A stretch of 64,000 nucleotides of DNA from an uncultured Lachnospiraceae bacterium. GTDB taxonomy: Bacteria > Bacillota > Clostridia > Lachnospirales > Lachnospiraceae. The notes beneath the pieces were generated by a model. It had not been told where the DNA came from, did no database searches, and worked only from the letters and a program-made list of their open reading frames with translations. Positions 1-64,000 of the stretch are shown piece after piece. The stretch is taken from positions 1 through 64,000 of the forward strand of contig CATLGV010000002.1 in NCBI GenBank assembly GCA_949948735.1, written 5' to 3'. Within the stretch, counting starts at the first letter, position 1; every line of letters starts with the position of its first letter. A program made the position numbers and the translations under genes.

Positions 1-473
1 CTGCCATTAAACAAATTTACTATATGCCCTATGCCAAAAGTCACGCTCGAAACAATAATTGCGGATTTTATACCGTCCTTTTCCATTGCCTTGAAAAGAA
101 AACCTCTGAAAATCACTTCCTCCAAAAATCCAACGCAAAGCATACACGCAATACGGCAAACCGCTCCCGATAGTGAATAATTGACAGCAACACCGTTCCA
201 TAGATTTCCTGTTGCTAAGATAAAAAGCGGCACATAGTAAAGAAACCGACGGGCAGGAACAGGTGATTTACAAAGCCCATACCGTTTTTGCAACTTATTT
301 TTTCGGATAAAGACAAAAAGAATAATGGTCTGCAAAATACAAAAAATAGCGTTTGCAGAGTATTCAATCCCTATTTTTTCGTTTAACGGATATGCGAAAG
401 ATTGCAGAACACAATAAACCACTATCCATACAATCGCAAAAGCCTGTTCGTTTTTTTCATATAACTTTTTCAT
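1..473 (-). CDS. CPBP-family intramembrane metalloprotease (partial, runs off window start)
   Basis: Manual translation from ATG at 473 (minus): MKKLYEKNEQAFAIVWIVVYC...GFLEEVIFRGFLFKAM...SSVTFGIGHIVNLFNG; EExxxR and HxxN motifs; start overlaps the upstream gene's stop by 4 nt. Not in ORF track because it has no stop inside the window. Confidence 0.85.
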   Translation of the reverse strand, partial: MKKLYEKNEQAFAIVWIVVYCVLQSFAYPLNEKIGIEYSANAIFCILQTIILFVFIRKNKLQKRYGLCKSPVPARRFLYYVPLFILATGNLWNGVAVNYSLSGAVCRIACMLCVGFLEEVIFRGFLFKAMEKDGIKSAIIVSSVTFGIGHIVNLFNG

Positions 474-1042
474 TTTATTTCCTCCTGTATCGCTAATATC
501 GCACCTGTATATACCCGTTCCAAATGCTTTTCTATAAGTTTTTCATCATACTCCAATGAATTGTTGGCTATGATACTGGCATATCCATGAACAAACATCG
601 CAAGCGTTATAAAAACTTCTTTTGTCTGTTCAATATTCATATCCATTTCTTCCTGCATGGCAGAAAGAACAGGTATCAGTTCCTCGGAATTTATCATTTC
701 AAGCAGGCTGTTTTCAACAACAAATCCCGATTGAAACAGAAAGCGGAACAAATAAGGCTCTTCAACCGCAAAGCGGATATAATTCACCCCGATTCCAAGC
801 ATGATATCTTCCTGTGTTTCTGGAATGTTCATCAAATATTCCGTATGATAGTGATCTGTTTTTGTGTAAGCAGCTTTTCTTAATTCTTCAATCGTTGCAA
901 AATGGTACATAACGGGCTGTGTGGAACAGCTTAGCTTCTCTGATACTGTACGTGCATTGATGTTTTCCGCGCCCGTTTTGCGGGCAACCTCAAATGCGGC
1001 GTCGATAACCATATCTCTTGTGATTTTGGGTTTTGGCGGCAT
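470..1042 (-). CDS. TetR/AcrR-family transcriptional regulator
   Basis: N-terminal HTH pattern (ITRDMVIDAAFEVARKTGAENINARTVSEKLSCSTQPVMYHFATIEELR); 190 aa. Confidence 0.85.
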   Translation of the reverse strand: MPPKPKITRDMVIDAAFEVARKTGAENINARTVSEKLSCSTQPVMYHFATIEELRKAAYTKTDHYHTEYLMNIPETQEDIMLGIGVNYIRFAVEEPYLFRFLFQSGFVVENSLLEMINSEELIPVLSAMQEEMDMNIEQTKEVFITLAMFVHGYASIIANNSLEYDEKLIEKHLERVYTGAILAIQEEIK

Positions 1043-1060
1043 AGCGTCTCCTCCTGATTA

Positions 1061-1117
1061 ATAATTTACGTTATATAACATAAATTATATTGTAGGCCGC
1101 AATACTGATTTTGTCAA
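1061..1117 (-). promoter_or_regulatory. Promoter (TTGACA, 17 nt, TACAAT on minus strand) with a 28-bp near-perfect palindrome just downstream, likely TetR operator
   Basis: Minus strand TTGACA(1117-1112) N17 TACAAT(1094-1089); ATAATTTACGTTATATAACATAAATTAT at 1061-1088 with one mismatched pair. Confidence 0.75.
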
Positions 1118-1267
1118 TCCTTAGACGAAACCTCCGCCTGATTTGGTGAAGACGGCGGCGTTACACCCGGCAACACTTATTTTAAAAGGGGCCGGTAGTT
1201 TTCGGGATTGACAAAAGCGTCTGCCTGTTCTACAATAAAACGCATATAACATAACGTGACGTTGAAG

Positions 1268-1460
1268 AGGGATAGTACATTGTGGAAGCGTTCAGAGAGA
1301 AAATCGCACGGTGGGAGATTTTTACGCGGAAGCCATGGAACCGGCCTCGGAGTCCTGTATGAAAATACAGCGTAACGCCGGCGATAACGGTAAGAGGAGT
1401 AAAATCAGGGTGGTAACGCCGCAGCCAGGCCCCTATAGCAGGGGGATGGCTGCGTTTTTT
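1268..1460 (+). promoter_or_regulatory. T-box leader of proS (putative specifier CCA, 1333-1335)
   Basis: AGAGAG + GGTGGGAG stem I elements, T-box AGGGTGGTAACGCCG (1407-1421), GC-rich hairpin followed by T6 at 1455-1460; downstream gene is prolyl-tRNA synthetase. Confidence 0.9.
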
Positions 1461-1667
1461 ATGCACACGGGCGTCCCGGGGGAATATGTCAGCGGGAGCT
1501 GACGGACGCCCGGCGCGCAGGCAGGGGAAAGGCTTTCGCCTGCCTGATTATGCGCAGATCCGTGCAGGGGAAATATGCCGCTAAGGCGGCGCGCGGGGCG
1601 CGCGACGAGCAGGGAGAAAATTTTCCCTGCTCGATTAACAGAAAACCGCGAAAGGGAGGAAAAGAAA

Positions 1668-3107
1668 ATGGCAGAGGACAAAAAGCTGGTAGAGGCGATT
1701 ACCTCCATGGAGGAGGATTTCGCGCAGTGGTACACGGACATTGTAAAAAAGGCGGAGCTTTGCAGCTATTCCAGCGTGAAGGGCTGCATGATTATCAAGC
1801 CCGCGGGGTACGCCATCTGGGAGCAGATTCAGGCGCAGCTGGACGCGGAATTTAAGAAAACGGGCGTAGAGAATGTGTATATGCCCATGTTTATACCGGA
1901 GAGCCTGCTCCAGAAGGAAAAGGACCATGTAGAGGGCTTTGCGCCGGAGGTTGCGTGGGTGACGCAGGGCGGGCTGGAGCCTTTGCAGGAGAAGCTGTGC
2001 GTGCGTCCCACGTCGGAAACGCTGTTCTGCGATTTTTACGCAGGCGAAATACAATCCTACAGGGATTTGCCCAAGGTATACAATCAGTGGTGCTCCGTTG
2101 TGCGGTGGGAGAAGACGACGCGTCCGTTTTTGAGAAGCCGCGAGTTTTTGTGGCAGGAGGGGCATACGGCCCACGCCACGGCAGCGGAGGCGGAGGAGAG
2201 AACAATACAGATGCTCAACGTATATGCGGACTTTCTGCGGGACGTCCTTGCGATTCCGGTTGTAAAGGGACAGAAGACGGACCGGGAGAAGTTTGCCGGC
2301 GCGGAGGCGACCTACACGGTCGAGGCGCTGATGCATGACGGAAAGGCGCTGCAGTCCGCTACCAGCCATAATTTCGGCGACGGCTTTGCCAAAGCCTTTG
2401 GCATTCAGTACACCGATAAGGACAATACGCTCAAATATGTGCATCAGACCTCCTGGGGCCTGACAACGCGTCTGATTGGCGCGGTGATTATGGTGCACGG
2501 GGATGATTCGGGTCTCAAGCTCCCGCCCAGAGTAGCGCCGGTGCAGATTATGATCGTGCCCATCCAGCAGAAGAAGGAGGGCGTGCTCGACAAGGCGTAT
2601 GCGCTCAGAGACCGCCTTGCGGACAAGGGCTTCCGGGTAAAGGTGGACGATACGGACAAGAGCCCCGGCTGGAAGTTCAGCGAGTGTGAGATGCGGGGCG
2701 TTCCCTTCCGGATTGAAATCGGTCCCAAGGATATTGAGAATAATAAATGTGTGTTTGTGCGCCGCGACACAAGGGAGAAGCTGGAGATCTGCCTGGACGA
2801 GGCGGAGACGAGGGCGGCCGCGCTGCTGGAAACCATTCAGCAGGATATGTATGAGGCGGCAAAAAAGCATTTGGAATCGCACACCTACACGGCTGCCGCA
2901 TGGGAGGAATTCTGTGACACGATCAATAACAGGCCGGGCTTTGTGAAGGCAATGTGGTGCGGGGACGAGGCGTGCGAGGAGAAGATTAAGGATGAGCTGG
3001 CCGCTACGAGCCGCTGCATTCCCTTTGAACAGGAGCAAATCAGCGATAAATGCGTCTGCTGCGGCAAAGCCGCCAAAAAGATGGTGTACTGGGGCAGAGC
3101 CTATTAA
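1668..3107 (+). CDS. proS: Prolyl-tRNA synthetase
   Basis: [31 protein letters not shown]...; class II motifs ([39 protein letters not shown]); start moved to ATG 1668 after AGGGAGG. Confidence 0.95.
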
Positions 3108-3134
3108 GGAAACGCTGATTAAAGAATAGGCTGC

Positions 3135-5576
3135 ATGAAGGGGCAGGAAATGTGGAAAAAATTTTTTAGTCTGTGTAAATATCTGGGCGGAAATTTCATG
3201 TCCGATATTATATTTTATATCGTTACCACCTTTGTAGCCGTGCTTACCATATGGATAGCAGCTACGGGGCCGGTCCAGCCCCATTTTGAATCGCTTGCAA
3301 ACAATGACGTATGGTTTGGGGAGGGCTGGTATTATACGGATGCCGAGGGGGCGCAGGGCGCGCCGGTAAGCGCCTTTCAAAAGAGCTATATGCGTGCGCG
3401 CGCGCAGGACAATCAGGTTACGATCACAAAGGTGCTTGATTTCACCCCGTCCCCCGGGGAGTATCTGTGCTTTCGGGTAAAGACGCAGGGCGTGACATTG
3501 TATGTGAATGGTGAGCTTTATTATAAAGAAGCGTTCCGCGATAAATACCTGAATTATACGTTAAATATGTACGGACTCCACCAGCTTGCGCTGGACGGCC
3601 TGCGGGAGGGAGACCGTCTGACGCTGACGCTCGCAACGCGCAGGGCGGATTACTTTATCATACAGTTTCCGGCAATCGGGGACAGGTACGCGCTGACGGC
3701 CTATATTCTGGAGCGGTCGCGGTTCCATATCTTCATCTGCGTGATTCTTGTGGTGCTGATTGTTTTTATGATGCTGGCCAACCGGACGCCGGTCTTTTCC
3801 AGCTTCACGACAATCCGGAATAAGATACGATGGCTGATTATCTTTCTGATTACGGCCACGATTTATGTGGCGTCCGACAGCGGGTGTTTGGAGCTGTTCA
3901 TTCCGCAGATGTCTATTGCAAACTGGCTGACGGACACCTCGCTGCTGTTGATGCCGATTCCGCTGATTCTATATACGCAGCACGCGTTTTTCCCGGGGCA
4001 CCGACGGTATGAGGTGTTTGCGGGATTGGAGTTCCTGGTGGCGGTAGGCAGCATTCTTGCGTTTGCGGTCAATGCGTACGATATTGTCAATTCCTATAAA
4101 TATGTGCACCTGATTACCGCCGCCGCCATTGCGGGCTGTATAATCAGCTTTGTTCAGGAGAAGATGATGCCCGGCGTGGAGGTTGTCATCGGCTATACGG
4201 CGATTTGTACCGGAGCGCTTTTGAGCGTGATTGTCTACTGGGGCGGACTCCTGTATCCCCCGTCGGCGATACTCGGCATCGGCCTTGTGATTTTCGGCGG
4301 ATGCATGTTTATGTGGCTGCTCCGGAGCAATTACGAGCTGCGCCAGATGCGTGAGGAGGCGGAGCTTGTGCTGATGCAGCGCGATAAGAGGAGTGCGCAG
4401 GAGGCCAATGAGCAAAAAAGCAGATTCCTGTCCCACATGTCGCATGAGATTCGGACGCCGTTAAACGCGATAATGGGCATGAACGAGCTGATTATGCGCG
4501 ATACGGAGGATGAGGATATCCGAAGGTACGCGGTAAATATCCAGAATGCGGGCAGGACGCTGCTGGCGTTGATCAACGACGTGCTTGATTTCTCGAAAAT
4601 CGAGACGGGGAAAATGGACATTATCGCGTCCGACTACTCGCTGTCCTCGGCCTTAAACGACGTCGTGCTGATGATACAGAGCAGGGCGGCGGACAAGGGG
4701 CTGGAGCTGCGGCTGAATATCGATTCGAATATGCCGGATGTACTTCGCGGAGACGAAATCCGTATCAAGCAGGTGATTTTGAATCTGATGACCAATGCCG
4801 TCAAGTATACGGAGAAGGGATGGATTGAGCTTGCGGTCAATATTACGCCGATATCGGAGTATCTTGACGAGGCGGACGAGGTTCATCTGAATGTGGCCGT
4901 ATCGGACAGCGGCGTGGGCATACGGGAGCAGGAGCTTTCAAAGATCTTTGCAGAGTTTGAGCGTCTTGACAGGCTCAAACACCGCAGTATTGAAGGGACG
5001 GGGCTGGGACTGAGCATTACGTCAAAGCTGGTGTCCTTAATGGGCGGAACGATTTCCGTGGACAGCAGATACGGGGAAGGCTCGGTGTTCAGGGTCGTGA
5101 TACCGCAGCATGTAATATCCTGGGAGTTGATCGGAGATTATAAGTCGCGGTTTGAGCGCCTGAGCAACGAGGAAAAGCCCGAGAACACCGAGGTGGCGGA
5201 GTTCCCCGGGAAGCGGGTATTTGTTGTCGACGATAACGAGATGAATCTGGAGGTCATTGCCTCGATACTGGAGATGCTGCAAATCGATGTGGCGCGCGCA
5301 AGCGACGGACACAGCGCAATGAACCGCCTTGACAAAGAGAAATACGATCTCATTTTGACGGATGATATGATGCCAGAGGTAAGCGGGACGGATCTGATGC
5401 AGTATCTGAAGAACTGCCCGGAGAGCGCAAGCCATAAGACGCCGGTGGTGGTTCTCACCGCCAATGCGGTGGTGGGCGCCAGGGAAGAATATATCCGGAA
5501 AGGCTTCGACGATTATATGGCGAAGCCGATAGATATTGATATTTTGCAGAAAATACTAATGAAATACTTAAAATAA
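3135..5576 (+). CDS. Membrane-bound hybrid sensor histidine kinase with C-terminal receiver
   Basis: Multiple TM segments, HisKA (FLSHMSHEIRTPLNAIMGMNELI), HATPase (GTGLGLSITSKLVSLMGG), receiver (VFVVDDNEMNLEVI...LILTDDMMPE...PVVVLTANA...AKPID). Confidence 0.93.
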   Translation: MKGQEMWKKFFSLCKYLGGNFMSDIIFYIVTTFVAVLTIWIAATGPVQPHFESLANNDVWFGEGWYYTDAEGAQGAPVSAFQKSYMRARAQDNQVTITKVLDFTPSPGEYLCFRVKTQGVTLYVNGELYYKEAFRDKYLNYTLNMYGLHQLALDGLREGDRLTLTLATRRADYFIIQFPAIGDRYALTAYILERSRFHIFICVILVVLIVFMMLANRTPVFSSFTTIRNKIRWLIIFLITATIYVASDSGCLELFIPQMSIANWLTDTSLLLMPIPLILYTQHAFFPGHRRYEVFAGLEFLVAVGSILAFAVNAYDIVNSYKYVHLITAAAIAGCIISFVQEKMMPGVEVVIGYTAICTGALLSVIVYWGGLLYPPSAILGIGLVIFGGCMFMWLLRSNYELRQMREEAELVLMQRDKRSAQEANEQKSRFLSHMSHEIRTPLNAIMGMNELIMRDTEDEDIRRYAVNIQNAGRTLLALINDVLDFSKIETGKMDIIASDYSLSSALNDVVLMIQSRAADKGLELRLNIDSNMPDVLRGDEIRIKQVILNLMTNAVKYTEKGWIELAVNITPISEYLDEADEVHLNVAVSDSGVGIREQELSKIFAEFERLDRLKHRSIEGTGLGLSITSKLVSLMGGTISVDSRYGEGSVFRVVIPQHVISWELIGDYKSRFERLSNEEKPENTEVAEFPGKRVFVVDDNEMNLEVIASILEMLQIDVARASDGHSAMNRLDKEKYDLILTDDMMPEVSGTDLMQYLKNCPESASHKTPVVVLTANAVVGAREEYIRKGFDDYMAKPIDIDILQKILMKYLK

Positions 5577-5720
5577 CGTTTTTTTTCGTGAAAAACACGA
5601 TTTTGAGAATATTCCCGAAAAATCATTGACTTTTATTATGAAAAGAAGGACAATAGGGAATGACTTAATTTTCAGGCCCGATTCAGCACTTATGAGATTG
5701 ATTTTGTGGAGGGGTTTAGT

Positions 5721-5975
5721 GTGTTAAGAAAAGAAGTTACGGTTAAGGAAATTGATAAGAAGTATGATCATCCGCTTGCTGAGATGGTGCAGATTGCCAA
5801 TCAGTTTAAGAGTGAAATCATACTTGAATGTGAGAAGTACAGCATTAATGCAAAGAGCATTATGGGTATTATCGCATTTAACCCTTCAGAAGGCATGACG
5901 ATTACCGTGTGCGTAAACGGTGACGATGAGAAGGAGGCCGCTGCGGCTATGGCAAAGTTTCTCGCCTGTGAGTAA
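5721..5975 (+). CDS. HPr-like (Crh-like) protein lacking the active-site histidine
   Basis: GTG start after GGAGGGG; MLRKEVTVKEIDKKYDHPLAEMVQIANQFKSEIILECEKYSINAKSIMGIIAF... matches HPr fold around VNAKSIMG. Confidence 0.8.
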   Translation: MLRKEVTVKEIDKKYDHPLAEMVQIANQFKSEIILECEKYSINAKSIMGIIAFNPSEGMTITVCVNGDDEKEAAAAMAKFLACE

Positions 5976-5995
5976 AATGCTTTGACAAAAGTCAT

Positions 5996-6033
5996 AATTG
6001 AATATTCAATTTTGCAAAAAAATGTGGTATAAT
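5996..6033 (+). promoter_or_regulatory. Perfect 16-bp palindrome AATTGAATATTCAATT followed by TATAAT (-10) upstream of ldhA-like gene
   Basis: 5996-6011 palindrome; TATAAT 6028-6033. Confidence 0.55.
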
Positions 6034-6113
6034 AGTCAGAAGTAGCTGTTGCGCCACATTTTTTTTCGTTTGTTACATAAACTAAGCAAAAAGATTATGG
6101 AGGCAAACAAGAC

Positions 6114-7112
6114 ATGAAAATTGCATTTTATTCTACGAAGCCCTATGACAGAACCTATTTCGAGCCGATGAGCGCGGAATACGGCATTGATCTGCACTTT
6201 TTTGAAGTGCCCTGTAATGAGGAGACGGTTCCGCTTGCGGCAGGGCATGACGCGCTGTGCATATTTGTGAATGATTATCTGAACGAGGAGATGATCGACA
6301 GGCTTGCCCAGATGGGCGTGAAGGCGGTTCTGCTTCGCTGTGCCGGCTTTAACAATGTGGATATCAAGGCGGCGGCCAGACACGGCATACCGGTTCTTCG
6401 GGTGCCCAGCTATTCGCCGGAGGCGGTTGCCGAGTACGCGACGGCGCTGCTTTTGACCGTCAACCGTTACACCCACAGGGCGTATACCAGAACCCGCGAT
6501 TTCAACATGAACATCAACGGATTTATGGGCATGGACCTGCACGGAAAGACAGCGGGCGTGGTGGGTACGGGACGCATCGGTCAGGCGATGATACGTATTT
6601 TGAAGGGCTTTGGCATGAAGATACTGGCTTATGATCCGTATCCCAACGAGAGCCTCGGTGTCGAATATACCACGATTGAGCAGCTTTTCAGAAGCGCCGA
6701 CGTGATTACCCTGCATTGTCCGCTGACGCCGGAGACAAAGCATATTGTACAGGCTAAGACGATAGCGCTGATGAAGGACGACATATATCTGATCAATACC
6801 TCACGGGGCGATTTGATACGCACAAAGGATTTGATTGACGGCCTGCTGAGCAAAAAGTTTGCCGGGGTTGCGCTGGACGTTTATGAGGAGGAGAGCGGCG
6901 TGTTTTACGAGGACCGTTCGAACGATATTATGGATGACCAGAATCTGGCACGGCTTACGACCTTCCCGAATGTGATTGTCACCTCACATATGGGATTTTT
7001 CACGAGGGAGGCAGTGCGCGCGATTGCCGAGGTGACGCTGAAAAACGCGGACGCGGTGCAAAAGGGTCTGCCGTTGGAGAATGTGGTGCTTCCGCCGGAT
7101 GAGAACGCATGA
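6114..7112 (+). CDS. ldhA: 2-hydroxyacid dehydrogenase, D-lactate dehydrogenase type
   Basis: GKTAGVVGTGRIGQAMIRILKGFGMKILAYDP, TLHCPLTPETKHIV, NTSRGDLI; 332 aa. Confidence 0.88.
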   Translation: MKIAFYSTKPYDRTYFEPMSAEYGIDLHFFEVPCNEETVPLAAGHDALCIFVNDYLNEEMIDRLAQMGVKAVLLRCAGFNNVDIKAAARHGIPVLRVPSYSPEAVAEYATALLLTVNRYTHRAYTRTRDFNMNINGFMGMDLHGKTAGVVGTGRIGQAMIRILKGFGMKILAYDPYPNESLGVEYTTIEQLFRSADVITLHCPLTPETKHIVQAKTIALMKDDIYLINTSRGDLIRTKDLIDGLLSKKFAGVALDVYEEESGVFYEDRSNDIMDDQNLARLTTFPNVIVTSHMGFFTREAVRAIAEVTLKNADAVQKGLPLENVVLPPDENA

Positions 7113-7172
7113 ACTATTTCCTTTTCGGAAAGAGAAGTCTTTTACAGGGCTGTGGTGAAATGAAGGTTGATT

Positions 7173-7640
7173 ATGAAGATAACAGTACGTTCCGCTTACC
7201 GCGATGAATGGGATGACGCGATGGCGCTTGCCTGGCGCACATTTATGAAATTTGAAGCCGCGGATTACACACAGCAGGGGATTAAGAGCTTTCAGGATTT
7301 TATCACGGACAATGTGCTCTACAGAATGTTCGTGATAGGGCTCTACCAGCTGTTTGCCGCCTTTGACGGCAGCAGGATGGTAGGCATGATAAGCCTGAGG
7401 AACCAGACGCATATTTCCCTGCTGTTTGTAGACGAGCAGTATCACCGGATGGGCGTCGGCAGGAATCTGATAGAGCATATCTGCAATTATGTGCTGTGTG
7501 AGGAAGGACAAAGCCATGTGACCGTCAACGCGGCGCCCTATGCGGTGGATTTTTACCATAAGGTGGGTTTTTGCGATACGCATGATGAGGAAATCAGTGA
7601 AGGCATCCGATATACGCCGATGGAGCGTGTTTTCAGATGA
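7173..7640 (+). CDS. GNAT-family N-acetyltransferase
   Basis: ISLLFVDEQYHRMGVGRNLIEHICNYV...VTVNAAPYAVDFYHKVGF. Confidence 0.88.
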   Translation: MKITVRSAYRDEWDDAMALAWRTFMKFEAADYTQQGIKSFQDFITDNVLYRMFVIGLYQLFAAFDGSRMVGMISLRNQTHISLLFVDEQYHRMGVGRNLIEHICNYVLCEEGQSHVTVNAAPYAVDFYHKVGFCDTHDEEISEGIRYTPMERVFR

Positions 7641-7673
7641 GTCTTCCCAATAATAAATGAAGGAGGTGGGTGT

Positions 7674-8927
7674 GTGTCAGTAGAATATATTACCAGCAAG
7701 GATATGTGTAATCTGATATACGAAACCCTTAGGCTTATGGATAAGCCGTTAGCGCACCACGGAATGCGGGTGAGCTATATTATGTCAAAGCTGCTGGAGC
7801 GCAGAGGGAATTACGAGAAATACGAGATTGCGGACATGATGGTGCTGGGCATGCTGCACGACATCGGCGCGTACAAGACGGACGATGTGCGCAAGCAGCT
7901 TACTTTTGATGCGAAAAACACGGTGCCGCACTCCGTGTACGGTTATCTGTTTTTGAAGTACCTTTCGCCGTTGGATGAGCTGTCCAAGATGATACTGTAT
8001 CATCACATGGATTACACGAAGACAAAGGATCTGGAGTACCGGTACCGGTTTGAGCTTGAAATTCTCAAGGTCGCGGAGATCATGGACATATGGATGCGGG
8101 CCTTCGGTGAGAAGTTTGACATCTCCCTGTTCCAGCGGTATTCCGGGACAAAGTTTGACCCCAAGGTATGTACGCTGCTCGAGCAGGTTATCGCGGAGAC
8201 GGATATTCTTGACAAGCTCAAGGACGGCCTGTATAAAGAAGAGTTCAACAAATGCATGGAGTACATTCTTTTGTCGGACGATGAGAAGGATAAGTACCTC
8301 AAGATGCTGATGTATTGTACCGGCCTTAAGGATGAGCGGATGGTGTCGGAGACGATTGCGACTATCTATGTGAGCAGGGAGCTTGCAAGGAAGATCCGCA
8401 TCAGCGAGGTGGACAAGAACGAAATCTATTACGCGGCTCTTTTACATGATATCGGGATGCTTCCGCTGCCCAGCGACCTTCTGAACGCCCCGAGAGTACT
8501 GGATGAGGCAGAGAAAAACCTCATTCACACACATATTGAGATTATGGAGCAGACCCTGGCGGGCAAAATATCCGAGAATATCATTTCGATTGCGTCAAGG
8601 CACCACGAGCGCTTTGACGGCAGCGGATATCCCAGAGGCCTCAAGGGCGGCGTTATGAACAGCAAGGACGCTATTCTGCAGGTAGCGGAGTATGTGGTCA
8701 ACGCGCGTGAAGATAAGCCCTACAGAAAAGCGCACTCCAAGGAGGAGATTATCGCAGACCTCAACGCGGGGATTGTTTCTGGAAGGTATGACGGGATTGT
8801 GGCGGATACCTTTCTGAAGTATTTTGACGAAATCATGGATAAGGCGACGCAGAAGGCGGAAGCGGCGCTCGTCACACATCAGAAGCTGCGGCGCAATTAC
8901 GAACAGGTATATACGAGTCTTCAATAG
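7674..8927 (+). CDS. HD-GYP-type phosphohydrolase with tandem HD regions
   Basis: N-terminal LGMLHDIGAYKTDD and C-terminal ALLHDIGMLPLP...RHHERFDGSGYPRGL; GTG start after GGAGGTGG. Confidence 0.85.
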   Translation: MSVEYITSKDMCNLIYETLRLMDKPLAHHGMRVSYIMSKLLERRGNYEKYEIADMMVLGMLHDIGAYKTDDVRKQLTFDAKNTVPHSVYGYLFLKYLSPLDELSKMILYHHMDYTKTKDLEYRYRFELEILKVAEIMDIWMRAFGEKFDISLFQRYSGTKFDPKVCTLLEQVIAETDILDKLKDGLYKEEFNKCMEYILLSDDEKDKYLKMLMYCTGLKDERMVSETIATIYVSRELARKIRISEVDKNEIYYAALLHDIGMLPLPSDLLNAPRVLDEAEKNLIHTHIEIMEQTLAGKISENIISIASRHHERFDGSGYPRGLKGGVMNSKDAILQVAEYVVNAREDKPYRKAHSKEEIIADLNAGIVSGRYDGIVADTFLKYFDEIMDKATQKAEAALVTHQKLRRNYEQVYTSLQ

Positions 8928-8973
8928 CGGGCCTGCTGTTGAAGACCGGCAATAACAAAAAGGGGAATGATAT

Positions 8974-9831
8974 ATGTTTAAACTAGACAGCCCGCTGATG
9001 AACTTCCTGAACAAGGTTGCGGATATTATGATTTTGAATGCGATGTTCCTGCTGTGCAGTATACCGATTATCACGATAGGCGCATCCTTCTCCGCGGCGT
9101 ACTATATGGGCTATAAGATGGTTAAAAACGAGGAGAGCTATATTGCGAAGGGGTTTTTAAAGGCCTTTAAGGAGAATTTCAGGCAGTCGACCATTATCTG
9201 GGTGCTTGTGCTGCTTGTGATTGGCATTCTGGCTGCGGATTACCGCATCATCCTTTACTCGGGGATTGAGTTTGCGCAGTGGATACGGATTTCCACGGTT
9301 ACGGTAACGCTGATTATAGCGATGGGCGTTGTATTTGTGTTTGCTCTGCAGGCGCGCTACACCAACACGGTCAAAAATACCATCAGAAATTCCTTCCTGA
9401 TGGCGCTGTCCCATCTGCCGACGGCATTTCTGCTGATCGTGGTGTATGCGGTTCCGGTTGTGATATTCTATTTTGTGCCGCAGATTTTGCCGGCGCTGGT
9501 GCTCCTGTCGATGGGGGCGGTGCTCTATTTCAAATCCTTTCTGCTGCTTCGGGTATTTGCCAAGTATGAGGGAAGGCTGCTGGATAAGGAGGCTGAGGAG
9601 GAAGACGGCGGGGATCCGGACGGCGGCATCTTTGCCGAAAGCGAGCGCATGGAGCTTGCGGAGGCAGACGCGGCGGAGTCTGCGGAAACAGAAGCGGATA
9701 CGGATGCGACGGAGTCCGCGGAATCGGAGCAGCCTGCGGACAGGGAAATGGCGGAGCCTGCGGAAACAGAAACGCCTGCGGATACGGATGAGACAGAATC
9801 GCAGGAGGCCGCAAAAGCAGACGAGACGTAA
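8974..9831 (+). CDS. YesL/DUF624-type membrane protein with acidic repetitive C-terminal tail
   Basis: Multi-TM N-terminal ~200 aa; tail of repeated Ala/Glu/Thr/Asp (AESAETEADTDATESAESEQPADREMAEPAETETPADTDETES). Confidence 0.7.
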   Translation: MFKLDSPLMNFLNKVADIMILNAMFLLCSIPIITIGASFSAAYYMGYKMVKNEESYIAKGFLKAFKENFRQSTIIWVLVLLVIGILAADYRIILYSGIEFAQWIRISTVTVTLIIAMGVVFVFALQARYTNTVKNTIRNSFLMALSHLPTAFLLIVVYAVPVVIFYFVPQILPALVLLSMGAVLYFKSFLLLRVFAKYEGRLLDKEAEEEDGGDPDGGIFAESERMELAEADAAESAETEADTDATESAESEQPADREMAEPAETETPADTDETESQEAAKADET

Positions 9832-10091
9832 GGATGGCGGCCGTTGTGTGCTTTGGCCGCTGAGCGGCGGGGCTGGGCGCCGTCTTAGGCAACATGTACA
9901 TTAAAATGGACAGGAGTTGGGCAAGTTGTCGATTGGAAGGCAGCGCCAATCTTATCGGATTCATTTAATAAGCAATATTTACATAAGGATATATAAAACT
10001 TTGGTGAATTGTAGTATAGCATTTTAAAGGGTTTTACTTTATACTGAATATATCACAAATTTACAAAATATTATTTTGGGAGGCATTTAAA

Positions 10092-11204
10092 ATGGCAAGT
10101 TTATCATTAAAGAACATTTGCAAAGTTTATCCTAACGGATTCGAAGCCGTTAAGAACTTCAACCTTGAAATCGCCGATAAAGAGTTCATTATCTTCGTTG
10201 GTCCTTCAGGATGCGGTAAGTCTACCACACTTCGTATGATTGCCGGTCTTGAGGATATTTCTTCCGGTGAGCTGAAGATTGGCGACAGAGTAGTTAATGA
10301 TGTAGAGCCTAAGGATAGAGATATCGCGATGGTATTCCAGAACTATGCTTTGTATCCCCATATGTCAGTATACGATAACATGGCATTCGGTCTGAAGTTA
10401 AGAAAGGTACCGAAGGCTGAGATTGACAAGATGGTTAAGGAGGCAGCTAAGATCCTTGACCTGACTCCGCTCCTTGACAGAAAGCCGAAGGCTTTGTCAG
10501 GCGGTCAGAGACAGCGTGTTGCGATGGGACGTGCAATCGTTCGTAACCCTAAGGTATTCCTGATGGATGAGCCTCTTTCCAACTTGGACGCAAAGCTTCG
10601 TGTTCAGATGCGTATCGAGATTGCAAAGCTTCATCAGAGACTCGGCACCACCATCATCTACGTTACACATGACCAGACAGAGGCGATGACCCTTGGTACC
10701 CGTATCGTTGTTATGAAGGACGGTATTGTTCAGCAGGTAGATACACCGCAGAACCTGTATGAGAAGCCGCAGAACCTGTTCGTTGCAGGATTCATGGGAT
10801 CTCCGCAGATGAACTTCCTGGATGCGACCGTAGAGGTTAAGGGCGACACCGCTCACCTGAACATAGCAAGCCTTTCTATTCCGCTTCCTCCCGCGAAGTC
10901 CAAGAAGCTGATTGAGGGCGGTTACAACGGAAAGGTTGTTACATTCGGTATCAGACCGGAGGATATCTACGACTCACAGATGATGGTAGAAGCAAAGTCT
11001 GAGAGCACCTTTGAGACAACCATCCGTGTATACGAGCTGCTTGGTGCAGAAGTATTCCTGTATGCGGATCTGGCTGAGTTCCCGATTACCGCAAGAGTCG
11101 ATCCGAGAACAACGGCAAGACCTGGTGATAAGGTAAAGTTTGCTATCGACATTGAAAAAATTCATGTATTCGATAAGGAAACAGAGAAGGTTATCACAAA
11201 CTAG
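10092..11204 (+). CDS. ABC transporter ATP-binding protein, sugar (MsmK/UgpC) type
   Basis: Walker A GPSGCGKSTT, signature LSGGQRQRVAMGRAIVRNPKVFLMDEPLSNLDAKLR, C-terminal TOBE-like region. Confidence 0.95.
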   Translation: MASLSLKNICKVYPNGFEAVKNFNLEIADKEFIIFVGPSGCGKSTTLRMIAGLEDISSGELKIGDRVVNDVEPKDRDIAMVFQNYALYPHMSVYDNMAFGLKLRKVPKAEIDKMVKEAAKILDLTPLLDRKPKALSGGQRQRVAMGRAIVRNPKVFLMDEPLSNLDAKLRVQMRIEIAKLHQRLGTTIIYVTHDQTEAMTLGTRIVVMKDGIVQQVDTPQNLYEKPQNLFVAGFMGSPQMNFLDATVEVKGDTAHLNIASLSIPLPPAKSKKLIEGGYNGKVVTFGIRPEDIYDSQMMVEAKSESTFETTIRVYELLGAEVFLYADLAEFPITARVDPRTTARPGDKVKFAIDIEKIHVFDKETEKVITN

Positions 11205-11226
11205 TTTATCAATAAAGGATAATCAG

Positions 11227-11256
11227 GACCCCGGCAGAAGTGTCGGGGTCTATTTG
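11227..11256 (+). terminator. Intrinsic terminator
   Basis: GACCCCG-GCAGAAGTGT-CGGGGTC-TATTT. Confidence 0.75.
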
Positions 11257-11275
11257 ACAGAAGCGAGGGTGCAGA

Positions 11276-12361
11276 ATGATTTCGAATCAGGTAATTCAGA
11301 CAAGCATTGACGAACTGAAAAGCATAACCAAGGTAGACCTTTGCGTTATGGATGTGGACGGTCTTACGGTGGCAGCCACCTTTGACAATAAGGACGTGTC
11401 GGCAGAGCTTATCACAAACTTTGTCGCCTCCCCTGCGGACAGCCAGATTGTAAGGAATCTCCATATGCTTAAGATCTGGGAGGACAGAGAGGTCGTATAT
11501 GTGATGGTGGCGAGCGGTTCGAGCGCGGACGCGTACATGATAGGCAAAGTAGCCGTCAGCCAGATACAGAACCTGGTAATTGCGTACAGAGAGAATTTTG
11601 ATAAAAACAATTTCTTCCAAAATCTGCTGCTGGATAATCTGCTTTTGGTGGATATATACAACCGTGCCAAAAAGCTGCATATAGAGACGAACGTACCGCG
11701 GGTGGTATATCTGGTGGAAGCCCAGAATGATAAGGATAATATCGCGATGGAGCTTCTGAAGAATATTTTCGGCGACCAGCCGGGGTGCTATCTCACCGCG
11801 GTAGAACAGAAGAACATGATATTTATCAAGGACGTGACGGACGTTAGTGCGTACACGGAAGTGGAGCAGACCGCGCAGGTGATTGTGGATATGCTCAATT
11901 CCGAGGGTATGCTGATCGCAAAGGTATCCTACGGGACAATTGTGGAAGAGCTCAAGGAGATATCCAAGTCCTATAAGGAGGCAAAGATGGCGCTGGATGT
12001 AGGAAAGATCTTCTACATGGAAAAGCCGATTAACGCCTACAATACGCTTGGCATCGGCCGCCTGATTTATCAGCTTCCGGTGAATCTGTGCCGTATCTTT
12101 ATGAAGGAAATATTCGGGGATAATATTCCCGATGATTTGGACGAAGAGGTGCTGACGACCGTGCAGAAATTTTTTGACAACAATCTCAATGTGTCGGAGA
12201 CGTCAAGGCAGCTGTTTGTGCATCGCAATACGCTGGTATACCGGATTGAGAAGCTGCACCAGTCCACCGGACTTGACATCAGGAAATTTGACGATGCGCT
12301 GACCTTCAAGATCGCGCTGATGGTCGTAAATTATATGAAATATATAGACTCTTTGGAATAA
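11276..12361 (+). CDS. PucR/CdaR-like transcriptional regulator with C-terminal HTH
   Basis: C-terminal FFDNNLNVSETSRQLFVHRNTLVYRIEKLHQSTGLDIRKFDDALTFKIAL typical of PucR C-terminal HTH. Confidence 0.85.
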   Translation: MISNQVIQTSIDELKSITKVDLCVMDVDGLTVAATFDNKDVSAELITNFVASPADSQIVRNLHMLKIWEDREVVYVMVASGSSADAYMIGKVAVSQIQNLVIAYRENFDKNNFFQNLLLDNLLLVDIYNRAKKLHIETNVPRVVYLVEAQNDKDNIAMELLKNIFGDQPGCYLTAVEQKNMIFIKDVTDVSAYTEVEQTAQVIVDMLNSEGMLIAKVSYGTIVEELKEISKSYKEAKMALDVGKIFYMEKPINAYNTLGIGRLIYQLPVNLCRIFMKEIFGDNIPDDLDEEVLTTVQKFFDNNLNVSETSRQLFVHRNTLVYRIEKLHQSTGLDIRKFDDALTFKIALMVVNYMKYIDSLE

Positions 12362-12370
12362 AGAGCGAAT

Positions 12371-12430
12371 ATCCCCCGACGCGTGGACATACATTTAAGT
12401 AGTCTGTAGGCTCGCGATAGGGGGATTTTT
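12371..12430 (+). terminator. Intrinsic terminator whose 3' arm carries the SD of the next ORF
   Basis: ATCCCCC(12371-12377)/GGGGGAT(12420-12426), inner CGCG/CGCG, then TTTTT immediately before ATG 12431. Confidence 0.75.
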
Positions 12431-13222
12431 ATGCAGTTTTTTTATATTGATTATATGAACGGAAATAAGAAAGAGCGCAATATAGGATTTCTGAGGGCCG
12501 ATAAGGAAGGGATGCATGTAGGCCTGCGCGGCGTTCCCTCACAATGCGGGAGCGCCTGCAGCGTGTATGTGATCAACCGCATCGGAGAAAAGCGCCTGCT
12601 CGGCAGGGTGCCCATACGGAACGGGTACGGTATGGAGAAGCTCGGATGGACAAGGGAGGTCTGCTTTCGGGACTGTGTGGAGGTGGAGATTCCGCTGTAT
12701 GGCACGCGCGTGGGCAGATGCGTTATAAGGGAGGCGGAGTCCGATAAGACAGGTCAGGAGCCGCTGCCGCAGCATGTAAAGGCGAGCGAGGGGGGCGGAT
12801 ATGCATGTCAGGCGCAGGAGGAGCTTCTTGAGGAGCCGGTATTGGATAAATGGTCGCAGCTGCTGCACACATATCCGCAGGTTCATATTCTTCCCGAAGC
12901 GCAGTCGATTCTGATAAAGCCCAGGGATATTGTGATTTTGCCGGAAAAATACCATGATCTGGCGGGCAATTCCTTTGTGCTCCACGCGTATTACAATTAC
13001 CGCCAGCTTCTGCTCTTTCGGTATATACAGGGGCAGGAGGGAGGCGGCGCTTATTATATCGGGGTTCCCGGGGTATATTATGAGCGGGAATGCCGCATTG
13101 CGGAGATGTTTGGGTTCGAGGGCTTTGAAAACGGCGAGGCAAGAATGCGCGAGGAGCAAGAGCGCGAAAACGCGCTGCATAAGGGATGCTTTGGCTATTA
13201 TATGAAGCAGGTGGAAATCTAG
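12431..13222 (+). CDS. Conserved hypothetical protein
   Basis: 264-codon ORF with GGGGGA SD 5 nt upstream; no recognisable catalytic motif. Confidence 0.7.
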   Translation: MQFFYIDYMNGNKKERNIGFLRADKEGMHVGLRGVPSQCGSACSVYVINRIGEKRLLGRVPIRNGYGMEKLGWTREVCFRDCVEVEIPLYGTRVGRCVIREAESDKTGQEPLPQHVKASEGGGYACQAQEELLEEPVLDKWSQLLHTYPQVHILPEAQSILIKPRDIVILPEKYHDLAGNSFVLHAYYNYRQLLLFRYIQGQEGGGAYYIGVPGVYYERECRIAEMFGFEGFENGEARMREEQERENALHKGCFGYYMKQVEI

Positions 13223-13258
13223 GGAGGTCCGATATTACCGGGCCATCAATAACTGGCG

Positions 13259-13996
13259 TCAGACTGTCACGCCGCGGATCTGTGTATTGGGAACGGCTGC
13301 CGCGCACAGACCGGCAAAGCGCTTCAGTGTTTCCGGCGTATGCGCGTGAAAGCCCCGGGCGATAACGCCTGCACTCTCCGTGTAGGATTGCAGAAAATAG
13401 GCAGAGGCGCCTGCAATCCAGTCAGATATGACACACATGTCATGCTCATCATGCAGCTCTTTCACAATGGTTGTGCGAAATTCATAGTCAAAGCCGTTCC
13501 TGCCGGCGGCAAGCAGAATGTCGACGGATGCGCGGATGTGCGCAAGCAGCGGCGAATCGGCGGACAGCCCCGGAAGACCGGCAGTAACCCCGTATTTGGC
13601 GGGTGTGTTCTTGATATCCATCGCGCAGTAATCAATCAGGCGGCCTTCAATCAGGCGGCGGAGCATATCGGGATTGGAGCCGTTGGTGTCGAGCTTTGTC
13701 GAATAGCCGAGCGCTTTGATGCGCCGCAGGAAATCGGGCAGCTCAGGGTTCAGCGTCGGCTCGCCGCCGGTGAGACAGACGCCGGTCAGGATTCCCCTTC
13801 GCTTCTTCAGAAAGGAAAAAAGCGCTTCGCTGCTGCAGGGGGTAAGGGCGCCGTTTTTGATGCTGTCGTCCGCAAACACGATGTCCCGGTTGTGGCAATA
13901 GGGGCATCGGAAATTGCAGCCGCCGAGAAAAACAGTCGCGGCGACATGCTGCGGATAATCTAAAAGCGTGGTTTTTGCAAGGGCACAGATTTGCAT
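13259..13996 (-). CDS. nrdG: Anaerobic ribonucleotide reductase-activating-type radical SAM protein
   Basis: FLGGCNFRCPYCHNRDIV (CxxxCxxC), GGEPTLNPELPDFLRRIKALGYSTKLDTNGSNP. Confidence 0.85.
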   Translation of the reverse strand: MQICALAKTTLLDYPQHVAATVFLGGCNFRCPYCHNRDIVFADDSIKNGALTPCSSEALFSFLKKRRGILTGVCLTGGEPTLNPELPDFLRRIKALGYSTKLDTNGSNPDMLRRLIEGRLIDYCAMDIKNTPAKYGVTAGLPGLSADSPLLAHIRASVDILLAAGRNGFDYEFRTTIVKELHDEHDMCVISDWIAGASAYFLQSYTESAGVIARGFHAHTPETLKRFAGLCAAAVPNTQIRGVTV

Positions 13997-14218
13997 GGGG
14001 CGCCTCCCGGGATTGTGGTTAAGCGGTATACATTGGTTTCGTTTTACTGGTTTGCCGTATGCATAAAATTATATAACATAATGCACAGATGTACAAATGT
14101 TTTGGCGTTTTTTCTTTTCGTGTCCCCTGTTTACATTTATATTGGCGTATATTAATATGGTAGTAGACAGGATTGGAAGACAGCGTTTGACTATGGCAGA
14201 GAGGCAGGGGCGGACAGA

Positions 14219-14701
14219 ATGCAGGATACAGACGAAAAATATATGCGGGAGGCGATACGGCAGGCAAAGAAGGCCTATGCGCTCGGCGAGGTCCCGATAG
14301 GCTGCGTTATTGTGCATGAGGGAAGAATCATCGGACGCGGCTATAACCGCCGCAATACGGATAAAAGTACACTCTCCCATGCGGAGATTACCGCGATTAA
14401 GAAGGCAAGCAGGGTTATCGGAGATTGGAGGCTGGAAGAGTGTACACTATATGTTACGCTGGAGCCGTGTCAGATGTGCGCGGGTGCGATTGTCCAGGCA
14501 AGAATTTCCAGAGTGGTAATGGGCTGCATGAACCCCAAAGCGGGCTGTGCAGGCTCCATTCTCAATATTTTGGAGATGCCGGAATTTAATCATCAGGTAG
14601 AAACAGCGCGCGGCATTCTGGAAGAAGAATGCGCAGCGCTGCTGAAAACCTTTTTTAAGGAGCTGCGTATCCGCAATAAGCTGGAGAAGCAGCAGCCTTA
14701 A
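14219..14701 (+). CDS. tadA: tRNA-specific adenosine deaminase
   Basis: HAEITAIKKAS, LEPCQMCAGAIVQARI zinc deaminase motifs; 160 aa. Confidence 0.93.
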   Translation: MQDTDEKYMREAIRQAKKAYALGEVPIGCVIVHEGRIIGRGYNRRNTDKSTLSHAEITAIKKASRVIGDWRLEECTLYVTLEPCQMCAGAIVQARISRVVMGCMNPKAGCAGSILNILEMPEFNHQVETARGILEEECAALLKTFFKELRIRNKLEKQQP

Positions 14702-15858
14702 TAATCTTTACACAGCTCCCGGGCCAGCGCGTCGAGCTGCGCGGCGCTCTCCTCATTTAAGGCCGAGCGTATACATACCGTGTTGTCGGTAAAGGCGATG
14801 TTTTTGCAGCCCTCAAGCAGTCCGCGCATGGTTTTGGCAGCAAGAGGCGCCCAGGTGCCGTTCTCAATCAGGCCGACAGTGCGGTTCTGATAATTGCGTT
14901 CGGTCAGATGGCTGATGAAGGTCCGCATAAAGGGAAAGATTCCCGCATCATAGGTAATGGAGGCGAGTACGAGCTTCCCGTAACGGAAGGCGTCCTCCAC
15001 GCATTCCGCCATATCGTCGCGTGCGAGGTCGGCGACAACGACCTTCGGGCAGCCCGCTGCGCGCAGCTTGTCGGCCAGCAGCAGCGCGGCTTTTTTTGTA
15101 TTGCCGTAGACGGACGCATAGGCGATCAGAACGCCCTCCGTCTCGACGGCATAGGAGGACCATGTATTGTACAGTCCTATGTAATAGTCCAGATTTTCTT
15201 TCAATACGGGGCCGTGCAGCGGGCAGATGGCCTGAATATCAAGACCGGACGCCTTTTTAAGGAGGTTCTGCACCTGCATGCCGTATTTTCCGACAATGCC
15301 GATATAATAGCGGCGCGCCTCGCAGGCCCAGTCTTCCTCCACATCCAGCGCGCCGAATTTGCCGAAGCCGTCCGCGGAAAAAAGCACCCTGTCGCGGCTG
15401 TCATAGGTAACGATGACTTCGGGCCAGTGTACCATGGGCGCGGTAAAAAAGGTCAGCGTATGGGCGCCGAGAGAAAGCGTGTCGTTTTCCTTCACAACAA
15501 TTCGCCGGGAGGCATAGTCTGTGCCGAAGAACTGCTTCATCATGGTAAAGGCGGGCGCGGAAGAGACAATCTGCGCCTCGGGATAGACTTCCATAAAGCT
15601 TGCAATGTTCGCGGAATGATCCGGCTCCATATGTTGTACAATCAGGTAATCCGGACGGCGGCCGCCAAGAGCTGTCTTCAGGTTGGCAAGCCATTCCTGC
15701 GTGAAATGCGCGTCAACCGTGTCAAATACGGCGGTCTTTTCGTCCGTCAGAACATAGGAGTTGTAGGACATGCCGTTCTTTACGGTATATTGGCCCTCGA
15801 ACAGATCTACCGCGTGGTCGTTGACGCCGACGTACTGAATATCGTTTGTAATTTCCAT
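14698..15858 (-). CDS. A-type flavoprotein (FprA family: metallo-beta-lactamase diiron + flavodoxin)
   Basis: HMEPDHSAN, YDAGIFPFMRTF, flavodoxin region IAYASVYGNTKKAALLLADKL; start at MEITNDIQYVGVNDH. Confidence 0.92.
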   Translation of the reverse strand: MEITNDIQYVGVNDHAVDLFEGQYTVKNGMSYNSYVLTDEKTAVFDTVDAHFTQEWLANLKTALGGRRPDYLIVQHMEPDHSANIASFMEVYPEAQIVSSAPAFTMMKQFFGTDYASRRIVVKENDTLSLGAHTLTFFTAPMVHWPEVIVTYDSRDRVLFSADGFGKFGALDVEEDWACEARRYYIGIVGKYGMQVQNLLKKASGLDIQAICPLHGPVLKENLDYYIGLYNTWSSYAVETEGVLIAYASVYGNTKKAALLLADKLRAAGCPKVVVADLARDDMAECVEDAFRYGKLVLASITYDAGIFPFMRTFISHLTERNYQNRTVGLIENGTWAPLAAKTMRGLLEGCKNIAFTDNTVCIRSALNEESAAQLDALARELCKDY

Positions 15859-16091
15859 AATATTATATCCCCATTTCTGCGCACATTCTGAGTATGCCGG
15901 GGCTGTGCCGTGTGCGCGCGGACACAAATCCCGCCAAGCAAAGCTTTATCAGCCGCAGCTCCATTATAACATAATTTTACGAAGAATATAGGAAAAAATG
16001 AACAGAATGGATAGGCAAAGGAACGGGGGGTGTGATATAATATGGTAAAAATTATAAGCAGACTGTTGTGATGCAACAAAGGAGGAATATC

Positions 16092-17456
16092 GTGAATAAT
16101 ATTGTATGGCATGACAGGTATAATATGGGTGTGGACTTTATCGACAGAGAACACCGGCTGCTTTTTTCTACAATGGACCGGCTGCTGAAGCTCATCGAAA
16201 ACGAGGAAAAAAGCGAGTGGGTGTGCCGGGAAGGGGTAAAATACCTAAAGAACCACACGGTGGAGCATTTTGAACACGAGGAACAGTATATGCAGTCGAT
16301 CGATTATCCGGACTATGAGACGCATAAGCGGCTGCACGACAATTTCCGCAATAAGACGCTGCCGGCATTGGAGCAGGAGATCGAGGAGAATTATTATTCC
16401 GAGGATTCCATCCGGCATTTTCTGGGCGTCTGCATCGGATGGATGGTGGCGCATACGCAGACGGAGGACCAGGCGATTACCGGAAAGGCCAGCAGCAAGT
16501 GGGTGGATCTGCCCAAGGAGGAGGAAATCGACGTCTTAGAGCAGGTCATTGCCCAGATTGTCTATGATATGCTTCATTTGAAGGCGCGGGTTATCAGCGA
16601 GCAGTACAGCGGAGAGAATTTCGGAAAGGTTGTGTGCTTCCGGTTTGACTACCGCGGCGAAAAGAAGGACAAATGGGAAATCATATTGGTGTTCGAGGAG
16701 CAGCTGCTGATTAAGGTGATCGGAAACATGACGGACACGCAGTGCCTGCGGGTGGACGATATGGTATTGAATGTCACCCGGTATGTGTCCCGGCAGCTTT
16801 TAGAGCGGATCCGGGAGAGCATTCCGTCAATGGATCTGTATGAGATGGAGCGGGAGTGTCTGCTGACGCATGAGCAGCTTGTCAAAACCTTTGAGCGGAC
16901 GCCGCCGTCCTGCAATCTGCTCTTTGACACGGGAGAAGGATACTTTGCGTTCTGCGCGACGACCGCCGATTCGCTTCGCGGAAAAATCGCGTCCGACATC
17001 AACGCGGAGAATGCGATGGACGAAATCAAAAGGTATCTGAATAAAGAAAAGGAAGAAAAGAAAAAAATTCTTGTGGTGGACGATTCTGATTTTATGCGCA
17101 GCAGAATCTGCAAGCTTTTGGAGCCGCACTATATGGTTATGGAAGCGGGGTCGAGCGTTTCGGGCATTACACATATCGCGCTGGACAGACCGGATTTGAT
17201 TCTGCTGGATTACGAAATGCCGGTCTGCGACGGAAGGCAGATGCTGGAGATGATTCGCGCGGAGCGCAGTATTTCGGATATTCCGGTGATATTCCTGACC
17301 GGCAGAGGGGACAGGGAGAGCGTCAAGAAGGTGATGGCGCTAAAGCCCGAGGGCTATCTGCTCAAGGTGATGCCGGATGAGGAGATCAAGGAAAATATCG
17401 ACGATTTCTTTGAGAAGAGAAGGCTGGCGCAGCGTCAGGAAAGTGTACAGGAGTAA
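16092..17456 (+). CDS. Hemerythrin-domain / CheX-like / response-regulator receiver fusion
   Basis: Bacteriohemerythrin motifs (GVDFIDREHRLLF, HTVEHFEHEEQYM, HKRLHDNF, HTQTED); C-terminal KKILVVDDSDFMRSRICKLL...LILLDYEMPVCDG; GTG start after AAAGGAGG. Confidence 0.85.
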   Translation: MNNIVWHDRYNMGVDFIDREHRLLFSTMDRLLKLIENEEKSEWVCREGVKYLKNHTVEHFEHEEQYMQSIDYPDYETHKRLHDNFRNKTLPALEQEIEENYYSEDSIRHFLGVCIGWMVAHTQTEDQAITGKASSKWVDLPKEEEIDVLEQVIAQIVYDMLHLKARVISEQYSGENFGKVVCFRFDYRGEKKDKWEIILVFEEQLLIKVIGNMTDTQCLRVDDMVLNVTRYVSRQLLERIRESIPSMDLYEMERECLLTHEQLVKTFERTPPSCNLLFDTGEGYFAFCATTADSLRGKIASDINAENAMDEIKRYLNKEKEEKKKILVVDDSDFMRSRICKLLEPHYMVMEAGSSVSGITHIALDRPDLILLDYEMPVCDGRQMLEMIRAERSISDIPVIFLTGRGDRESVKKVMALKPEGYLLKVMPDEEIKENIDDFFEKRRLAQRQESVQE

Positions 17457-17474
17457 GATTTAAAGGAGAATTTG

Positions 17475-18434
17475 ATGGATGAGATAGCAGTATTAATTCC
17501 GTGCTACAATGAGAGCAGGACCGTGGAAAAGGTCGTAAGAGACTTTCGGGAGGCGCTGCCTAATGCCGTCATATATGTCTATGATAATAATTCGACGGAC
17601 GGGACGGATGAGATTGCGCGCCGCGCGGGAGCGGTGGTGCGTTATGAGTACCAACAGGGCAAGGGTAACGTTATTCGTCGGATGTTCCGGGAGATCGACG
17701 CCAAATGTTATATTATGACGGACGGCGACGATACCTATCCGGCCGACGAGGCGCCGAAGCTGTGCGAGGCGGTTTTGACGCGGGGAGCGGATATGGTGGT
17801 GGGGGACAGGCTCTCCTCCTCCTATTTTGAGGAAAACAAGCGGCCGTTCCACAATTTCGGCAATTCGCTGGTGCGGGGGACCATTAACAGGGTCTTCAAG
17901 AGCGACATCCGTGATATTATGACAGGCTACAGAGCCTTCAGCTACCAGTTTGTGAAGTCGTTCCCCGTGCTGTCAAAGGGCTTTGAGATTGAGACGGAGA
18001 TGAGCATCCATGCAATTGACAGGAATATGCGGGTGGAAAATGTGATTATCCAGTACCGGGACCGGCCGGAGGGGAGCGTCTCGAAGCTCAATACCTATTC
18101 GGACGGCTTTAAGGTGCTTATGACGATTATGAAAATGTACAGGAATTACAAGCCGATGGGATTTTTCCTGTGGATCAGCATTGTATTGGCGGTGGTTTCC
18201 ACAATCTTCCTGATACCGGTTCTCCGGGAATATTTTGTCACCGGACTTGTGGCGCGCTTTCCGACGCTGATTGTGTGCGGTTTTGTATATGTGGCGGCGA
18301 TACAGTCGTTTTTTGCGGGGCTGATGCTGTCCACGATGCGCCAGAAGAATTTGCAGGACTTTGAGATGAATCTGATTATGCTCGAGCGGGAGCGAAAGAA
18401 GAGCGAAAGCGGCGCGGACGGAAGTAGAGAATAG
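17475..18434 (+). CDS. Glycosyltransferase family 2 with C-terminal TM segments
   Basis: IAVLIPCYNESRTVEKVVRDF, DNNSTDGTDEIARRAG, MTDGDDTYPADEAPKL. Confidence 0.92.
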   Translation: MDEIAVLIPCYNESRTVEKVVRDFREALPNAVIYVYDNNSTDGTDEIARRAGAVVRYEYQQGKGNVIRRMFREIDAKCYIMTDGDDTYPADEAPKLCEAVLTRGADMVVGDRLSSSYFEENKRPFHNFGNSLVRGTINRVFKSDIRDIMTGYRAFSYQFVKSFPVLSKGFEIETEMSIHAIDRNMRVENVIIQYRDRPEGSVSKLNTYSDGFKVLMTIMKMYRNYKPMGFFLWISIVLAVVSTIFLIPVLREYFVTGLVARFPTLIVCGFVYVAAIQSFFAGLMLSTMRQKNLQDFEMNLIMLERERKKSESGADGSRE

Positions 18435-18435
18435 G

Positions 18436-19200
18436 ATGAAAGATACACGAAAGAATTATGTGGTACTGGATATCGAAACCACGGGACTGAGTCCGAAGTA
18501 CGAGAAAATAATCGAGATTGGCGCGGCAAGGATTGTGAACGGGCAGGTGGAGGACACCTACGCGGCTTTTGTCAATCCGGGAAAAAGCCTTCCGCCGCGA
18601 ATTGTGGAGCTTACCGGAATAACCGACAAGGATGTCAGAAATGCGCCCTATATTGAGGATATATTTGATGCGTTTGCCGGTTTTGTCGGGGAAGATATAC
18701 TGCTGGGACATAATCTGATGTTTGATTATTCCTTTGTAAAAAGGGCGGCGGCAAACCAGAAGAGAACCTTTGAGAAGGAGGGGCTGGATACGCTGCGAAT
18801 CGCAAGGCGGTTCCTGACGAAGCTGGACAGCAAAAGGCTGGGGGATTTGTGCGGGCATTACGGGATTCATCTGGAGGCCCACAGGGCATTGAATGACGCG
18901 ATTGCCACGCATATGCTGTATCAGCGGCTTGCGGAGGAATTCTACGAAAAGGATCCGGCATGCTTTGCGCCGCAGGCGTTGGTCTGCAACGTCAAAAAGG
19001 AGAGTCCGGTCACGCCAAGGCAGTATGCGCATGTCATCCGGCTTGCGCAGCGGTTTGGCCAGCAGGTGGTGGAAGAAGACGGCGTCTGCTATCTTGAGCC
19101 GGTGGCGAAGGTGACAACGGAGCGGATTGAGATCGGAAGGCTGAGCAAAAACGAGGCCAGCCGGCTTATTGACCGCCTGCTTGCAAATTACGGACAATAG
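18436..19200 (+). CDS. DnaQ/PolC-type 3'-5' exonuclease
   Basis: YVVLDIETTGLSPKYEKIIEIGA, GHNLMFDYSF, HRALNDAIAT (DEDDh motifs). Confidence 0.9.
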   Translation: MKDTRKNYVVLDIETTGLSPKYEKIIEIGAARIVNGQVEDTYAAFVNPGKSLPPRIVELTGITDKDVRNAPYIEDIFDAFAGFVGEDILLGHNLMFDYSFVKRAAANQKRTFEKEGLDTLRIARRFLTKLDSKRLGDLCGHYGIHLEAHRALNDAIATHMLYQRLAEEFYEKDPACFAPQALVCNVKKESPVTPRQYAHVIRLAQRFGQQVVEEDGVCYLEPVAKVTTERIEIGRLSKNEASRLIDRLLANYGQ

Positions 19201-19768
19201 TGTCCCTGGAAAGGGAGTGCAGCTGGCCGGCGCGCTGTATCAGCCCGTCAATTTTTTCGGGGGTATGGTATTTCGTATATAGCCCGGCAAGCATATAATA
19301 GGATTTGCCGACATCCGATCCGGTTGCGACGGCAAATTCCAGCGTTTGGACGGCAAGGGCGTCGTTGCCGCTTTCAGAGAGCTTTTCCGCGATTCTTTGC
19401 AGGAGTGTGACCAAATTTGTGTAATGAAAATCGTATTCGCTTAATATAGTAATATTAGCGGTTCCGTATTGCAGCTTGAGATCTGTGTTGCTCAGGCCGG
19501 TGAGGTTGACGATTTTGCATTCGGACAAGCTTTTCAAATCATTCAGGTCGTACCGCAGCGCCTCCGTCATATTGTCGGGGGACATATAAAGCAGCGTGTC
19601 GGGGATGGTAATATAATCCAATGCGTCAAGAGATTTTTTGCGGATAAAGTTGGATTTTGCCTCACGTTCCCAGTAATTTCGCTCGGCTCTGGCTTCCTGG
19701 CTGTTCTCCCGGCGGAGCTTTAATGAAATTATTGCTGCAAAGATTATTGAAATAATGATGAAATTCAT
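19166..19768 (-). CDS. Hypothetical membrane-anchored protein with TPR-like C-terminus
   Basis: MNFIIISIIFAAIISLKLRR TM anchor; 200 aa; overlaps 3' end of the exonuclease gene by 35 nt (convergent). Confidence 0.65.
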   Translation of the reverse strand: MNFIIISIIFAAIISLKLRRENSQEARAERNYWEREAKSNFIRKKSLDALDYITIPDTLLYMSPDNMTEALRYDLNDLKSLSECKIVNLTGLSNTDLKLQYGTANITILSEYDFHYTNLVTLLQRIAEKLSESGNDALAVQTLEFAVATGSDVGKSYYMLAGLYTKYHTPEKIDGLIQRAGQLHSLSRDTIVRNLQAGGQ

Positions 19769-19844
19769 ATATAATATCCTTTCAGATAAAATGATGTATT
19801 GCAAAGCTGCATTTAGCAGGTATAAAGGAGGCATACAGCGCATA

Positions 19845-19946
19845 ATGAATTTTAACAATAAAAAGACACAGCGTAAAATCGCGGCGGCTATAGCCATTTT
19901 ATTGGTGCTGGCGATGATCGTGCCGATGGTTTTGAGTCTTGTGTGA
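19845..19946 (+). CDS. 33-aa single-pass membrane small protein
   Basis: AAAGGAGG SD (19824-19831) then MNFNNKKTQRKIAAAIAILLVLAMIVPMVLSLV. Confidence 0.7.
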   Translation: MNFNNKKTQRKIAAAIAILLVLAMIVPMVLSLV

Positions 19947-20020
19947 TAATCATACAACAGTGGACGGTGTGATTGCAACTGATTTATGATTGTATTTGGA
20001 AGTGAGGAGAAACAGGGATT

Positions 20021-21601
20021 ATGAAAACATTTGGGAAGAGGATAGGCTTACTGGTAATGGGTCTGGCGTTTGCGCTTTTTGCAGGCGGCATCTGGGGTGG
20101 GATGACTGCCCGAGCGAAGTCCGACGATGCGGTTATTCTGGACGGTATTTACATGGATGAGGTTGATTTGTCCGGAATGACTGCGGAGGAGGCCAAGGCG
20201 GCTGTAAACGCGTATGTTGAGCGCATCAAGCTCAAAAATATCACCTTTGGCGCGGCAGGCGGCCATTATGTCGCGATTACCGCGGGAGACCTTGGTGTGA
20301 GCTGGGTAAACGAGGGGGATATCGACGTTGCGGTGGGCATCGGCAAGACGGGAAATATCGTAAAACGCTACAAGGCGATAGAGGATTTGAAGCATGAGAA
20401 TAAGGTCTTTGACCTGCAGCTTTCCATTGACCCTGCCGTACTGCGCGCTTTTCTGGAGGAGCAGTGTACGGAGTATGACGTTGCGGCCGTCAACGCATCC
20501 CTTACCCGCGTGGACGGTGTGTTCTCCGTTACGGAGGGGCAGGCTGGAGAGCGCGTCAACATCGACGCGTCCCTGAACAAGACGGTCGAGTTTCTGGCAA
20601 ATGAATGGGACTATCAGGACGCCTCCATAGATCTGGTGATCGATGTGGAGGAGCCAAAGGGGAATGCGGAGGAGCTTGCGCTGGTAAAGGATGTGCTGGG
20701 CACATTTACGACAAGCTATTCCACAAGCGGCTCCGCGCGGTGCGCGAATGTGGAGAACGGCTGCCGTCTGATAAACGGGACCCTGCTTTATCCGGGCGAG
20801 GAGTTTTCTACATATAATGCCATTAAGCCCTTCACAAAGGACAACGGGTATTATCCGGCCGGCTCTTATCTGAACGGGAAGGTGGTTGACAGTATCGGAG
20901 GCGGTATCTGCCAGGTGTCGACAACGCTTTACAACGCAGTGCTCCTTTCGGAGCTGGAGGTTGTGGAGCGCAATAACCATTCCATGATTATCAGCTATGT
21001 CGAGCCGTCCATGGATGCGGCGATTTCCGAGTCGGCGGGAAAGGATTTCCGCTTCGTCAACAATTATGACCATCCGATTTATATTGAGGGCGCTACTGCG
21101 GGAAAGAAGATTACGTTTACCATCTATGGCGTGGAGACCAGAGATCCGGGGCATAAGGTGATATATAAGAGTGAGGTGCTCTCTACAACATATCCCGACC
21201 ATGAGGACATCGTTGCGGACAGCGGCCAGGGAATCGGCTATATTAACGTGCAGTCCGCGCATATCGGCCATAAAGCGCAGCTGTGGAAGATTGTGGAGGA
21301 GAACGGTGTTGAGGTGAGCCGCGAGGTTATCAACAGCAGCAGCTATCAGGCGTCGCCGAGAACGGCTACGGTAGGCGTCAATACGGATAATCCGGCGTAT
21401 GCAAGCCGGATTCAGGCCGCGATTGCATCGGGCAGCATTGACAACTGCAAGGCGGAGGCTGCGGCAATTAAGGCGGATATGGCTGCGGCAGCACAGCAGC
21501 AGGCAGATTTGGCGGCGCAGCAGCAGGCGGCGTTAGAGGCACAACAGGCCTTATTGGCACAGCAGCAGGCGATGGCCGAACAGCAAATCGCGCAGCAGTA
21601 A
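20021..21601 (+). CDS. VanW-family exported protein with Gln/Ala-rich tail
   Basis: Signal/TM N-terminus; TTSYSTSGSARCANVENGCRLINGTLLYPGEEFSTYNAIKPFT...GGGICQVSTTLYNAVLLSELEVVERNNHS. Confidence 0.9.
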   Translation: MKTFGKRIGLLVMGLAFALFAGGIWGGMTARAKSDDAVILDGIYMDEVDLSGMTAEEAKAAVNAYVERIKLKNITFGAAGGHYVAITAGDLGVSWVNEGDIDVAVGIGKTGNIVKRYKAIEDLKHENKVFDLQLSIDPAVLRAFLEEQCTEYDVAAVNASLTRVDGVFSVTEGQAGERVNIDASLNKTVEFLANEWDYQDASIDLVIDVEEPKGNAEELALVKDVLGTFTTSYSTSGSARCANVENGCRLINGTLLYPGEEFSTYNAIKPFTKDNGYYPAGSYLNGKVVDSIGGGICQVSTTLYNAVLLSELEVVERNNHSMIISYVEPSMDAAISESAGKDFRFVNNYDHPIYIEGATAGKKITFTIYGVETRDPGHKVIYKSEVLSTTYPDHEDIVADSGQGIGYINVQSAHIGHKAQLWKIVEENGVEVSREVINSSSYQASPRTATVGVNTDNPAYASRIQAAIASGSIDNCKAEAAAIKADMAAAAQQQADLAAQQQAALEAQQALLAQQQAMAEQQIAQQ

Positions 21602-21624
21602 TTTTACGAAGGAGAAATTCGCCG

Positions 21625-22620
21625 ATGAATTGCGGAAGGCTGACAGAGAGCGTTTATGACCGCTCGGTTGTTAAGGTGATTAAGACGGCTTCGGAAAAGA
21701 ACAGGAAATTCTATGACAGCGCAGGGCCAGGGGCGGACTGCGCTGTTTTTGGGCATGACGGCACGTGCACGGGAAGGCTTGTGAGCGGTCAGGCGTCGGC
21801 CTGCGGGCACGGGGAGGACGCCGCGGCGCGTGCGTTTACGGCTGCGGCAAATAATGCGGCTGCGTCCGTGTGCGGCCCCTTGTTACATGCCTACGCGAAT
21901 CTGACGCTGACGATACCGGAAAAGCTTCGTGAGATAAAAGTGCGCAGGCTGCTTGCGCAGGCCGCGCAGGAGGCGGAGCAGGTGCGTATTCCGCTCCTGA
22001 GCGTCAACGTACAGACGCTGGGCTGCGTGGAAGAGCCAGTGGCAAGCTGTGTTGTGAGTGCGTATACGGAGGCGGCAGGCTTTCGGGGAGCCGGGGCGGA
22101 CGAGGATATTGTGATGACGAAGTGGATCGCGGCAGAAGGGACGGCGGTGATTGCGGACCGGCGGTTTGAAGCACTGTGCGGCAGATATCCGGCGGATCTG
22201 GTGGAGGCGGCTGTGAATTTTAAACGCTTTTTATCGGTGGTTCCGGAGGCTGCTACTGCCCAAGTGTCCAACGTAAGTGCCATGCAGGTGGTCAGGGAAG
22301 GCGGTATTTTCGGCGGACTCTGGTCGCTTGCGGCGGGCAACGGCGTTGGACTGGTCGCAGACTTGAAACGCATACCTGTACGGCAGGAAACGATAGAGGT
22401 GTGTGAATTTTTTGATATAAACCCGTATGAGCTTCTGGGGGGCGGGAGCCTTCTGATGACGACGCCTGACGGCGGTGCGCTGGTTGACGCGCTGAAAGCG
22501 CAGGGGATTGCGGCGGCCGTAATCGGGAGAACCGTTCCGGGGAAGGACCGCGTTGTCCGGTACGAGGATGAAACGCGGTATCTGGAGCCGGCCAGAGGCG
22601 ACGAAATATTCAAAATATAA
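21625..22620 (+). CDS. AIR synthase / HypE-like protein
   Basis: REGGIFGGLWSLAAGNGVGLVADLKRIPVRQETIEVCEFFDINPYELLGGGSLLMTTPDG resembles PurM/HypE C-terminal half. Confidence 0.7.
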   Translation: MNCGRLTESVYDRSVVKVIKTASEKNRKFYDSAGPGADCAVFGHDGTCTGRLVSGQASACGHGEDAAARAFTAAANNAAASVCGPLLHAYANLTLTIPEKLREIKVRRLLAQAAQEAEQVRIPLLSVNVQTLGCVEEPVASCVVSAYTEAAGFRGAGADEDIVMTKWIAAEGTAVIADRRFEALCGRYPADLVEAAVNFKRFLSVVPEAATAQVSNVSAMQVVREGGIFGGLWSLAAGNGVGLVADLKRIPVRQETIEVCEFFDINPYELLGGGSLLMTTPDGGALVDALKAQGIAAAVIGRTVPGKDRVVRYEDETRYLEPARGDEIFKI

Positions 22621-22639
22621 ACAAAAAGGAGAGTTGGTT

Positions 22640-23122
22640 ATGAGAGAAAAGATTTTGTCCATTATAGAGAAGAACAGCAGGATAGATCTGCGGGAGCTCG
22701 CGATTATTCTTGGCGAGGAGGAGACGGATATTGTCAACGAGATGGAGCGGATGGAAAAGGAAGGGGTCATCTGCGGCTATCACACGCTGATTGACTGGGA
22801 AAAGACAGATGTGGAGAAGGTCAGCGCATTGATAGAGGTGCGTGTTACGCCCCAGCGCGGCCATGGCTTTGACAGTATTGCGGAGCGCATTTACAAATAT
22901 CCGGAGGTACATGCGGTGTATCTGATTTCGGGCGGTTACGATTTGCTCGTCAGCCTGGAGGGCAAGTCGCTCAAGGAGGTATCCAATTTTGTCTCCGATA
23001 AGCTTTCCACGCTGGATACGGTGCTCAGCACGGCAACGCATTTCATCCTGAAAAAGTACAAGGATCACGGCACCATTCTGGGCAGGAAGGAAGTTGATGA
23101 AAGGATGCAGGTGACGCCATGA
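22640..23122 (+). CDS. Lrp/AsnC-family regulator
   Basis: MREKILSIIEKNSRIDLRELAIILGEEETDIVNEMERMEKEGVICGY...; effector-binding-like C-terminus. Confidence 0.88.
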   Translation: MREKILSIIEKNSRIDLRELAIILGEEETDIVNEMERMEKEGVICGYHTLIDWEKTDVEKVSALIEVRVTPQRGHGFDSIAERIYKYPEVHAVYLISGGYDLLVSLEGKSLKEVSNFVSDKLSTLDTVLSTATHFILKKYKDHGTILGRKEVDERMQVTP

Positions 23123-24297
23123 GAAATCCTTTATCAAAAACAATTGTAGATATTAAACCCTCGGGCATTCGGAAGTTTTTTGACATTGTAAGCGAGATGA
23201 AGGACGCGATTTCACTGGGCGTGGGGGAGCCGGACTTTGAGACGCCGTGGCATATCCGCGACGAGGGCATCTATTCGCTGGAGCGGGGGCGTACCTTTTA
23301 TACCTCCAATGCGGGATTAATCGAGCTGCGCGAGGAAATCAGCAGATACTTAAAGAGAAGATACGATATGAGCTACGACGCGAAGACGGAAATGCTGGTG
23401 ACGGTGGGCGGCTCCGAGGCGATCGATATCGCGCTGCGCGCGATGGTGGATCCGGGCGACGAGGTGTTGATACCGCAGCCAAGCTATGTGTCCTATGAGC
23501 CCTGTGCGGTGCTTGCGGGCGCAAAGCCGGTCATTATCGAGCTGAAGCATGAGAATCAGTTCCGTCTGACGGCGCAGGAGCTGGAGGACGCGATTACGGA
23601 TAAGACCAAAATACTGATTCTTCCGTTTCCCAATAACCCGACGGGCGCGATTATGGAGCGGCAGGATTTGGAGGCGATTGCCGAGGTTATTTTAAAGTAT
23701 GACCTGTTTGTGCTGTCGGATGAGATTTATTCGGAGCTGTGCTATACGGAAAAGCATGTCTCCATTGTGAATATTGAGGGGATGTGGGAGCGTACCATTC
23801 TGATCAACGGCTTTTCCAAATCCCATGCGATGACAGGCTGGCGGCTTGGCTATGCCTGCGGGCCCAGGCACATTATCGAGCAGATGTACAAGATTCACCA
23901 GTTTTGTATTATGTGCGCGCCGACAACGTCGCAGTACGCGGCGATTGACGCGCTCAAAAACGGGGACGAGGATGTACAGATGATGCGGGAGGCTTACAAT
24001 CAGAGACGCCGCTATCTGGTACACGCTTTTCAGGAGATGAAGCTGGAGTGCTTCGAGCCGTTCGGGGCCTTTTACATATTCCCGTGCATCCGGGAATTCG
24101 GCATGACAAGCGATGAATTTGCGACCCGGTTTCTGAATGAGGAAAAGGTTGCGGTCGTACCCGGGACGGCGTTTGGCGACTGCGGGGAGGGCTTTATCCG
24201 GATTTCGTATGCGTATTCGCTGGAAAAGCTTAAAACCGCGATGGGTAAGCTGGAGCACTTTGTAGGAAAGCTGCGTGCGGAAGGCGGGAACACGTAG
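23119..24297 (+). CDS. PLP-dependent class I/II aminotransferase
   Basis: FPNNPTGAIM, LSDEIYSELCY, INGFSKSHAMTGWRLGYACGP; 4-nt overlap with Lrp gene. Confidence 0.93.
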   Translation: MRNPLSKTIVDIKPSGIRKFFDIVSEMKDAISLGVGEPDFETPWHIRDEGIYSLERGRTFYTSNAGLIELREEISRYLKRRYDMSYDAKTEMLVTVGGSEAIDIALRAMVDPGDEVLIPQPSYVSYEPCAVLAGAKPVIIELKHENQFRLTAQELEDAITDKTKILILPFPNNPTGAIMERQDLEAIAEVILKYDLFVLSDEIYSELCYTEKHVSIVNIEGMWERTILINGFSKSHAMTGWRLGYACGPRHIIEQMYKIHQFCIMCAPTTSQYAAIDALKNGDEDVQMMREAYNQRRRYLVHAFQEMKLECFEPFGAFYIFPCIREFGMTSDEFATRFLNEEKVAVVPGTAFGDCGEGFIRISYAYSLEKLKTAMGKLEHFVGKLRAEGGNT

Positions 24298-24344
24298 AGA
24301 TATCAATGCAAAGTCCGCGCCGGGCGGGCAGGGAGGAACGGGAA

Positions 24345-24854
24345 ATGCATATAGTTCTGCATCAGCCGGAGATACCGGCCAATACCGGGAATATCGGAAG
24401 AACCTGCGTTGCGACCGGCACGGTGCTGCATCTGATAGAGCCGCTTGGCTTTCGGCTGACCGAAAAGGAGCTGCGGCGCGCGGGGATGGATTATTGGGCA
24501 CAGCTGGACGTCCGCCGGTATATTAATTTCGAGGAGTTTGCCGAACAAAATCTGGCGGGGAATCCGCAGGCGCGGCTCTGGATGGCCACGACAAAGGCAA
24601 GGCGGACCTATGCACAGGCGGATTTTGGCGCGGAGGACTTTATCATGTTCGGCAAGGAGAGCGCGGGCATCCCGGAAGAGCTGCTGGTCGGCTATGAGGA
24701 GACCTGCATCCGCATTCCGATGCTGGACAAAATCAGGAGCCTCAACCTTTCAAACAGCGTGAGCATCGTCCTGTATGAGGCGCTGCGCCAGCAGGGCTTT
24801 GCGGGCCTGCAGCTGGAGGGGGAGCTCCACCGGCTTACATGGGGCGGCAGATAG
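24345..24854 (+). CDS. trmL: tRNA (cytidine(34)-2'-O)-methyltransferase (SPOUT)
   Basis: MHIVLHQPEIPANTGNIGRTCVATGTVLHLIEPLGF...FGKESAGIPEEL...IPMLDKIRSLNLSNSVSIVLYEALRQ. Confidence 0.93.
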   Translation: MHIVLHQPEIPANTGNIGRTCVATGTVLHLIEPLGFRLTEKELRRAGMDYWAQLDVRRYINFEEFAEQNLAGNPQARLWMATTKARRTYAQADFGAEDFIMFGKESAGIPEELLVGYEETCIRIPMLDKIRSLNLSNSVSIVLYEALRQQGFAGLQLEGELHRLTWGGR

Positions 24855-24943
24855 TTTTGCCCCTGTGTTGAAATGCTAGGGATGTTTTGATATAATAAAA
24901 AGCAACAGTGAAAACGGAACCAAATCAGGAATGGAGGTTGGCT

Positions 24944-26428
24944 ATGTATTATATTGGCGTGGATTTAGGCACATCGGCAGTGAAGCTGCTGCTTATGGAA
25001 GGAAACGGGAAAATCGCGAATATTGTCTCTAAGGAATATCCGCTGTATTTCCCGCATCCCGGCTGGAGCGAGCAGAAGCCGGAGGATTGGTGGAGCGCGG
25101 TGAAGGAAGGCCTTAAGGAGCTGACGGCAGATTTTGACAAGGCGCAGGTGGCAGGCATCAGCTTTGGCGGGCAGATGCACGGGCTGGTTATTCTGGACAA
25201 GGACGACAAGGTGATTCGGCCGGCGATTTTATGGAATGACGGCAGGACGCAGGAGGAAACGGATTATCTGAACAATGTGATCGGCAGGGATAAGCTGTCG
25301 CAGTATACGGCCAATATCGCGTTTACGGGCTTTACCGCCCCGAAGGTTCTCTGGGTAAAGAATAAGGAGCCGGAGAACTTTGCCAGAATAGAAAAGATTA
25401 TGCTCCCCAAGGATTACATAGCCTATATGCTTTCCGGAAGCTTCTGCACCGATGTGTCGGACGCGTCGGGAATGCTGCTGTTTGATGTGGCGCACAAGTG
25501 CTGGTCAAAGGAGATGCTCGAAATCTGCGGCGTAAAGGAATCCCAGATGGCAAAGATTTATGAGAGCTATGAGGTTGTAGGCACACTCAGGGAGGACGTT
25601 GCGGCAGAGCTTGGGCTGCCGGCCTCCGTTAAGATTGCGGCCGGCGCAGGCGACAATGCGGCAGCCGCGGTGGGAACCGGGACGGTAAGCATGTCCGACG
25701 AGGACGCGATGTGCAATATCTCGCTGGGAACGAGCGGCACCATCTTTATTTCCAGCAAGAAGTTCGGCGTGGACAGAAACAACGCGCTGCATGCGTTTGC
25801 GCATGCGGACGGCGGCTATCACCTGATGGGATGTATGCTCAGCGCGGCCTCCTGCAACAAATGGTGGATGGAAGAGATTATGCGGACAACCGAGTTTGCG
25901 AAGGAGCAGGAGGCGATTACGGCGGAGAAGCTGGGGAATAATCATGTGTATTTCCTGCCTTACCTGATGGGGGAGCGATCTCCGCATAATGACGCGAATG
26001 CGAGGGGGACCTTTATCGGCATGACGATGGACACGGACAGGGCCGATATGTATCAGGCAGTTCTGGAGGGTGTGGCATTTGCTATCCGCGATTCCTTTGA
26101 GGTTGCAAAGAGTCTTGGCATTGACATCAAGTCCTCCAAGATCTGCGGCGGCGGCGCAAAGAGCCCCCTGTGGAAAAAAATCTTTGCGAATGTGCTCAAT
26201 ATTCGTCTGGACATTATCGAAAGCGAGGAGGGGCCGGGATACGGCGGCGCGATTCTGGCCGCGGTGGCCTGCGGGGAGTATGCTTCCGTCGGGGAGGCTG
26301 CGGCAAAGCTTGTCAAGGTAGTGGACAGTGTGGAGCCGGATCCGGAGCTTGCAGCGCGTTATGAGGAACGGTATCGGAAATTCGCGCGGATTTATCCGAC
26401 GGTAAAGGCGCTGTTTCCGCAGATTTAA
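24944..26428 (+). CDS. xylB: Xylulokinase
   Basis: FGGY kinase; YIGVDLGTSAVKLLLME, SFGGQMHGLVILD, GAGDNAAAAVGTGTV, ICGGGAKSPLWKKIFANVL. Confidence 0.92.
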   Translation: MYYIGVDLGTSAVKLLLMEGNGKIANIVSKEYPLYFPHPGWSEQKPEDWWSAVKEGLKELTADFDKAQVAGISFGGQMHGLVILDKDDKVIRPAILWNDGRTQEETDYLNNVIGRDKLSQYTANIAFTGFTAPKVLWVKNKEPENFARIEKIMLPKDYIAYMLSGSFCTDVSDASGMLLFDVAHKCWSKEMLEICGVKESQMAKIYESYEVVGTLREDVAAELGLPASVKIAAGAGDNAAAAVGTGTVSMSDEDAMCNISLGTSGTIFISSKKFGVDRNNALHAFAHADGGYHLMGCMLSAASCNKWWMEEIMRTTEFAKEQEAITAEKLGNNHVYFLPYLMGERSPHNDANARGTFIGMTMDTDRADMYQAVLEGVAFAIRDSFEVAKSLGIDIKSSKICGGGAKSPLWKKIFANVLNIRLDIIESEEGPGYGGAILAAVACGEYASVGEAAAKLVKVVDSVEPDPELAARYEERYRKFARIYPTVKALFPQI

Positions 26429-26467
26429 GGCTTCGAATCAGTGTTTCATTTATAAAGGATATCAGGG

Positions 26468-26504
26468 GAGTTCCGGCTACAGGACAGGCAGCCGGAACTC
26501 TTTA
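26468..26504 (+). terminator. Intrinsic terminator
   Basis: GAGTTCCGGCT-N11-AGCCGGAACTC-TTT. Confidence 0.8.
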
Positions 26505-26542
26505 CACATGAAAGTTTCATTATGGAAAGGCATGGTTATAAA

Positions 26543-28060
26543 ATGAGAGTGGACGCAAAACAGCAGTATATCATGGCGCTTGACCAGGGGACGACAAGCT
26601 CCCGCTGTATTCTGTTTGACAGGGAGGGCAGCGTTGTCAGCATGGCGCAAAAGGAGTTTCGCCAGATTTATCCCAAGGCGGGCTGGGTGGAGCACGATCC
26701 GATGGAGATCTGGTCAAGCCAGATAGCGGTGGCGATTGAGGCGATGACCAAGGTGGGCCTTGAGGCAAAATCGGTGGCGGCGCTTGGCATTACCAATCAG
26801 CGGGAGACAGCCATTGTGTGGGATAAAAATACAGGCGTTCCGGTGTACAACGCGATTTGCTGGCAGTGCCACAGGACCGCCGACAGAATCGAGGCGCTCA
26901 AGCAGGAGGGATACGACGAGACGATACGGCGCAAGACGGGGCTTGTGCCGGATGCGTATTTCAGCGCCACGAAAATCGCGTGGATTCTGGACCATGTCGC
27001 GGGCGCGCGGGCGCGCGCCGAGGCGGGAGAGCTTTTGTTTGGGACAGTGGACACCTGGCTTATCTGGAATCTGACAAAGGGCAGGATATTCGTCACGGAT
27101 TATACCAACGCGTCGCGTACCATGCTCTTCAATATCCATGAAAGGCGCTGGGATGACGAGCTTTTGGAGAAGTTTTGCATACCGCGCGCCATGCTGGCCC
27201 AGGTGAAGCCTTCAAGCTGCGTGTACGGGCGGACCGATGCGGCGGTATTTGGCGGCGAAATTGCGATTGCGGGCGCGGCGGGAGATCAGCAGGCGGCGCT
27301 GTTTGGCCAATGCTGTTTTGAGGAGGGCGATATCAAAAATACTTACGGGACAGGCTGTTTTCTGTTGATGAATACCGGAGAGCGGGCAATCCTGTCAAAG
27401 AACGGCCTGATAACGACAATCGCCGCAAGCGACAGCGAAGAACCGGTCTATGCGCTGGAGGGGAGCGTGTTTGTGGCAGGCGCGGCAATACAGTGGCTGC
27501 GCGACGAGATGCGGATGGTGCGCAGCTCGGCACAGTCGGAGGAATACGCGAAGACCGTTGCGGATACGAACGGCGTGTATGTCGTGCCGGCGTTTACGGG
27601 CCTGGGAGCGCCGTTCTGGAACCAATACTGCCGCGGTACGGTAGTGGGTATCACACGGGGCTGCAGCAAGGAGCATTTTATCCGTGCGACGCTGGAATCG
27701 CTGGCGTACCAGACGTATAGCGTGATTCGGGCGATGGAGGCGGATACGGGTATTGTCATTGAACAGCTGCGCGTGGACGGCGGCGCGAGCGCCAACGATT
27801 TTCTGATGCAGTTCCAGGCGGATATTTTAAAGGCTGAAGCGCTTCGGCCGGATTGCGTCGAGACGACAGCGCTGGGCGCGGCGTATCTTGCGGGGCTTGC
27901 GGCCGGCTATTGGCGGGATAAGGCCGAGATTCGTGCGCACTGGCAGGTTTCAAAGCGTTTTATGCCGCAGATGGATGAGGAGCGGCGCAGAAGCTGCCTG
28001 CGGGGATGGGATAAGGCGGTAAAATGCGCGCTGCTGTGGCAGGAGGAGGAGCAGGCCTGA
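26543..28060 (+). CDS. glpK: Glycerol kinase (start uncertain, 26522 possible)
   Basis: [79 protein letters not shown]. Confidence 0.95.
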
Positions 28061-28119
28061 AATACGGCGCGTAACACAGACATGAGATGCCGCCATGCGG
28101 CACGGGACGGAGGTTTATT

Positions 28120-29916
28120 TTGAAGGAATACAGTGTAGAACGCGGCAACGAGGCTGCGGAGCAGGAATTTTTTGACAATTTCCGCAGAAATAAAAACAGC
28201 AGCTTAAAAACGCTGCTCGGACTTTATAAGGGGCATTACGCGGCGCTGTTCTTTTCCGTCCTGTTTTTCTTTATAAAGCATTCCCCGGCGTGGGTGCTGC
28301 CTATCGTAACGGCCAACATCATCAATATTGCGACGAAGCCGGATTCGGATTTTGTGGTTCGGATTGTTGTTAATGTTGTGCTGATGAGCCTTATGATTAT
28401 CCAAAACATTTTTACCAATTATATTCATGTGTATCTGTACTCCAAGACAATCCGGAATATGGAGTGCAATCTGCGCGGTTCCATGGTCAGCAAGCTGCAG
28501 CAGCTCTCGATTTCCTATCACAACGCTATGCAGTCGGGACGGCTGCAATCAAAAATCATGCGGGATGTGGAACAGATTGAAACGCTTTCCAGGCAGATCT
28601 TTATCTCTGTGCTCAGCATTATTATGAATATTGCGGTTGCGTTTGGCGTTGTCATCAGCAAGAGCCTTACGGTATTTTTCTTCTTTGTGATCACGATTCC
28701 GGTTGCGGTCATTATAATGGCAGCGTTTAAGAGCAGAATCAAGAGCCACAACCGTCAATTCCGTAAGGATATGGAGGAGACCTCCGTGCGCGTGATGGAG
28801 ATGGTGGAGCTGATACCGGTGACGCGGGCGCATGCGCTGGAAAGCACGGAAACGGACAGAATCAGGCAGCAGCTTGAAAATGTAGCGCAGAGCGGGTTAA
28901 AGCTCGACATTATCCAATCCTACTTTTCTTCGATAAGCTGGGTGGCATTTCAGGTCTTTCAGGTGATTTGCCTTGGCTTTACGGGATATCTTGCCGCAAA
29001 GGGGCGGATTACGGTGGGCGAGGTGGTGATGTACCAGACGTATTTTGCAAGCATTGTGGCGCAGGTATCGGGTGTGATCACGCTTTTGCCGACGATTTCG
29101 AAGGGACTGGAATCCGTGGATTCTATCGGGGATATTCTGCTGTGCCATGACATTGAGGAGAATGACAAAAAGCCGGATGTCCGGCATGTGGAGGGGAATA
29201 TCACCTTTGAGAATGTGACGTTTCGGTATCCGGGCAGCGAAGAGCCCGTGCTTTCGGATTTCAGCCTTAATATCAGGGCCGGGGAGACGATTGCGTTTGT
29301 GGGCGGTTCCGGTGCGGGTAAAACAACGGTGCTGAATCTTGTAATCGGCTTTATCCAGGCAAATTCGGGCAGAATCCTGATTGACGGACAGGATATGAGT
29401 GAAATCAATCTAAAGAGCTTCCGCAGGCATATTGCGGTGGTTCCTCAGAATTCCATCCTGTTTACCGGCACGATTCGCGATAACATTACTTATGGAAGCA
29501 AGGACATATCGGAGGAGCTTCTCAATCGCGTGATCGAGGCCTCCAATTTAAAGGAATTTATTGATTCGCTGCCGGACGGCGTGGATTCCCGTATCACAGA
29601 GCACGGCAGTAACCTGAGCGGGGGACAGCGTCAGCGCATATCCATTGCGCGGGCCTTTGTGCGCAACCCTAAGGTGCTGATTCTTGACGAGGCGACCTCT
29701 GCGCTTGACAGTATTTCGGAGAAGCAGATTCAGTCGGCGGTGAACAACATCGTAAAGGACAGGACGACGCTCATTGTCGCGCACCGGCTGTCCACGATAA
29801 AGGACGCGGACAGAATCGCGGTAATCGGCAGCGGCGGGCTGGAGGAGCTGGGGACTTACGAGGAGCTGATGGCAAAGAAGGGAAAATTCTATGAGCTCAG
29901 GGAATTACAGATGTAA
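28120..29916 (+). CDS. ABC transporter, fused permease/ATPase
   Basis: TM region plus GGSGAGKTTVLNLV, LSGGQRQRISIARAFVRNPKVLILDEATSALD; likely TTG start after GGAGG. Confidence 0.93.
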   Translation: MKEYSVERGNEAAEQEFFDNFRRNKNSSLKTLLGLYKGHYAALFFSVLFFFIKHSPAWVLPIVTANIINIATKPDSDFVVRIVVNVVLMSLMIIQNIFTNYIHVYLYSKTIRNMECNLRGSMVSKLQQLSISYHNAMQSGRLQSKIMRDVEQIETLSRQIFISVLSIIMNIAVAFGVVISKSLTVFFFFVITIPVAVIIMAAFKSRIKSHNRQFRKDMEETSVRVMEMVELIPVTRAHALESTETDRIRQQLENVAQSGLKLDIIQSYFSSISWVAFQVFQVICLGFTGYLAAKGRITVGEVVMYQTYFASIVAQVSGVITLLPTISKGLESVDSIGDILLCHDIEENDKKPDVRHVEGNITFENVTFRYPGSEEPVLSDFSLNIRAGETIAFVGGSGAGKTTVLNLVIGFIQANSGRILIDGQDMSEINLKSFRRHIAVVPQNSILFTGTIRDNITYGSKDISEELLNRVIEASNLKEFIDSLPDGVDSRITEHGSNLSGGQRQRISIARAFVRNPKVLILDEATSALDSISEKQIQSAVNNIVKDRTTLIVAHRLSTIKDADRIAVIGSGGLEELGTYEELMAKKGKFYELRELQM

Positions 29917-29963
29917 GGGCGCTGCCGGGCGGCGCGCCTGCGGTCAGGGCGGCAACAAAATTC

Positions 29964-29992
29964 TTGACAACGTTTGGAAAACCATGTAGAAT
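29964..29992 (+). promoter_or_regulatory. Promoter for tRNA-Phe/Gly
   Basis: TTGACA-17 nt-TAGAAT. Confidence 0.75.
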
Positions 29993-30014
29993 AACCTTGT
30001 TTTAAAGCATCCAT

Positions 30015-30087
<73 letters not shown>

Positions 30088-30119
30088 TCAGGCTCTTAAA
30101 AGAATATCGGCCGTATTAC

Positions 30120-30190
30120 GCGGGTGTAGTTCAATGGTAGAACACCAGCCTTCCAAGCTGGATACGTGGGTTCGATTCCCATCACCCGCT
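30120..30190 (+). tRNA. tRNA-Gly (TCC)
   Basis: Acceptor GCGGGTG/CACCCGC, anticodon loop CTTCCAA. Confidence 0.97.
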
Positions 30191-30258
30191 TATAGCGGGG
30201 GATTTCACTCGCTTTGGCAGCTGTTTCTCATCGTTTTTGCAAAAAAGACAAAAAACAG

Positions 30259-30287
30259 TTGACAAATAATAAAGAATTAGGTAATAT
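30259..30287 (+). promoter_or_regulatory. Promoter for second tRNA-Gly
   Basis: TTGACA-17 nt-TAATAT. Confidence 0.7.
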
Positions 30288-30312
30288 AAATAAGTCCGAT
30301 ATAATATCTGAT

Positions 30313-30385
30313 GCGATAGTGGCGTAGTTGGTAACGCGCGACCTTGCCAAGGTCGAGACCGCGGGTTCGAGCCCCGTCTATCGCT
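30313..30385 (+). tRNA. tRNA-Gly (GCC)
   Basis: Acceptor GCGATAG/CTATCGC, anticodon loop TTGCCAA, GGTTCGAGCCC T arm. Confidence 0.97.
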
Positions 30386-30392
30386 CTTCATT

Positions 30393-30439
30393 AAAGAGTT
30401 GCAGCCTTTTGCGTACAGAGGCTGCAGCTCTTTGTTTTT
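30393..30439 (+). terminator. Intrinsic terminator after tRNA-Gly
   Basis: AAAGAGTTGCAGCC / GGCTGCAGCTCTTT then GTTTTT. Confidence 0.85.
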
Positions 30440-30530
30440 GGCAAGTACCCTCAATTGACATTTTTTTGCGTTTCGTGTAGACTGTGCACAGGGGATTTTC
30501 CGTTTTTTATGCGACAGAAAGGCATGGAAG

Positions 30531-31343
30531 ATGATGAGGAATATCGGGATTTTTGATTCGGGAATCGGCGGGATAACGCTGCTGCATCAGGCGATGGCGC
30601 TGCTTCCGGGGGAAAATTATATATTTTACGCGGACACGGATCATGTGCCCTACGGAACGAAGAGCAGGGAAACTGTTCTGGGATATGTGGACGAGGTGCT
30701 GCGCTTTATGACAAATCACGACTGCAAAGCCGTGGTCATCGCATGCAATACCGCTACCGCTGTTGCGGCGGAGGCCATGCGTGAGAAATACAGGATACCG
30801 ATAATCGGGATTGAGCCTGCGGTAAAGCCGGCCGTCGGGGAGAGCAAGGGCAAACGGGTGCTGGTGGTCGCGACGCCGCTCACCATCCGGGATGAACGGT
30901 TCCGGAGCCTGGTGGCGCGCGTGGATTATGCGCATCTGGTGGATTTACTGCCGCTTCCGGGTCTGGTGGAATTTGCGGAAGACGGCGAATTTGAATCCGA
31001 CGCGGAGTTCGCCTATTTGCAAAGGGAGCTTTCTGCATATGATTTGGAGCAATATGGGGAGCTGGTGCTGGGCTGTACGCATTTTAATTATTTTAAGGAC
31101 AGCTTTCGCAGGCTTCTGCCCCCGCAGGTCCGGCTGATCGACGGGAGCGAGGGGACGATTCGGCAGCTTGCAAGAGTGCTTGAGGCACGCGGAGAGCTTG
31201 CAGGATCCGCTCGGGAGGCAGCAAATAAGAATGACACAAGTGTCAGGTATTTCTATTCGGGAAGGGCGGTGACGGATGCGCGGGAGCTCGAACGGATAGA
31301 GCGGCTTCACCAGCGGCTGGAAAAAATGCAGCATATCCGCTAG
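30531..31343 (+). CDS. murI: Glutamate racemase
   Basis: IGIFDSGIGGITLLHQAM, YADTDHVPYGTKS, VIACNTATAVAAEAMR, LGCTHFNYF. Confidence 0.95.
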   Translation: MMRNIGIFDSGIGGITLLHQAMALLPGENYIFYADTDHVPYGTKSRETVLGYVDEVLRFMTNHDCKAVVIACNTATAVAAEAMREKYRIPIIGIEPAVKPAVGESKGKRVLVVATPLTIRDERFRSLVARVDYAHLVDLLPLPGLVEFAEDGEFESDAEFAYLQRELSAYDLEQYGELVLGCTHFNYFKDSFRRLLPPQVRLIDGSEGTIRQLARVLEARGELAGSAREAANKNDTSVRYFYSGRAVTDARELERIERLHQRLEKMQHIR

Positions 31344-31367
31344 CGTACAGCGGATATGCTGCATTTT
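31327..31367. terminator. Bidirectional intrinsic terminator between murI and ABC operon
   Basis: TGCAGCATATCCGCT-N7-AGCGGATATGCTGCA, perfect 15-bp stem with A-rich and T-rich flanks; contains the murI stop codon. Confidence 0.85.
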
Positions 31368-32225
31368 CTATTCCAGATTAAGGCGTTTGGTCATCATGTA
31401 AAGATTTACGAAATACAATGCCACGGCCAATACCACGGAGATGAGCATGGAAATAATCATGTTGCTGCCAAATGCGCTTCTCATTGTCATCACGGCCCCC
31501 GTCTCGATTGCGCTAAAGAAACGGAAGTAGGTCGGGATGATACTGATATAGCCCAGCGTGTTTTTCAACATTGTCAGGACGAAGTAGGCCAGAATGGCGC
31601 CGAGTACGCGGTGCTTTGCATAAAGCTGGCCCAGACTGACGCAGGCAAAGATAAAAATTACGCCGCAAATGCATTCAATCACGGAAAAAAGAAGCATCCA
31701 CAGCATGAATTGCATAAAGCTCATGCCGACTGAGGCGATAAACTGGTCGTTCATCTCTTCAAAGATCATTCCGTACACGGCTTCCCAGGAGTAGCTGTAT
31801 GACCCGATGATACGGGCAAAGTGCGACATTCCCAGGGATACGAGACTGACGATGCTGACGATGACAGCGCCGATTATCAGAAGATTACTCAGGATGGCGA
31901 CAATCGTCTTGGCCGCCAGCGTCTGCGCCGCGGTGACAGGAAGCGTGTGTGTGAGATACCCCTGATCTGTGTAACAGGTCCTGTAAAAGCGTATGGCGAT
32001 TATCAGCGCGATGCCGATGCTGCAGCCAATCAGGCCAAAATAGTACAGGAAAAACGAAAATATTGCCAGCATTGCGGAGAAACCGGCGATGACTCCGTCA
32101 TACGCGGGATTGATCATCAGAATCAGTGCGCCGGATAAAAGCGTTGTGCCGCCCAGAATGAACAGCATGATAATCAACGGGGCGCGCATGCCGCGCCATT
32201 CGTACTTCATTAATTTACCTAACAT
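31368..32225 (-). CDS. ABC transporter permease-like membrane protein
   Basis: Six-TM-like hydrophobic ORF overlapping the ATPase gene. Confidence 0.75.
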   Translation of the reverse strand: MLGKLMKYEWRGMRAPLIIMLFILGGTTLLSGALILMINPAYDGVIAGFSAMLAIFSFFLYYFGLIGCSIGIALIIAIRFYRTCYTDQGYLTHTLPVTAAQTLAAKTIVAILSNLLIIGAVIVSIVSLVSLGMSHFARIIGSYSYSWEAVYGMIFEEMNDQFIASVGMSFMQFMLWMLLFSVIECICGVIFIFACVSLGQLYAKHRVLGAILAYFVLTMLKNTLGYISIIPTYFRFFSAIETGAVMTMRSAFGSNMIISMLISVVLAVALYFVNLYMMTKRLNLE

Positions 32226-32974
32226 GCGAACACCTCCCTGAAATAAGCGTCAACGGATTTTCCGGTATCGTTTCGAATGGCGTCAACCGGCGAATAGAGC
32301 ATTAACGAGCCGTTTTTCATAATGATAACGTCGTCAAGAACGTTTTCAATGTCCGATATCAGGTGCGTGGAAAGCAGAATCGACGCCTTTGGATTGTAAT
32401 TGGAAATAATCGTGCGCAGAATATAGTCCCGCGCCGCCGGATCCACGCCTGCAATAGGCTCATCCAGAATATAGAGAGCGGCGTCCCTGCTCATTACGAG
32501 AATAAGCTGGACCTTTTCCTTCGTGCCCTTGGAAAGCGTCTTTAGCCGTGCGTTCAGATCTATTCCGAGCGCGCCAAGCATATAGTAGGCTCTTTCCGTT
32601 GAAAAATCCGCATAAAAATCCGCGAAGTACCCGATCATCTGGCTGACCTTCATACCGTTATCGAGATAAGTGCGTTCCGGCAGATAAGAGATGATGCGCT
32701 TGGACTCCGCTCCGGGAGCCATGCCGTTGACAAAAATGCTCCCGCTTGTAGGCTCTAAAAGGCCGTTTATCATCTTGACCAGCGTGGACTTACCGCAGCC
32801 GTTGGGGCCAAGCAGACCGATGATTCGCCCTCTTGGGATGGAAAAGTTCATGTGGTATACCGCCATATAGCTGCCGGCGCCGGAATAGCGCTTGCAGAGG
32901 TCGTTTACCTGTAAAAGCGGCATTTCGGAAAATGAATTCATTCCTGCCTGATTGGTGTTGATTTGCCCGTTCAA
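32219..32974 (-). CDS. ABC transporter ATP-binding protein
   Basis: LLGPNGCGKSTLVKMI, LSKGTKEKVQLILVMSRDAALYILDEPIAGVDP. Confidence 0.95.
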   Translation of the reverse strand: MNGQINTNQAGMNSFSEMPLLQVNDLCKRYSGAGSYMAVYHMNFSIPRGRIIGLLGPNGCGKSTLVKMINGLLEPTSGSIFVNGMAPGAESKRIISYLPERTYLDNGMKVSQMIGYFADFYADFSTERAYYMLGALGIDLNARLKTLSKGTKEKVQLILVMSRDAALYILDEPIAGVDPAARDYILRTIISNYNPKASILLSTHLISDIENVLDDVIIMKNGSLMLYSPVDAIRNDTGKSVDAYFREVFAC

Positions 32975-33342
32975 TGTACTCCCTCCTCCTGGTTTTCGTG
33001 AATAAGCTTTAAAATTTCCTCGCTGCCGTATCCAAGCGCCTTCATGCTTTCAAAAAAAGCCCTGATCTGGCTGACTGCGATTTCATGCTTGGCGTGCGCG
33101 ATCATTTGTGTATCTTCGGTTACCATACGTCCACTGCTCCTTTGTGTAAGAATAAGTCCGCTGCGTTCCAGCTCTGAGAAGGCCCGCTGCATGGTGTTTG
33201 GATTAACGCTTGCCTCGGCCGCAAGCTCGCGGACACTCGGCAGCCGCTCTCCGGGCCGATAGATTCCGCAGATAATGCGGGTCTGTATTTCTTCCAGAAT
33301 CTGGGAATAAATCGGCCGGTCAGAGTTCAAGTCCCAAGCCAT
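32971..33342 (-). CDS. GntR-family (YtrA-like) regulator
   Basis: PIYSQILEEIQTRIICGIYRPGERLPSVRELAAEASVNPNTMQRAFSELERSGLI. Confidence 0.93.
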   Translation of the reverse strand: MAWDLNSDRPIYSQILEEIQTRIICGIYRPGERLPSVRELAAEASVNPNTMQRAFSELERSGLILTQRSSGRMVTEDTQMIAHAKHEIAVSQIRAFFESMKALGYGSEEILKLIHENQEEGVH

Positions 33343-33714
33343 AAGAAATGCTCCTTTCTGCGAGTTGATGGGTTAAACCGTAATCTGTATTAACAACTTA
33401 GTACAATAATACAATAATACAGTTTTGGCCTGTTGTCAATATATTTTTCTTTGCAAATGTTTTCGACGGAAACGGATTTTCTTAATTTGACAAAGGTGTG
33501 TGTGCTTTTGCCAGCTGAGGGTATGCCCGACGGATGAAAGATAATGCTTGTATTTGGAAAAAACAGCGCGTATACTTGTCGTGGACAATGATACATATTT
33601 TTATGCTACAGTACGGCAGTGCGGATTATTGAGACAAAAACGAAGCTAAAAAAGCCGTGCTTTTTGCAATCGGGTGCGCTGGCATCTGGTTTTTCATAGA
33701 AAGGTTGATGTACA

Positions 33715-34662
33715 ATGGATAATCTTATTTTCAGCCTGAATGCGACAATCCCTATTTTTCTGGTGATGGTGGCAGGATACATATTCAGGCGGATAAAAAT
33801 GCTGGATGAGGGCTTTGTAAAAACGCTGAACGCTTTCAACTACAAGGTTACGCTTCCGGTGCTTCTGGTCGTGGACATTGCGGAGGCGGACTTTTATACG
33901 GTATGGGACACGAGGTTTGTGATATACTGCTTTGGCGTTACCCTGCTGTGTATTCTGGCAATATCGGCGCTTAGTCCGCTGCTGGTAAAGGATAAAGCCA
34001 TAAGAGGGGAATTTATACAGGCGTCCTACAGAGGGAGCGCGGCCGTGCTCGGGGTGGCCTTTATACAGAATATTTACGGCGCGAGCATGATTGCGCCGCT
34101 GATGATACTTGCGACCGTGCCGCTGTATAACGTGGCCGCCGTAATGGTGCTCTCGTTTACCGCGCCGGGAAGCACCGGACTGGATGGAGATAATCTTCGC
34201 AAGTCCCTCCGGGGAATCGCCACCAATCCCATCATCATCGGTATTTTTATCGGTATGCTGATTTCCGTGCTGCGTCTGAAGATGCCCGTTATTGCCGGCA
34301 AGACCCTGCGCAGCCTTGCGCAGCTTGCGACGCCTCTTGCGCTGATTGGGCTTGGCGCGGGCTTTGAAGGGAGAAAAGCGCTGTCTAAAATGAAGCCGAC
34401 CATCCTCAGCGCCCTGATAAAGCTTTTTGTGATGCCGGCCCTGTTTTTGCCGGCGGCGGCGTACATGGGCTTTCGCGGTGAAAAGATGGTGGCCATATTG
34501 ATTATGCTGGGGGCGCCGACGACGGTAAGCTGCTATATTATGTCGCAGAACATGGGGCATGAAGGGGTGCTCTCGTCAAGCTGCGTAGTTGCCACGACTT
34601 TTTTAAGCGCGGTGTTTATCACCCTGTGGTTGTATGTTCTCAAATCCTTTGGATTGATATGA
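33715..34662 (+). CDS. AEC (auxin efflux carrier)-family transporter
   Basis: Ten-TM-like; FNYKVTLPVLLVVDIAEAD, LRSLAQLATPLALIGLGAGFE. Confidence 0.85.
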   Translation: MDNLIFSLNATIPIFLVMVAGYIFRRIKMLDEGFVKTLNAFNYKVTLPVLLVVDIAEADFYTVWDTRFVIYCFGVTLLCILAISALSPLLVKDKAIRGEFIQASYRGSAAVLGVAFIQNIYGASMIAPLMILATVPLYNVAAVMVLSFTAPGSTGLDGDNLRKSLRGIATNPIIIGIFIGMLISVLRLKMPVIAGKTLRSLAQLATPLALIGLGAGFEGRKALSKMKPTILSALIKLFVMPALFLPAAAYMGFRGEKMVAILIMLGAPTTVSCYIMSQNMGHEGVLSSSCVVATTFLSAVFITLWLYVLKSFGLI

Positions 34663-34831
34663 CAGAGCCGCCGTTATTTTGAAAAATATGTGAAGATTAT
34701 AGAAAAAATTCTAATATTTTTTGTTGAAAAAGGATATTGACGCTTATAAAGAGAAGTGATAAAGTTTTTTATTGGATACTTTATTAAATGGGCATATGCC
34801 TGATTTTTTATGAATTAAGGGAGAAAAAGAA

Positions 34832-35482
34832 ATGAAGAAAGTAAAGAGAATTGCACTTGCACTTGTATGTGTAATGCTTGTGGGCGTTCTTGGCGGATGC
34901 GGCGCAAAGTTTGATGCAAAGGGTTATCTGAATGCATTGCTTGACGCTTCTTATAAGGGAGACTCCAAGGCATTTGTTGACATGAAGATTGGTACGGCTG
35001 ATGAGGCGGCAGAGCTTTATGAGCAGGGTATTGACGCTGAGATGAGCGCGTTCCTTGAGGGCGGCGTTACGATTTCACCGGAGCTTGAGGCAGAATTCCG
35101 CGAGATCTTCAAGGAGATGCTTGGCAAGGTTAAGTACACAGTAGGCGATGCTGAGAAGGGCGACGACTGCTATACCGTAACGATTACATATGAGCAGATG
35201 AAGATCTTTGAGCCGGTGCTCACAGAGTATCTTGCAGAGGTTGAGGCTATGGCTACAGAGTGGGCTGCTAATCCGGAGTCAGCGCCGAGCGATGACGAGA
35301 TGATGGAAGCAATCCTTGTTGCACTTAAGGACAGCATGGAGAAAAATCTCGAGAGCGTACAGTATGCGGAGTCCGCTACAACAACTGTTCGTATCGAGCT
35401 GATCGATAAGGTATGGACACCGAATCAGAGAGACATCCAGAACCTTGAAGCAGTACTGTTTGACACAGACGCTGCACAATAA
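34832..35482 (+). CDS. Secreted lipoprotein, unknown function
   Basis: Signal peptide with lipobox LGGC (MKKVKRIALALVCVMLVGVLGGCG). Confidence 0.8.
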   Translation: MKKVKRIALALVCVMLVGVLGGCGAKFDAKGYLNALLDASYKGDSKAFVDMKIGTADEAAELYEQGIDAEMSAFLEGGVTISPELEAEFREIFKEMLGKVKYTVGDAEKGDDCYTVTITYEQMKIFEPVLTEYLAEVEAMATEWAANPESAPSDDEMMEAILVALKDSMEKNLESVQYAESATTTVRIELIDKVWTPNQRDIQNLEAVLFDTDAAQ

Positions 35483-35497
35483 GCAATAAAATAACAG

Positions 35498-35525
35498 ACC
35501 GGGCGGCTTGACCGCCCGGTTTTTG
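35498..35525 (+). terminator. Intrinsic terminator
   Basis: ACCGGGCGG-CTTGA-CCGCCCGGT-TTTTG. Confidence 0.88.
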
Positions 35526-35537
35526 ATTCAAGCCCGC

Positions 35538-36107
35538 TTATCTTTTCTGATGCGTCTGGAAATCTGTTTTCCTGAGAACCTGATGGACAAATGTCAGGGC
35601 AAAGAAGATGACACAGGTATCAATCGGCAGCATAATACAGTTCTTGATAATTCTCGGCGGCAGAATCGCCATAAAAGCGTTTCCGTTCAGAACAGACAGC
35701 CATAAGGTATTCAGTCCGCAGTTTACGACCACCTTTGTGATCAGCTCCGCCACAAAAACCCGCCACAGCTTCAACGGCTTTCTGTACAGGATAGAGCCGT
35801 AAATAATTCCCGCAACCATGACGTTCAAGGTATATCCGAAGAAAAACGCGCCGCCCTCCGGCTTCAGGAAATATTTGAGAATATCAAGCATGCCGCCGAA
35901 GATGGCACCGACTGCGGGGCCGAACAGGAACTCGACAATGCGGTTGGGGATTCCCGAAAAGCCGATTCGGATTGTCGGGGTGATGTAAATGGATGTGGTA
36001 TAATTGAGAACGACTGCCAGAGCCGCCATCATACCACACAGGACAAGATTGTGGGTTACTTTGATTTCCCTGAGGGAATCGACATAGAGCTTTCTGATTT
36101 TTTGCAT
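35538..36107 (-). CDS. folT: Folate-type ECF transporter S component
   Basis: MMAALAVVLNYTTSIYITPTIRIGFSGIPNRIVEFLFGPAVGAIFGGMLDILKYFLKPEGGAFFFGYTLNVMVAGIIYGSILY; THF riboswitch upstream. Confidence 0.88.
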   Translation of the reverse strand: MQKIRKLYVDSLREIKVTHNLVLCGMMAALAVVLNYTTSIYITPTIRIGFSGIPNRIVEFLFGPAVGAIFGGMLDILKYFLKPEGGAFFFGYTLNVMVAGIIYGSILYRKPLKLWRVFVAELITKVVVNCGLNTLWLSVLNGNAFMAILPPRIIKNCIMLPIDTCVIFFALTFVHQVLRKTDFQTHQKR

Positions 36108-36183
36108 AAAAACAGCCTCCTTTATGCAGATAACCGGAAACTACACAAATGAGACATAAGAAAAATCTTAAGTTGTCAAATAT

Positions 36184-36311
36184 GTAGCAGCGGGATGCGA
36201 ACCTCGTAACGCAAAGCATCCGAAAGAGATTGTATTCCTCGGAATGCCTTTTCCTCCCTGTGACAACTCCCTGTTCACAAGGTACTTAACGCACGCGATT
36301 CTACTCTGCGA
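36184..36311 (-). promoter_or_regulatory. THF (tetrahydrofolate) riboswitch, class I
   Basis: Minus strand GCAGAGTAGAATCGCGTGCGTTAAGTACCTTGTGAACAGGGAGTTGTCACAGGGAGG...TTCGCATCCCGCTGCTAC matches remembered THF-I core (GAGUAG..UUCGCGUUAAGUG...GGGAUGU...GCAUCCGCU). Confidence 0.85.
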
Positions 36312-36376
36312 ATTATGATTGAAAGGCAAAGCGGCAAATCCTGCAGGTGCATATGAGCCGACAGCCTTTCCAGTAA

Positions 36377-36405
36377 ACTATACAGGAATTTGCCGCAAAT
36401 GTAAA
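36377..36405 (-). promoter_or_regulatory. Promoter for folT (TTTACA-17-TATAGT, minus strand)
   Basis: -35 at 36405-36400, -10 at 36382-36377, 17-nt spacer. Confidence 0.65.
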
Positions 36406-36502
36406 GTATCTGAAATGGAGGATTATTATAAAATATCCTTGCAGAGCAAATGTTTTGGTGATAGAATAGGCTCACAACATATGTTCGGAAGGGTGGGCAG
36501 GT

Positions 36503-36958
36503 ATGGACGGGATTTATTTGGGAACGGGGATAGCCCTGTTGTTGGGCCTGATATTGATAATAGCGGCTGGAGCCGCACTGTGCAGACGCTTTGGCAGACA
36601 TGGACGGCTTCGGGAGCTTGATGAGATGGAGGGCCTTGACTTCGAGTATTACTGCGCGGATCTGCTGGCCGCGCGAGGGTTTATTGATGTGGAGGTCACG
36701 AAGGGCAGCGGCGATTACGGTATAGATATTCTTGCGGAGAAGGAGGGCGTTACATATGCCATCCAGTGTAAGCGTTACAGTGCGCCCGTGGGCGTCAGGG
36801 CGGTACAGGAGGCCTATGCGGGGCGGGATTTTTATGACCGGATGGTTGGCTGTATTTTGACGAACCAGTATTTTACACAGCCTGCGGTCGAGGCAGCTGC
36901 GCGGCTAAAGATACTGTTATGGGACAGGGATTATCTGGAAAGCATGGAGGAGGAGTAA
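36503..36958 (+). CDS. Membrane-anchored Mrr-like restriction endonuclease-fold protein
   Basis: N-terminal TM (LGTGIALLLGLILIIAAGAALC); LDFEYYCADLLAARGFIDVEVTKGSGDYGIDILAEKEGVTYAIQCKRY (D...QxK). Confidence 0.85.
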   Translation: MDGIYLGTGIALLLGLILIIAAGAALCRRFGRHGRLRELDEMEGLDFEYYCADLLAARGFIDVEVTKGSGDYGIDILAEKEGVTYAIQCKRYSAPVGVRAVQEAYAGRDFYDRMVGCILTNQYFTQPAVEAAARLKILLWDRDYLESMEEE

Positions 36959-36961
36959 GCG

Positions 36962-37720
36962 ATGGATGCAGAGGAGGCATTATTTCAGAAACGGCTGGCG
37001 GAGCTTGCGGATAAGGCTTATGCCAACAGCCAGTATTTATTTACGGGATTTTTATCAATGGCGGAGCTTAGCCTGTACTACAGCATGGAAAGGACACTCT
37101 CGTATGTACCGGTTACGATTTTCGGAGGGGCGAGGGACTGCGAGCGGGTGATGCTGCGGTTTGGCAGTGAGGAGCTGTGCGGATATGAGGAGCCGTTTCC
37201 GATTGCCTGTGTCGAAATAGCCCCGCTGGTGGAGAAATTCGGCGAGGAGCTGTCTCACAGGGATTATCTCGGCGCACTGATGAATCTGGGAATCGAACGA
37301 AGCACGCTGGGAGATATTGTTATTGACGGAAAGCATGCATTTGTGTTCTGCACAGAGAAGATGGCGCCTTATATCCTTCAGAATATAGACAAGGTGCGCC
37401 ATACCAGCGTTCGCTGCGCGCCTGCCAAGGCAGCGCCGGAAAGCGCGGTGACCCGGCTGGAGCGGATGACCGTTCAGGTGAGCGCGGCGCGGGCTGACAG
37501 CGTCATCGCCAGGGTCTACAAGCTTTCGCGCAGCGAATGTGTGGACGTTTTCCGGGCAAAAAGAGTGTTTGTCAACGGCAGGCAAAATGAGAACAACAGC
37601 GGGCAGCTTAAGAGCGGGGATACAGTTTCGGTGCGCGGCTGCGGCAGATTTCGGTATGTGGGCGTCTCGCATGAAACAAAAAAAGGAAAATTAAACGTGG
37701 AGATTGACCTGTATGTATAA
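36962..37720 (+). CDS. ylmH: S4-domain RNA-binding protein, YlmH family
   Basis: GALMNLGIERSTLGDIVIDGKHAFVFC, SRSECVDVFRAKRVFVNGRQNENNSGQLKSGDTVSVRGCGRF. Confidence 0.9.
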   Translation: MDAEEALFQKRLAELADKAYANSQYLFTGFLSMAELSLYYSMERTLSYVPVTIFGGARDCERVMLRFGSEELCGYEEPFPIACVEIAPLVEKFGEELSHRDYLGALMNLGIERSTLGDIVIDGKHAFVFCTEKMAPYILQNIDKVRHTSVRCAPAKAAPESAVTRLERMTVQVSAARADSVIARVYKLSRSECVDVFRAKRVFVNGRQNENNSGQLKSGDTVSVRGCGRFRYVGVSHETKKGKLNVEIDLYV

Positions 37721-37785
37721 ATGTGCTATGATACCCTCTTGGAGAAAATAAGAATGCGCTGTCCGGTGCGCGGGAGTGAGGAGAA

Positions 37786-39132
37786 ATGGAAAAACAGTTT
37801 GTGTACAGTATGACAGAGGGAAGTCCCGCGAAGCTATTGCTAAGGTTTACCTTACCGATGCTGATCGGCAATATTTTTCAGCAGTTTTACAATATGGTGG
37901 ACTCGATTGTGGTAGGACGTTTTGTCGGTGCGAATGCGCTTGCGGCAGTGGGGGCGACCGGATCCCTGAATTTTTTGTTTTTTGCGATGAGCTTTGGAAT
38001 CGCGGCGGGTGTGGGCGTAGTCGTATCGCAGTATTTTGGCGCCGGCAGGATGGATATGGTGGAAAAGGGCATTATCAACGGCATGTATCTGCTGGCGCTG
38101 GTATCCGTGCTGATGGGGATTGTCGGCATCGTGTCTGCAAGGTGGGTGCTTACCGCACTGGACACACCGGAGATCATTCTGGAGGACGCGGTTACTTATA
38201 TGAGGGTCTCATGCGCCGGGATTCTGGCGATAGCGGCGTATAACGGCGTGGCGTCCGTATTGCGGGCCTTGGGAGACTCCAAAACGCCGCTTTATTTTAT
38301 GGTGCTTGCGTGCTTTATCAATATCGGGCTGGACTTGCTGTTTGTCATTAGCTTTCGGTGGTCGGTATTTGGCGTGGCGTTTGCAACCGTCATTGCGCAG
38401 CTTGTTGCGGCAGTCGGTTCTTTCCTCTATGCGCTTTACAAGATTCCCTATTTCAGGATAAAGCGGGAACACCGGCAGGTCCGTACGGATATTATTTCGC
38501 GCTGCTTCACGCTGGGGCTTCCGATTGCCCTCCAGAACGCGCTGATTGCGTTTTCGTGTATTTTTTTGCAGCGGGTCGTCAACGGCTTTGGCGAGAGCGT
38601 TGTGGCCGCGAATACGGCGCTTGGCAGGATAGAGCAGCTGGTGCAGCAACCGTACAGCTCGCTCGGGGCCGCAATTACAACCTACACGGGGCAGAATATC
38701 GGCGCGGGGAAGATTGACCGCGTAAAGCAGGGGTATAAGGTCGGCGTTCGGTGCGTTGTTATCTTCAGTCTGCTGATGCTGATTCCGGGGCAGCTTTTTG
38801 GGAAACCGATTGTGGGAATCTTTGTCACGGAGCCGGAGGTTATTGCAATCGGCGCAAAGGGGCTTTCCATTACAAGCTTCTTTTACTTCTTTCTGGGCAT
38901 GATATATGTGGCAAGAAGCGTGCTCAACGGTGCGGGGGATGCTGCCTTTGCCATGCTCAACGGATTGATGGAGGTTATCGGGCGTGTGGGCTTTGCACTG
39001 CCGTTGACCATGATTCCGTTTATCGGAATGTGGGGGATCTTTCTCACGACAGGGCTTACATGGGCGCTGACCGGGATTGTGAGCATGATGCGTTATCACA
39101 AGGGGCGCTGGCAGTTCAAGAGTGCAGCGTAA
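37786..39132 (+). CDS. MATE-family efflux transporter
   Basis: LLLRFTLPMLIGNIFQQFYNMVDSIVVGRFVGANALAAVGATGSL...; 448 aa, 12 TM-like. Confidence 0.95.
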   Translation: MEKQFVYSMTEGSPAKLLLRFTLPMLIGNIFQQFYNMVDSIVVGRFVGANALAAVGATGSLNFLFFAMSFGIAAGVGVVVSQYFGAGRMDMVEKGIINGMYLLALVSVLMGIVGIVSARWVLTALDTPEIILEDAVTYMRVSCAGILAIAAYNGVASVLRALGDSKTPLYFMVLACFINIGLDLLFVISFRWSVFGVAFATVIAQLVAAVGSFLYALYKIPYFRIKREHRQVRTDIISRCFTLGLPIALQNALIAFSCIFLQRVVNGFGESVVAANTALGRIEQLVQQPYSSLGAAITTYTGQNIGAGKIDRVKQGYKVGVRCVVIFSLLMLIPGQLFGKPIVGIFVTEPEVIAIGAKGLSITSFFYFFLGMIYVARSVLNGAGDAAFAMLNGLMEVIGRVGFALPLTMIPFIGMWGIFLTTGLTWALTGIVSMMRYHKGRWQFKSAA

Positions 39133-39193
39133 ATATGCGGCTGTATGGGTATGCACCGGAGTCTGCCGGATGCAACGAATGGTTGAGAAAACT

Positions 39194-39226
39194 AAGAAAG
39201 CTGGGTGCTTGCACCCGGCTTCTTTC
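39194..39226 (+). terminator. Intrinsic terminator
   Basis: AAGAAAGCTGGGTG-CTTG-CACCCGGCTTCTTT. Confidence 0.7.
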
Positions 39227-39296
39227 TCCTTTATCATGGAAACATACCGGTAAATAAAGTAACGCGCGCGTGATATTCTGAAACAGGAGGAAGAGA

Positions 39297-40097
39297 ATGA
39301 ATACGATAGGACAGATCATCAGACAATTGCGTAAAGCAAAGGGAGTGACGCAGGAGGAGCTGGCCGGCGCATTAAATGTGACGTATCAGGCGGTATCTAA
39401 ATGGGAAAACGGGGCGGCTCAGCCGGATATTATGATGATGCCGGTACTGGCAGCATATTTCGGGGTAACGATCGACGAGCTTTTTGGTTATAAGCTGGAC
39501 GTGATGACCAACAAGGAACGGCTGATTTGCCATATGGAAAGGAACCGTATCCTGGTCCGCGGGGAAGTGGATCTGAAATGTGGTGCGAAAACAGATTACT
39601 ATATAAACACGGAAAACTTTTCTACGAATGCCCAGCTGTCCCGAATTGGCGAGGTTTTTGCGGACTGTATCCGGGAAAACCGCCTGGAGTTTGACGTACT
39701 GGTGGGGCTGGCATACCACGGCATTGCGTTTGCGGTGGCGGCGGCGACGGCTTTGCATACGAAATACGGCAAAATATGCAGCTATTGTTATGACAGGCGG
39801 GTAGCGGACAGCAGAAGACGAATGCTGTGCGGCCACACGCTGCAGGACGGGGAACGGGTAGTGATTGTGGACGATGTGATGACTTCGGGGAGCTCTGTGG
39901 AGCAGCGGGTAGAGCAGCTGCGCCGTCAGGCCGATATCCGGGTGGCCGCGGTAATTGTGATTGTGAACCGCAGGAACCAGATGCCGGCAGGAGCTGCCTC
40001 CGGGGAGGAGCGCATTATGGAAAAGTACGGGGCCAAGGTTTATTCCCTGATTACGGATGAGGATATCGAAGCCGCCCTGCGGAATCGGATAATATAA
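39297..40097 (+). CDS. XRE-family HTH fused to orotate-phosphoribosyltransferase-like domain
   Basis: HTH IGQIIRQLRKAKGVTQEELAGALNVTYQAVSKWENGAAQPDI; OPRT-like LKCGAKTDYYINTENFSTNAQLSRIGEVFADCI and PRPP motif VVIVDDVMTSGSS. Confidence 0.88.
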   Translation: MNTIGQIIRQLRKAKGVTQEELAGALNVTYQAVSKWENGAAQPDIMMMPVLAAYFGVTIDELFGYKLDVMTNKERLICHMERNRILVRGEVDLKCGAKTDYYINTENFSTNAQLSRIGEVFADCIRENRLEFDVLVGLAYHGIAFAVAAATALHTKYGKICSYCYDRRVADSRRRMLCGHTLQDGERVVIVDDVMTSGSSVEQRVEQLRRQADIRVAAVIVIVNRRNQMPAGAASGEERIMEKYGAKVYSLITDEDIEAALRNRII

Positions 40098-40116
40098 GCA
40101 AAAGGGCTGAATTTTG

Positions 40117-40509
40117 CTATTCGGAATCCTTTTTCGTCGGTTTAAAGAGCACCTTGCACACAAGCGCAAGACCGCCAAATATTAGAATCAGGATACCGGC
40201 CCATTCGAACAGAGTCATTGTGCTTAAATACAGCCGGGTCGACGCAATGACCGCAGCGATGATCAGAAGAACGGATAATCCGAGAAATATCTTCCTGCCA
40301 AAGGATTCCGGACGGATAAATACCAGAATCACAGCAATAATAAAAGGGACAATCACCAGGCCGGAAGGGATGCTGGCGGAGCCGATGCGCAGGCCGTAGG
40401 TGAAAAAGCCGTTGCTTACCGTAACGCTGGTGGAAAACCAGAATAACCCGACGGCGAGCATTGCGAGTCCGCCTAAAAATTCCAACAGTTCGTTTTTTTG
40501 TTTTTTCAT
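40117..40509 (-). CDS. Small multi-TM membrane protein, unknown
   Basis: Hydrophobic 130-aa ORF, last in PspA-type operon. Confidence 0.7.
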   Translation of the reverse strand: MKKQKNELLEFLGGLAMLAVGLFWFSTSVTVSNGFFTYGLRIGSASIPSGLVIVPFIIAVILVFIRPESFGRKIFLGLSVLLIIAAVIASTRLYLSTMTLFEWAGILILIFGGLALVCKVLFKPTKKDSE

Positions 40510-40534
40510 TCGCTGTTTATACTCCTGTTATCTG

Positions 40535-41503
40535 TTAAATCAGCTTCTGGCCGCATTCCTTGCAGAACCTGCCGCCGTCCGTGGGGGTGCCGCAGTTGGG
40601 GCAGAATTTTGGCGGGACGGCGCCTGCGGACTGTGAAACGGATGGGGACGGCTGTACATTTGCAGACATGTTATGGACCATCTGCTGGCCCATCATCATA
40701 CCCATCTGCATGCTTGCCATATCCATCGCGGTGTTGGCGCCGCGGTTATTTCCGTTGGAAAGCGCGTCCGACATGGCAAACTGCTGATAGCGGTTCATGT
40801 CGCCGACCATAGCCTGTGAGGCGGCCTTCGTCTGCATTTCCTGAATCTCCTGCGGATAGGAGAAGTTGGAGCAATGGAAAGCGGTTACGGTAAGACCGAG
40901 CTTAATCAGCTGCATGTCGAGATCCGTTCGAATACCGTTGCCGATTTCAACGGCATTTGCCTGTAGATTGAACATATCCTTGCCCTCCTGGGAGATCCAT
41001 TTCATCAGGAGCGGATCCAGGATGGAGAGAACGCGCTCGCGGATATCGTCAATCGTGTAAATCTGTTTTACGCCTGCAAGCGATTCGATGAGCTGCAGAT
41101 AATCGCTGACCTTTACGTCAAAGGTGCCGTAGGCGCGAATCGGCATACCGGCCGGAAGCCCCGGCGCGGGAATGCTGATGACATTCTTGGTGCCCCATTT
41201 AATATTGAAGAGCTTGGTGTTGATAAAGAGCACCTCGGCGCGGATACCGCTGTTAAAACCGAATTTAAAGCCCTTCAGCGTGGAGAGGAACGGGATAATG
41301 TCGGACTCGACCTCAAAGCTTCCCTCATCCTTAAAGATACCCTCCACCTTGCCGTTGTATAAAAAGATGGCGTCCTGTCCCTGACGAATAATCAGGCGGC
41401 TGTCCTTTTTGATTTCGTTGTTTGACCATTTCCAGAATATAACGTCATCCCTGTATTCCTTCCATTCGATCACATTCGCGAATTGATTGCTGAAAAATCC
41501 CAT
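40535..41503 (-). CDS. SPFH-domain protein with C-terminal zinc ribbon (YdjI-like)
   Basis: SPFH/virion-core-like N-terminus (VIEWKEYRDDVIFWKW), C-terminal KFCPNCGTPTDGGRFCKECGQKLI. Confidence 0.85.
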   Translation of the reverse strand: MGFFSNQFANVIEWKEYRDDVIFWKWSNNEIKKDSRLIIRQGQDAIFLYNGKVEGIFKDEGSFEVESDIIPFLSTLKGFKFGFNSGIRAEVLFINTKLFNIKWGTKNVISIPAPGLPAGMPIRAYGTFDVKVSDYLQLIESLAGVKQIYTIDDIRERVLSILDPLLMKWISQEGKDMFNLQANAVEIGNGIRTDLDMQLIKLGLTVTAFHCSNFSYPQEIQEMQTKAASQAMVGDMNRYQQFAMSDALSNGNNRGANTAMDMASMQMGMMMGQQMVHNMSANVQPSPSVSQSAGAVPPKFCPNCGTPTDGGRFCKECGQKLI

Positions 41504-41505
41504 GC

Positions 41506-42696
41506 TTACCTCATTTCCGCGCTGTCAGCGCAAATCATTTTCTGAACCGGCGCATCACTGCACGGCGCTATGGACGGTATATCGCGGCACAGCTCCGTGG
41601 AGGGCGTTTCGCCGTTTCCGTAGGAATAACGGTGATCCGCTTCATACTGCCCCCACAAAATTGCTAAAATCAGGAGAAGTACGGCGACGACAAGCGCACC
41701 GATTTTAAAGGGGCTCTTCGGATAGCTGCCGTGGATATTGCCGGTCTGCCCGTTGATGACAACCTGATAGCTTTTCCCTTCATAATGATAGGGAAGGGCG
41801 TATATCGGAACAAAAATATGTTTGTAGGTTTCATTACTATATGCCGGCCGGATGTGAACGTTTTTGACGGTGTCATAGCGGAGCATCACGTCATTCTCTG
41901 CATCCATGCGGAGCGTACCGGCCATCAAATCTCTTGCGTCGGCATGCGCTGCGTCCAGTCCCACCTCATAACACTGGGAAATACAGCCCTGCAGATACTG
42001 CGGTGCATAGGACACCATGCGGCCCATGTCATAAGGCTCGACGCTGGTCAGAAATGCTGAGCGTTCGCTGTTGACAGCCTTTACAAGGAGGTCGTCAAAA
42101 TCGTGCCGGATATGGCCGCTTGTGTGATACCAGTCCGTTACAGTCCTGGTATGGGTGTTGCCGTCCCTGTCACGATAGCGTTCCGTCCGATTGCGTCCGC
42201 CCATTGCCGTATAGGCGGCTTCCGTGCGCGCGTCAAAGGTCCAGTAAGGGAGATAAAGGCGCTGCATTTTGTCCCGCTGATACAGCGTCCGCAGCTTCGC
42301 AGGGGCAAAAAAACGCCTGCCAATCCAGCGGCGGAATACCTCCTGCGCATTGGCCGCATCCATTGCAAACGGAATGATACCATCCGGTATGATGCTGTCG
42401 AGCTGCTTTTGCGCCAGTACATAAGTGGAGCCGCAATAAGGGCAGGCGGAGGTGGTATCACCTCCGGCAAGCTCTATTACGGCGCCGCAGCCGGTACATT
42501 CCATGGTGGAGGAGGCTTTCTCGGAAGGACGCAGGGTTCTTTTGGCGTCCAGCGTAAGCGTATGCTCCACAATCGCTGCGGTATCATTGAAAATCGCAAC
42601 CGTATTCCCGCAGTTGGGGCATTTCATCTGTTTGCTTACGACGTCATACTCCAGGATGCCGTCGCAGGCTTCACAGCGGTAGACTTCCTGTTCCAT
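41506..42696 (-). CDS. Double zinc-ribbon protein with C-terminal TM
   Basis: CEACDGILEYDVVSKQMKCPNCG and CTGCGAVIELAGGDTTSACPYCG; C-terminal IGALVVAVLLLILAILWG. Confidence 0.8.
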   Translation of the reverse strand: MEQEVYRCEACDGILEYDVVSKQMKCPNCGNTVAIFNDTAAIVEHTLTLDAKRTLRPSEKASSTMECTGCGAVIELAGGDTTSACPYCGSTYVLAQKQLDSIIPDGIIPFAMDAANAQEVFRRWIGRRFFAPAKLRTLYQRDKMQRLYLPYWTFDARTEAAYTAMGGRNRTERYRDRDGNTHTRTVTDWYHTSGHIRHDFDDLLVKAVNSERSAFLTSVEPYDMGRMVSYAPQYLQGCISQCYEVGLDAAHADARDLMAGTLRMDAENDVMLRYDTVKNVHIRPAYSNETYKHIFVPIYALPYHYEGKSYQVVINGQTGNIHGSYPKSPFKIGALVVAVLLLILAILWGQYEADHRYSYGNGETPSTELCRDIPSIAPCSDAPVQKMICADSAEMR

Positions 42697-42717
42697 GTTT
42701 TTCCTCGTTTCCTGTAC

Positions 42718-43401
42718 TTATTTGCCTAATTTTTCCTTTAAGGCAGCCAGCTCGTCATCAACGGAGGTATCGCTGGAGGGAGCGTCATATTTGCTTGCAA
42801 GGCTGTCAATAGAAGCCTCGCCTGCGCTCCTGTTCAGCTCGGACATGGCGTTTGCCTCGTCAAACATTTTGTTTGCCTTTTCCTCCATGCGCTCAAAGGC
42901 GGACATATCGTTGGAAACGCCGGCCACGGAAGCGCCGATTTCGTTGATATGCTGCTGGGTCTTAGCCGCCGCCATTTTCGCCTTGATGGCATCGCGTCTG
43001 GCATTGAGCTCATCGATATCCTTGACAAGCTTGTCGTGCATTCCGCGCATCTTGGTGGCGTTATCACAGGCCATCTGATAAGTGCTCTGAAGAGCGGCCT
43101 GCTGATCGGCGTAGGTCTTCTTCTGTGTGAGGAACTGCTTTGCGTCCGCGTCGTTTCCGGCTGCAACAGCCTTCTCCGCATAGGACTGCATCTTTGCAAT
43201 GTTCTCATTGCACTCGTCCAATGCGCGCTTTGCGCGGCTTTCCTCCGCGATTACGGATGCGGTCTCAGCCTTTACCTTTCCCAAATCGCTTTCCAGATTT
43301 CTCAGATACTGATCTATCATTTTTTCGGGATCCTCTGCCTTGTCAAGCAGGGCGTTGATATTTGCCGACATAATGTCCTTGAAGCGTTCAATAATTCCCA
43401 T
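42718..43401 (-). CDS. PspA/IM30-family protein
   Basis: MGIIERFKDIMSANINALLDKAEDPEKMIDQYLRNLESDLGKVKAETASVIAEE; coiled coil. Confidence 0.93.
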   Translation of the reverse strand: MGIIERFKDIMSANINALLDKAEDPEKMIDQYLRNLESDLGKVKAETASVIAEESRAKRALDECNENIAKMQSYAEKAVAAGNDADAKQFLTQKKTYADQQAALQSTYQMACDNATKMRGMHDKLVKDIDELNARRDAIKAKMAAAKTQQHINEIGASVAGVSNDMSAFERMEEKANKMFDEANAMSELNRSAGEASIDSLASKYDAPSSDTSVDDELAALKEKLGK

Positions 43402-43724
43402 AGGTTATCCTCCTTCGATGTAGTTGCCTGTAATTCGGCGCTGTTTTTATGTATTTCTGCTATTATAACGTTTTTTTAATAAAAAAGCAAGGCCGCCGGA
43501 AACTGCAGGGGAAAATTCATGCGGCCAAAGAAAAGACCGGTGTCAGCCCGCTTTTAATCAATAATTAAAGTATTTCACAAATAAGTAAACAATTGCACAA
43601 CAAAAGGTTGCACAACCCTTTGCTTGTTGATATAATTTATAAATGGGCAGCTGTTATTTTCTGGATAATGCAGAGCCGGAATAACGGCGATGGACAGGAC
43701 AACGGAATACAGGAGGTATACGGT

Positions 43725-45332
43725 ATGGGACGTGACGTAAACGCAATCAGAAACGCGATTGAAGGCGGTGAGACGGCGCTTGGTATCGAGTTTGGCTCCA
43801 CCCGCATTAAAGCGGTGCTGATCGATGCGCAGCATGAGGTTCTCGCAAGCGGAAACCACGATTGGGAAAATCAATTGGTGAACAATATCTGGACGTACAG
43901 TCTTGACGCGATTTGGAAAGGGCTTCAGGACTGCTATCAGGACCTTGCGCGCAGCGTAAGGGAGCAGTTTGGCACGGAAATCAGGACAGTCGGCTCTATC
44001 GGGTTCAGCGCGATGATGCACGGCTATATGGCCTTTGATAAGGAGGGCAGCCTGCTGGTGCCGTTTCGAACCTGGCGCAACACCATCACGCAGGAGGCCA
44101 GCGAGAAGCTCACGGCGGTGTTCAATTACCATATTCCGCAGCGGTGGAGCATTGCGCATCTGTATCAGGCAATCCTGAATAATGAGGAGCATGTGGATAA
44201 GGTGGCGTTTTTCACGACGCTTGCAGGATATATCCACTGGCAGCTCTGCGGACAGAAGGTGCTCGGCGTCGGCGAGGCGTCCGGCATGTTCCCGATTGAC
44301 ATCGATACAAAGGATTTTAATAAGAGAATGGTCGCACAGTTTGATAAGCTTGTAGCGGACAGGAAGCTGGGATGGCAGCTTGCCGATATTATGCCCAGGG
44401 TGCTGACCGCGGGTGAAAACGCCGGCACGCTCACTGCAGAGGGGGCAAAGCTCCTTGACGTGACGGGAACGCTGCAGGCAGGCATTCCGATGTGCCCGCC
44501 CGAGGGCGACGCAGGCACCGGCATGGTGGCGACAAACAGCGTGGCAAAACGTACCGGAAACATTTCCGCGGGCACCTCTGTCTTTGCGATGGCGGTTCTG
44601 GAGAAGGAGCTGTCGAGGGCGTATGAGGAGCTGGATCTTGTCACGACGCCGGACGGCAGCCTGGTGGCGATGGTGCACTGTAACAACTGCACCTCTGATT
44701 TAAACGCATGGGTTCATCTCTTTGGAGAATTTCAGGAGGCGATGGGCGGGAAGGTCGATATGAACGAGCTGTACGGTACGCTCTACCGGAAGGCGCTTGA
44801 AGGCGATGCGGACTGCGGCGGCCTTCTGGCATACGGATATTTCTCCGGGGAGCATGTGACCGGGTTCACGGAGGGCAGACCGTTGTTTGCACGCACACCC
44901 GACGCGAAGTTCACGCTGGCGAATTTTATGCGGGTCAATCTGTTTACCGCGCTGGGGGCGATTAAAATCGGCATGGATATTCTGTCGAAGCAGGAGCACG
45001 TGACGCTTGACGAGCTGCTCGGACACGGCGGACTGTTTAAAACCGAGGGCGTAGGCCAGAAGGTGGTGGCGGCCGCGGTGAACGTTCCGGTCTCCGTGAT
45101 GAAGACAGCCGGAGAAGGCGGCGCATGGGGCATTGCGGTGCTTGCCAATTATATGATGAAGAGGGCCGACGGCGAGTCGCTTGGCGATTATCTGAACAAC
45201 AGGGTTTTTGCGGGGGAGGAATCGGTGCGCGTGGAACCGGATGCAAGGGATGTTGCCGGGTTCGAGACCTTTATCGAGCGGTATAAGAAGGGACTTGCAA
45301 TCGAGCGCGCAGCGGTTGAAGCGCTGCGGTAA
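43725..45332 (+). CDS. FGGY-family carbohydrate kinase (ribulokinase/xylulokinase-like)
   Basis: [58 protein letters not shown]; start after AGGAGG. Confidence 0.85.
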
Positions 45333-45413
45333 CGGACACATGCGTCATAAACGAATACCTGCCGCGCAGAAACGCGGATGACAGGAATGCGGTATGCGGA
45401 AAGGGAAATCAGG

Positions 45414-46112
45414 ATGTTAGAGGAATTAAAGAAAAGGGTTTACGAGGCGAATATGGAGCTGCCCAGATACGGGCTGGTGACGTTTACATGGGGGAATGTC
45501 AGTGAGATTGACCGGGAAAGCGGCCTGTTTGTGATCAAGCCAAGCGGCGTGGATTATGATCTCCTAAAGCCGGAGGACATGGTGGTGATGGATCTGGACG
45601 GCAACAAGGTGGAAGGCAGGTACAATCCCTCCTCCGATACGGCGACGCATCTGGAGCTGTACAAGGCGTTCCCGGAGGTCGGCGGTATCGTACATACGCA
45701 TTCGACCTATGCGACAAGCTGGGCGCAGTCCGGACGGGCGATTCCCTGCTACGGGACGACGCATGCGGATTATATGTACGGAGAGATTCCCTGCGCACGC
45801 GTGCTGAGCCAGGAGGAGATGGACGAAGGCTATGAGAAGAATACCGGTACGGTGATTATCGAGACCTTTTCCGGAAAGGATCCCATGGCAGTGCCGGCGG
45901 TGCTCTGTAAGAACCATGGGCCCTTCGCATGGGGCAGGGACGCGAAGGAGGCGGTGCACAACGCGGTGGTTTTGGAGGAGGTTGCCAAGATGGCGCTCTT
46001 TACGGAGCAGCTGAAGGCGGATGTGGAACCGGCGCCGCAGCGTATTCAGGATAAGCATTATTATAGAAAGCATGGGGCAAACGCTTATTACGGAAATAAA
46101 ATAGAGCAGTAG
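45414..46112 (+). CDS. araD: L-ribulose-5-phosphate 4-epimerase
   Basis: Class II aldolase/adducin: [73 protein letters not shown]. Confidence 0.92.
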
Positions 46113-46138
46113 CAGGCGGATGCTGAAAGGAGTTTCGA

Positions 46139-47011
46139 ATGAGGCTGGGAGCATTGGAGGCAGGCGGAACCAAGATGGTATGCGCGGTCGGAAACGAAGC
46201 GGGCGAGATTTTTGAACAGGTATCTATTCCGACAGAGACGCCCGGGAAGACGATACCGGCGCTAATCGACTATTTTGGCAGTAAAAATATTGAAGCGCTG
46301 GGAATCGGATGCTTTGGTCCGGTGGATCTGGATCCGGCGTCGAAGACTTACGGGTATATTACGAGCACGCCCAAGACGGCGTGGGCGGATTACAACATTG
46401 TGGGCGCGTTTGCGGATGCGCTTGGGTGTCCGGTCGGCTTTGACACGGACGTCAACGGGTCGGTGCTGGGGGAAGTGACCTTTGGACAGGCAAAGGGAAA
46501 GAAATGCGTTGTCTATGTCACAATCGGAACCGGCGTCGGCGCAGGCGTCTGCATTGAGGGCAGGCTGCTGCACGGGATGCTCCATCCTGAGGCGGGGCAT
46601 GTGCTGATACAGAGGCGCAGCACGGACAGCTTCGCGGGGAAATGCCCGTATCATAAGAGCTGCCTTGAGGGGCTTGCGGCGGGGCCGGCTATCGAGGCGC
46701 GGTGGGGCAAAAAGGCGGCCTTGCTGCGGGATGACAAGGCGGTCTGGGATCTGGAGGCCTATTATATCGCACAGGCGTTGACAGGCTATATCCTGACGCT
46801 CTCGCCGGACATGATTATTCTCGGCGGCGGCGTGATGCATCAGGAGCAGCTGTTTCCCCTGATCAGGGATTATGTCAAGGAGCTGCTTGGCGGCTATATC
46901 CGGACGGAGGAGCTTGCGCATCCGGAGCGGTATATTGTGCCCGCAAGCCTGCAGGACAACCAGGGAATCATGGGTTGCCTGGAGCTTGCAAGGCGTGCGG
47001 GTTTGATATAA
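46139..47011 (+). CDS. ROK-family sugar kinase (fructokinase-like)
   Basis: LGALEAGGTKMVCAVG, YVTIGTGVGAGVCIEGRLLHGMLHPEAGHVL, CPYHKSCLEGLAAGPAIE. Confidence 0.9.
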   Translation: MRLGALEAGGTKMVCAVGNEAGEIFEQVSIPTETPGKTIPALIDYFGSKNIEALGIGCFGPVDLDPASKTYGYITSTPKTAWADYNIVGAFADALGCPVGFDTDVNGSVLGEVTFGQAKGKKCVVYVTIGTGVGAGVCIEGRLLHGMLHPEAGHVLIQRRSTDSFAGKCPYHKSCLEGLAAGPAIEARWGKKAALLRDDKAVWDLEAYYIAQALTGYILTLSPDMIILGGGVMHQEQLFPLIRDYVKELLGGYIRTEELAHPERYIVPASLQDNQGIMGCLELARRAGLI

Positions 47012-47043
47012 ACAAGAAGCAAAAAGAAATGGAGGAAGATGCA

Positions 47044-47883
47044 ATGACAAATTTAGAGCTTCAAAAAGCAGCAAATGAAGTTCGTAAGGGTATTGTTACC
47101 GGCGTCCATGCGGCAAAGGCAGGACATCCGGGCGGATCGCTGTCAGCGGCGGACATCTTTACGTATCTTTATTTCGAGGAAATGAACATTGATCCGAAGA
47201 ATCCGAAGAAGGAGGACAGGGACCGCTTTGTGCTGTCCAAGGGCCATACGGCGCCGGGGCTTTATTCGGCGCTTGCCAACCGCGGATACTTTCCGGTTGA
47301 GGATCTGACAACGCTTCGAAAGCTCGGCTCCTATCTTCAGGGGCATCCCTGCATGCAGCACGTTCCCGGTGTGGATATGTCTTCCGGATCACTTGGGCAG
47401 GGCATTTCGGTAGCCTGCGGTATGGCGCTGGGCGCAAAGCTGTCCAATGCGGCGTACAGAGTCTACACCCTGCTTGGCGACGGTGAGCTCGAGGAGGGCC
47501 AGGTCTGGGAAGCGTCCATGTTTGCGGGACACCGCAAGCTTGACAACCTTTGCGTTATCGTGGACAACAACGGCCTGCAGATTGATGGTAAGATTGAGGA
47601 CGTCTGCTCACCGTATCCGATTGACAAGAAGTTTGAAGCATTCAATTTCCATGTGATTAACCTTGCGGATGCGCATGACTTTGACCAGATACGGGCGGCC
47701 TTTCAGGAGGCGCGCAGGACGAAGGGCATGCCGACCGCGATTATTGCGCATTCCCTCAAGGGAAAAGGCGTTTCCTTTATGGAGGGCAACGTGGACTGGC
47801 ACGGCAAGGCGCCCAATGATGAGGAGTATGCGGTAGCAATGGCAGATTTGGAGAAGGTAGGTGAAGCGTTATGTCAGAAATAA
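47044..47883 (+). CDS. Transketolase, N-terminal subunit
   Basis: GHPGGSLSAADIFTYLYFEEMNID, DRFVLSKGHTAPGLYSALA, LLGDGELEEGQVWEASMFAGHRKLDNLCVIVDNNGLQIDG. Confidence 0.95.
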   Translation: MTNLELQKAANEVRKGIVTGVHAAKAGHPGGSLSAADIFTYLYFEEMNIDPKNPKKEDRDRFVLSKGHTAPGLYSALANRGYFPVEDLTTLRKLGSYLQGHPCMQHVPGVDMSSGSLGQGISVACGMALGAKLSNAAYRVYTLLGDGELEEGQVWEASMFAGHRKLDNLCVIVDNNGLQIDGKIEDVCSPYPIDKKFEAFNFHVINLADAHDFDQIRAAFQEARRTKGMPTAIIAHSLKGKGVSFMEGNVDWHGKAPNDEEYAVAMADLEKVGEALCQK

Positions 47884-48818
47884 AAAAGGTAGCAACCAGA
47901 GAGAGTTACGGAAATGCGCTTGTGGAGATCGGAAAGGAAAACCCGAATCTGGTCGTGCTGGACGCGGATCTTGCGGCTGCCACGAAGACAGGCGTATTTA
48001 AGAAGGCTTTTCCGGAGCGTCATATCGACTGCGGTATTGCGGAGTGCAACATGGCCGGTATCGCGGCGGGATTATCCCTTGCGGGAAAGATTCCGTTTAT
48101 GAGCTCCTTTGCAATGTTTGCGGCAGGGCGCGCGTTTGAGCAGGTGAGAAATTCCATCGGATACCCGCACCTGAACGTAAAAATCGGCGCGACGCACGCA
48201 GGTATTACCGTAGGCGAGGACGGCGCGTCCCATCAGTGTAATGAGGACATCGCGCTGATGCGCACGATTCCGGGGATGGTGGTTATGTGCCCGGCGGATG
48301 ACGTGGAGGCAAAGGCAGCCGTCCGTGCAGCCGTTGCGTATGAAGGGCCGGTTTATATTCGTTTTGGACGCGCGGCAGTGCCCGTTATCAATGACAGGCC
48401 GGATTACAGGTTTGAAATCGGCAAGGGAACCGTGGTAAGAGAAGGGACGGACGTAACCATTGTCGCAACGGGAATCTGTGTGGATTCCGCACTCGGCGCG
48501 GCCAGGCTCCTCGAGGAAGAGGGAATCAGTGCGGAGGTGATTAACATCTGCACAATCAAGCCGCTCGACGAGGAGATTATCGTGCAGTCCGCAAGGAAGA
48601 CCGGCAAGGTGGTTACGGCGGAGGAGCACTCTGTGATCGGTGGATTGGGAAGCGCGGTATGCGACGCGCTGTGCAAGTCCTGCCCGACACCGGTTTACAA
48701 AATCGGCATGCAGGACGTGTTTGGCGAGTCCGGCTCTGCGGCGGCGCTCGTTGAGAAATACAAGCTGGACGCGAAAGGCGTCTATGAGCAGGTAAAGGCG
48801 TTTGTCACAAAGGCTTAA
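47871..48818 (+). CDS. Transketolase, C-terminal subunit
   Basis: ATRESYGNALVEIGKENPNLVVLDADLAAATKT, GIAECNMAGIAAGLSLAGKIPFMSSFAMFAAGRAFEQVRNSIGYP; 13-nt overlap with the N-terminal subunit gene. Confidence 0.95.
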   Translation: MSEIKKVATRESYGNALVEIGKENPNLVVLDADLAAATKTGVFKKAFPERHIDCGIAECNMAGIAAGLSLAGKIPFMSSFAMFAAGRAFEQVRNSIGYPHLNVKIGATHAGITVGEDGASHQCNEDIALMRTIPGMVVMCPADDVEAKAAVRAAVAYEGPVYIRFGRAAVPVINDRPDYRFEIGKGTVVREGTDVTIVATGICVDSALGAARLLEEEGISAEVINICTIKPLDEEIIVQSARKTGKVVTAEEHSVIGGLGSAVCDALCKSCPTPVYKIGMQDVFGESGSAAALVEKYKLDAKGVYEQVKAFVTKA

Positions 48819-48904
48819 CTGCGGATAAATGCAGGCTGCTTCCGAAACGGCATATGGCCGGGTGCGCCCTGGCTCTGAATAACAAAGGAGAAAGGTACTG
48901 ACTT

Positions 48905-50779
48905 ATGAAAAAGATTTTCACCCAGAGACTCTTTTATTATATGCTGGCAGCGTTTCTTTTAACGATTACTGCGATTTTTTTGCTGCAGACGGTTGCCAGC
49001 CAGGCAGGTAACACAGTCACAAGCCAGGAAAAGCTGCAGGCTGTCAGGGAGAAGCTGGCAGACAATGAGGAAAACATCAGGCAGCTTACGGACAATCTCA
49101 GCCAGGATAATCTTGCCAAGACGAGGGCTTTTGCGGATATGCTGGCGGCGGACAGATCCATCTATGGCAATATGGACAAGCTCAATGAGATTAAAGAGCG
49201 GCTGATGGTCAATGAGCTGCATATCATTGACGAGAAGGGAATCATCACCAGCAGCACCATTGACGCATATATCGGCTTCGATATGAAGAGCGGGGAGCAA
49301 TCCAATGCGTTTATGGTTATTGTGGAGGATCCTTCCATTGAAATCGTGCAGGAGCCGCAGGTCAATGTGGCAGAGGGCGTTGTCATGCAGTATATCGGCG
49401 TGGCAAGGACGGATGACAAGGGGCTGGTGCAGGTAGGCGTGCGCCCGGAGGTGTTGGAGAAGACGCTTGCCGGCACGGAGCTTTCCGTGGTGCTGCGCGA
49501 TATTGATTTCGGAGAAACCGGGTATGTCTATGCGATAGACCCTGTAAGCGGGCAGCTTCTGGCACATAAGAACGAGAAGCTGATCGGCACTTCCGCGGCT
49601 GCGGCGGGCTTCCCGCCGGATTTTACGGGGAAGGGAAAGGCCGTGGTGGACGGCGTCAGGGGATACTATATGGCCGAGGAGTACAACGGAAAGATAATCG
49701 GCGCCTTTATGCCGTCGAGCGAGTACTATGCGGGACGGCGCAACCAGACGATTGTGGTATCCCTGAGCATGCTGATTATATTCGGCGTACTGCTGCTGAT
49801 GATCAATCGGCTGGTCGACGATAAGATTGTGCGGGGCATCAACCGCATTTCCAATGCCATGCGCGAAATCGCGGGCGGCAATTTTTCGATTACCGTTAAT
49901 GAGCAGGCCAATCCCGAGTTTGTCATGCTCTCTGACAGCATCAACAAGATGGTTGAGGGAATCTGCAGGAGCATGAAGGAGAATGAGGAGCTGCTTGCGC
50001 TGCAGAGTCAGGATATGGAGCAGAATCAGCGCCTGATTAAAAACGTGAAGGACGCTTGCAGGGAATTAAACGAGGTGTCCGGTGAAACGCTGAAGAATGC
50101 CGATAATATTTTCAACGGAACCGGCGAGCAGGAAAGGGCTGTCGAGGACTTGAAGCAGACGATGAACCGGCTGACCCGGGAGCTGAACAACAGTGTGAAC
50201 GCGACCGTAGAGATTACGGCTGCAACGGGCACGACTTCGGAGAAGATTATCGAGACGCAGTCCCGTATGGAGCTGTTGAAGGATTCCATGCAGAAAATCA
50301 GCGATATGTCCATGGCAATCGAAAAGATTATCGGAGAGATCAATTCCATTGCGCAGCAGACCAACATGCTGTCCCTGAATGCGTCTATCGAGGCTGCAAG
50401 GGCCGGCGATATGGGAAAAGGCTTTGCCGTTGTGGCAACGCAGGTAGGCGAGCTGGCGGCCAGAAGCGCGCAGGCGGCAAAGGAGACCAACGAGCTGATT
50501 ATGAATTCGATTAAGGCGGTTGAGGACGGAAGGCAGATCACGGACCAGACGGTAGAAGCCTTTGGCATTGTTGTGGAGAATATCGAAAAGACCGATCACG
50601 ATGTAGAGGAAATCACCGGTATGGTCCGGGAGAATGTCGATATCGTATCCCATGCGGTCAGCCAGATCGAGCGGATTTCCGGCGTTGTGGAGGAGAATGT
50701 GCGCATTTCCCATGATACGAAGCAGGCCTCTACGAATATGGCGGATATTACCGGCAAGCTGCTGGAGATTGTGGAATAG
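48905..50779 (+). CDS. Methyl-accepting chemotaxis protein
   Basis: Two TMs, HAMP-like region, hairpin [54 protein letters not shown]. Confidence 0.95.
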
Positions 50780-50911
50780 CGGGTATTGCAGCACATAGAG
50801 GAAGCATGGAGAAGGGCTGCCAATTCAGAGGAGTTGGCAGTCTTCTGTGTTTTTCGGACGGAGAACGGTGCATGGTTGTGCATTGCGCCCGGTCATGCTA
50901 TAATAAAATTT

Positions 50912-52099
50912 ATGGAAAATTTAAGGAAAACACTGCAAAATTATATAGACAATAACGAGCTGATTCTGAGCGTTACGGCGAGTAATCCGCGGGACAGGGA
51001 GCGGGTCTTAAAGCTCCGCATCCGGCCGATTCGCGGGAGAGAGGGGCTTCTTTACCAGGCAGAGCGTTTCGTCGGTACAAAGGCGTTCCACACAAATCTG
51101 CGTCCGGGGGAGCTGCCGGCCTATCTCGTGAGGGCTGCGGGAGAGGATTTTAAGCAGCTTGAAATCGAGACGCAGAAGCACAAAACAATTGTATTAATCA
51201 GTAAAAAGGGGAAGGTTACCGTGAAGGAAAGACAGACCGATTCCCAGACTGTCGGCGGCGTTTTGGAGCATAACAGAACAAAGCAGTATATTCTGCCGCA
51301 GGATACGCCGGTCCCTTTCCTGGTGGAGCTTGGCGTGCAGACGCCGGCGGGGAAGATAGTCGGGGCCCGGTATGACAAATTCCGGCAGATTAACCGGTAT
51401 CTTGAGTTTGTGCGGGACATTCTGCCAAGCCTGCCCCCAAGGGAGGGGGGCCCCCTGCGTGTCGTTGACTTTGGCTGCGGGAAGTCGTATCTTACCTTTG
51501 CGCTCTACTATTATCTGAAGGAAGTGAACGGGTATGATGTGCGCGTCATAGGGCTGGACCTGAAGAAGGACGTCATAGAAAACTGTCAGGCGCTCGCGGA
51601 TAAATTCGGCTATGACGGGTTAAAATTCCTTGTGGGAGATATTGGATCCTACGACGGCATGAAACAGGCGGATATGGTAGTGACGCTCCATGCCTGCGAT
51701 ACGGCCACGGATTACGCGCTTGCAAAGGCCGTCCAATGGAACGCGCGGGTTATCTTATCGGTGCCCTGCTGTCAGCATGAGCTGAACCGGCAGATAGAAT
51801 GCGGTCAGCTGGAGCCGCTGCTGCGATACGGCATTATCAGGGAGCGGATGGCGGCGCTGATGACGGATGCCATACGGGCAAATCTGCTCGAGGAGCAGGG
51901 GTATGAGACGCAGCTTCTCGAATTTATCGACATGGAGCATACGCCCAAAAACATCCTGATACGCGCGGTAAAACGGACAGGCGCGCAGGAGCATATGCGG
52001 AACCGGCCCCGCGGGCGGGCGGACGCTTATGATCTGAGGCAGCTGGAGGCGTTTCTTCACGCGGAGCCGACCCTGCAGCGGCTGTTGGATAATTTATAA
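50912..52099 (+). CDS. SAM-dependent methyltransferase
   Basis: LRVVDFGCGKSYLTFALYYYLKEVNGYDVRVIGLDLKKDVI...; 395 aa. Confidence 0.85.
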   Translation: MENLRKTLQNYIDNNELILSVTASNPRDRERVLKLRIRPIRGREGLLYQAERFVGTKAFHTNLRPGELPAYLVRAAGEDFKQLEIETQKHKTIVLISKKGKVTVKERQTDSQTVGGVLEHNRTKQYILPQDTPVPFLVELGVQTPAGKIVGARYDKFRQINRYLEFVRDILPSLPPREGGPLRVVDFGCGKSYLTFALYYYLKEVNGYDVRVIGLDLKKDVIENCQALADKFGYDGLKFLVGDIGSYDGMKQADMVVTLHACDTATDYALAKAVQWNARVILSVPCCQHELNRQIECGQLEPLLRYGIIRERMAALMTDAIRANLLEEQGYETQLLEFIDMEHTPKNILIRAVKRTGAQEHMRNRPRGRADAYDLRQLEAFLHAEPTLQRLLDNL

Positions 52100-52119
52100 C
52101 ACTGGATTTGAGGGAGTTT

Positions 52120-54636
52120 ATGAAAAGAATAATCAGTAAGGCGGTTGTATGCGTCATTGTGTTCTTTTGCTCGCTTTTTATAAGCAGCGGTATTTTTAAT
52201 AACGGCAACGAGGAGACGACCGCAAGCATGGCGGAGGCGTCCCTGCCGCTGGTGCATATCAATACCGGAGGGATTTCATATAATTATCTGCACGGACTCC
52301 GTCAGACGGTTCAGGGAAGCTTTATGCGCGACACGATTACGCCGCTGGGAGAGGGCAGGACGCTGAGCTTTGTCATTGATAAATACGGAAACGATATTTC
52401 GGCAATATCCTTTGAAGTGCGCAGCGTTGACGGCTCCCGTCTGGTGGAAAACACGCAGGTTGGCGATTACCGCGAGAATGATGAACGGATATACGCCACC
52501 GTCACGATCAAGGACTTGATAGAGGAGGGCGTGGAGTACAACTGGATACTGCTGCTGGAAACCGGCGGGGAGACGATACGGTATTATACCCGGATTATCG
52601 AGGATTCCGGGTTTGGCCTTTATGAGAAGCTGACATATGTCCGCAGCTTTCACGAGAAAACCTATGATAAGGAGCTGGCCAGGCAGCTGGCGATGTATCT
52701 GGAGCCAAACACAAGGGGAGATAACACGACCTTAAGCTATGTGGATATTCACAGCAGTCTCAACCAGGTGTCATGGGACACCCTGAACGTGGAAGAGATC
52801 GTGGAGCCGCAGATTGCCGTGCGCGAAATAGAAGCGCAGACGGCCTCTATCCGTATGGATTACCGGGTGCAGACGACGGAAGGAAAGGCAGTCTATCAGT
52901 ACAATATCAGCGAGTTCTTCCGCGTGCGGTATACGCCGGAGCGCATGTATCTTCTGGATTATGAGCGCACCATGAATCAGATATTTGACCCGGATGCGGA
53001 TGTGTACGCAAGCAATAAGATTATGCTGGGGATAAGGTCGCATGAGGTTGACATGATGGAGAGCGACGGCGGATCCAACCTTGCGTTTGTGAATGAGAAT
53101 CAGCTGTTCTGTTATCATGCGGCCGACAAGAAGATGGCCTATCTGTTCAGCTTTTATGACGGGCTGGATCCGCGGACGATTTACAACGAGCATGCAATCA
53201 AAATATTGAGTGTGGACGAGACAGGAAATGTCCGGTTTATTGTCTACGGCTACATGAACCGCGGCAAGCATGAGGGCACCATCGGCATACAGGTGTACGA
53301 GTACAACGGGATGCTCAATACGGTGGAGGAGCTGCTTTACATTCCTTATGATAAGTCGTTTGCCACCTTGAAGGCGGATATGGAACAGCTTTCTTACATT
53401 AACAGGAACGGCGTGCTCTATCTGTATCTGGACGGTTCGATTCTGGCAGTTGATTTGACGGAGAAAAGAAGCAGCGAGATTGCGGATAATCTTCAGCAGG
53501 GAAGCTTTCAGGTGTCCAACAGCGACAAGATGCTGGTATGGCAGAATTCCGCCGATGCGTATGACTGCACGAAGCTGATACTGATGAACCTGAATACCGG
53601 TGATACGGAGGAGATCGAATCCGGGGCGGATGACCGTTTGCTGCCGCTGGGCTTTATTAATGAGGATCTGATTTACGGGGTAGCCCACTATGAGGATATT
53701 TATATGGACTTTACAGGCTCCGTGACCTTCCCGATGTATGTCGTCTATATACAGAATGAGCGCGGGGAGGTCCTTCACCAGTACGAGCGCGAAGGGTTTT
53801 ATGTGACCGGAGCGGAGGTTGCGGACAATCTGATTACCTTATCGCGGCTGGAGAAGAGCGATAACGGCGGCTATGCGGAGGTCGCAAACGACCAGATCGT
53901 AAACCGCGTTGTCGAGGAGCAGGGCTATAACTCGTCCGAGGTGGTGGTTACGCAGACCTATGAAAAGATTGTTCAGCTGGTGCTGAAGAATTCAATAGAA
54001 GTCCGGCAGCTAAAGCATACGCGGCCGTTGGAGGTTCTGTACGAAGGCTCGCGGGAGCTGCCCGTCACCGTCGAAAATCCGGTCAGCCGCTTCTATGTGT
54101 ATGGCAAGGACGGCATTATGGGAACCTTTACCCATGAGGCGGATGCGGTGAATATGGCATATAATGTGCGCGGCGTTGTGACGGATGAGAAGGGCGGCTA
54201 TATCTGGAAGCGGTCGTCAAGGAGCGTGCGCAATCAGATCATGGCAATCAGCGGCCGTGCGAGCAGCGAACAGAGTACGGATCTGGCAGTATGCCTGGAG
54301 ACGATTCTGGAATATGAAGGAATAACCAAAAATGTACAGCCCATGCTGGACCGGGGAAAAACAGCGAAGCAGATTTTGCAGGAAAGCCTGGAGGGTGCAA
54401 GGCTGCTGGAGCTGCGGGGCGTCAGTCTGGACGCGGTGCTGTACTATGTGAATCAGGATATCCCGGTGCTTGCGCTGCTGGAGGAGGGGAACGCGGTGCT
54501 GGTGATCGGCTTCAATGAGCTGAATATTGTGGTGATGAATCCCCGGACCGGCACCATATATAAGATCGGAATGAATGACGCGACAAAGCTGTTTCAGGAC
54601 AATGAGAACTCGTTTCTTACTTATTTAAAACAGTGA
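52120..54636 (+). CDS. Large exported/membrane-anchored hypothetical protein with possible C39-like C-terminal domain
   Basis: N-terminal signal anchor, ~840 aa; C-terminal ...YYVNQDIPVLALLEEGNAVLVIGFNELNIVVMNPRTGTIYKIGM. Confidence 0.65.
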   Translation: MKRIISKAVVCVIVFFCSLFISSGIFNNGNEETTASMAEASLPLVHINTGGISYNYLHGLRQTVQGSFMRDTITPLGEGRTLSFVIDKYGNDISAISFEVRSVDGSRLVENTQVGDYRENDERIYATVTIKDLIEEGVEYNWILLLETGGETIRYYTRIIEDSGFGLYEKLTYVRSFHEKTYDKELARQLAMYLEPNTRGDNTTLSYVDIHSSLNQVSWDTLNVEEIVEPQIAVREIEAQTASIRMDYRVQTTEGKAVYQYNISEFFRVRYTPERMYLLDYERTMNQIFDPDADVYASNKIMLGIRSHEVDMMESDGGSNLAFVNENQLFCYHAADKKMAYLFSFYDGLDPRTIYNEHAIKILSVDETGNVRFIVYGYMNRGKHEGTIGIQVYEYNGMLNTVEELLYIPYDKSFATLKADMEQLSYINRNGVLYLYLDGSILAVDLTEKRSSEIADNLQQGSFQVSNSDKMLVWQNSADAYDCTKLILMNLNTGDTEEIESGADDRLLPLGFINEDLIYGVAHYEDIYMDFTGSVTFPMYVVYIQNERGEVLHQYEREGFYVTGAEVADNLITLSRLEKSDNGGYAEVANDQIVNRVVEEQGYNSSEVVVTQTYEKIVQLVLKNSIEVRQLKHTRPLEVLYEGSRELPVTVENPVSRFYVYGKDGIMGTFTHEADAVNMAYNVRGVVTDEKGGYIWKRSSRSVRNQIMAISGRASSEQSTDLAVCLETILEYEGITKNVQPMLDRGKTAKQILQESLEGARLLELRGVSLDAVLYYVNQDIPVLALLEEGNAVLVIGFNELNIVVMNPRTGTIYKIGMNDATKLFQDNENSFLTYLKQ

Positions 54637-54767
54637 CAGCCTCTCCGGATACATTTTCTTCCAATTATGGAATCGGCGCACAATATTGTTGAAATTTTCC
54701 TGAGGGGATTGTATAATGGAGGCAGTCACTTTATTTACAGGAACAGAATTCTTTATGGAGGTAACGG

Positions 54768-56375
54768 ATGAAGAAGAAACTGACACTATGGGCGGTGCTG
54801 TGCCTGACAGTTGTATGTCTGATGCAGATGACAGCCGCCGCCGCAGGAACCGTAACTATCAACCAATGTGTCATCAGCGGGGCCAATCAGATAACGGTCG
54901 TTGCAACGGCGCCGGCGGCAGTACCGAGTGATGACAACAACTATTACTTATTTGAATTAAAGCCTTATCAGAACGCAATCGGCAGCAGACAGGACTTTTG
55001 CGCTACAGCGGTAAAGGCCGGAACGCTTACATTCGTTACCACGCTGGATCAGGGAACGGCAGCTTCCAAGATTTATTCGAGATTTGTTGTGGCAGTAAAG
55101 ACCGGCAGCACGTTTACGCCGGTGAGCCAGGAGTTTTATATCACAAATCCCGAAGCGGTTGCGACTCATACGGCGGTCAACCCCGTAATGACCTCAATCA
55201 AGGGCATTACGGCAGATAACGCGGCGATTTTGGCCCTTTCCGATTTAGGGGTGCAGCATGCAAGCTATGAGCTGGCGATTAACCGGTTTTTTGAGCCGGG
55301 CGCGGGGATTCCCTATACATATAACGGCAAGACCTACAGCTTTAACCAGTCGGTGGTAGCCGAGTACGATATGGTAATGTCGCTTTTGGCAATGCAGAAT
55401 GTAGAGATTACAATGAATATTGTCAATTTTTACAATGATGCGACCATTATGACAATAAAGCCGTCCGGACGTGTGAAGGGCTACCGGCATTACGCGTTTA
55501 ATACGGACGAGCAGCTGGGGGCGGAGTCGATTGCGGCGCTGATGTCCTTTTTGACAGTCCGCTACAGCAATCCGGCAACAGGCCTGATTTCCAACTGGAT
55601 CATCGGAAACGAGGTCAACAATAACAACCCGTGGTATTTTGCGGGCAATTATAACGTAGACGGCTTTACGCTGGAGTATGAGAAGGCATTCCGCATGTGC
55701 TACAATGCCATTAAGAGCGAGAACGCGAACGCGCGGGTCCTGACCTGTATCGATCAGAGATGGATGTGGGAGGACGGTACCGCGAATCAATACGGCGCAA
55801 GGAGATTTATCGATGCGTTTACGATTGATGTCGCATCCCACGGAAACATAGACTGGGGCGTTGCATGGCATCCGCATCCGGTTCCGCTGACAGCGGCGAA
55901 GTTCTGGAATATGCCTGCAAACTACAAGGCCCTGCATCTGATTGACCATACACCCAATACAAAGATGATCAATCCCCAGAATATGGAAGTGTTTACCAAT
56001 TATATGACGCAGCCCGCTTACCTTGCGCCGAACGGTCAGGTGCGGTATATCTGCATATCCGAGATTTTGTTTAACTCACAGACCTCCAACGAGGCGACAC
56101 AGGCAGCTTCGTTTGCATATGCATATAAGCTTGCGGAGAAGAATCCGCATATCAAGAGCTTTATCGTTCACAGGACCGTAGATAATATTTACGAGAAGAA
56201 CGCGGACGGTATTGCCTGTGGTCTCTATAATTGTGACGCCAATGGCTGGGCTACGACGCCCAAGCAGATTTATGACGTGTTTAAGTATATCGACACGCCG
56301 CAGTCTGCCGCATATACGCAGTTTGCACTGCCGATTATCGGCGCGTCAAGCTGGTCGGCGCTGGGCTGTAATTAA
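54768..56375 (+). CDS. Secreted DUF5722-like / glycoside-hydrolase-like protein (paralog 1)
   Basis: Signal peptide; WIIGNEVNNNNPWYFAGNY, WHPHPVPLTAAKFWNMPA, ICISEILF. Confidence 0.75.
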   Translation: MKKKLTLWAVLCLTVVCLMQMTAAAAGTVTINQCVISGANQITVVATAPAAVPSDDNNYYLFELKPYQNAIGSRQDFCATAVKAGTLTFVTTLDQGTAASKIYSRFVVAVKTGSTFTPVSQEFYITNPEAVATHTAVNPVMTSIKGITADNAAILALSDLGVQHASYELAINRFFEPGAGIPYTYNGKTYSFNQSVVAEYDMVMSLLAMQNVEITMNIVNFYNDATIMTIKPSGRVKGYRHYAFNTDEQLGAESIAALMSFLTVRYSNPATGLISNWIIGNEVNNNNPWYFAGNYNVDGFTLEYEKAFRMCYNAIKSENANARVLTCIDQRWMWEDGTANQYGARRFIDAFTIDVASHGNIDWGVAWHPHPVPLTAAKFWNMPANYKALHLIDHTPNTKMINPQNMEVFTNYMTQPAYLAPNGQVRYICISEILFNSQTSNEATQAASFAYAYKLAEKNPHIKSFIVHRTVDNIYEKNADGIACGLYNCDANGWATTPKQIYDVFKYIDTPQSAAYTQFALPIIGASSWSALGCN

Positions 56376-56498
56376 TTAAGGAGACTCCGGGGAGGGCCCG
56401 GCAAAAGAAGGCTTTTGCACAGATACAGGACGGAAACAGACAATAAAGAAAAGATGGAGCCTGATTAGACAGTATCCAAAGAGGAAGGGAGAAACAAG

Positions 56499-58079
56499 AT
56501 GAAGAAAAGATGGGGCGTGGGATTTGTCCTGGTACTGCTTCTGACTCTAATGATGCAGGTCAGTGTATTCGCCGCCGGAGAAAAGGTGACGATTAACAAC
56601 TGTACCATAGCGGGAAAAGACGTCGTGGTAATATCAGTAGGCAATGTGCCCACAGGAGACGGGCTGTATTACTTATTTGAGTTAAAGCCGTACGAGGCTG
56701 GCATTGGCGCGCGGATGGACTACTGCGCAACGGCGCCGGCAGCGGAGGTAGCGACTTTTACAACGCCGTTGAACTTTAATTCCGCAAACTCAAAGCTGTA
56801 TTCAAGGTTTGTAGTCGCGACGCTGCAGGGCGGCGCGTTCGTACCGGTCAGCAACGAGATGTATATTACCAATCCGGAGGCTGTTGCGGCAAAGGCAACC
56901 GGCTATCCGCTTCGTTCCAAGAAGGGACTTACGGCTGACTGGAGATATACGGAACAGCTTACGGCGCTTGGCACGGGATATGCCGCATATGAGCTTGACA
57001 TCAGCAGATTTTATATGGGCGGCGGTGTAAACTACCAGTATAACGGCAAGAACTACAGCTTTAACTCCGGCGTTGTGGCAGAATATGACGCGGTTGTCAG
57101 ATTGCTCAGCAATTCGGGCTGTAATGTCGTGATGGTTATCAAGAACAGCTTTAACCCGGCGACGGCAGATTTGATTCTCCCGACTGGACGGGTGCCCGGA
57201 ATGAACTGCTATGCGTTTAATGTGGCAGAGCAGGGCGGAACGGAGAAGATCGAAGCGCTGTTATCCTTCCTTGCAAACCGTTATTCCGGCGGGGACAAGG
57301 GAACCATCCACAACTGGATTATCGGCAACGAGATTAACAACAACCAGCCGTGGCATTATGCCGGAAACATGGGTGTTGACCAGTTCTCCGTACAGTACGC
57401 GAAGGAGTTCCGCGTATGCTACAATGCGATTAAGAGCCAGAACGCAGGCGCGCGCGTATTTTTGAACATTGACCAGAGATGGACGCATACGGACAGCAAT
57501 GCGCTGGCATACAGAGGAAGAGACGTTCTCGACAAGTTTGCGGCGGAGATTACCGCAAGCGGCAATATCGACTGGGGTCTTTCCTTCCACCCGCATCCAG
57601 TTCCGCTGTTTAACGCGGCATTCTGGAATATGCCGCCCGCATATGCAGGACTGAAGCTGATTGACCATACAGACAATTCCAAGATGGTTAATCCGTCCAA
57701 CGTAGACGTCGTCACCAACCATATGATGCAGCCGCAGCTGCTTTCGCCCAGCGGCAATATCCGTCATATCATTATTTCAGAGATGGGCTTTACCTCTGCA
57801 AATGCGCAGATAGCGACGAACGAGCAGATACAGGCGGCGGCAATGGTATACGCATATAAGCTCGCGGCACAGAACCCGTGCATCGAGGGCGTTATTATTC
57901 ATCGTGAGATTGACAACGCGACAGAGGCGGCAGCCGACGGCATGGCAGTCGGCATTATGACGGCGGCGGGCGTGCCCAAGCCGGCGTATGAGGCATTCCG
58001 CCTGATGGACGTAGGCAATACAGATTACCTGCTTCCGATTCTGGGTGCGTCAAGCTGGGCAGAGCTGGGCTGTCAATAA
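56499..58079 (+). CDS. Secreted DUF5722-like / glycoside-hydrolase-like protein (paralog 2)
   Basis: Same architecture as 54768..56375: WIIGNEINNNQPWHYAGNM, FHPHPVPLFNAAFWNMPP, IIISEMGF, shared C-terminus LPILGASSWAELGC. Confidence 0.75.
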   Translation: MKKRWGVGFVLVLLLTLMMQVSVFAAGEKVTINNCTIAGKDVVVISVGNVPTGDGLYYLFELKPYEAGIGARMDYCATAPAAEVATFTTPLNFNSANSKLYSRFVVATLQGGAFVPVSNEMYITNPEAVAAKATGYPLRSKKGLTADWRYTEQLTALGTGYAAYELDISRFYMGGGVNYQYNGKNYSFNSGVVAEYDAVVRLLSNSGCNVVMVIKNSFNPATADLILPTGRVPGMNCYAFNVAEQGGTEKIEALLSFLANRYSGGDKGTIHNWIIGNEINNNQPWHYAGNMGVDQFSVQYAKEFRVCYNAIKSQNAGARVFLNIDQRWTHTDSNALAYRGRDVLDKFAAEITASGNIDWGLSFHPHPVPLFNAAFWNMPPAYAGLKLIDHTDNSKMVNPSNVDVVTNHMMQPQLLSPSGNIRHIIISEMGFTSANAQIATNEQIQAAAMVYAYKLAAQNPCIEGVIIHREIDNATEAAADGMAVGIMTAAGVPKPAYEAFRLMDVGNTDYLLPILGASSWAELGCQ

Positions 58080-58083
58080 GCTC

Positions 58084-58113
58084 TTGACAAGTGAATATTT
58101 GTATGCTTATAAT
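58084..58113 (+). promoter_or_regulatory. Promoter of ileS transcript
   Basis: TTGACA-18 nt-TATAAT. Confidence 0.7.
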
Positions 58114-58125
58114 ACCGTTATAATA

Positions 58126-58402
58126 AGAGAAGAAAGACTATGACGGAGAGAGTACATGATCAGGGAAAGTCACAGAGAGCCGGAGCAGGTGGGAGCCGGT
58201 ACGAGTATCCGATGATGGAAAATCACTCCTGAGTTGCAGGCTGAACTGTCCGCACCTGGCGGCGGCATAGTAGGAGCTGACGTTTTTTCTACGTTACAGG
58301 AAGCAGATATGAATTTCGCCGCAGGCGCGCCGGAAGGAGTATATTGTAATTAGGTGGTAAAACGATAAAAGGCCCTCGTCCTATTTACAGGACGGGGGCT
58401 TT
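58126..58402 (+). promoter_or_regulatory. T-box leader of ileS (putative specifier ATC, 58207-58209)
   Basis: CAGAGAG and GGTGGGAG stem I elements, divergent T-box TTAGGTGGTAAAACG (58350-58364), terminator CCCTCGTCCT-ATTTAC-AGGACGGGGG-CTTTAT. Confidence 0.85.
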
Positions 58403-58432
58403 ATCTATTTTGTCATAATCAGGAGGAATGGT

Positions 58433-61400
58433 ATGTATCAGAAGGTATCGACGGACATGAATTTTGTCGACAGAGAAAAGGATGTTGAGAAATTTTGGCG
58501 TGAGCATGACATTTTCAGGAAAAGCATGGAGAGCCGTAAGGAGGGAGAGACCTATACCTTTTACGACGGGCCGCCGACGGCAAACGGAAAGCCCCACATC
58601 GGCCATGTGCTGACGCGCGTGATCAAGGACATGATACCGCGTTACCGCACAATGAAGGGGTATATGGTTCCGCGTAAGGCAGGCTGGGATACCCATGGGC
58701 TTCCGGTAGAGCTGGAGGTAGAAAAGCTCCTTGGACTCAACGGCAAGGATCAGATTGAGGCTTACGGCATGGAGCCGTTTATCAAAAAGTGCAAGGAATC
58801 CGTGTGGAAGTATAAAGGGATGTGGGAGGATTTCTCCGGCACGGTCGGATTCTGGGCGGATATGGAGGATCCGTATGTCACCTACGACGATAATTTTATC
58901 GAGTCGGAGTGGTGGGCGCTCAGGCAGATATGGGATAAGAAGCTGTTGTATAAGGGCTTTAAGATCGTTCCGTACTGTCCGCGCTGCGGCACGCCGCTCT
59001 CCTCGCAGGAGGTGGCGCAGGGCTATAAGACGGTAAAGGAGCGTTCCGCGGTGGTACGGTTCCGCGTTGTCGGGGAGGATGCGTACTTTCTGGCGTGGAC
59101 GACGACGCCATGGACGCTGCCGTCGAATGTGGCGCTCTGCGTGAATCCCGAGGAGACCTATTGTAAGGTAAAGGCGGCGGACGGATATACCTATTATATG
59201 GCGCAGGCGCTTCTGGATAAGGTGCTCGGAAAGCTTGCAGGCGAGGAGGGCACCGCGGCCTATGAGGTACTTGAGACCTATAAGGGTACGGATTTGGAGC
59301 GCAAGGCCTACGAGCCGCTGTTTGATTTTGCGGCGGGCATCATCGAGAAGCAGCATAAGCAGGCGCATTATATCACATGTGACACATATGTCACAATGAC
59401 GGACGGTACCGGTATCGTGCATATCGCGCCGGCGTTCGGCGAGGACGACGCCGCAGTCGGCAGGAAATATGACCTTCCGTTTGTACAGCTGGTAAACGGG
59501 AAGGGCGAGCTGACAGAGGAGACCTCCTATGCGGGCGTTTTTGTGAAGAAGGCGGATCCGATGATTCTAAAGGATCTGGAGGAAAAGGGACTGCTGTTTG
59601 ACGCGCCGAAGTTTGAGCATGACTATCCGCACTGCTGGCGCTGCGATACGCCGCTGATTTACTATGCGCGCGAGTCGTGGTTTATCAAGATGACGGCGGT
59701 AAAAGAGGATCTGGTGCGCAACAATAATACGGTAAACTGGATACCGGAATCGATTGGCAAGGGCCGGTTTGGCGACTGGCTGGAGAATATTCAGGACTGG
59801 GGAATCTCCAGAAACCGCTACTGGGGTACGCCGCTTCCCGTATGGGAGTGTGCGTGCGGGCATCAGGAGTGCATCGGCAGCAGAGCGGAGCTTGCGGACA
59901 GGAGCGGGAATGCGGATGCGGCCAGGGTCGAGCTGCACAGGCCGTATATCGATGAAGTGACGCTGCCCTGCCCGGAATGCGGCGGACAGATGCGCCGGGT
60001 TCCGGAGGTTATCGACTGCTGGTTTGATTCGGGCGCGATGCCGTTTGCGCAGCATCACTATCCGTTTGAGAACCGGGAGCTGTTTGAACAGCAGTTCCCC
60101 GCGCAGTTTATCTCGGAGGCGGTGGATCAGACAAGAGGCTGGTTCTACTCCCTGATGGCGGAGTCGACCCTTCTGTTTAACAGGGCGCCGTATGAGAATG
60201 TTATTGTGCTGGGGCATGTGCAGGATGAGAACGGTCAGAAGATGAGCAAGTCGAAGGGAAATGCCGTAGACCCGTTTGAGGCGCTGGAAACGTATGGCGC
60301 GGATGCGATTCGCTGGTATTTCTATGTGAACTCGGCGCCGTGGCTTCCCAACCGCTTCCACGGGAAGGCGGTGCAGGAGGGGCAGCGCAAGTTTATGGGA
60401 ACACTCTGGAATACGTATGCGTTCTTTGTACTGTACGCGAATATCGACGGCTTTGACGCGACAAAATACACGCTGGAATACGAGAAGCTGCCGGTTATGG
60501 ATAAGTGGCTGCTGTCAAAGCTCAACTCCGTAGTGGGAGCGGTGGACAGCGATTTGGAGCATTACCGGATTCCCGAGGCGGCGCGGGCACTGCAGGAGTT
60601 TGTGGACGAGATGAGCAACTGGTACGTGAGGCGCAGCCGTGAGCGGTTCTGGGCGAAGGGCATGGAGCAGGATAAGATTAACGCATACATGACGCTTTAT
60701 ACGGCGCTTGTCACGATTGCCAAGGCGGCGGCGCCGATGATACCGTTTATGACGGAGGACATCTACCGCAATCTTGTGTGCAGTCTGGATTCCGCCGCTC
60801 CGGAGAGCGTGCATCTGTGCGATTTCCCTTCCGTGGACGAAGCGCGCATCGACAGGCAGCTCGAGGCGGATATGGAAGCGGTGTTAAAGGCGGTCGTAAT
60901 GGGGCGTGCATGCAGGAATACCGCCAACATCAAGAACCGCCAGCCGATTGGCACGATGTTTATCAAGGCGCCGTTTACGCTGAGCGCCTTCTATCAGGAG
61001 ATTATCGAGGAGGAGCTGAATGTGAAGAAGGTGGTGTTTACCGAGGATGTGCGGGATTTCACAACCTACACCTTCAAACCCCAGCTGCGAACGGTAGGTC
61101 CCAAATACGGCAAACAGCTTGGCGGTATCCAGAAGCAGCTTGCGTCCGTTGACGGCAACGCGGCGATGGATGAGCTGAAATCAAAGGGGGCTCTGGCCTT
61201 TGATGTGGACGGCGTGCGGGTAGCGCTTTCCGAGGAGGATCTGCTGATCGACGTATCCCAGAAGGAGGGGTATGTCACGGAGGCGGACAATACGGTGACG
61301 GTGGTGCTCGACACCAATCTGACGCCCGCGCTTGTCGAGGAGGGCTTTGTGTATGAGCTTATCAGCAAAATACAGACAATGCGCAAGGATTCCGGCTTCG

Positions 61401-61585
61401 AGGTTACGGATCACATTGCGGTATATGTCAGCGGCAATGATAAGCTTGCAAAAATCGTTAAGAAAAACGCGGATAATATCGGCGCAAAGGTGCTTGCGGA
61501 CAGCTTCCGCTACGAGCAGGGAGGTCTCTCGAAGGAGTGGAATGTCAACGGGGAGGCCGTGACCCTTGGGGTGGAGCGGCTGTAA
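58433..61585 (+). CDS. ileS: Isoleucyl-tRNA synthetase
   Basis: FYDGPPTANGKPHIGHVLTRVIKDMIPRYRTMKGY, KMSKSKGNAVDP; 1050 aa. Confidence 0.97.
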   Translation: MYQKVSTDMNFVDREKDVEKFWREHDIFRKSMESRKEGETYTFYDGPPTANGKPHIGHVLTRVIKDMIPRYRTMKGYMVPRKAGWDTHGLPVELEVEKLLGLNGKDQIEAYGMEPFIKKCKESVWKYKGMWEDFSGTVGFWADMEDPYVTYDDNFIESEWWALRQIWDKKLLYKGFKIVPYCPRCGTPLSSQEVAQGYKTVKERSAVVRFRVVGEDAYFLAWTTTPWTLPSNVALCVNPEETYCKVKAADGYTYYMAQALLDKVLGKLAGEEGTAAYEVLETYKGTDLERKAYEPLFDFAAGIIEKQHKQAHYITCDTYVTMTDGTGIVHIAPAFGEDDAAVGRKYDLPFVQLVNGKGELTEETSYAGVFVKKADPMILKDLEEKGLLFDAPKFEHDYPHCWRCDTPLIYYARESWFIKMTAVKEDLVRNNNTVNWIPESIGKGRFGDWLENIQDWGISRNRYWGTPLPVWECACGHQECIGSRAELADRSGNADAARVELHRPYIDEVTLPCPECGGQMRRVPEVIDCWFDSGAMPFAQHHYPFENRELFEQQFPAQFISEAVDQTRGWFYSLMAESTLLFNRAPYENVIVLGHVQDENGQKMSKSKGNAVDPFEALETYGADAIRWYFYVNSAPWLPNRFHGKAVQEGQRKFMGTLWNTYAFFVLYANIDGFDATKYTLEYEKLPVMDKWLLSKLNSVVGAVDSDLEHYRIPEAARALQEFVDEMSNWYVRRSRERFWAKGMEQDKINAYMTLYTALVTIAKAAAPMIPFMTEDIYRNLVCSLDSAAPESVHLCDFPSVDEARIDRQLEADMEAVLKAVVMGRACRNTANIKNRQPIGTMFIKAPFTLSAFYQEIIEEELNVKKVVFTEDVRDFTTYTFKPQLRTVGPKYGKQLGGIQKQLASVDGNAAMDELKSKGALAFDVDGVRVALSEEDLLIDVSQKEGYVTEADNTVTVVLDTNLTPALVEEGFVYELISKIQTMRKDSGFEVTDHIAVYVSGNDKLAKIVKKNADNIGAKVLADSFRYEQGGLSKEWNVNGEAVTLGVERL

Positions 61586-61610
61586 ACCGATAAGCTGTAA
61601 CGCGTTCAAA

Positions 61611-61634
61611 AAAGAGGGGGAGCTCCCCCTCTTT
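61611..61634. terminator. Bidirectional intrinsic terminator between ileS and minus-strand gene
   Basis: AAAGAGGGGGAGCTCCCCCTCTTT perfect palindrome. Confidence 0.85.
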
Positions 61635-62079
61635 ATTGCTGATTTGCATAGATATTGGCGATTTGTATGGACTTGTCGGGAAAATTCTCCTTTAAATACA
61701 TTAGGTACTGCAGCGCGCTTCCCTCGTAAGGCTGTACATCTCCGAGCAATCCGACCTCGTAACAGTTGCGGATAACATTGATAATGCAGTCCTCGGTGTG
61801 GTCCTCCTTACAGTCCTTGCATTCACGCAGAATGTGGGCAACGGCATTTTCCAGCTCAACCTCGTCAAACACCTTAAAATCCATTGTGGGAACATGCTGT
61901 GCGCCCTCGGGAACCTCTTTTTTGGGTTCCTTTTGGTAATTCCGGATACACTGCTTTGCGTATCCGATAACGCAGTCCTCCCTCTGGCACTGGATGCATG
62001 CCGACTCTGTCCGGCAGCAGGCCTCCAGATCCTCCATTACCAGCTCCGCGTTCAGCCCCTTCTTATGTGCTTCTGCCAT
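61633..62079 (-). CDS. Cys-rich conserved hypothetical protein with duplicated 4-Cys motif
   Basis: CIQCQREDCVIGYAKQC and CKDCKEDHTEDCIINVIRNC. Confidence 0.75.
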   Translation of the reverse strand: MAEAHKKGLNAELVMEDLEACCRTESACIQCQREDCVIGYAKQCIRNYQKEPKKEVPEGAQHVPTMDFKVFDEVELENAVAHILRECKDCKEDHTEDCIINVIRNCYEVGLLGDVQPYEGSALQYLMYLKENFPDKSIQIANIYANQQ

Positions 62080-62103
62080 GAAAATCACCTCCTTTCCCTA
62101 CGG

Positions 62104-63411
62104 TTAGACGGTCGTTTCCACGCCGTTCAGGTTAATTGATTCATCGGCTTCTATCGGTATCAGCAGATATTTCTGGCCGTCGATAGTCTGTGCCTTTACG
62201 TGCTCAGCCTTGTCCGGCTTCATCCGCAGAAAGACCTCTGCCCAGCGCTCCGTATCCGCAGGATTTACAGGCGCCTCCATGCTGACAAGCGTTTCAATCT
62301 GTTCGGTTTTTTCCTGATTCTCCTGTTTGGTATCCGCAAGCTCCTGCCTGAGCGTTGCGACCTCCTCGAGAAGCTTGATTTCCTTCTTTTCCTTATGGCT
62401 CCGCTCGAGCGCCTTCTCATCTACAAGATTTTTGACGGCGGGAAGCCCGTCGGAGAATTCTTCGGTAAACTGCTCCTGTATCATGGCGGCAGCGGCATCG
62501 GGAATATCGCGCTGCGACAGCACGTCCTGAATAATCTGTGTTGTCAGCGTAAAGGCCTCCGGCTCCCCGATGATCAGGCCCTCCATCTCGGCTTCGTGCT
62601 CCTGGGCCAGATCGTTCAGGCTTTCCTGAATCTGCAGCAGGACCTCGTCGCTCTGTTCGATAATCGGTGCGAGGGCAGTCTTTACAATGCTGTGGAAAGT
62701 ATTGTGCTCCTCTGTAGCCGTGCGTCTTCCGCCGCAGCCAAGCGCCGCCTCCACGAAGTCCCGGTGGGAGTCTTTGGCGTCGCGCACATAATATGTAAGC
62801 GTGTGAATGTCCGCCGAGCGTTCTGAAAAGCTTGGAAACAGAAACCCGACGTCCGGCATGCCCACGACACGGTCCTGGATGCGCACGCCGATACGGTTCT
62901 CGTCTTCACGGTAGCCCAGCCCCGGCTTGGAGAGATTTACCGGGCAGATGGCGCAGAGCAGATACTGGAAGACCTCCTCCGATTCGTCGATTTTCAGATC
63001 GTCATTCGTCCTGGTAATCACATCGTACGCGTCGTGGAAGATCAGAATCAGGTAATTCCCGACATAGTCGTAGTGCTCGATAATCATGTCGTAGAGGTGC
63101 TCCAGCAGCTCGGGATTGCGCAGCCCGCTCTCGCGCAGCCCCAGAAGGTACCGCTGCCTTCCGCCCGGTTCTTCCTCCTCTTTTGCGAAGCGCAGCTCCA
63201 GAAGATTGTTTCCGATGGTTCCCGAAAGCGTCTTTTTGGCAATTTCAAGGTATTTATAAAATTCCTCGTCCTCGAGATTGAGGAAGCTTTCATTCAGCTC
63301 GACGACCTTGTTTTTGTTGGAATCGACATAGCAGCCGCACATTCTCGTAAACGTACAGGCTTCTTTTTTAAAACGGCGTTTGAGCTCCAGAATATCTTTA
63401 TTTCTTAACAT
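62104..63411 (-). CDS. DUF4317-type conserved protein
   Basis: MLRNKDILELKRRFKKEACTFTRMCGCYVDSNKNKVVELNESFLNLEDEEFYKYLEIAKKTLSGTIGNNLLEL. Confidence 0.8.
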   Translation of the reverse strand: MLRNKDILELKRRFKKEACTFTRMCGCYVDSNKNKVVELNESFLNLEDEEFYKYLEIAKKTLSGTIGNNLLELRFAKEEEEPGGRQRYLLGLRESGLRNPELLEHLYDMIIEHYDYVGNYLILIFHDAYDVITRTNDDLKIDESEEVFQYLLCAICPVNLSKPGLGYREDENRIGVRIQDRVVGMPDVGFLFPSFSERSADIHTLTYYVRDAKDSHRDFVEAALGCGGRRTATEEHNTFHSIVKTALAPIIEQSDEVLLQIQESLNDLAQEHEAEMEGLIIGEPEAFTLTTQIIQDVLSQRDIPDAAAAMIQEQFTEEFSDGLPAVKNLVDEKALERSHKEKKEIKLLEEVATLRQELADTKQENQEKTEQIETLVSMEAPVNPADTERWAEVFLRMKPDKAEHVKAQTIDGQKYLLIPIEADESINLNGVETTV

Positions 63412-63610
63412 AATACTCCTCCGTTTGGCATATTCTTTATGCATTATAGCACAGATTCCGCATATTTTGAAACATATATGCGCGTGAAAAACAAAAATGT
63501 CTTGCCAAGCCGCAGGAAAAAGGAATATGATGATAACAGAGTCAAACAGGAGTATAACGACGGCGCACATTGATTGAAACGTCCGCGGAAGCGGGCGGAT
63601 GGAGGTTGAG

Positions 63611-64000
63611 ATGAAACAGGCAGATAAAAGAAACCTGACAATGGTAATGGATTTATACGAGCTGACGATGGCAAACGGCTATTTTAACGACGGCGACATG
63701 GCGTCGCGGGTGGCCTTTGACGTGTTTTACAGAAGGAATCCGGACAGGGGCGGGTTCACTATTTTCGCGGGGCTCGAGCAGATTGTCGAATACATAGAGA
63801 ACCTGCACTTCTCCGAGGAGGACATCGCTTATCTGCGGTCGCTGAATACCTTTACGGACGCATTTCTTGCCTATTTGAAGGACTTCAGGTTCCAGGGAGA
63901 CATCTATGCGTTTCCGGAGGGGACGGTCATGTATCCGAATGAACCGATTCTGACAGTGGTAGCGCCGCTGATTGACGCGCAGCTGGTGGAGACGGCCATT
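63611..64000 (+). CDS. pncB: Nicotinate phosphoribosyltransferase (partial, runs off window end)
   Basis: ATG 63611 after GGAGG; MKQADKRNLTMVMDLYELTMANGYFNDGDMASRVAFDVFYRRNPDRGGFTIFAGLEQIVEYIENLHF. Confidence 0.93.
   Translation, partial: MKQADKRNLTMVMDLYELTMANGYFNDGDMASRVAFDVFYRRNPDRGGFTIFAGLEQIVEYIENLHFSEEDIAYLRSLNTFTDAFLAYLKDFRFQGDIYAFPEGTVMYPNEPILTVVAPLIDAQLVETAI

Follow-up and report, generated by a model that had tools for sequence, protein, structure and literature searches.

A probable helix-turn-helix regulator with a probably inactive orotate phosphoribosyltransferase domain in Lachnospiraceae

The genome of an uncultured Lachnospiraceae bacterium encodes a protein in which an XRE family helix-turn-helix (HTH) precedes a domain resembling orotate phosphoribosyltransferase (OPRT, PyrE), with a catalytic loop that departs from the usual sequence. 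Whether such a protein is an enzyme, a transcriptional regulator or both is the question considered here. The window analysed is a stretch of 64,000 nucleotides of assembly GCA_949948735.1 (contig CATLGV010000002.1, positions 1 to 64,000), and the gene was compared with its relatives in other genomes.

Domain structure of the fusion protein

The gene is an intact open reading frame from ATG to stop, at the position assigned to it by a previous sequence-only reading (Table 1). Its N-terminal part matches the Pfam model HTH_3 at residues 8-62 (E 1.9e-15, 57 bits against a cut-off of 23), and the QAVSKWE sequence of the recognition helix is invariant across the 22 members of classes I and II (defined below). 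The C-terminal part matches Pfam Pribosyltran at residues 114-225 (E 4.6e-10) and the NCBIfam pyrE model TIGR00336 with 104.8 bits (E 4.2e-30), just below that model's cut-off of 106.8, while residues 83-262 align to the solved OPRT structures of Salmonella and E. coli (1sto, 1lh0 and 1oro, E 6e-26 to 1e-23). These matches bear out the proposal of the sequence-only reading that an XRE domain is fused to an OPRT domain, and the same architecture extends to a family of proteins; the OPRT and PRPP motifs quoted in that reading, together with the odd loop DRRVADSRRRML, are all present in the protein. An AlphaFold2 model built from ten sequences was good for the HTH and poor for the OPRT domain (mean pLDDT 55.9). 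Because a separate canonical pyrE with intact YKG and RKEAKDHG motifs is present elsewhere in the same genome (G000:C14), the fusion is not its sole OPRT homologue.

Table 1. Features of the XRE-OPRT locus, in coordinates of the window
Feature	Position	Strand	Basis or remark
Candidate palindromic operator CAACGAATGGTTG, consensus CAACCnnnGGTTG	39173..39185	.	Site and spacing common to 22 class I/II members
Hairpin AAGCTGGGTGC-TTGC-ACCCGGCTT, overlapping the -35	39198..39221	+	Sequence; like sequence in closest relatives only, absent from L047 and L048
Predicted promoter TTGCAC-17-TATCAT (39209-39214, 17 bp spacer, 39232-39237)	39209..39237	+	TTGnnn 23 bp from palindrome in 22/22
Ribosome binding site AGGAGG	39285..39290	+	Sequence
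XRE-OPRT fusion gene, 266 aa	39297..40097	+	Intact; 24 distinct homologues; dN/dS 0.061 against L040
XRE HTH, residues 4-63, recognition helix YQAVSKWEN	39306..39485	+	Pfam HTH_3
OPRT-type phosphoribosyltransferase domain, residues 83-256	39543..40064	+	TIGR00336, PDB OPRTs
Pyrophosphate loop AYHGIAF, residues 139-145 (OPRT Lys73 is His141)	39711..39731	+	Alignment with PyrE
Altered catalytic loop DRRVADSRRRMLCG, residues 166-179, two residues shorter	39792..39833	+	Alignment with PyrE
PRPP signature VVIVDDVMTSGSS, residues 188-200	39858..39896	+	D192, D193 and G198 invariant, 22/22

Distribution and phylogeny

The window copy and its relatives make up 25 distinct fusions, all from Lachnospiraceae and patchily distributed. 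Twenty-two are close to one another and form classes I and II, and three more distant ones form class III; class I is the window type, which has no conserved neighbour, class II adjoins the thymidylate synthase gene thyA, and class III adjoins a pyrF-like gene. Two of 299 genomes in the family sample carry the fusion, the second being G096, and an alignment of these two sequences scanned against GTDB species genomes returned nine loci, all in Lachnospiraceae. The order sample added one carrier, G568, in whose genus 15 of 101 genomes have the fusion; in the window's own genus two of 38 have it, and a search with a divergent member reached two further genera. No full-length fusion from another family turned up in either the order sample or the class sample; the matches from other families in the class sample are PyrE-like and start no earlier than about query residue 60. 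In viral contigs only the HTH region was matched, with nothing extending into the phosphoribosyltransferase (PRTase) core, and plasmids gave matches to the PRTase part only, one of them annotated as pyrE.

In a tree with 55 PyrE sequences, all fusions fall on one side of a branch with support 98/96. Classes I and II together form one group (100/100), as do class II (100/99) and class III (99/94) individually; class I is not monophyletic. A single origin of the fusions is possible and is favoured by the linker Y[KR]L.A...KERF that they have in common, although the class III branches are long.

Replaced and retained active-site residues

The catalytic residues K73, K103 and H105 of OPRT are H, D and R in the window copy. 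Position K73 is H in all 22 class I and II fusions and K in all 55 PyrE sequences; K103 is likewise fixed as D in all 22, and H105 has become R or K. Within the loop of the window copy, R99 and K100 are retained as R167 and R168, with D171 in place of K103 and R173 (K in L122 and L124) in place of H105. A comparison of 11 fusions with the 55 PyrE sequences gave H for K73, V for E101, D for K103, S for D104 and R for H105, with R99 and K100 retained as R and R/K, and with the ribose Asp pair and the 5'-phosphate loop also retained. K103 contacts the pyrophosphate of PRPP, and E. coli OPRT loses nearly all activity when this residue is substituted or acetylated (PMC10087573); in the OPRT of M. 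tuberculosis, Glu120 and Asp121 contact the ribose, and Arg94 and Lys95 the pyrophosphate (PMC5430920).

The motif by which PyrE holds the ribose and 5'-phosphate of PRPP is present in the window protein as VVIVDDVMTSGSS. Residues H141, D166, R167, D171, R175, D192, D193 and G198 are invariant in the 22 class I and II members. The base pocket is more variable than the ribose-phosphate site, since K26 is not conserved among the fusions and L122 to L124 lack R156, and for the same reasons orotate or OMP as ligand would fit some members poorly. The loop of classes I and II constitutes a new conserved sequence, D-R-[RKQ]-x-x-D-x-[RK]-x-R-x-[LIF]-C-G, rather than a product of simple decay. Among these members, entropy is 0.27 in the pyrophosphate loop and 0.59 in the catalytic loop, against 1.03 over the whole domain, and pairwise dN/dS is 0.03-0.16. 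The invariance of D171 and R175 and the higher conservation of the loop than of the average domain position argue that the odd motifs are neither chance nor sequencing error. The three class III proteins have lost the catalytic loop altogether and retain a phosphate loop of the [ED][DA]..T..G type and R156-like residues.

The replacement of K73, K103 and H105, the preserved ribose-phosphate site, the low dN/dS and the loss of the loop in class III together indicate that the domain is very probably a dead PRTase retained as a ligand pocket. We infer the loss of OPRT activity from these residues. Loss of catalysis and retention of the phosphoribosyl site, which the sequence-only reading had suggested from a single protein, thus appear to hold across the family, with fixed substitutions and invariant D192, D193 and G198 in classes I and II, and K73 to H adds a second replaced active-site position beyond the loop. 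The window protein may bind PRPP; the loss of K73 and K103 weakens the pyrophosphate contacts and argues against simple PRPP binding, but R167, R168, R173 and R175 could compensate.

Gene neighbourhoods

The window copy stands alone, with a MATE transporter gene on one side and genes of the opposite strand on the other, and has no adjoining pyrimidine gene. Class II fusions lie between a gene for a beta-CASP metallo-hydrolase and thyA, with thyA downstream (16 bp from the fusion in L125) and, at several loci, a dihydrofolate reductase gene further along. In class III (G682, G131 and G030), the fusion directly precedes a pyrF-like open reading frame, which by its sequence is probably pyrF, for orotidine-phosphate decarboxylase. 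Genes for dUTPase and pyrBI (L047) and for a deaminase (L046) were considered as linked genes and dropped because they are several kb away. A toxin-antitoxin reading of the window gene was rejected because no small partner gene adjoins it and its neighbours are not conserved. The position downstream of the beta-CASP gene, which holds the XRE-OPRT fusion in class II genomes (G568 and others), is occupied in the window's genome (G000:C34, L137) by a different XRE gene, whose 250-residue product has another C-terminal domain and which has the same palindrome as the fusion.

A conserved palindrome upstream of the predicted promoter

A CAACCnnnGGTTG-like palindrome with zero to two mismatches lies exactly 23 bp on the 5' side of a TTGnnn -35 element in all 22 class I and II genes. 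The DNA between palindrome and -35 differs among the 22 members and contains an A-rich stretch in most of them. In class III, two of three genes share this palindrome and its spacing, together with TATAAT and TGGAGA, a poor -35. By chance, 8% of shuffled 300-bp upstream sequences contain a match with two or fewer mismatches at any position. The inverted repeat over the predicted -35 of the window gene is GC-rich, with a T tract.

The palindrome is not confined to the fusions. With a -10 element at fixed distance, CAACCnnnGGTTG precedes many unrelated XRE genes whose products have a Q[AS][VI]SKWE helix (L142-L171 and L100-L114). Nine of 15 exact palindromes examined in four fusion-bearing genomes are, by a first criterion, upstream of XRE genes, as is a tenth, L109; in the window's genome, every exact site lies at another XRE gene. 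Of the matches to the whole architecture, 22 of 30 sampled precede XRE genes, and the pattern read backwards as a control gave 26 matches against 83, about three times fewer. Searches with extended and architecture patterns found no wider regulon, the matches being mostly other XRE genes. The palindrome therefore looks like a general operator for XRE regulators of the Q[AS][VI]SKWE type in these gut bacteria, on which basis the fusion is read as autoregulated through a putative operator at its own promoter, with strong comparative support. The targets, called unknown in the sequence-only reading, may accordingly be narrowed to the gene's own promoter and, in the sister classes, to thyA and the pyrF-like gene. 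The centre of the candidate operator is at about -65 relative to the predicted start site, which is a usual place for an activator. Activation is only slightly favoured over repression, because the start site is a prediction and other XRE genes have this architecture too.

Comparison with known regulators

Several proteins with a PRTase fold invite comparison. The sequence-only reading cited Bacillus PurR as a precedent with a different HTH and PRTase subtype, and both the likeness and the differences stand. In PurR, an N-terminal DNA-binding domain is followed by a PRT domain that has no enzyme activity and binds both PRPP, the inducer, and ppGpp, the anti-inducer; its HTH is winged, and its PRT domain has been compared with HPRT and XPRT (PMC8789054). 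The window protein scores 28.1 bits against the PurR model TIGR01743 (cut-off 258.7). A closer precedent than PurR, with higher scores, is provided by the archaeal PyrE-like regulators PRK02277 and GfcR (NF045507), in which an HTH is likewise followed by an OPRT-like domain; the matches (63.6 bits against a cut-off of 115, and 35.4 against 300) are limited to the PRTase part. GfcR acts as a regulator, as its model's name also indicates. With scores so far below the cut-offs, the window protein is not a member of PurR, PRK02277 or GfcR. It resembles PyrE in fold, in the ribose Asp pair and 5'-phosphate loop and in its equivalents of R99/K100 and R156, and differs in the replacement of K73, K103 and H105, the added HTH and, in the window copy, the loss of the C-terminal extension.

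PyrR, the usual pyrimidine regulator of Firmicutes, is also a PRTase-fold regulator of pyrimidine genes, but its target is RNA and it has uracil PRTase activity. No PyrR model was among the 25 family-model matches listed for the window protein. A search of 23 Lachnospiraceae genomes gave no PyrR; in the class sample it was found in 87 of 148 genomes and not in the Lachnospiraceae reported there. The query was a B. subtilis PyrR sequence, for which the many matches of 50-66% identity in the class sample are a positive control. Literature searches returned no paper describing an XRE-OPRT fusion, nor one about GfcR. The fusion is best read as a kind of regulator for which no description in Lachnospiraceae was found, working like PurR and GfcR and belonging to neither.

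Proposed mode of action

The replacement of catalytic residues in a protein under strong selection points to regulation, and the protein is probably a ligand-sensing, autoregulating, pyrimidine-linked regulator with a dead OPRT domain. It would be a one-component transcription regulator whose XRE domain, probably dimeric, binds CAACCnnnGGTTG some 65 bp upstream of its own start and thereby controls transcription of its own gene and, among sister lineages, of the downstream pyrimidine gene (thyA or pyrF-like). The former OPRT domain, having lost the residues for phosphoribose transfer and kept the ribose and 5'-phosphate site, would hold a phosphoribosyl metabolite of the pyrimidine pathway, most likely PRPP, with OMP or UMP next, and the ligand would alter this domain so as to shift DNA binding or contact with RNA polymerase. 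Ligand, direction of regulation and targets of the window copy are proposed on these comparative grounds.

Other functions are conceivable. The conserved altered loop of classes I and II and the intact PRPP signature might belong to a bifunctional enzyme-regulator that still acts as a phosphoribosyltransferase, though with a changed base specificity or reaction. This is improbable: K73 and K103 are invariantly replaced, a change of K103 is nearly fatal to the E. coli enzyme (PMC10087573), and class III retains the candidate operator and a pyrimidine neighbour without the catalytic loop. Equally improbable is a simple autoregulator whose OPRT remnant serves solely as a ligand-free dimerization scaffold; OPRT folds do dimerize, and no separate regulon was found in the window's genome, but pocket-lining residues vary less than other positions of the domain, as the entropy values indicate. 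Slightly less probable still is a regulator of the kind proposed here whose ligand is (p)ppGpp or a phosphoribosyl metabolite outside the pyrimidine pathway, for although ppGpp is bound in a pocket of this kind in PurR (PMC8789054) and the window copy has no pyrimidine neighbour, fusions of two other classes are linked to thyA and to the pyrF-like gene.

The broader form of the preferred reading, a new transcription-factor family in which a dead OPRT senses the state of the pyrimidine pathway and controls thyA and pyrF at the DNA level in Lachnospiraceae, stands at about even chances. If true, Firmicutes would have turned a PRTase into a transcription factor a second, independent time, here starting from the pyrimidine enzyme OPRT, and the family would offer a possible answer to how pyrimidine synthesis is regulated in some Lachnospiraceae where PyrR was not found. 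With a conserved candidate operator at fixed spacing, the regulator model is directly testable.

Other features of the loci

Three further features were observed around the fusion genes. A folate-family ECF transporter S component (TIGR04518) is encoded on the minus strand of the window at 35538-36107, about 3 kb from the fusion. The small protein encoded at 36503-36958 has an Mrr-type restriction endonuclease domain behind an apparent N-terminal membrane segment. At another locus (L131, approximately 10358-10913), an XRE-OPRT gene and a pyrF-like gene are, by eye, just upstream of the apparent start of a 16S rRNA gene.
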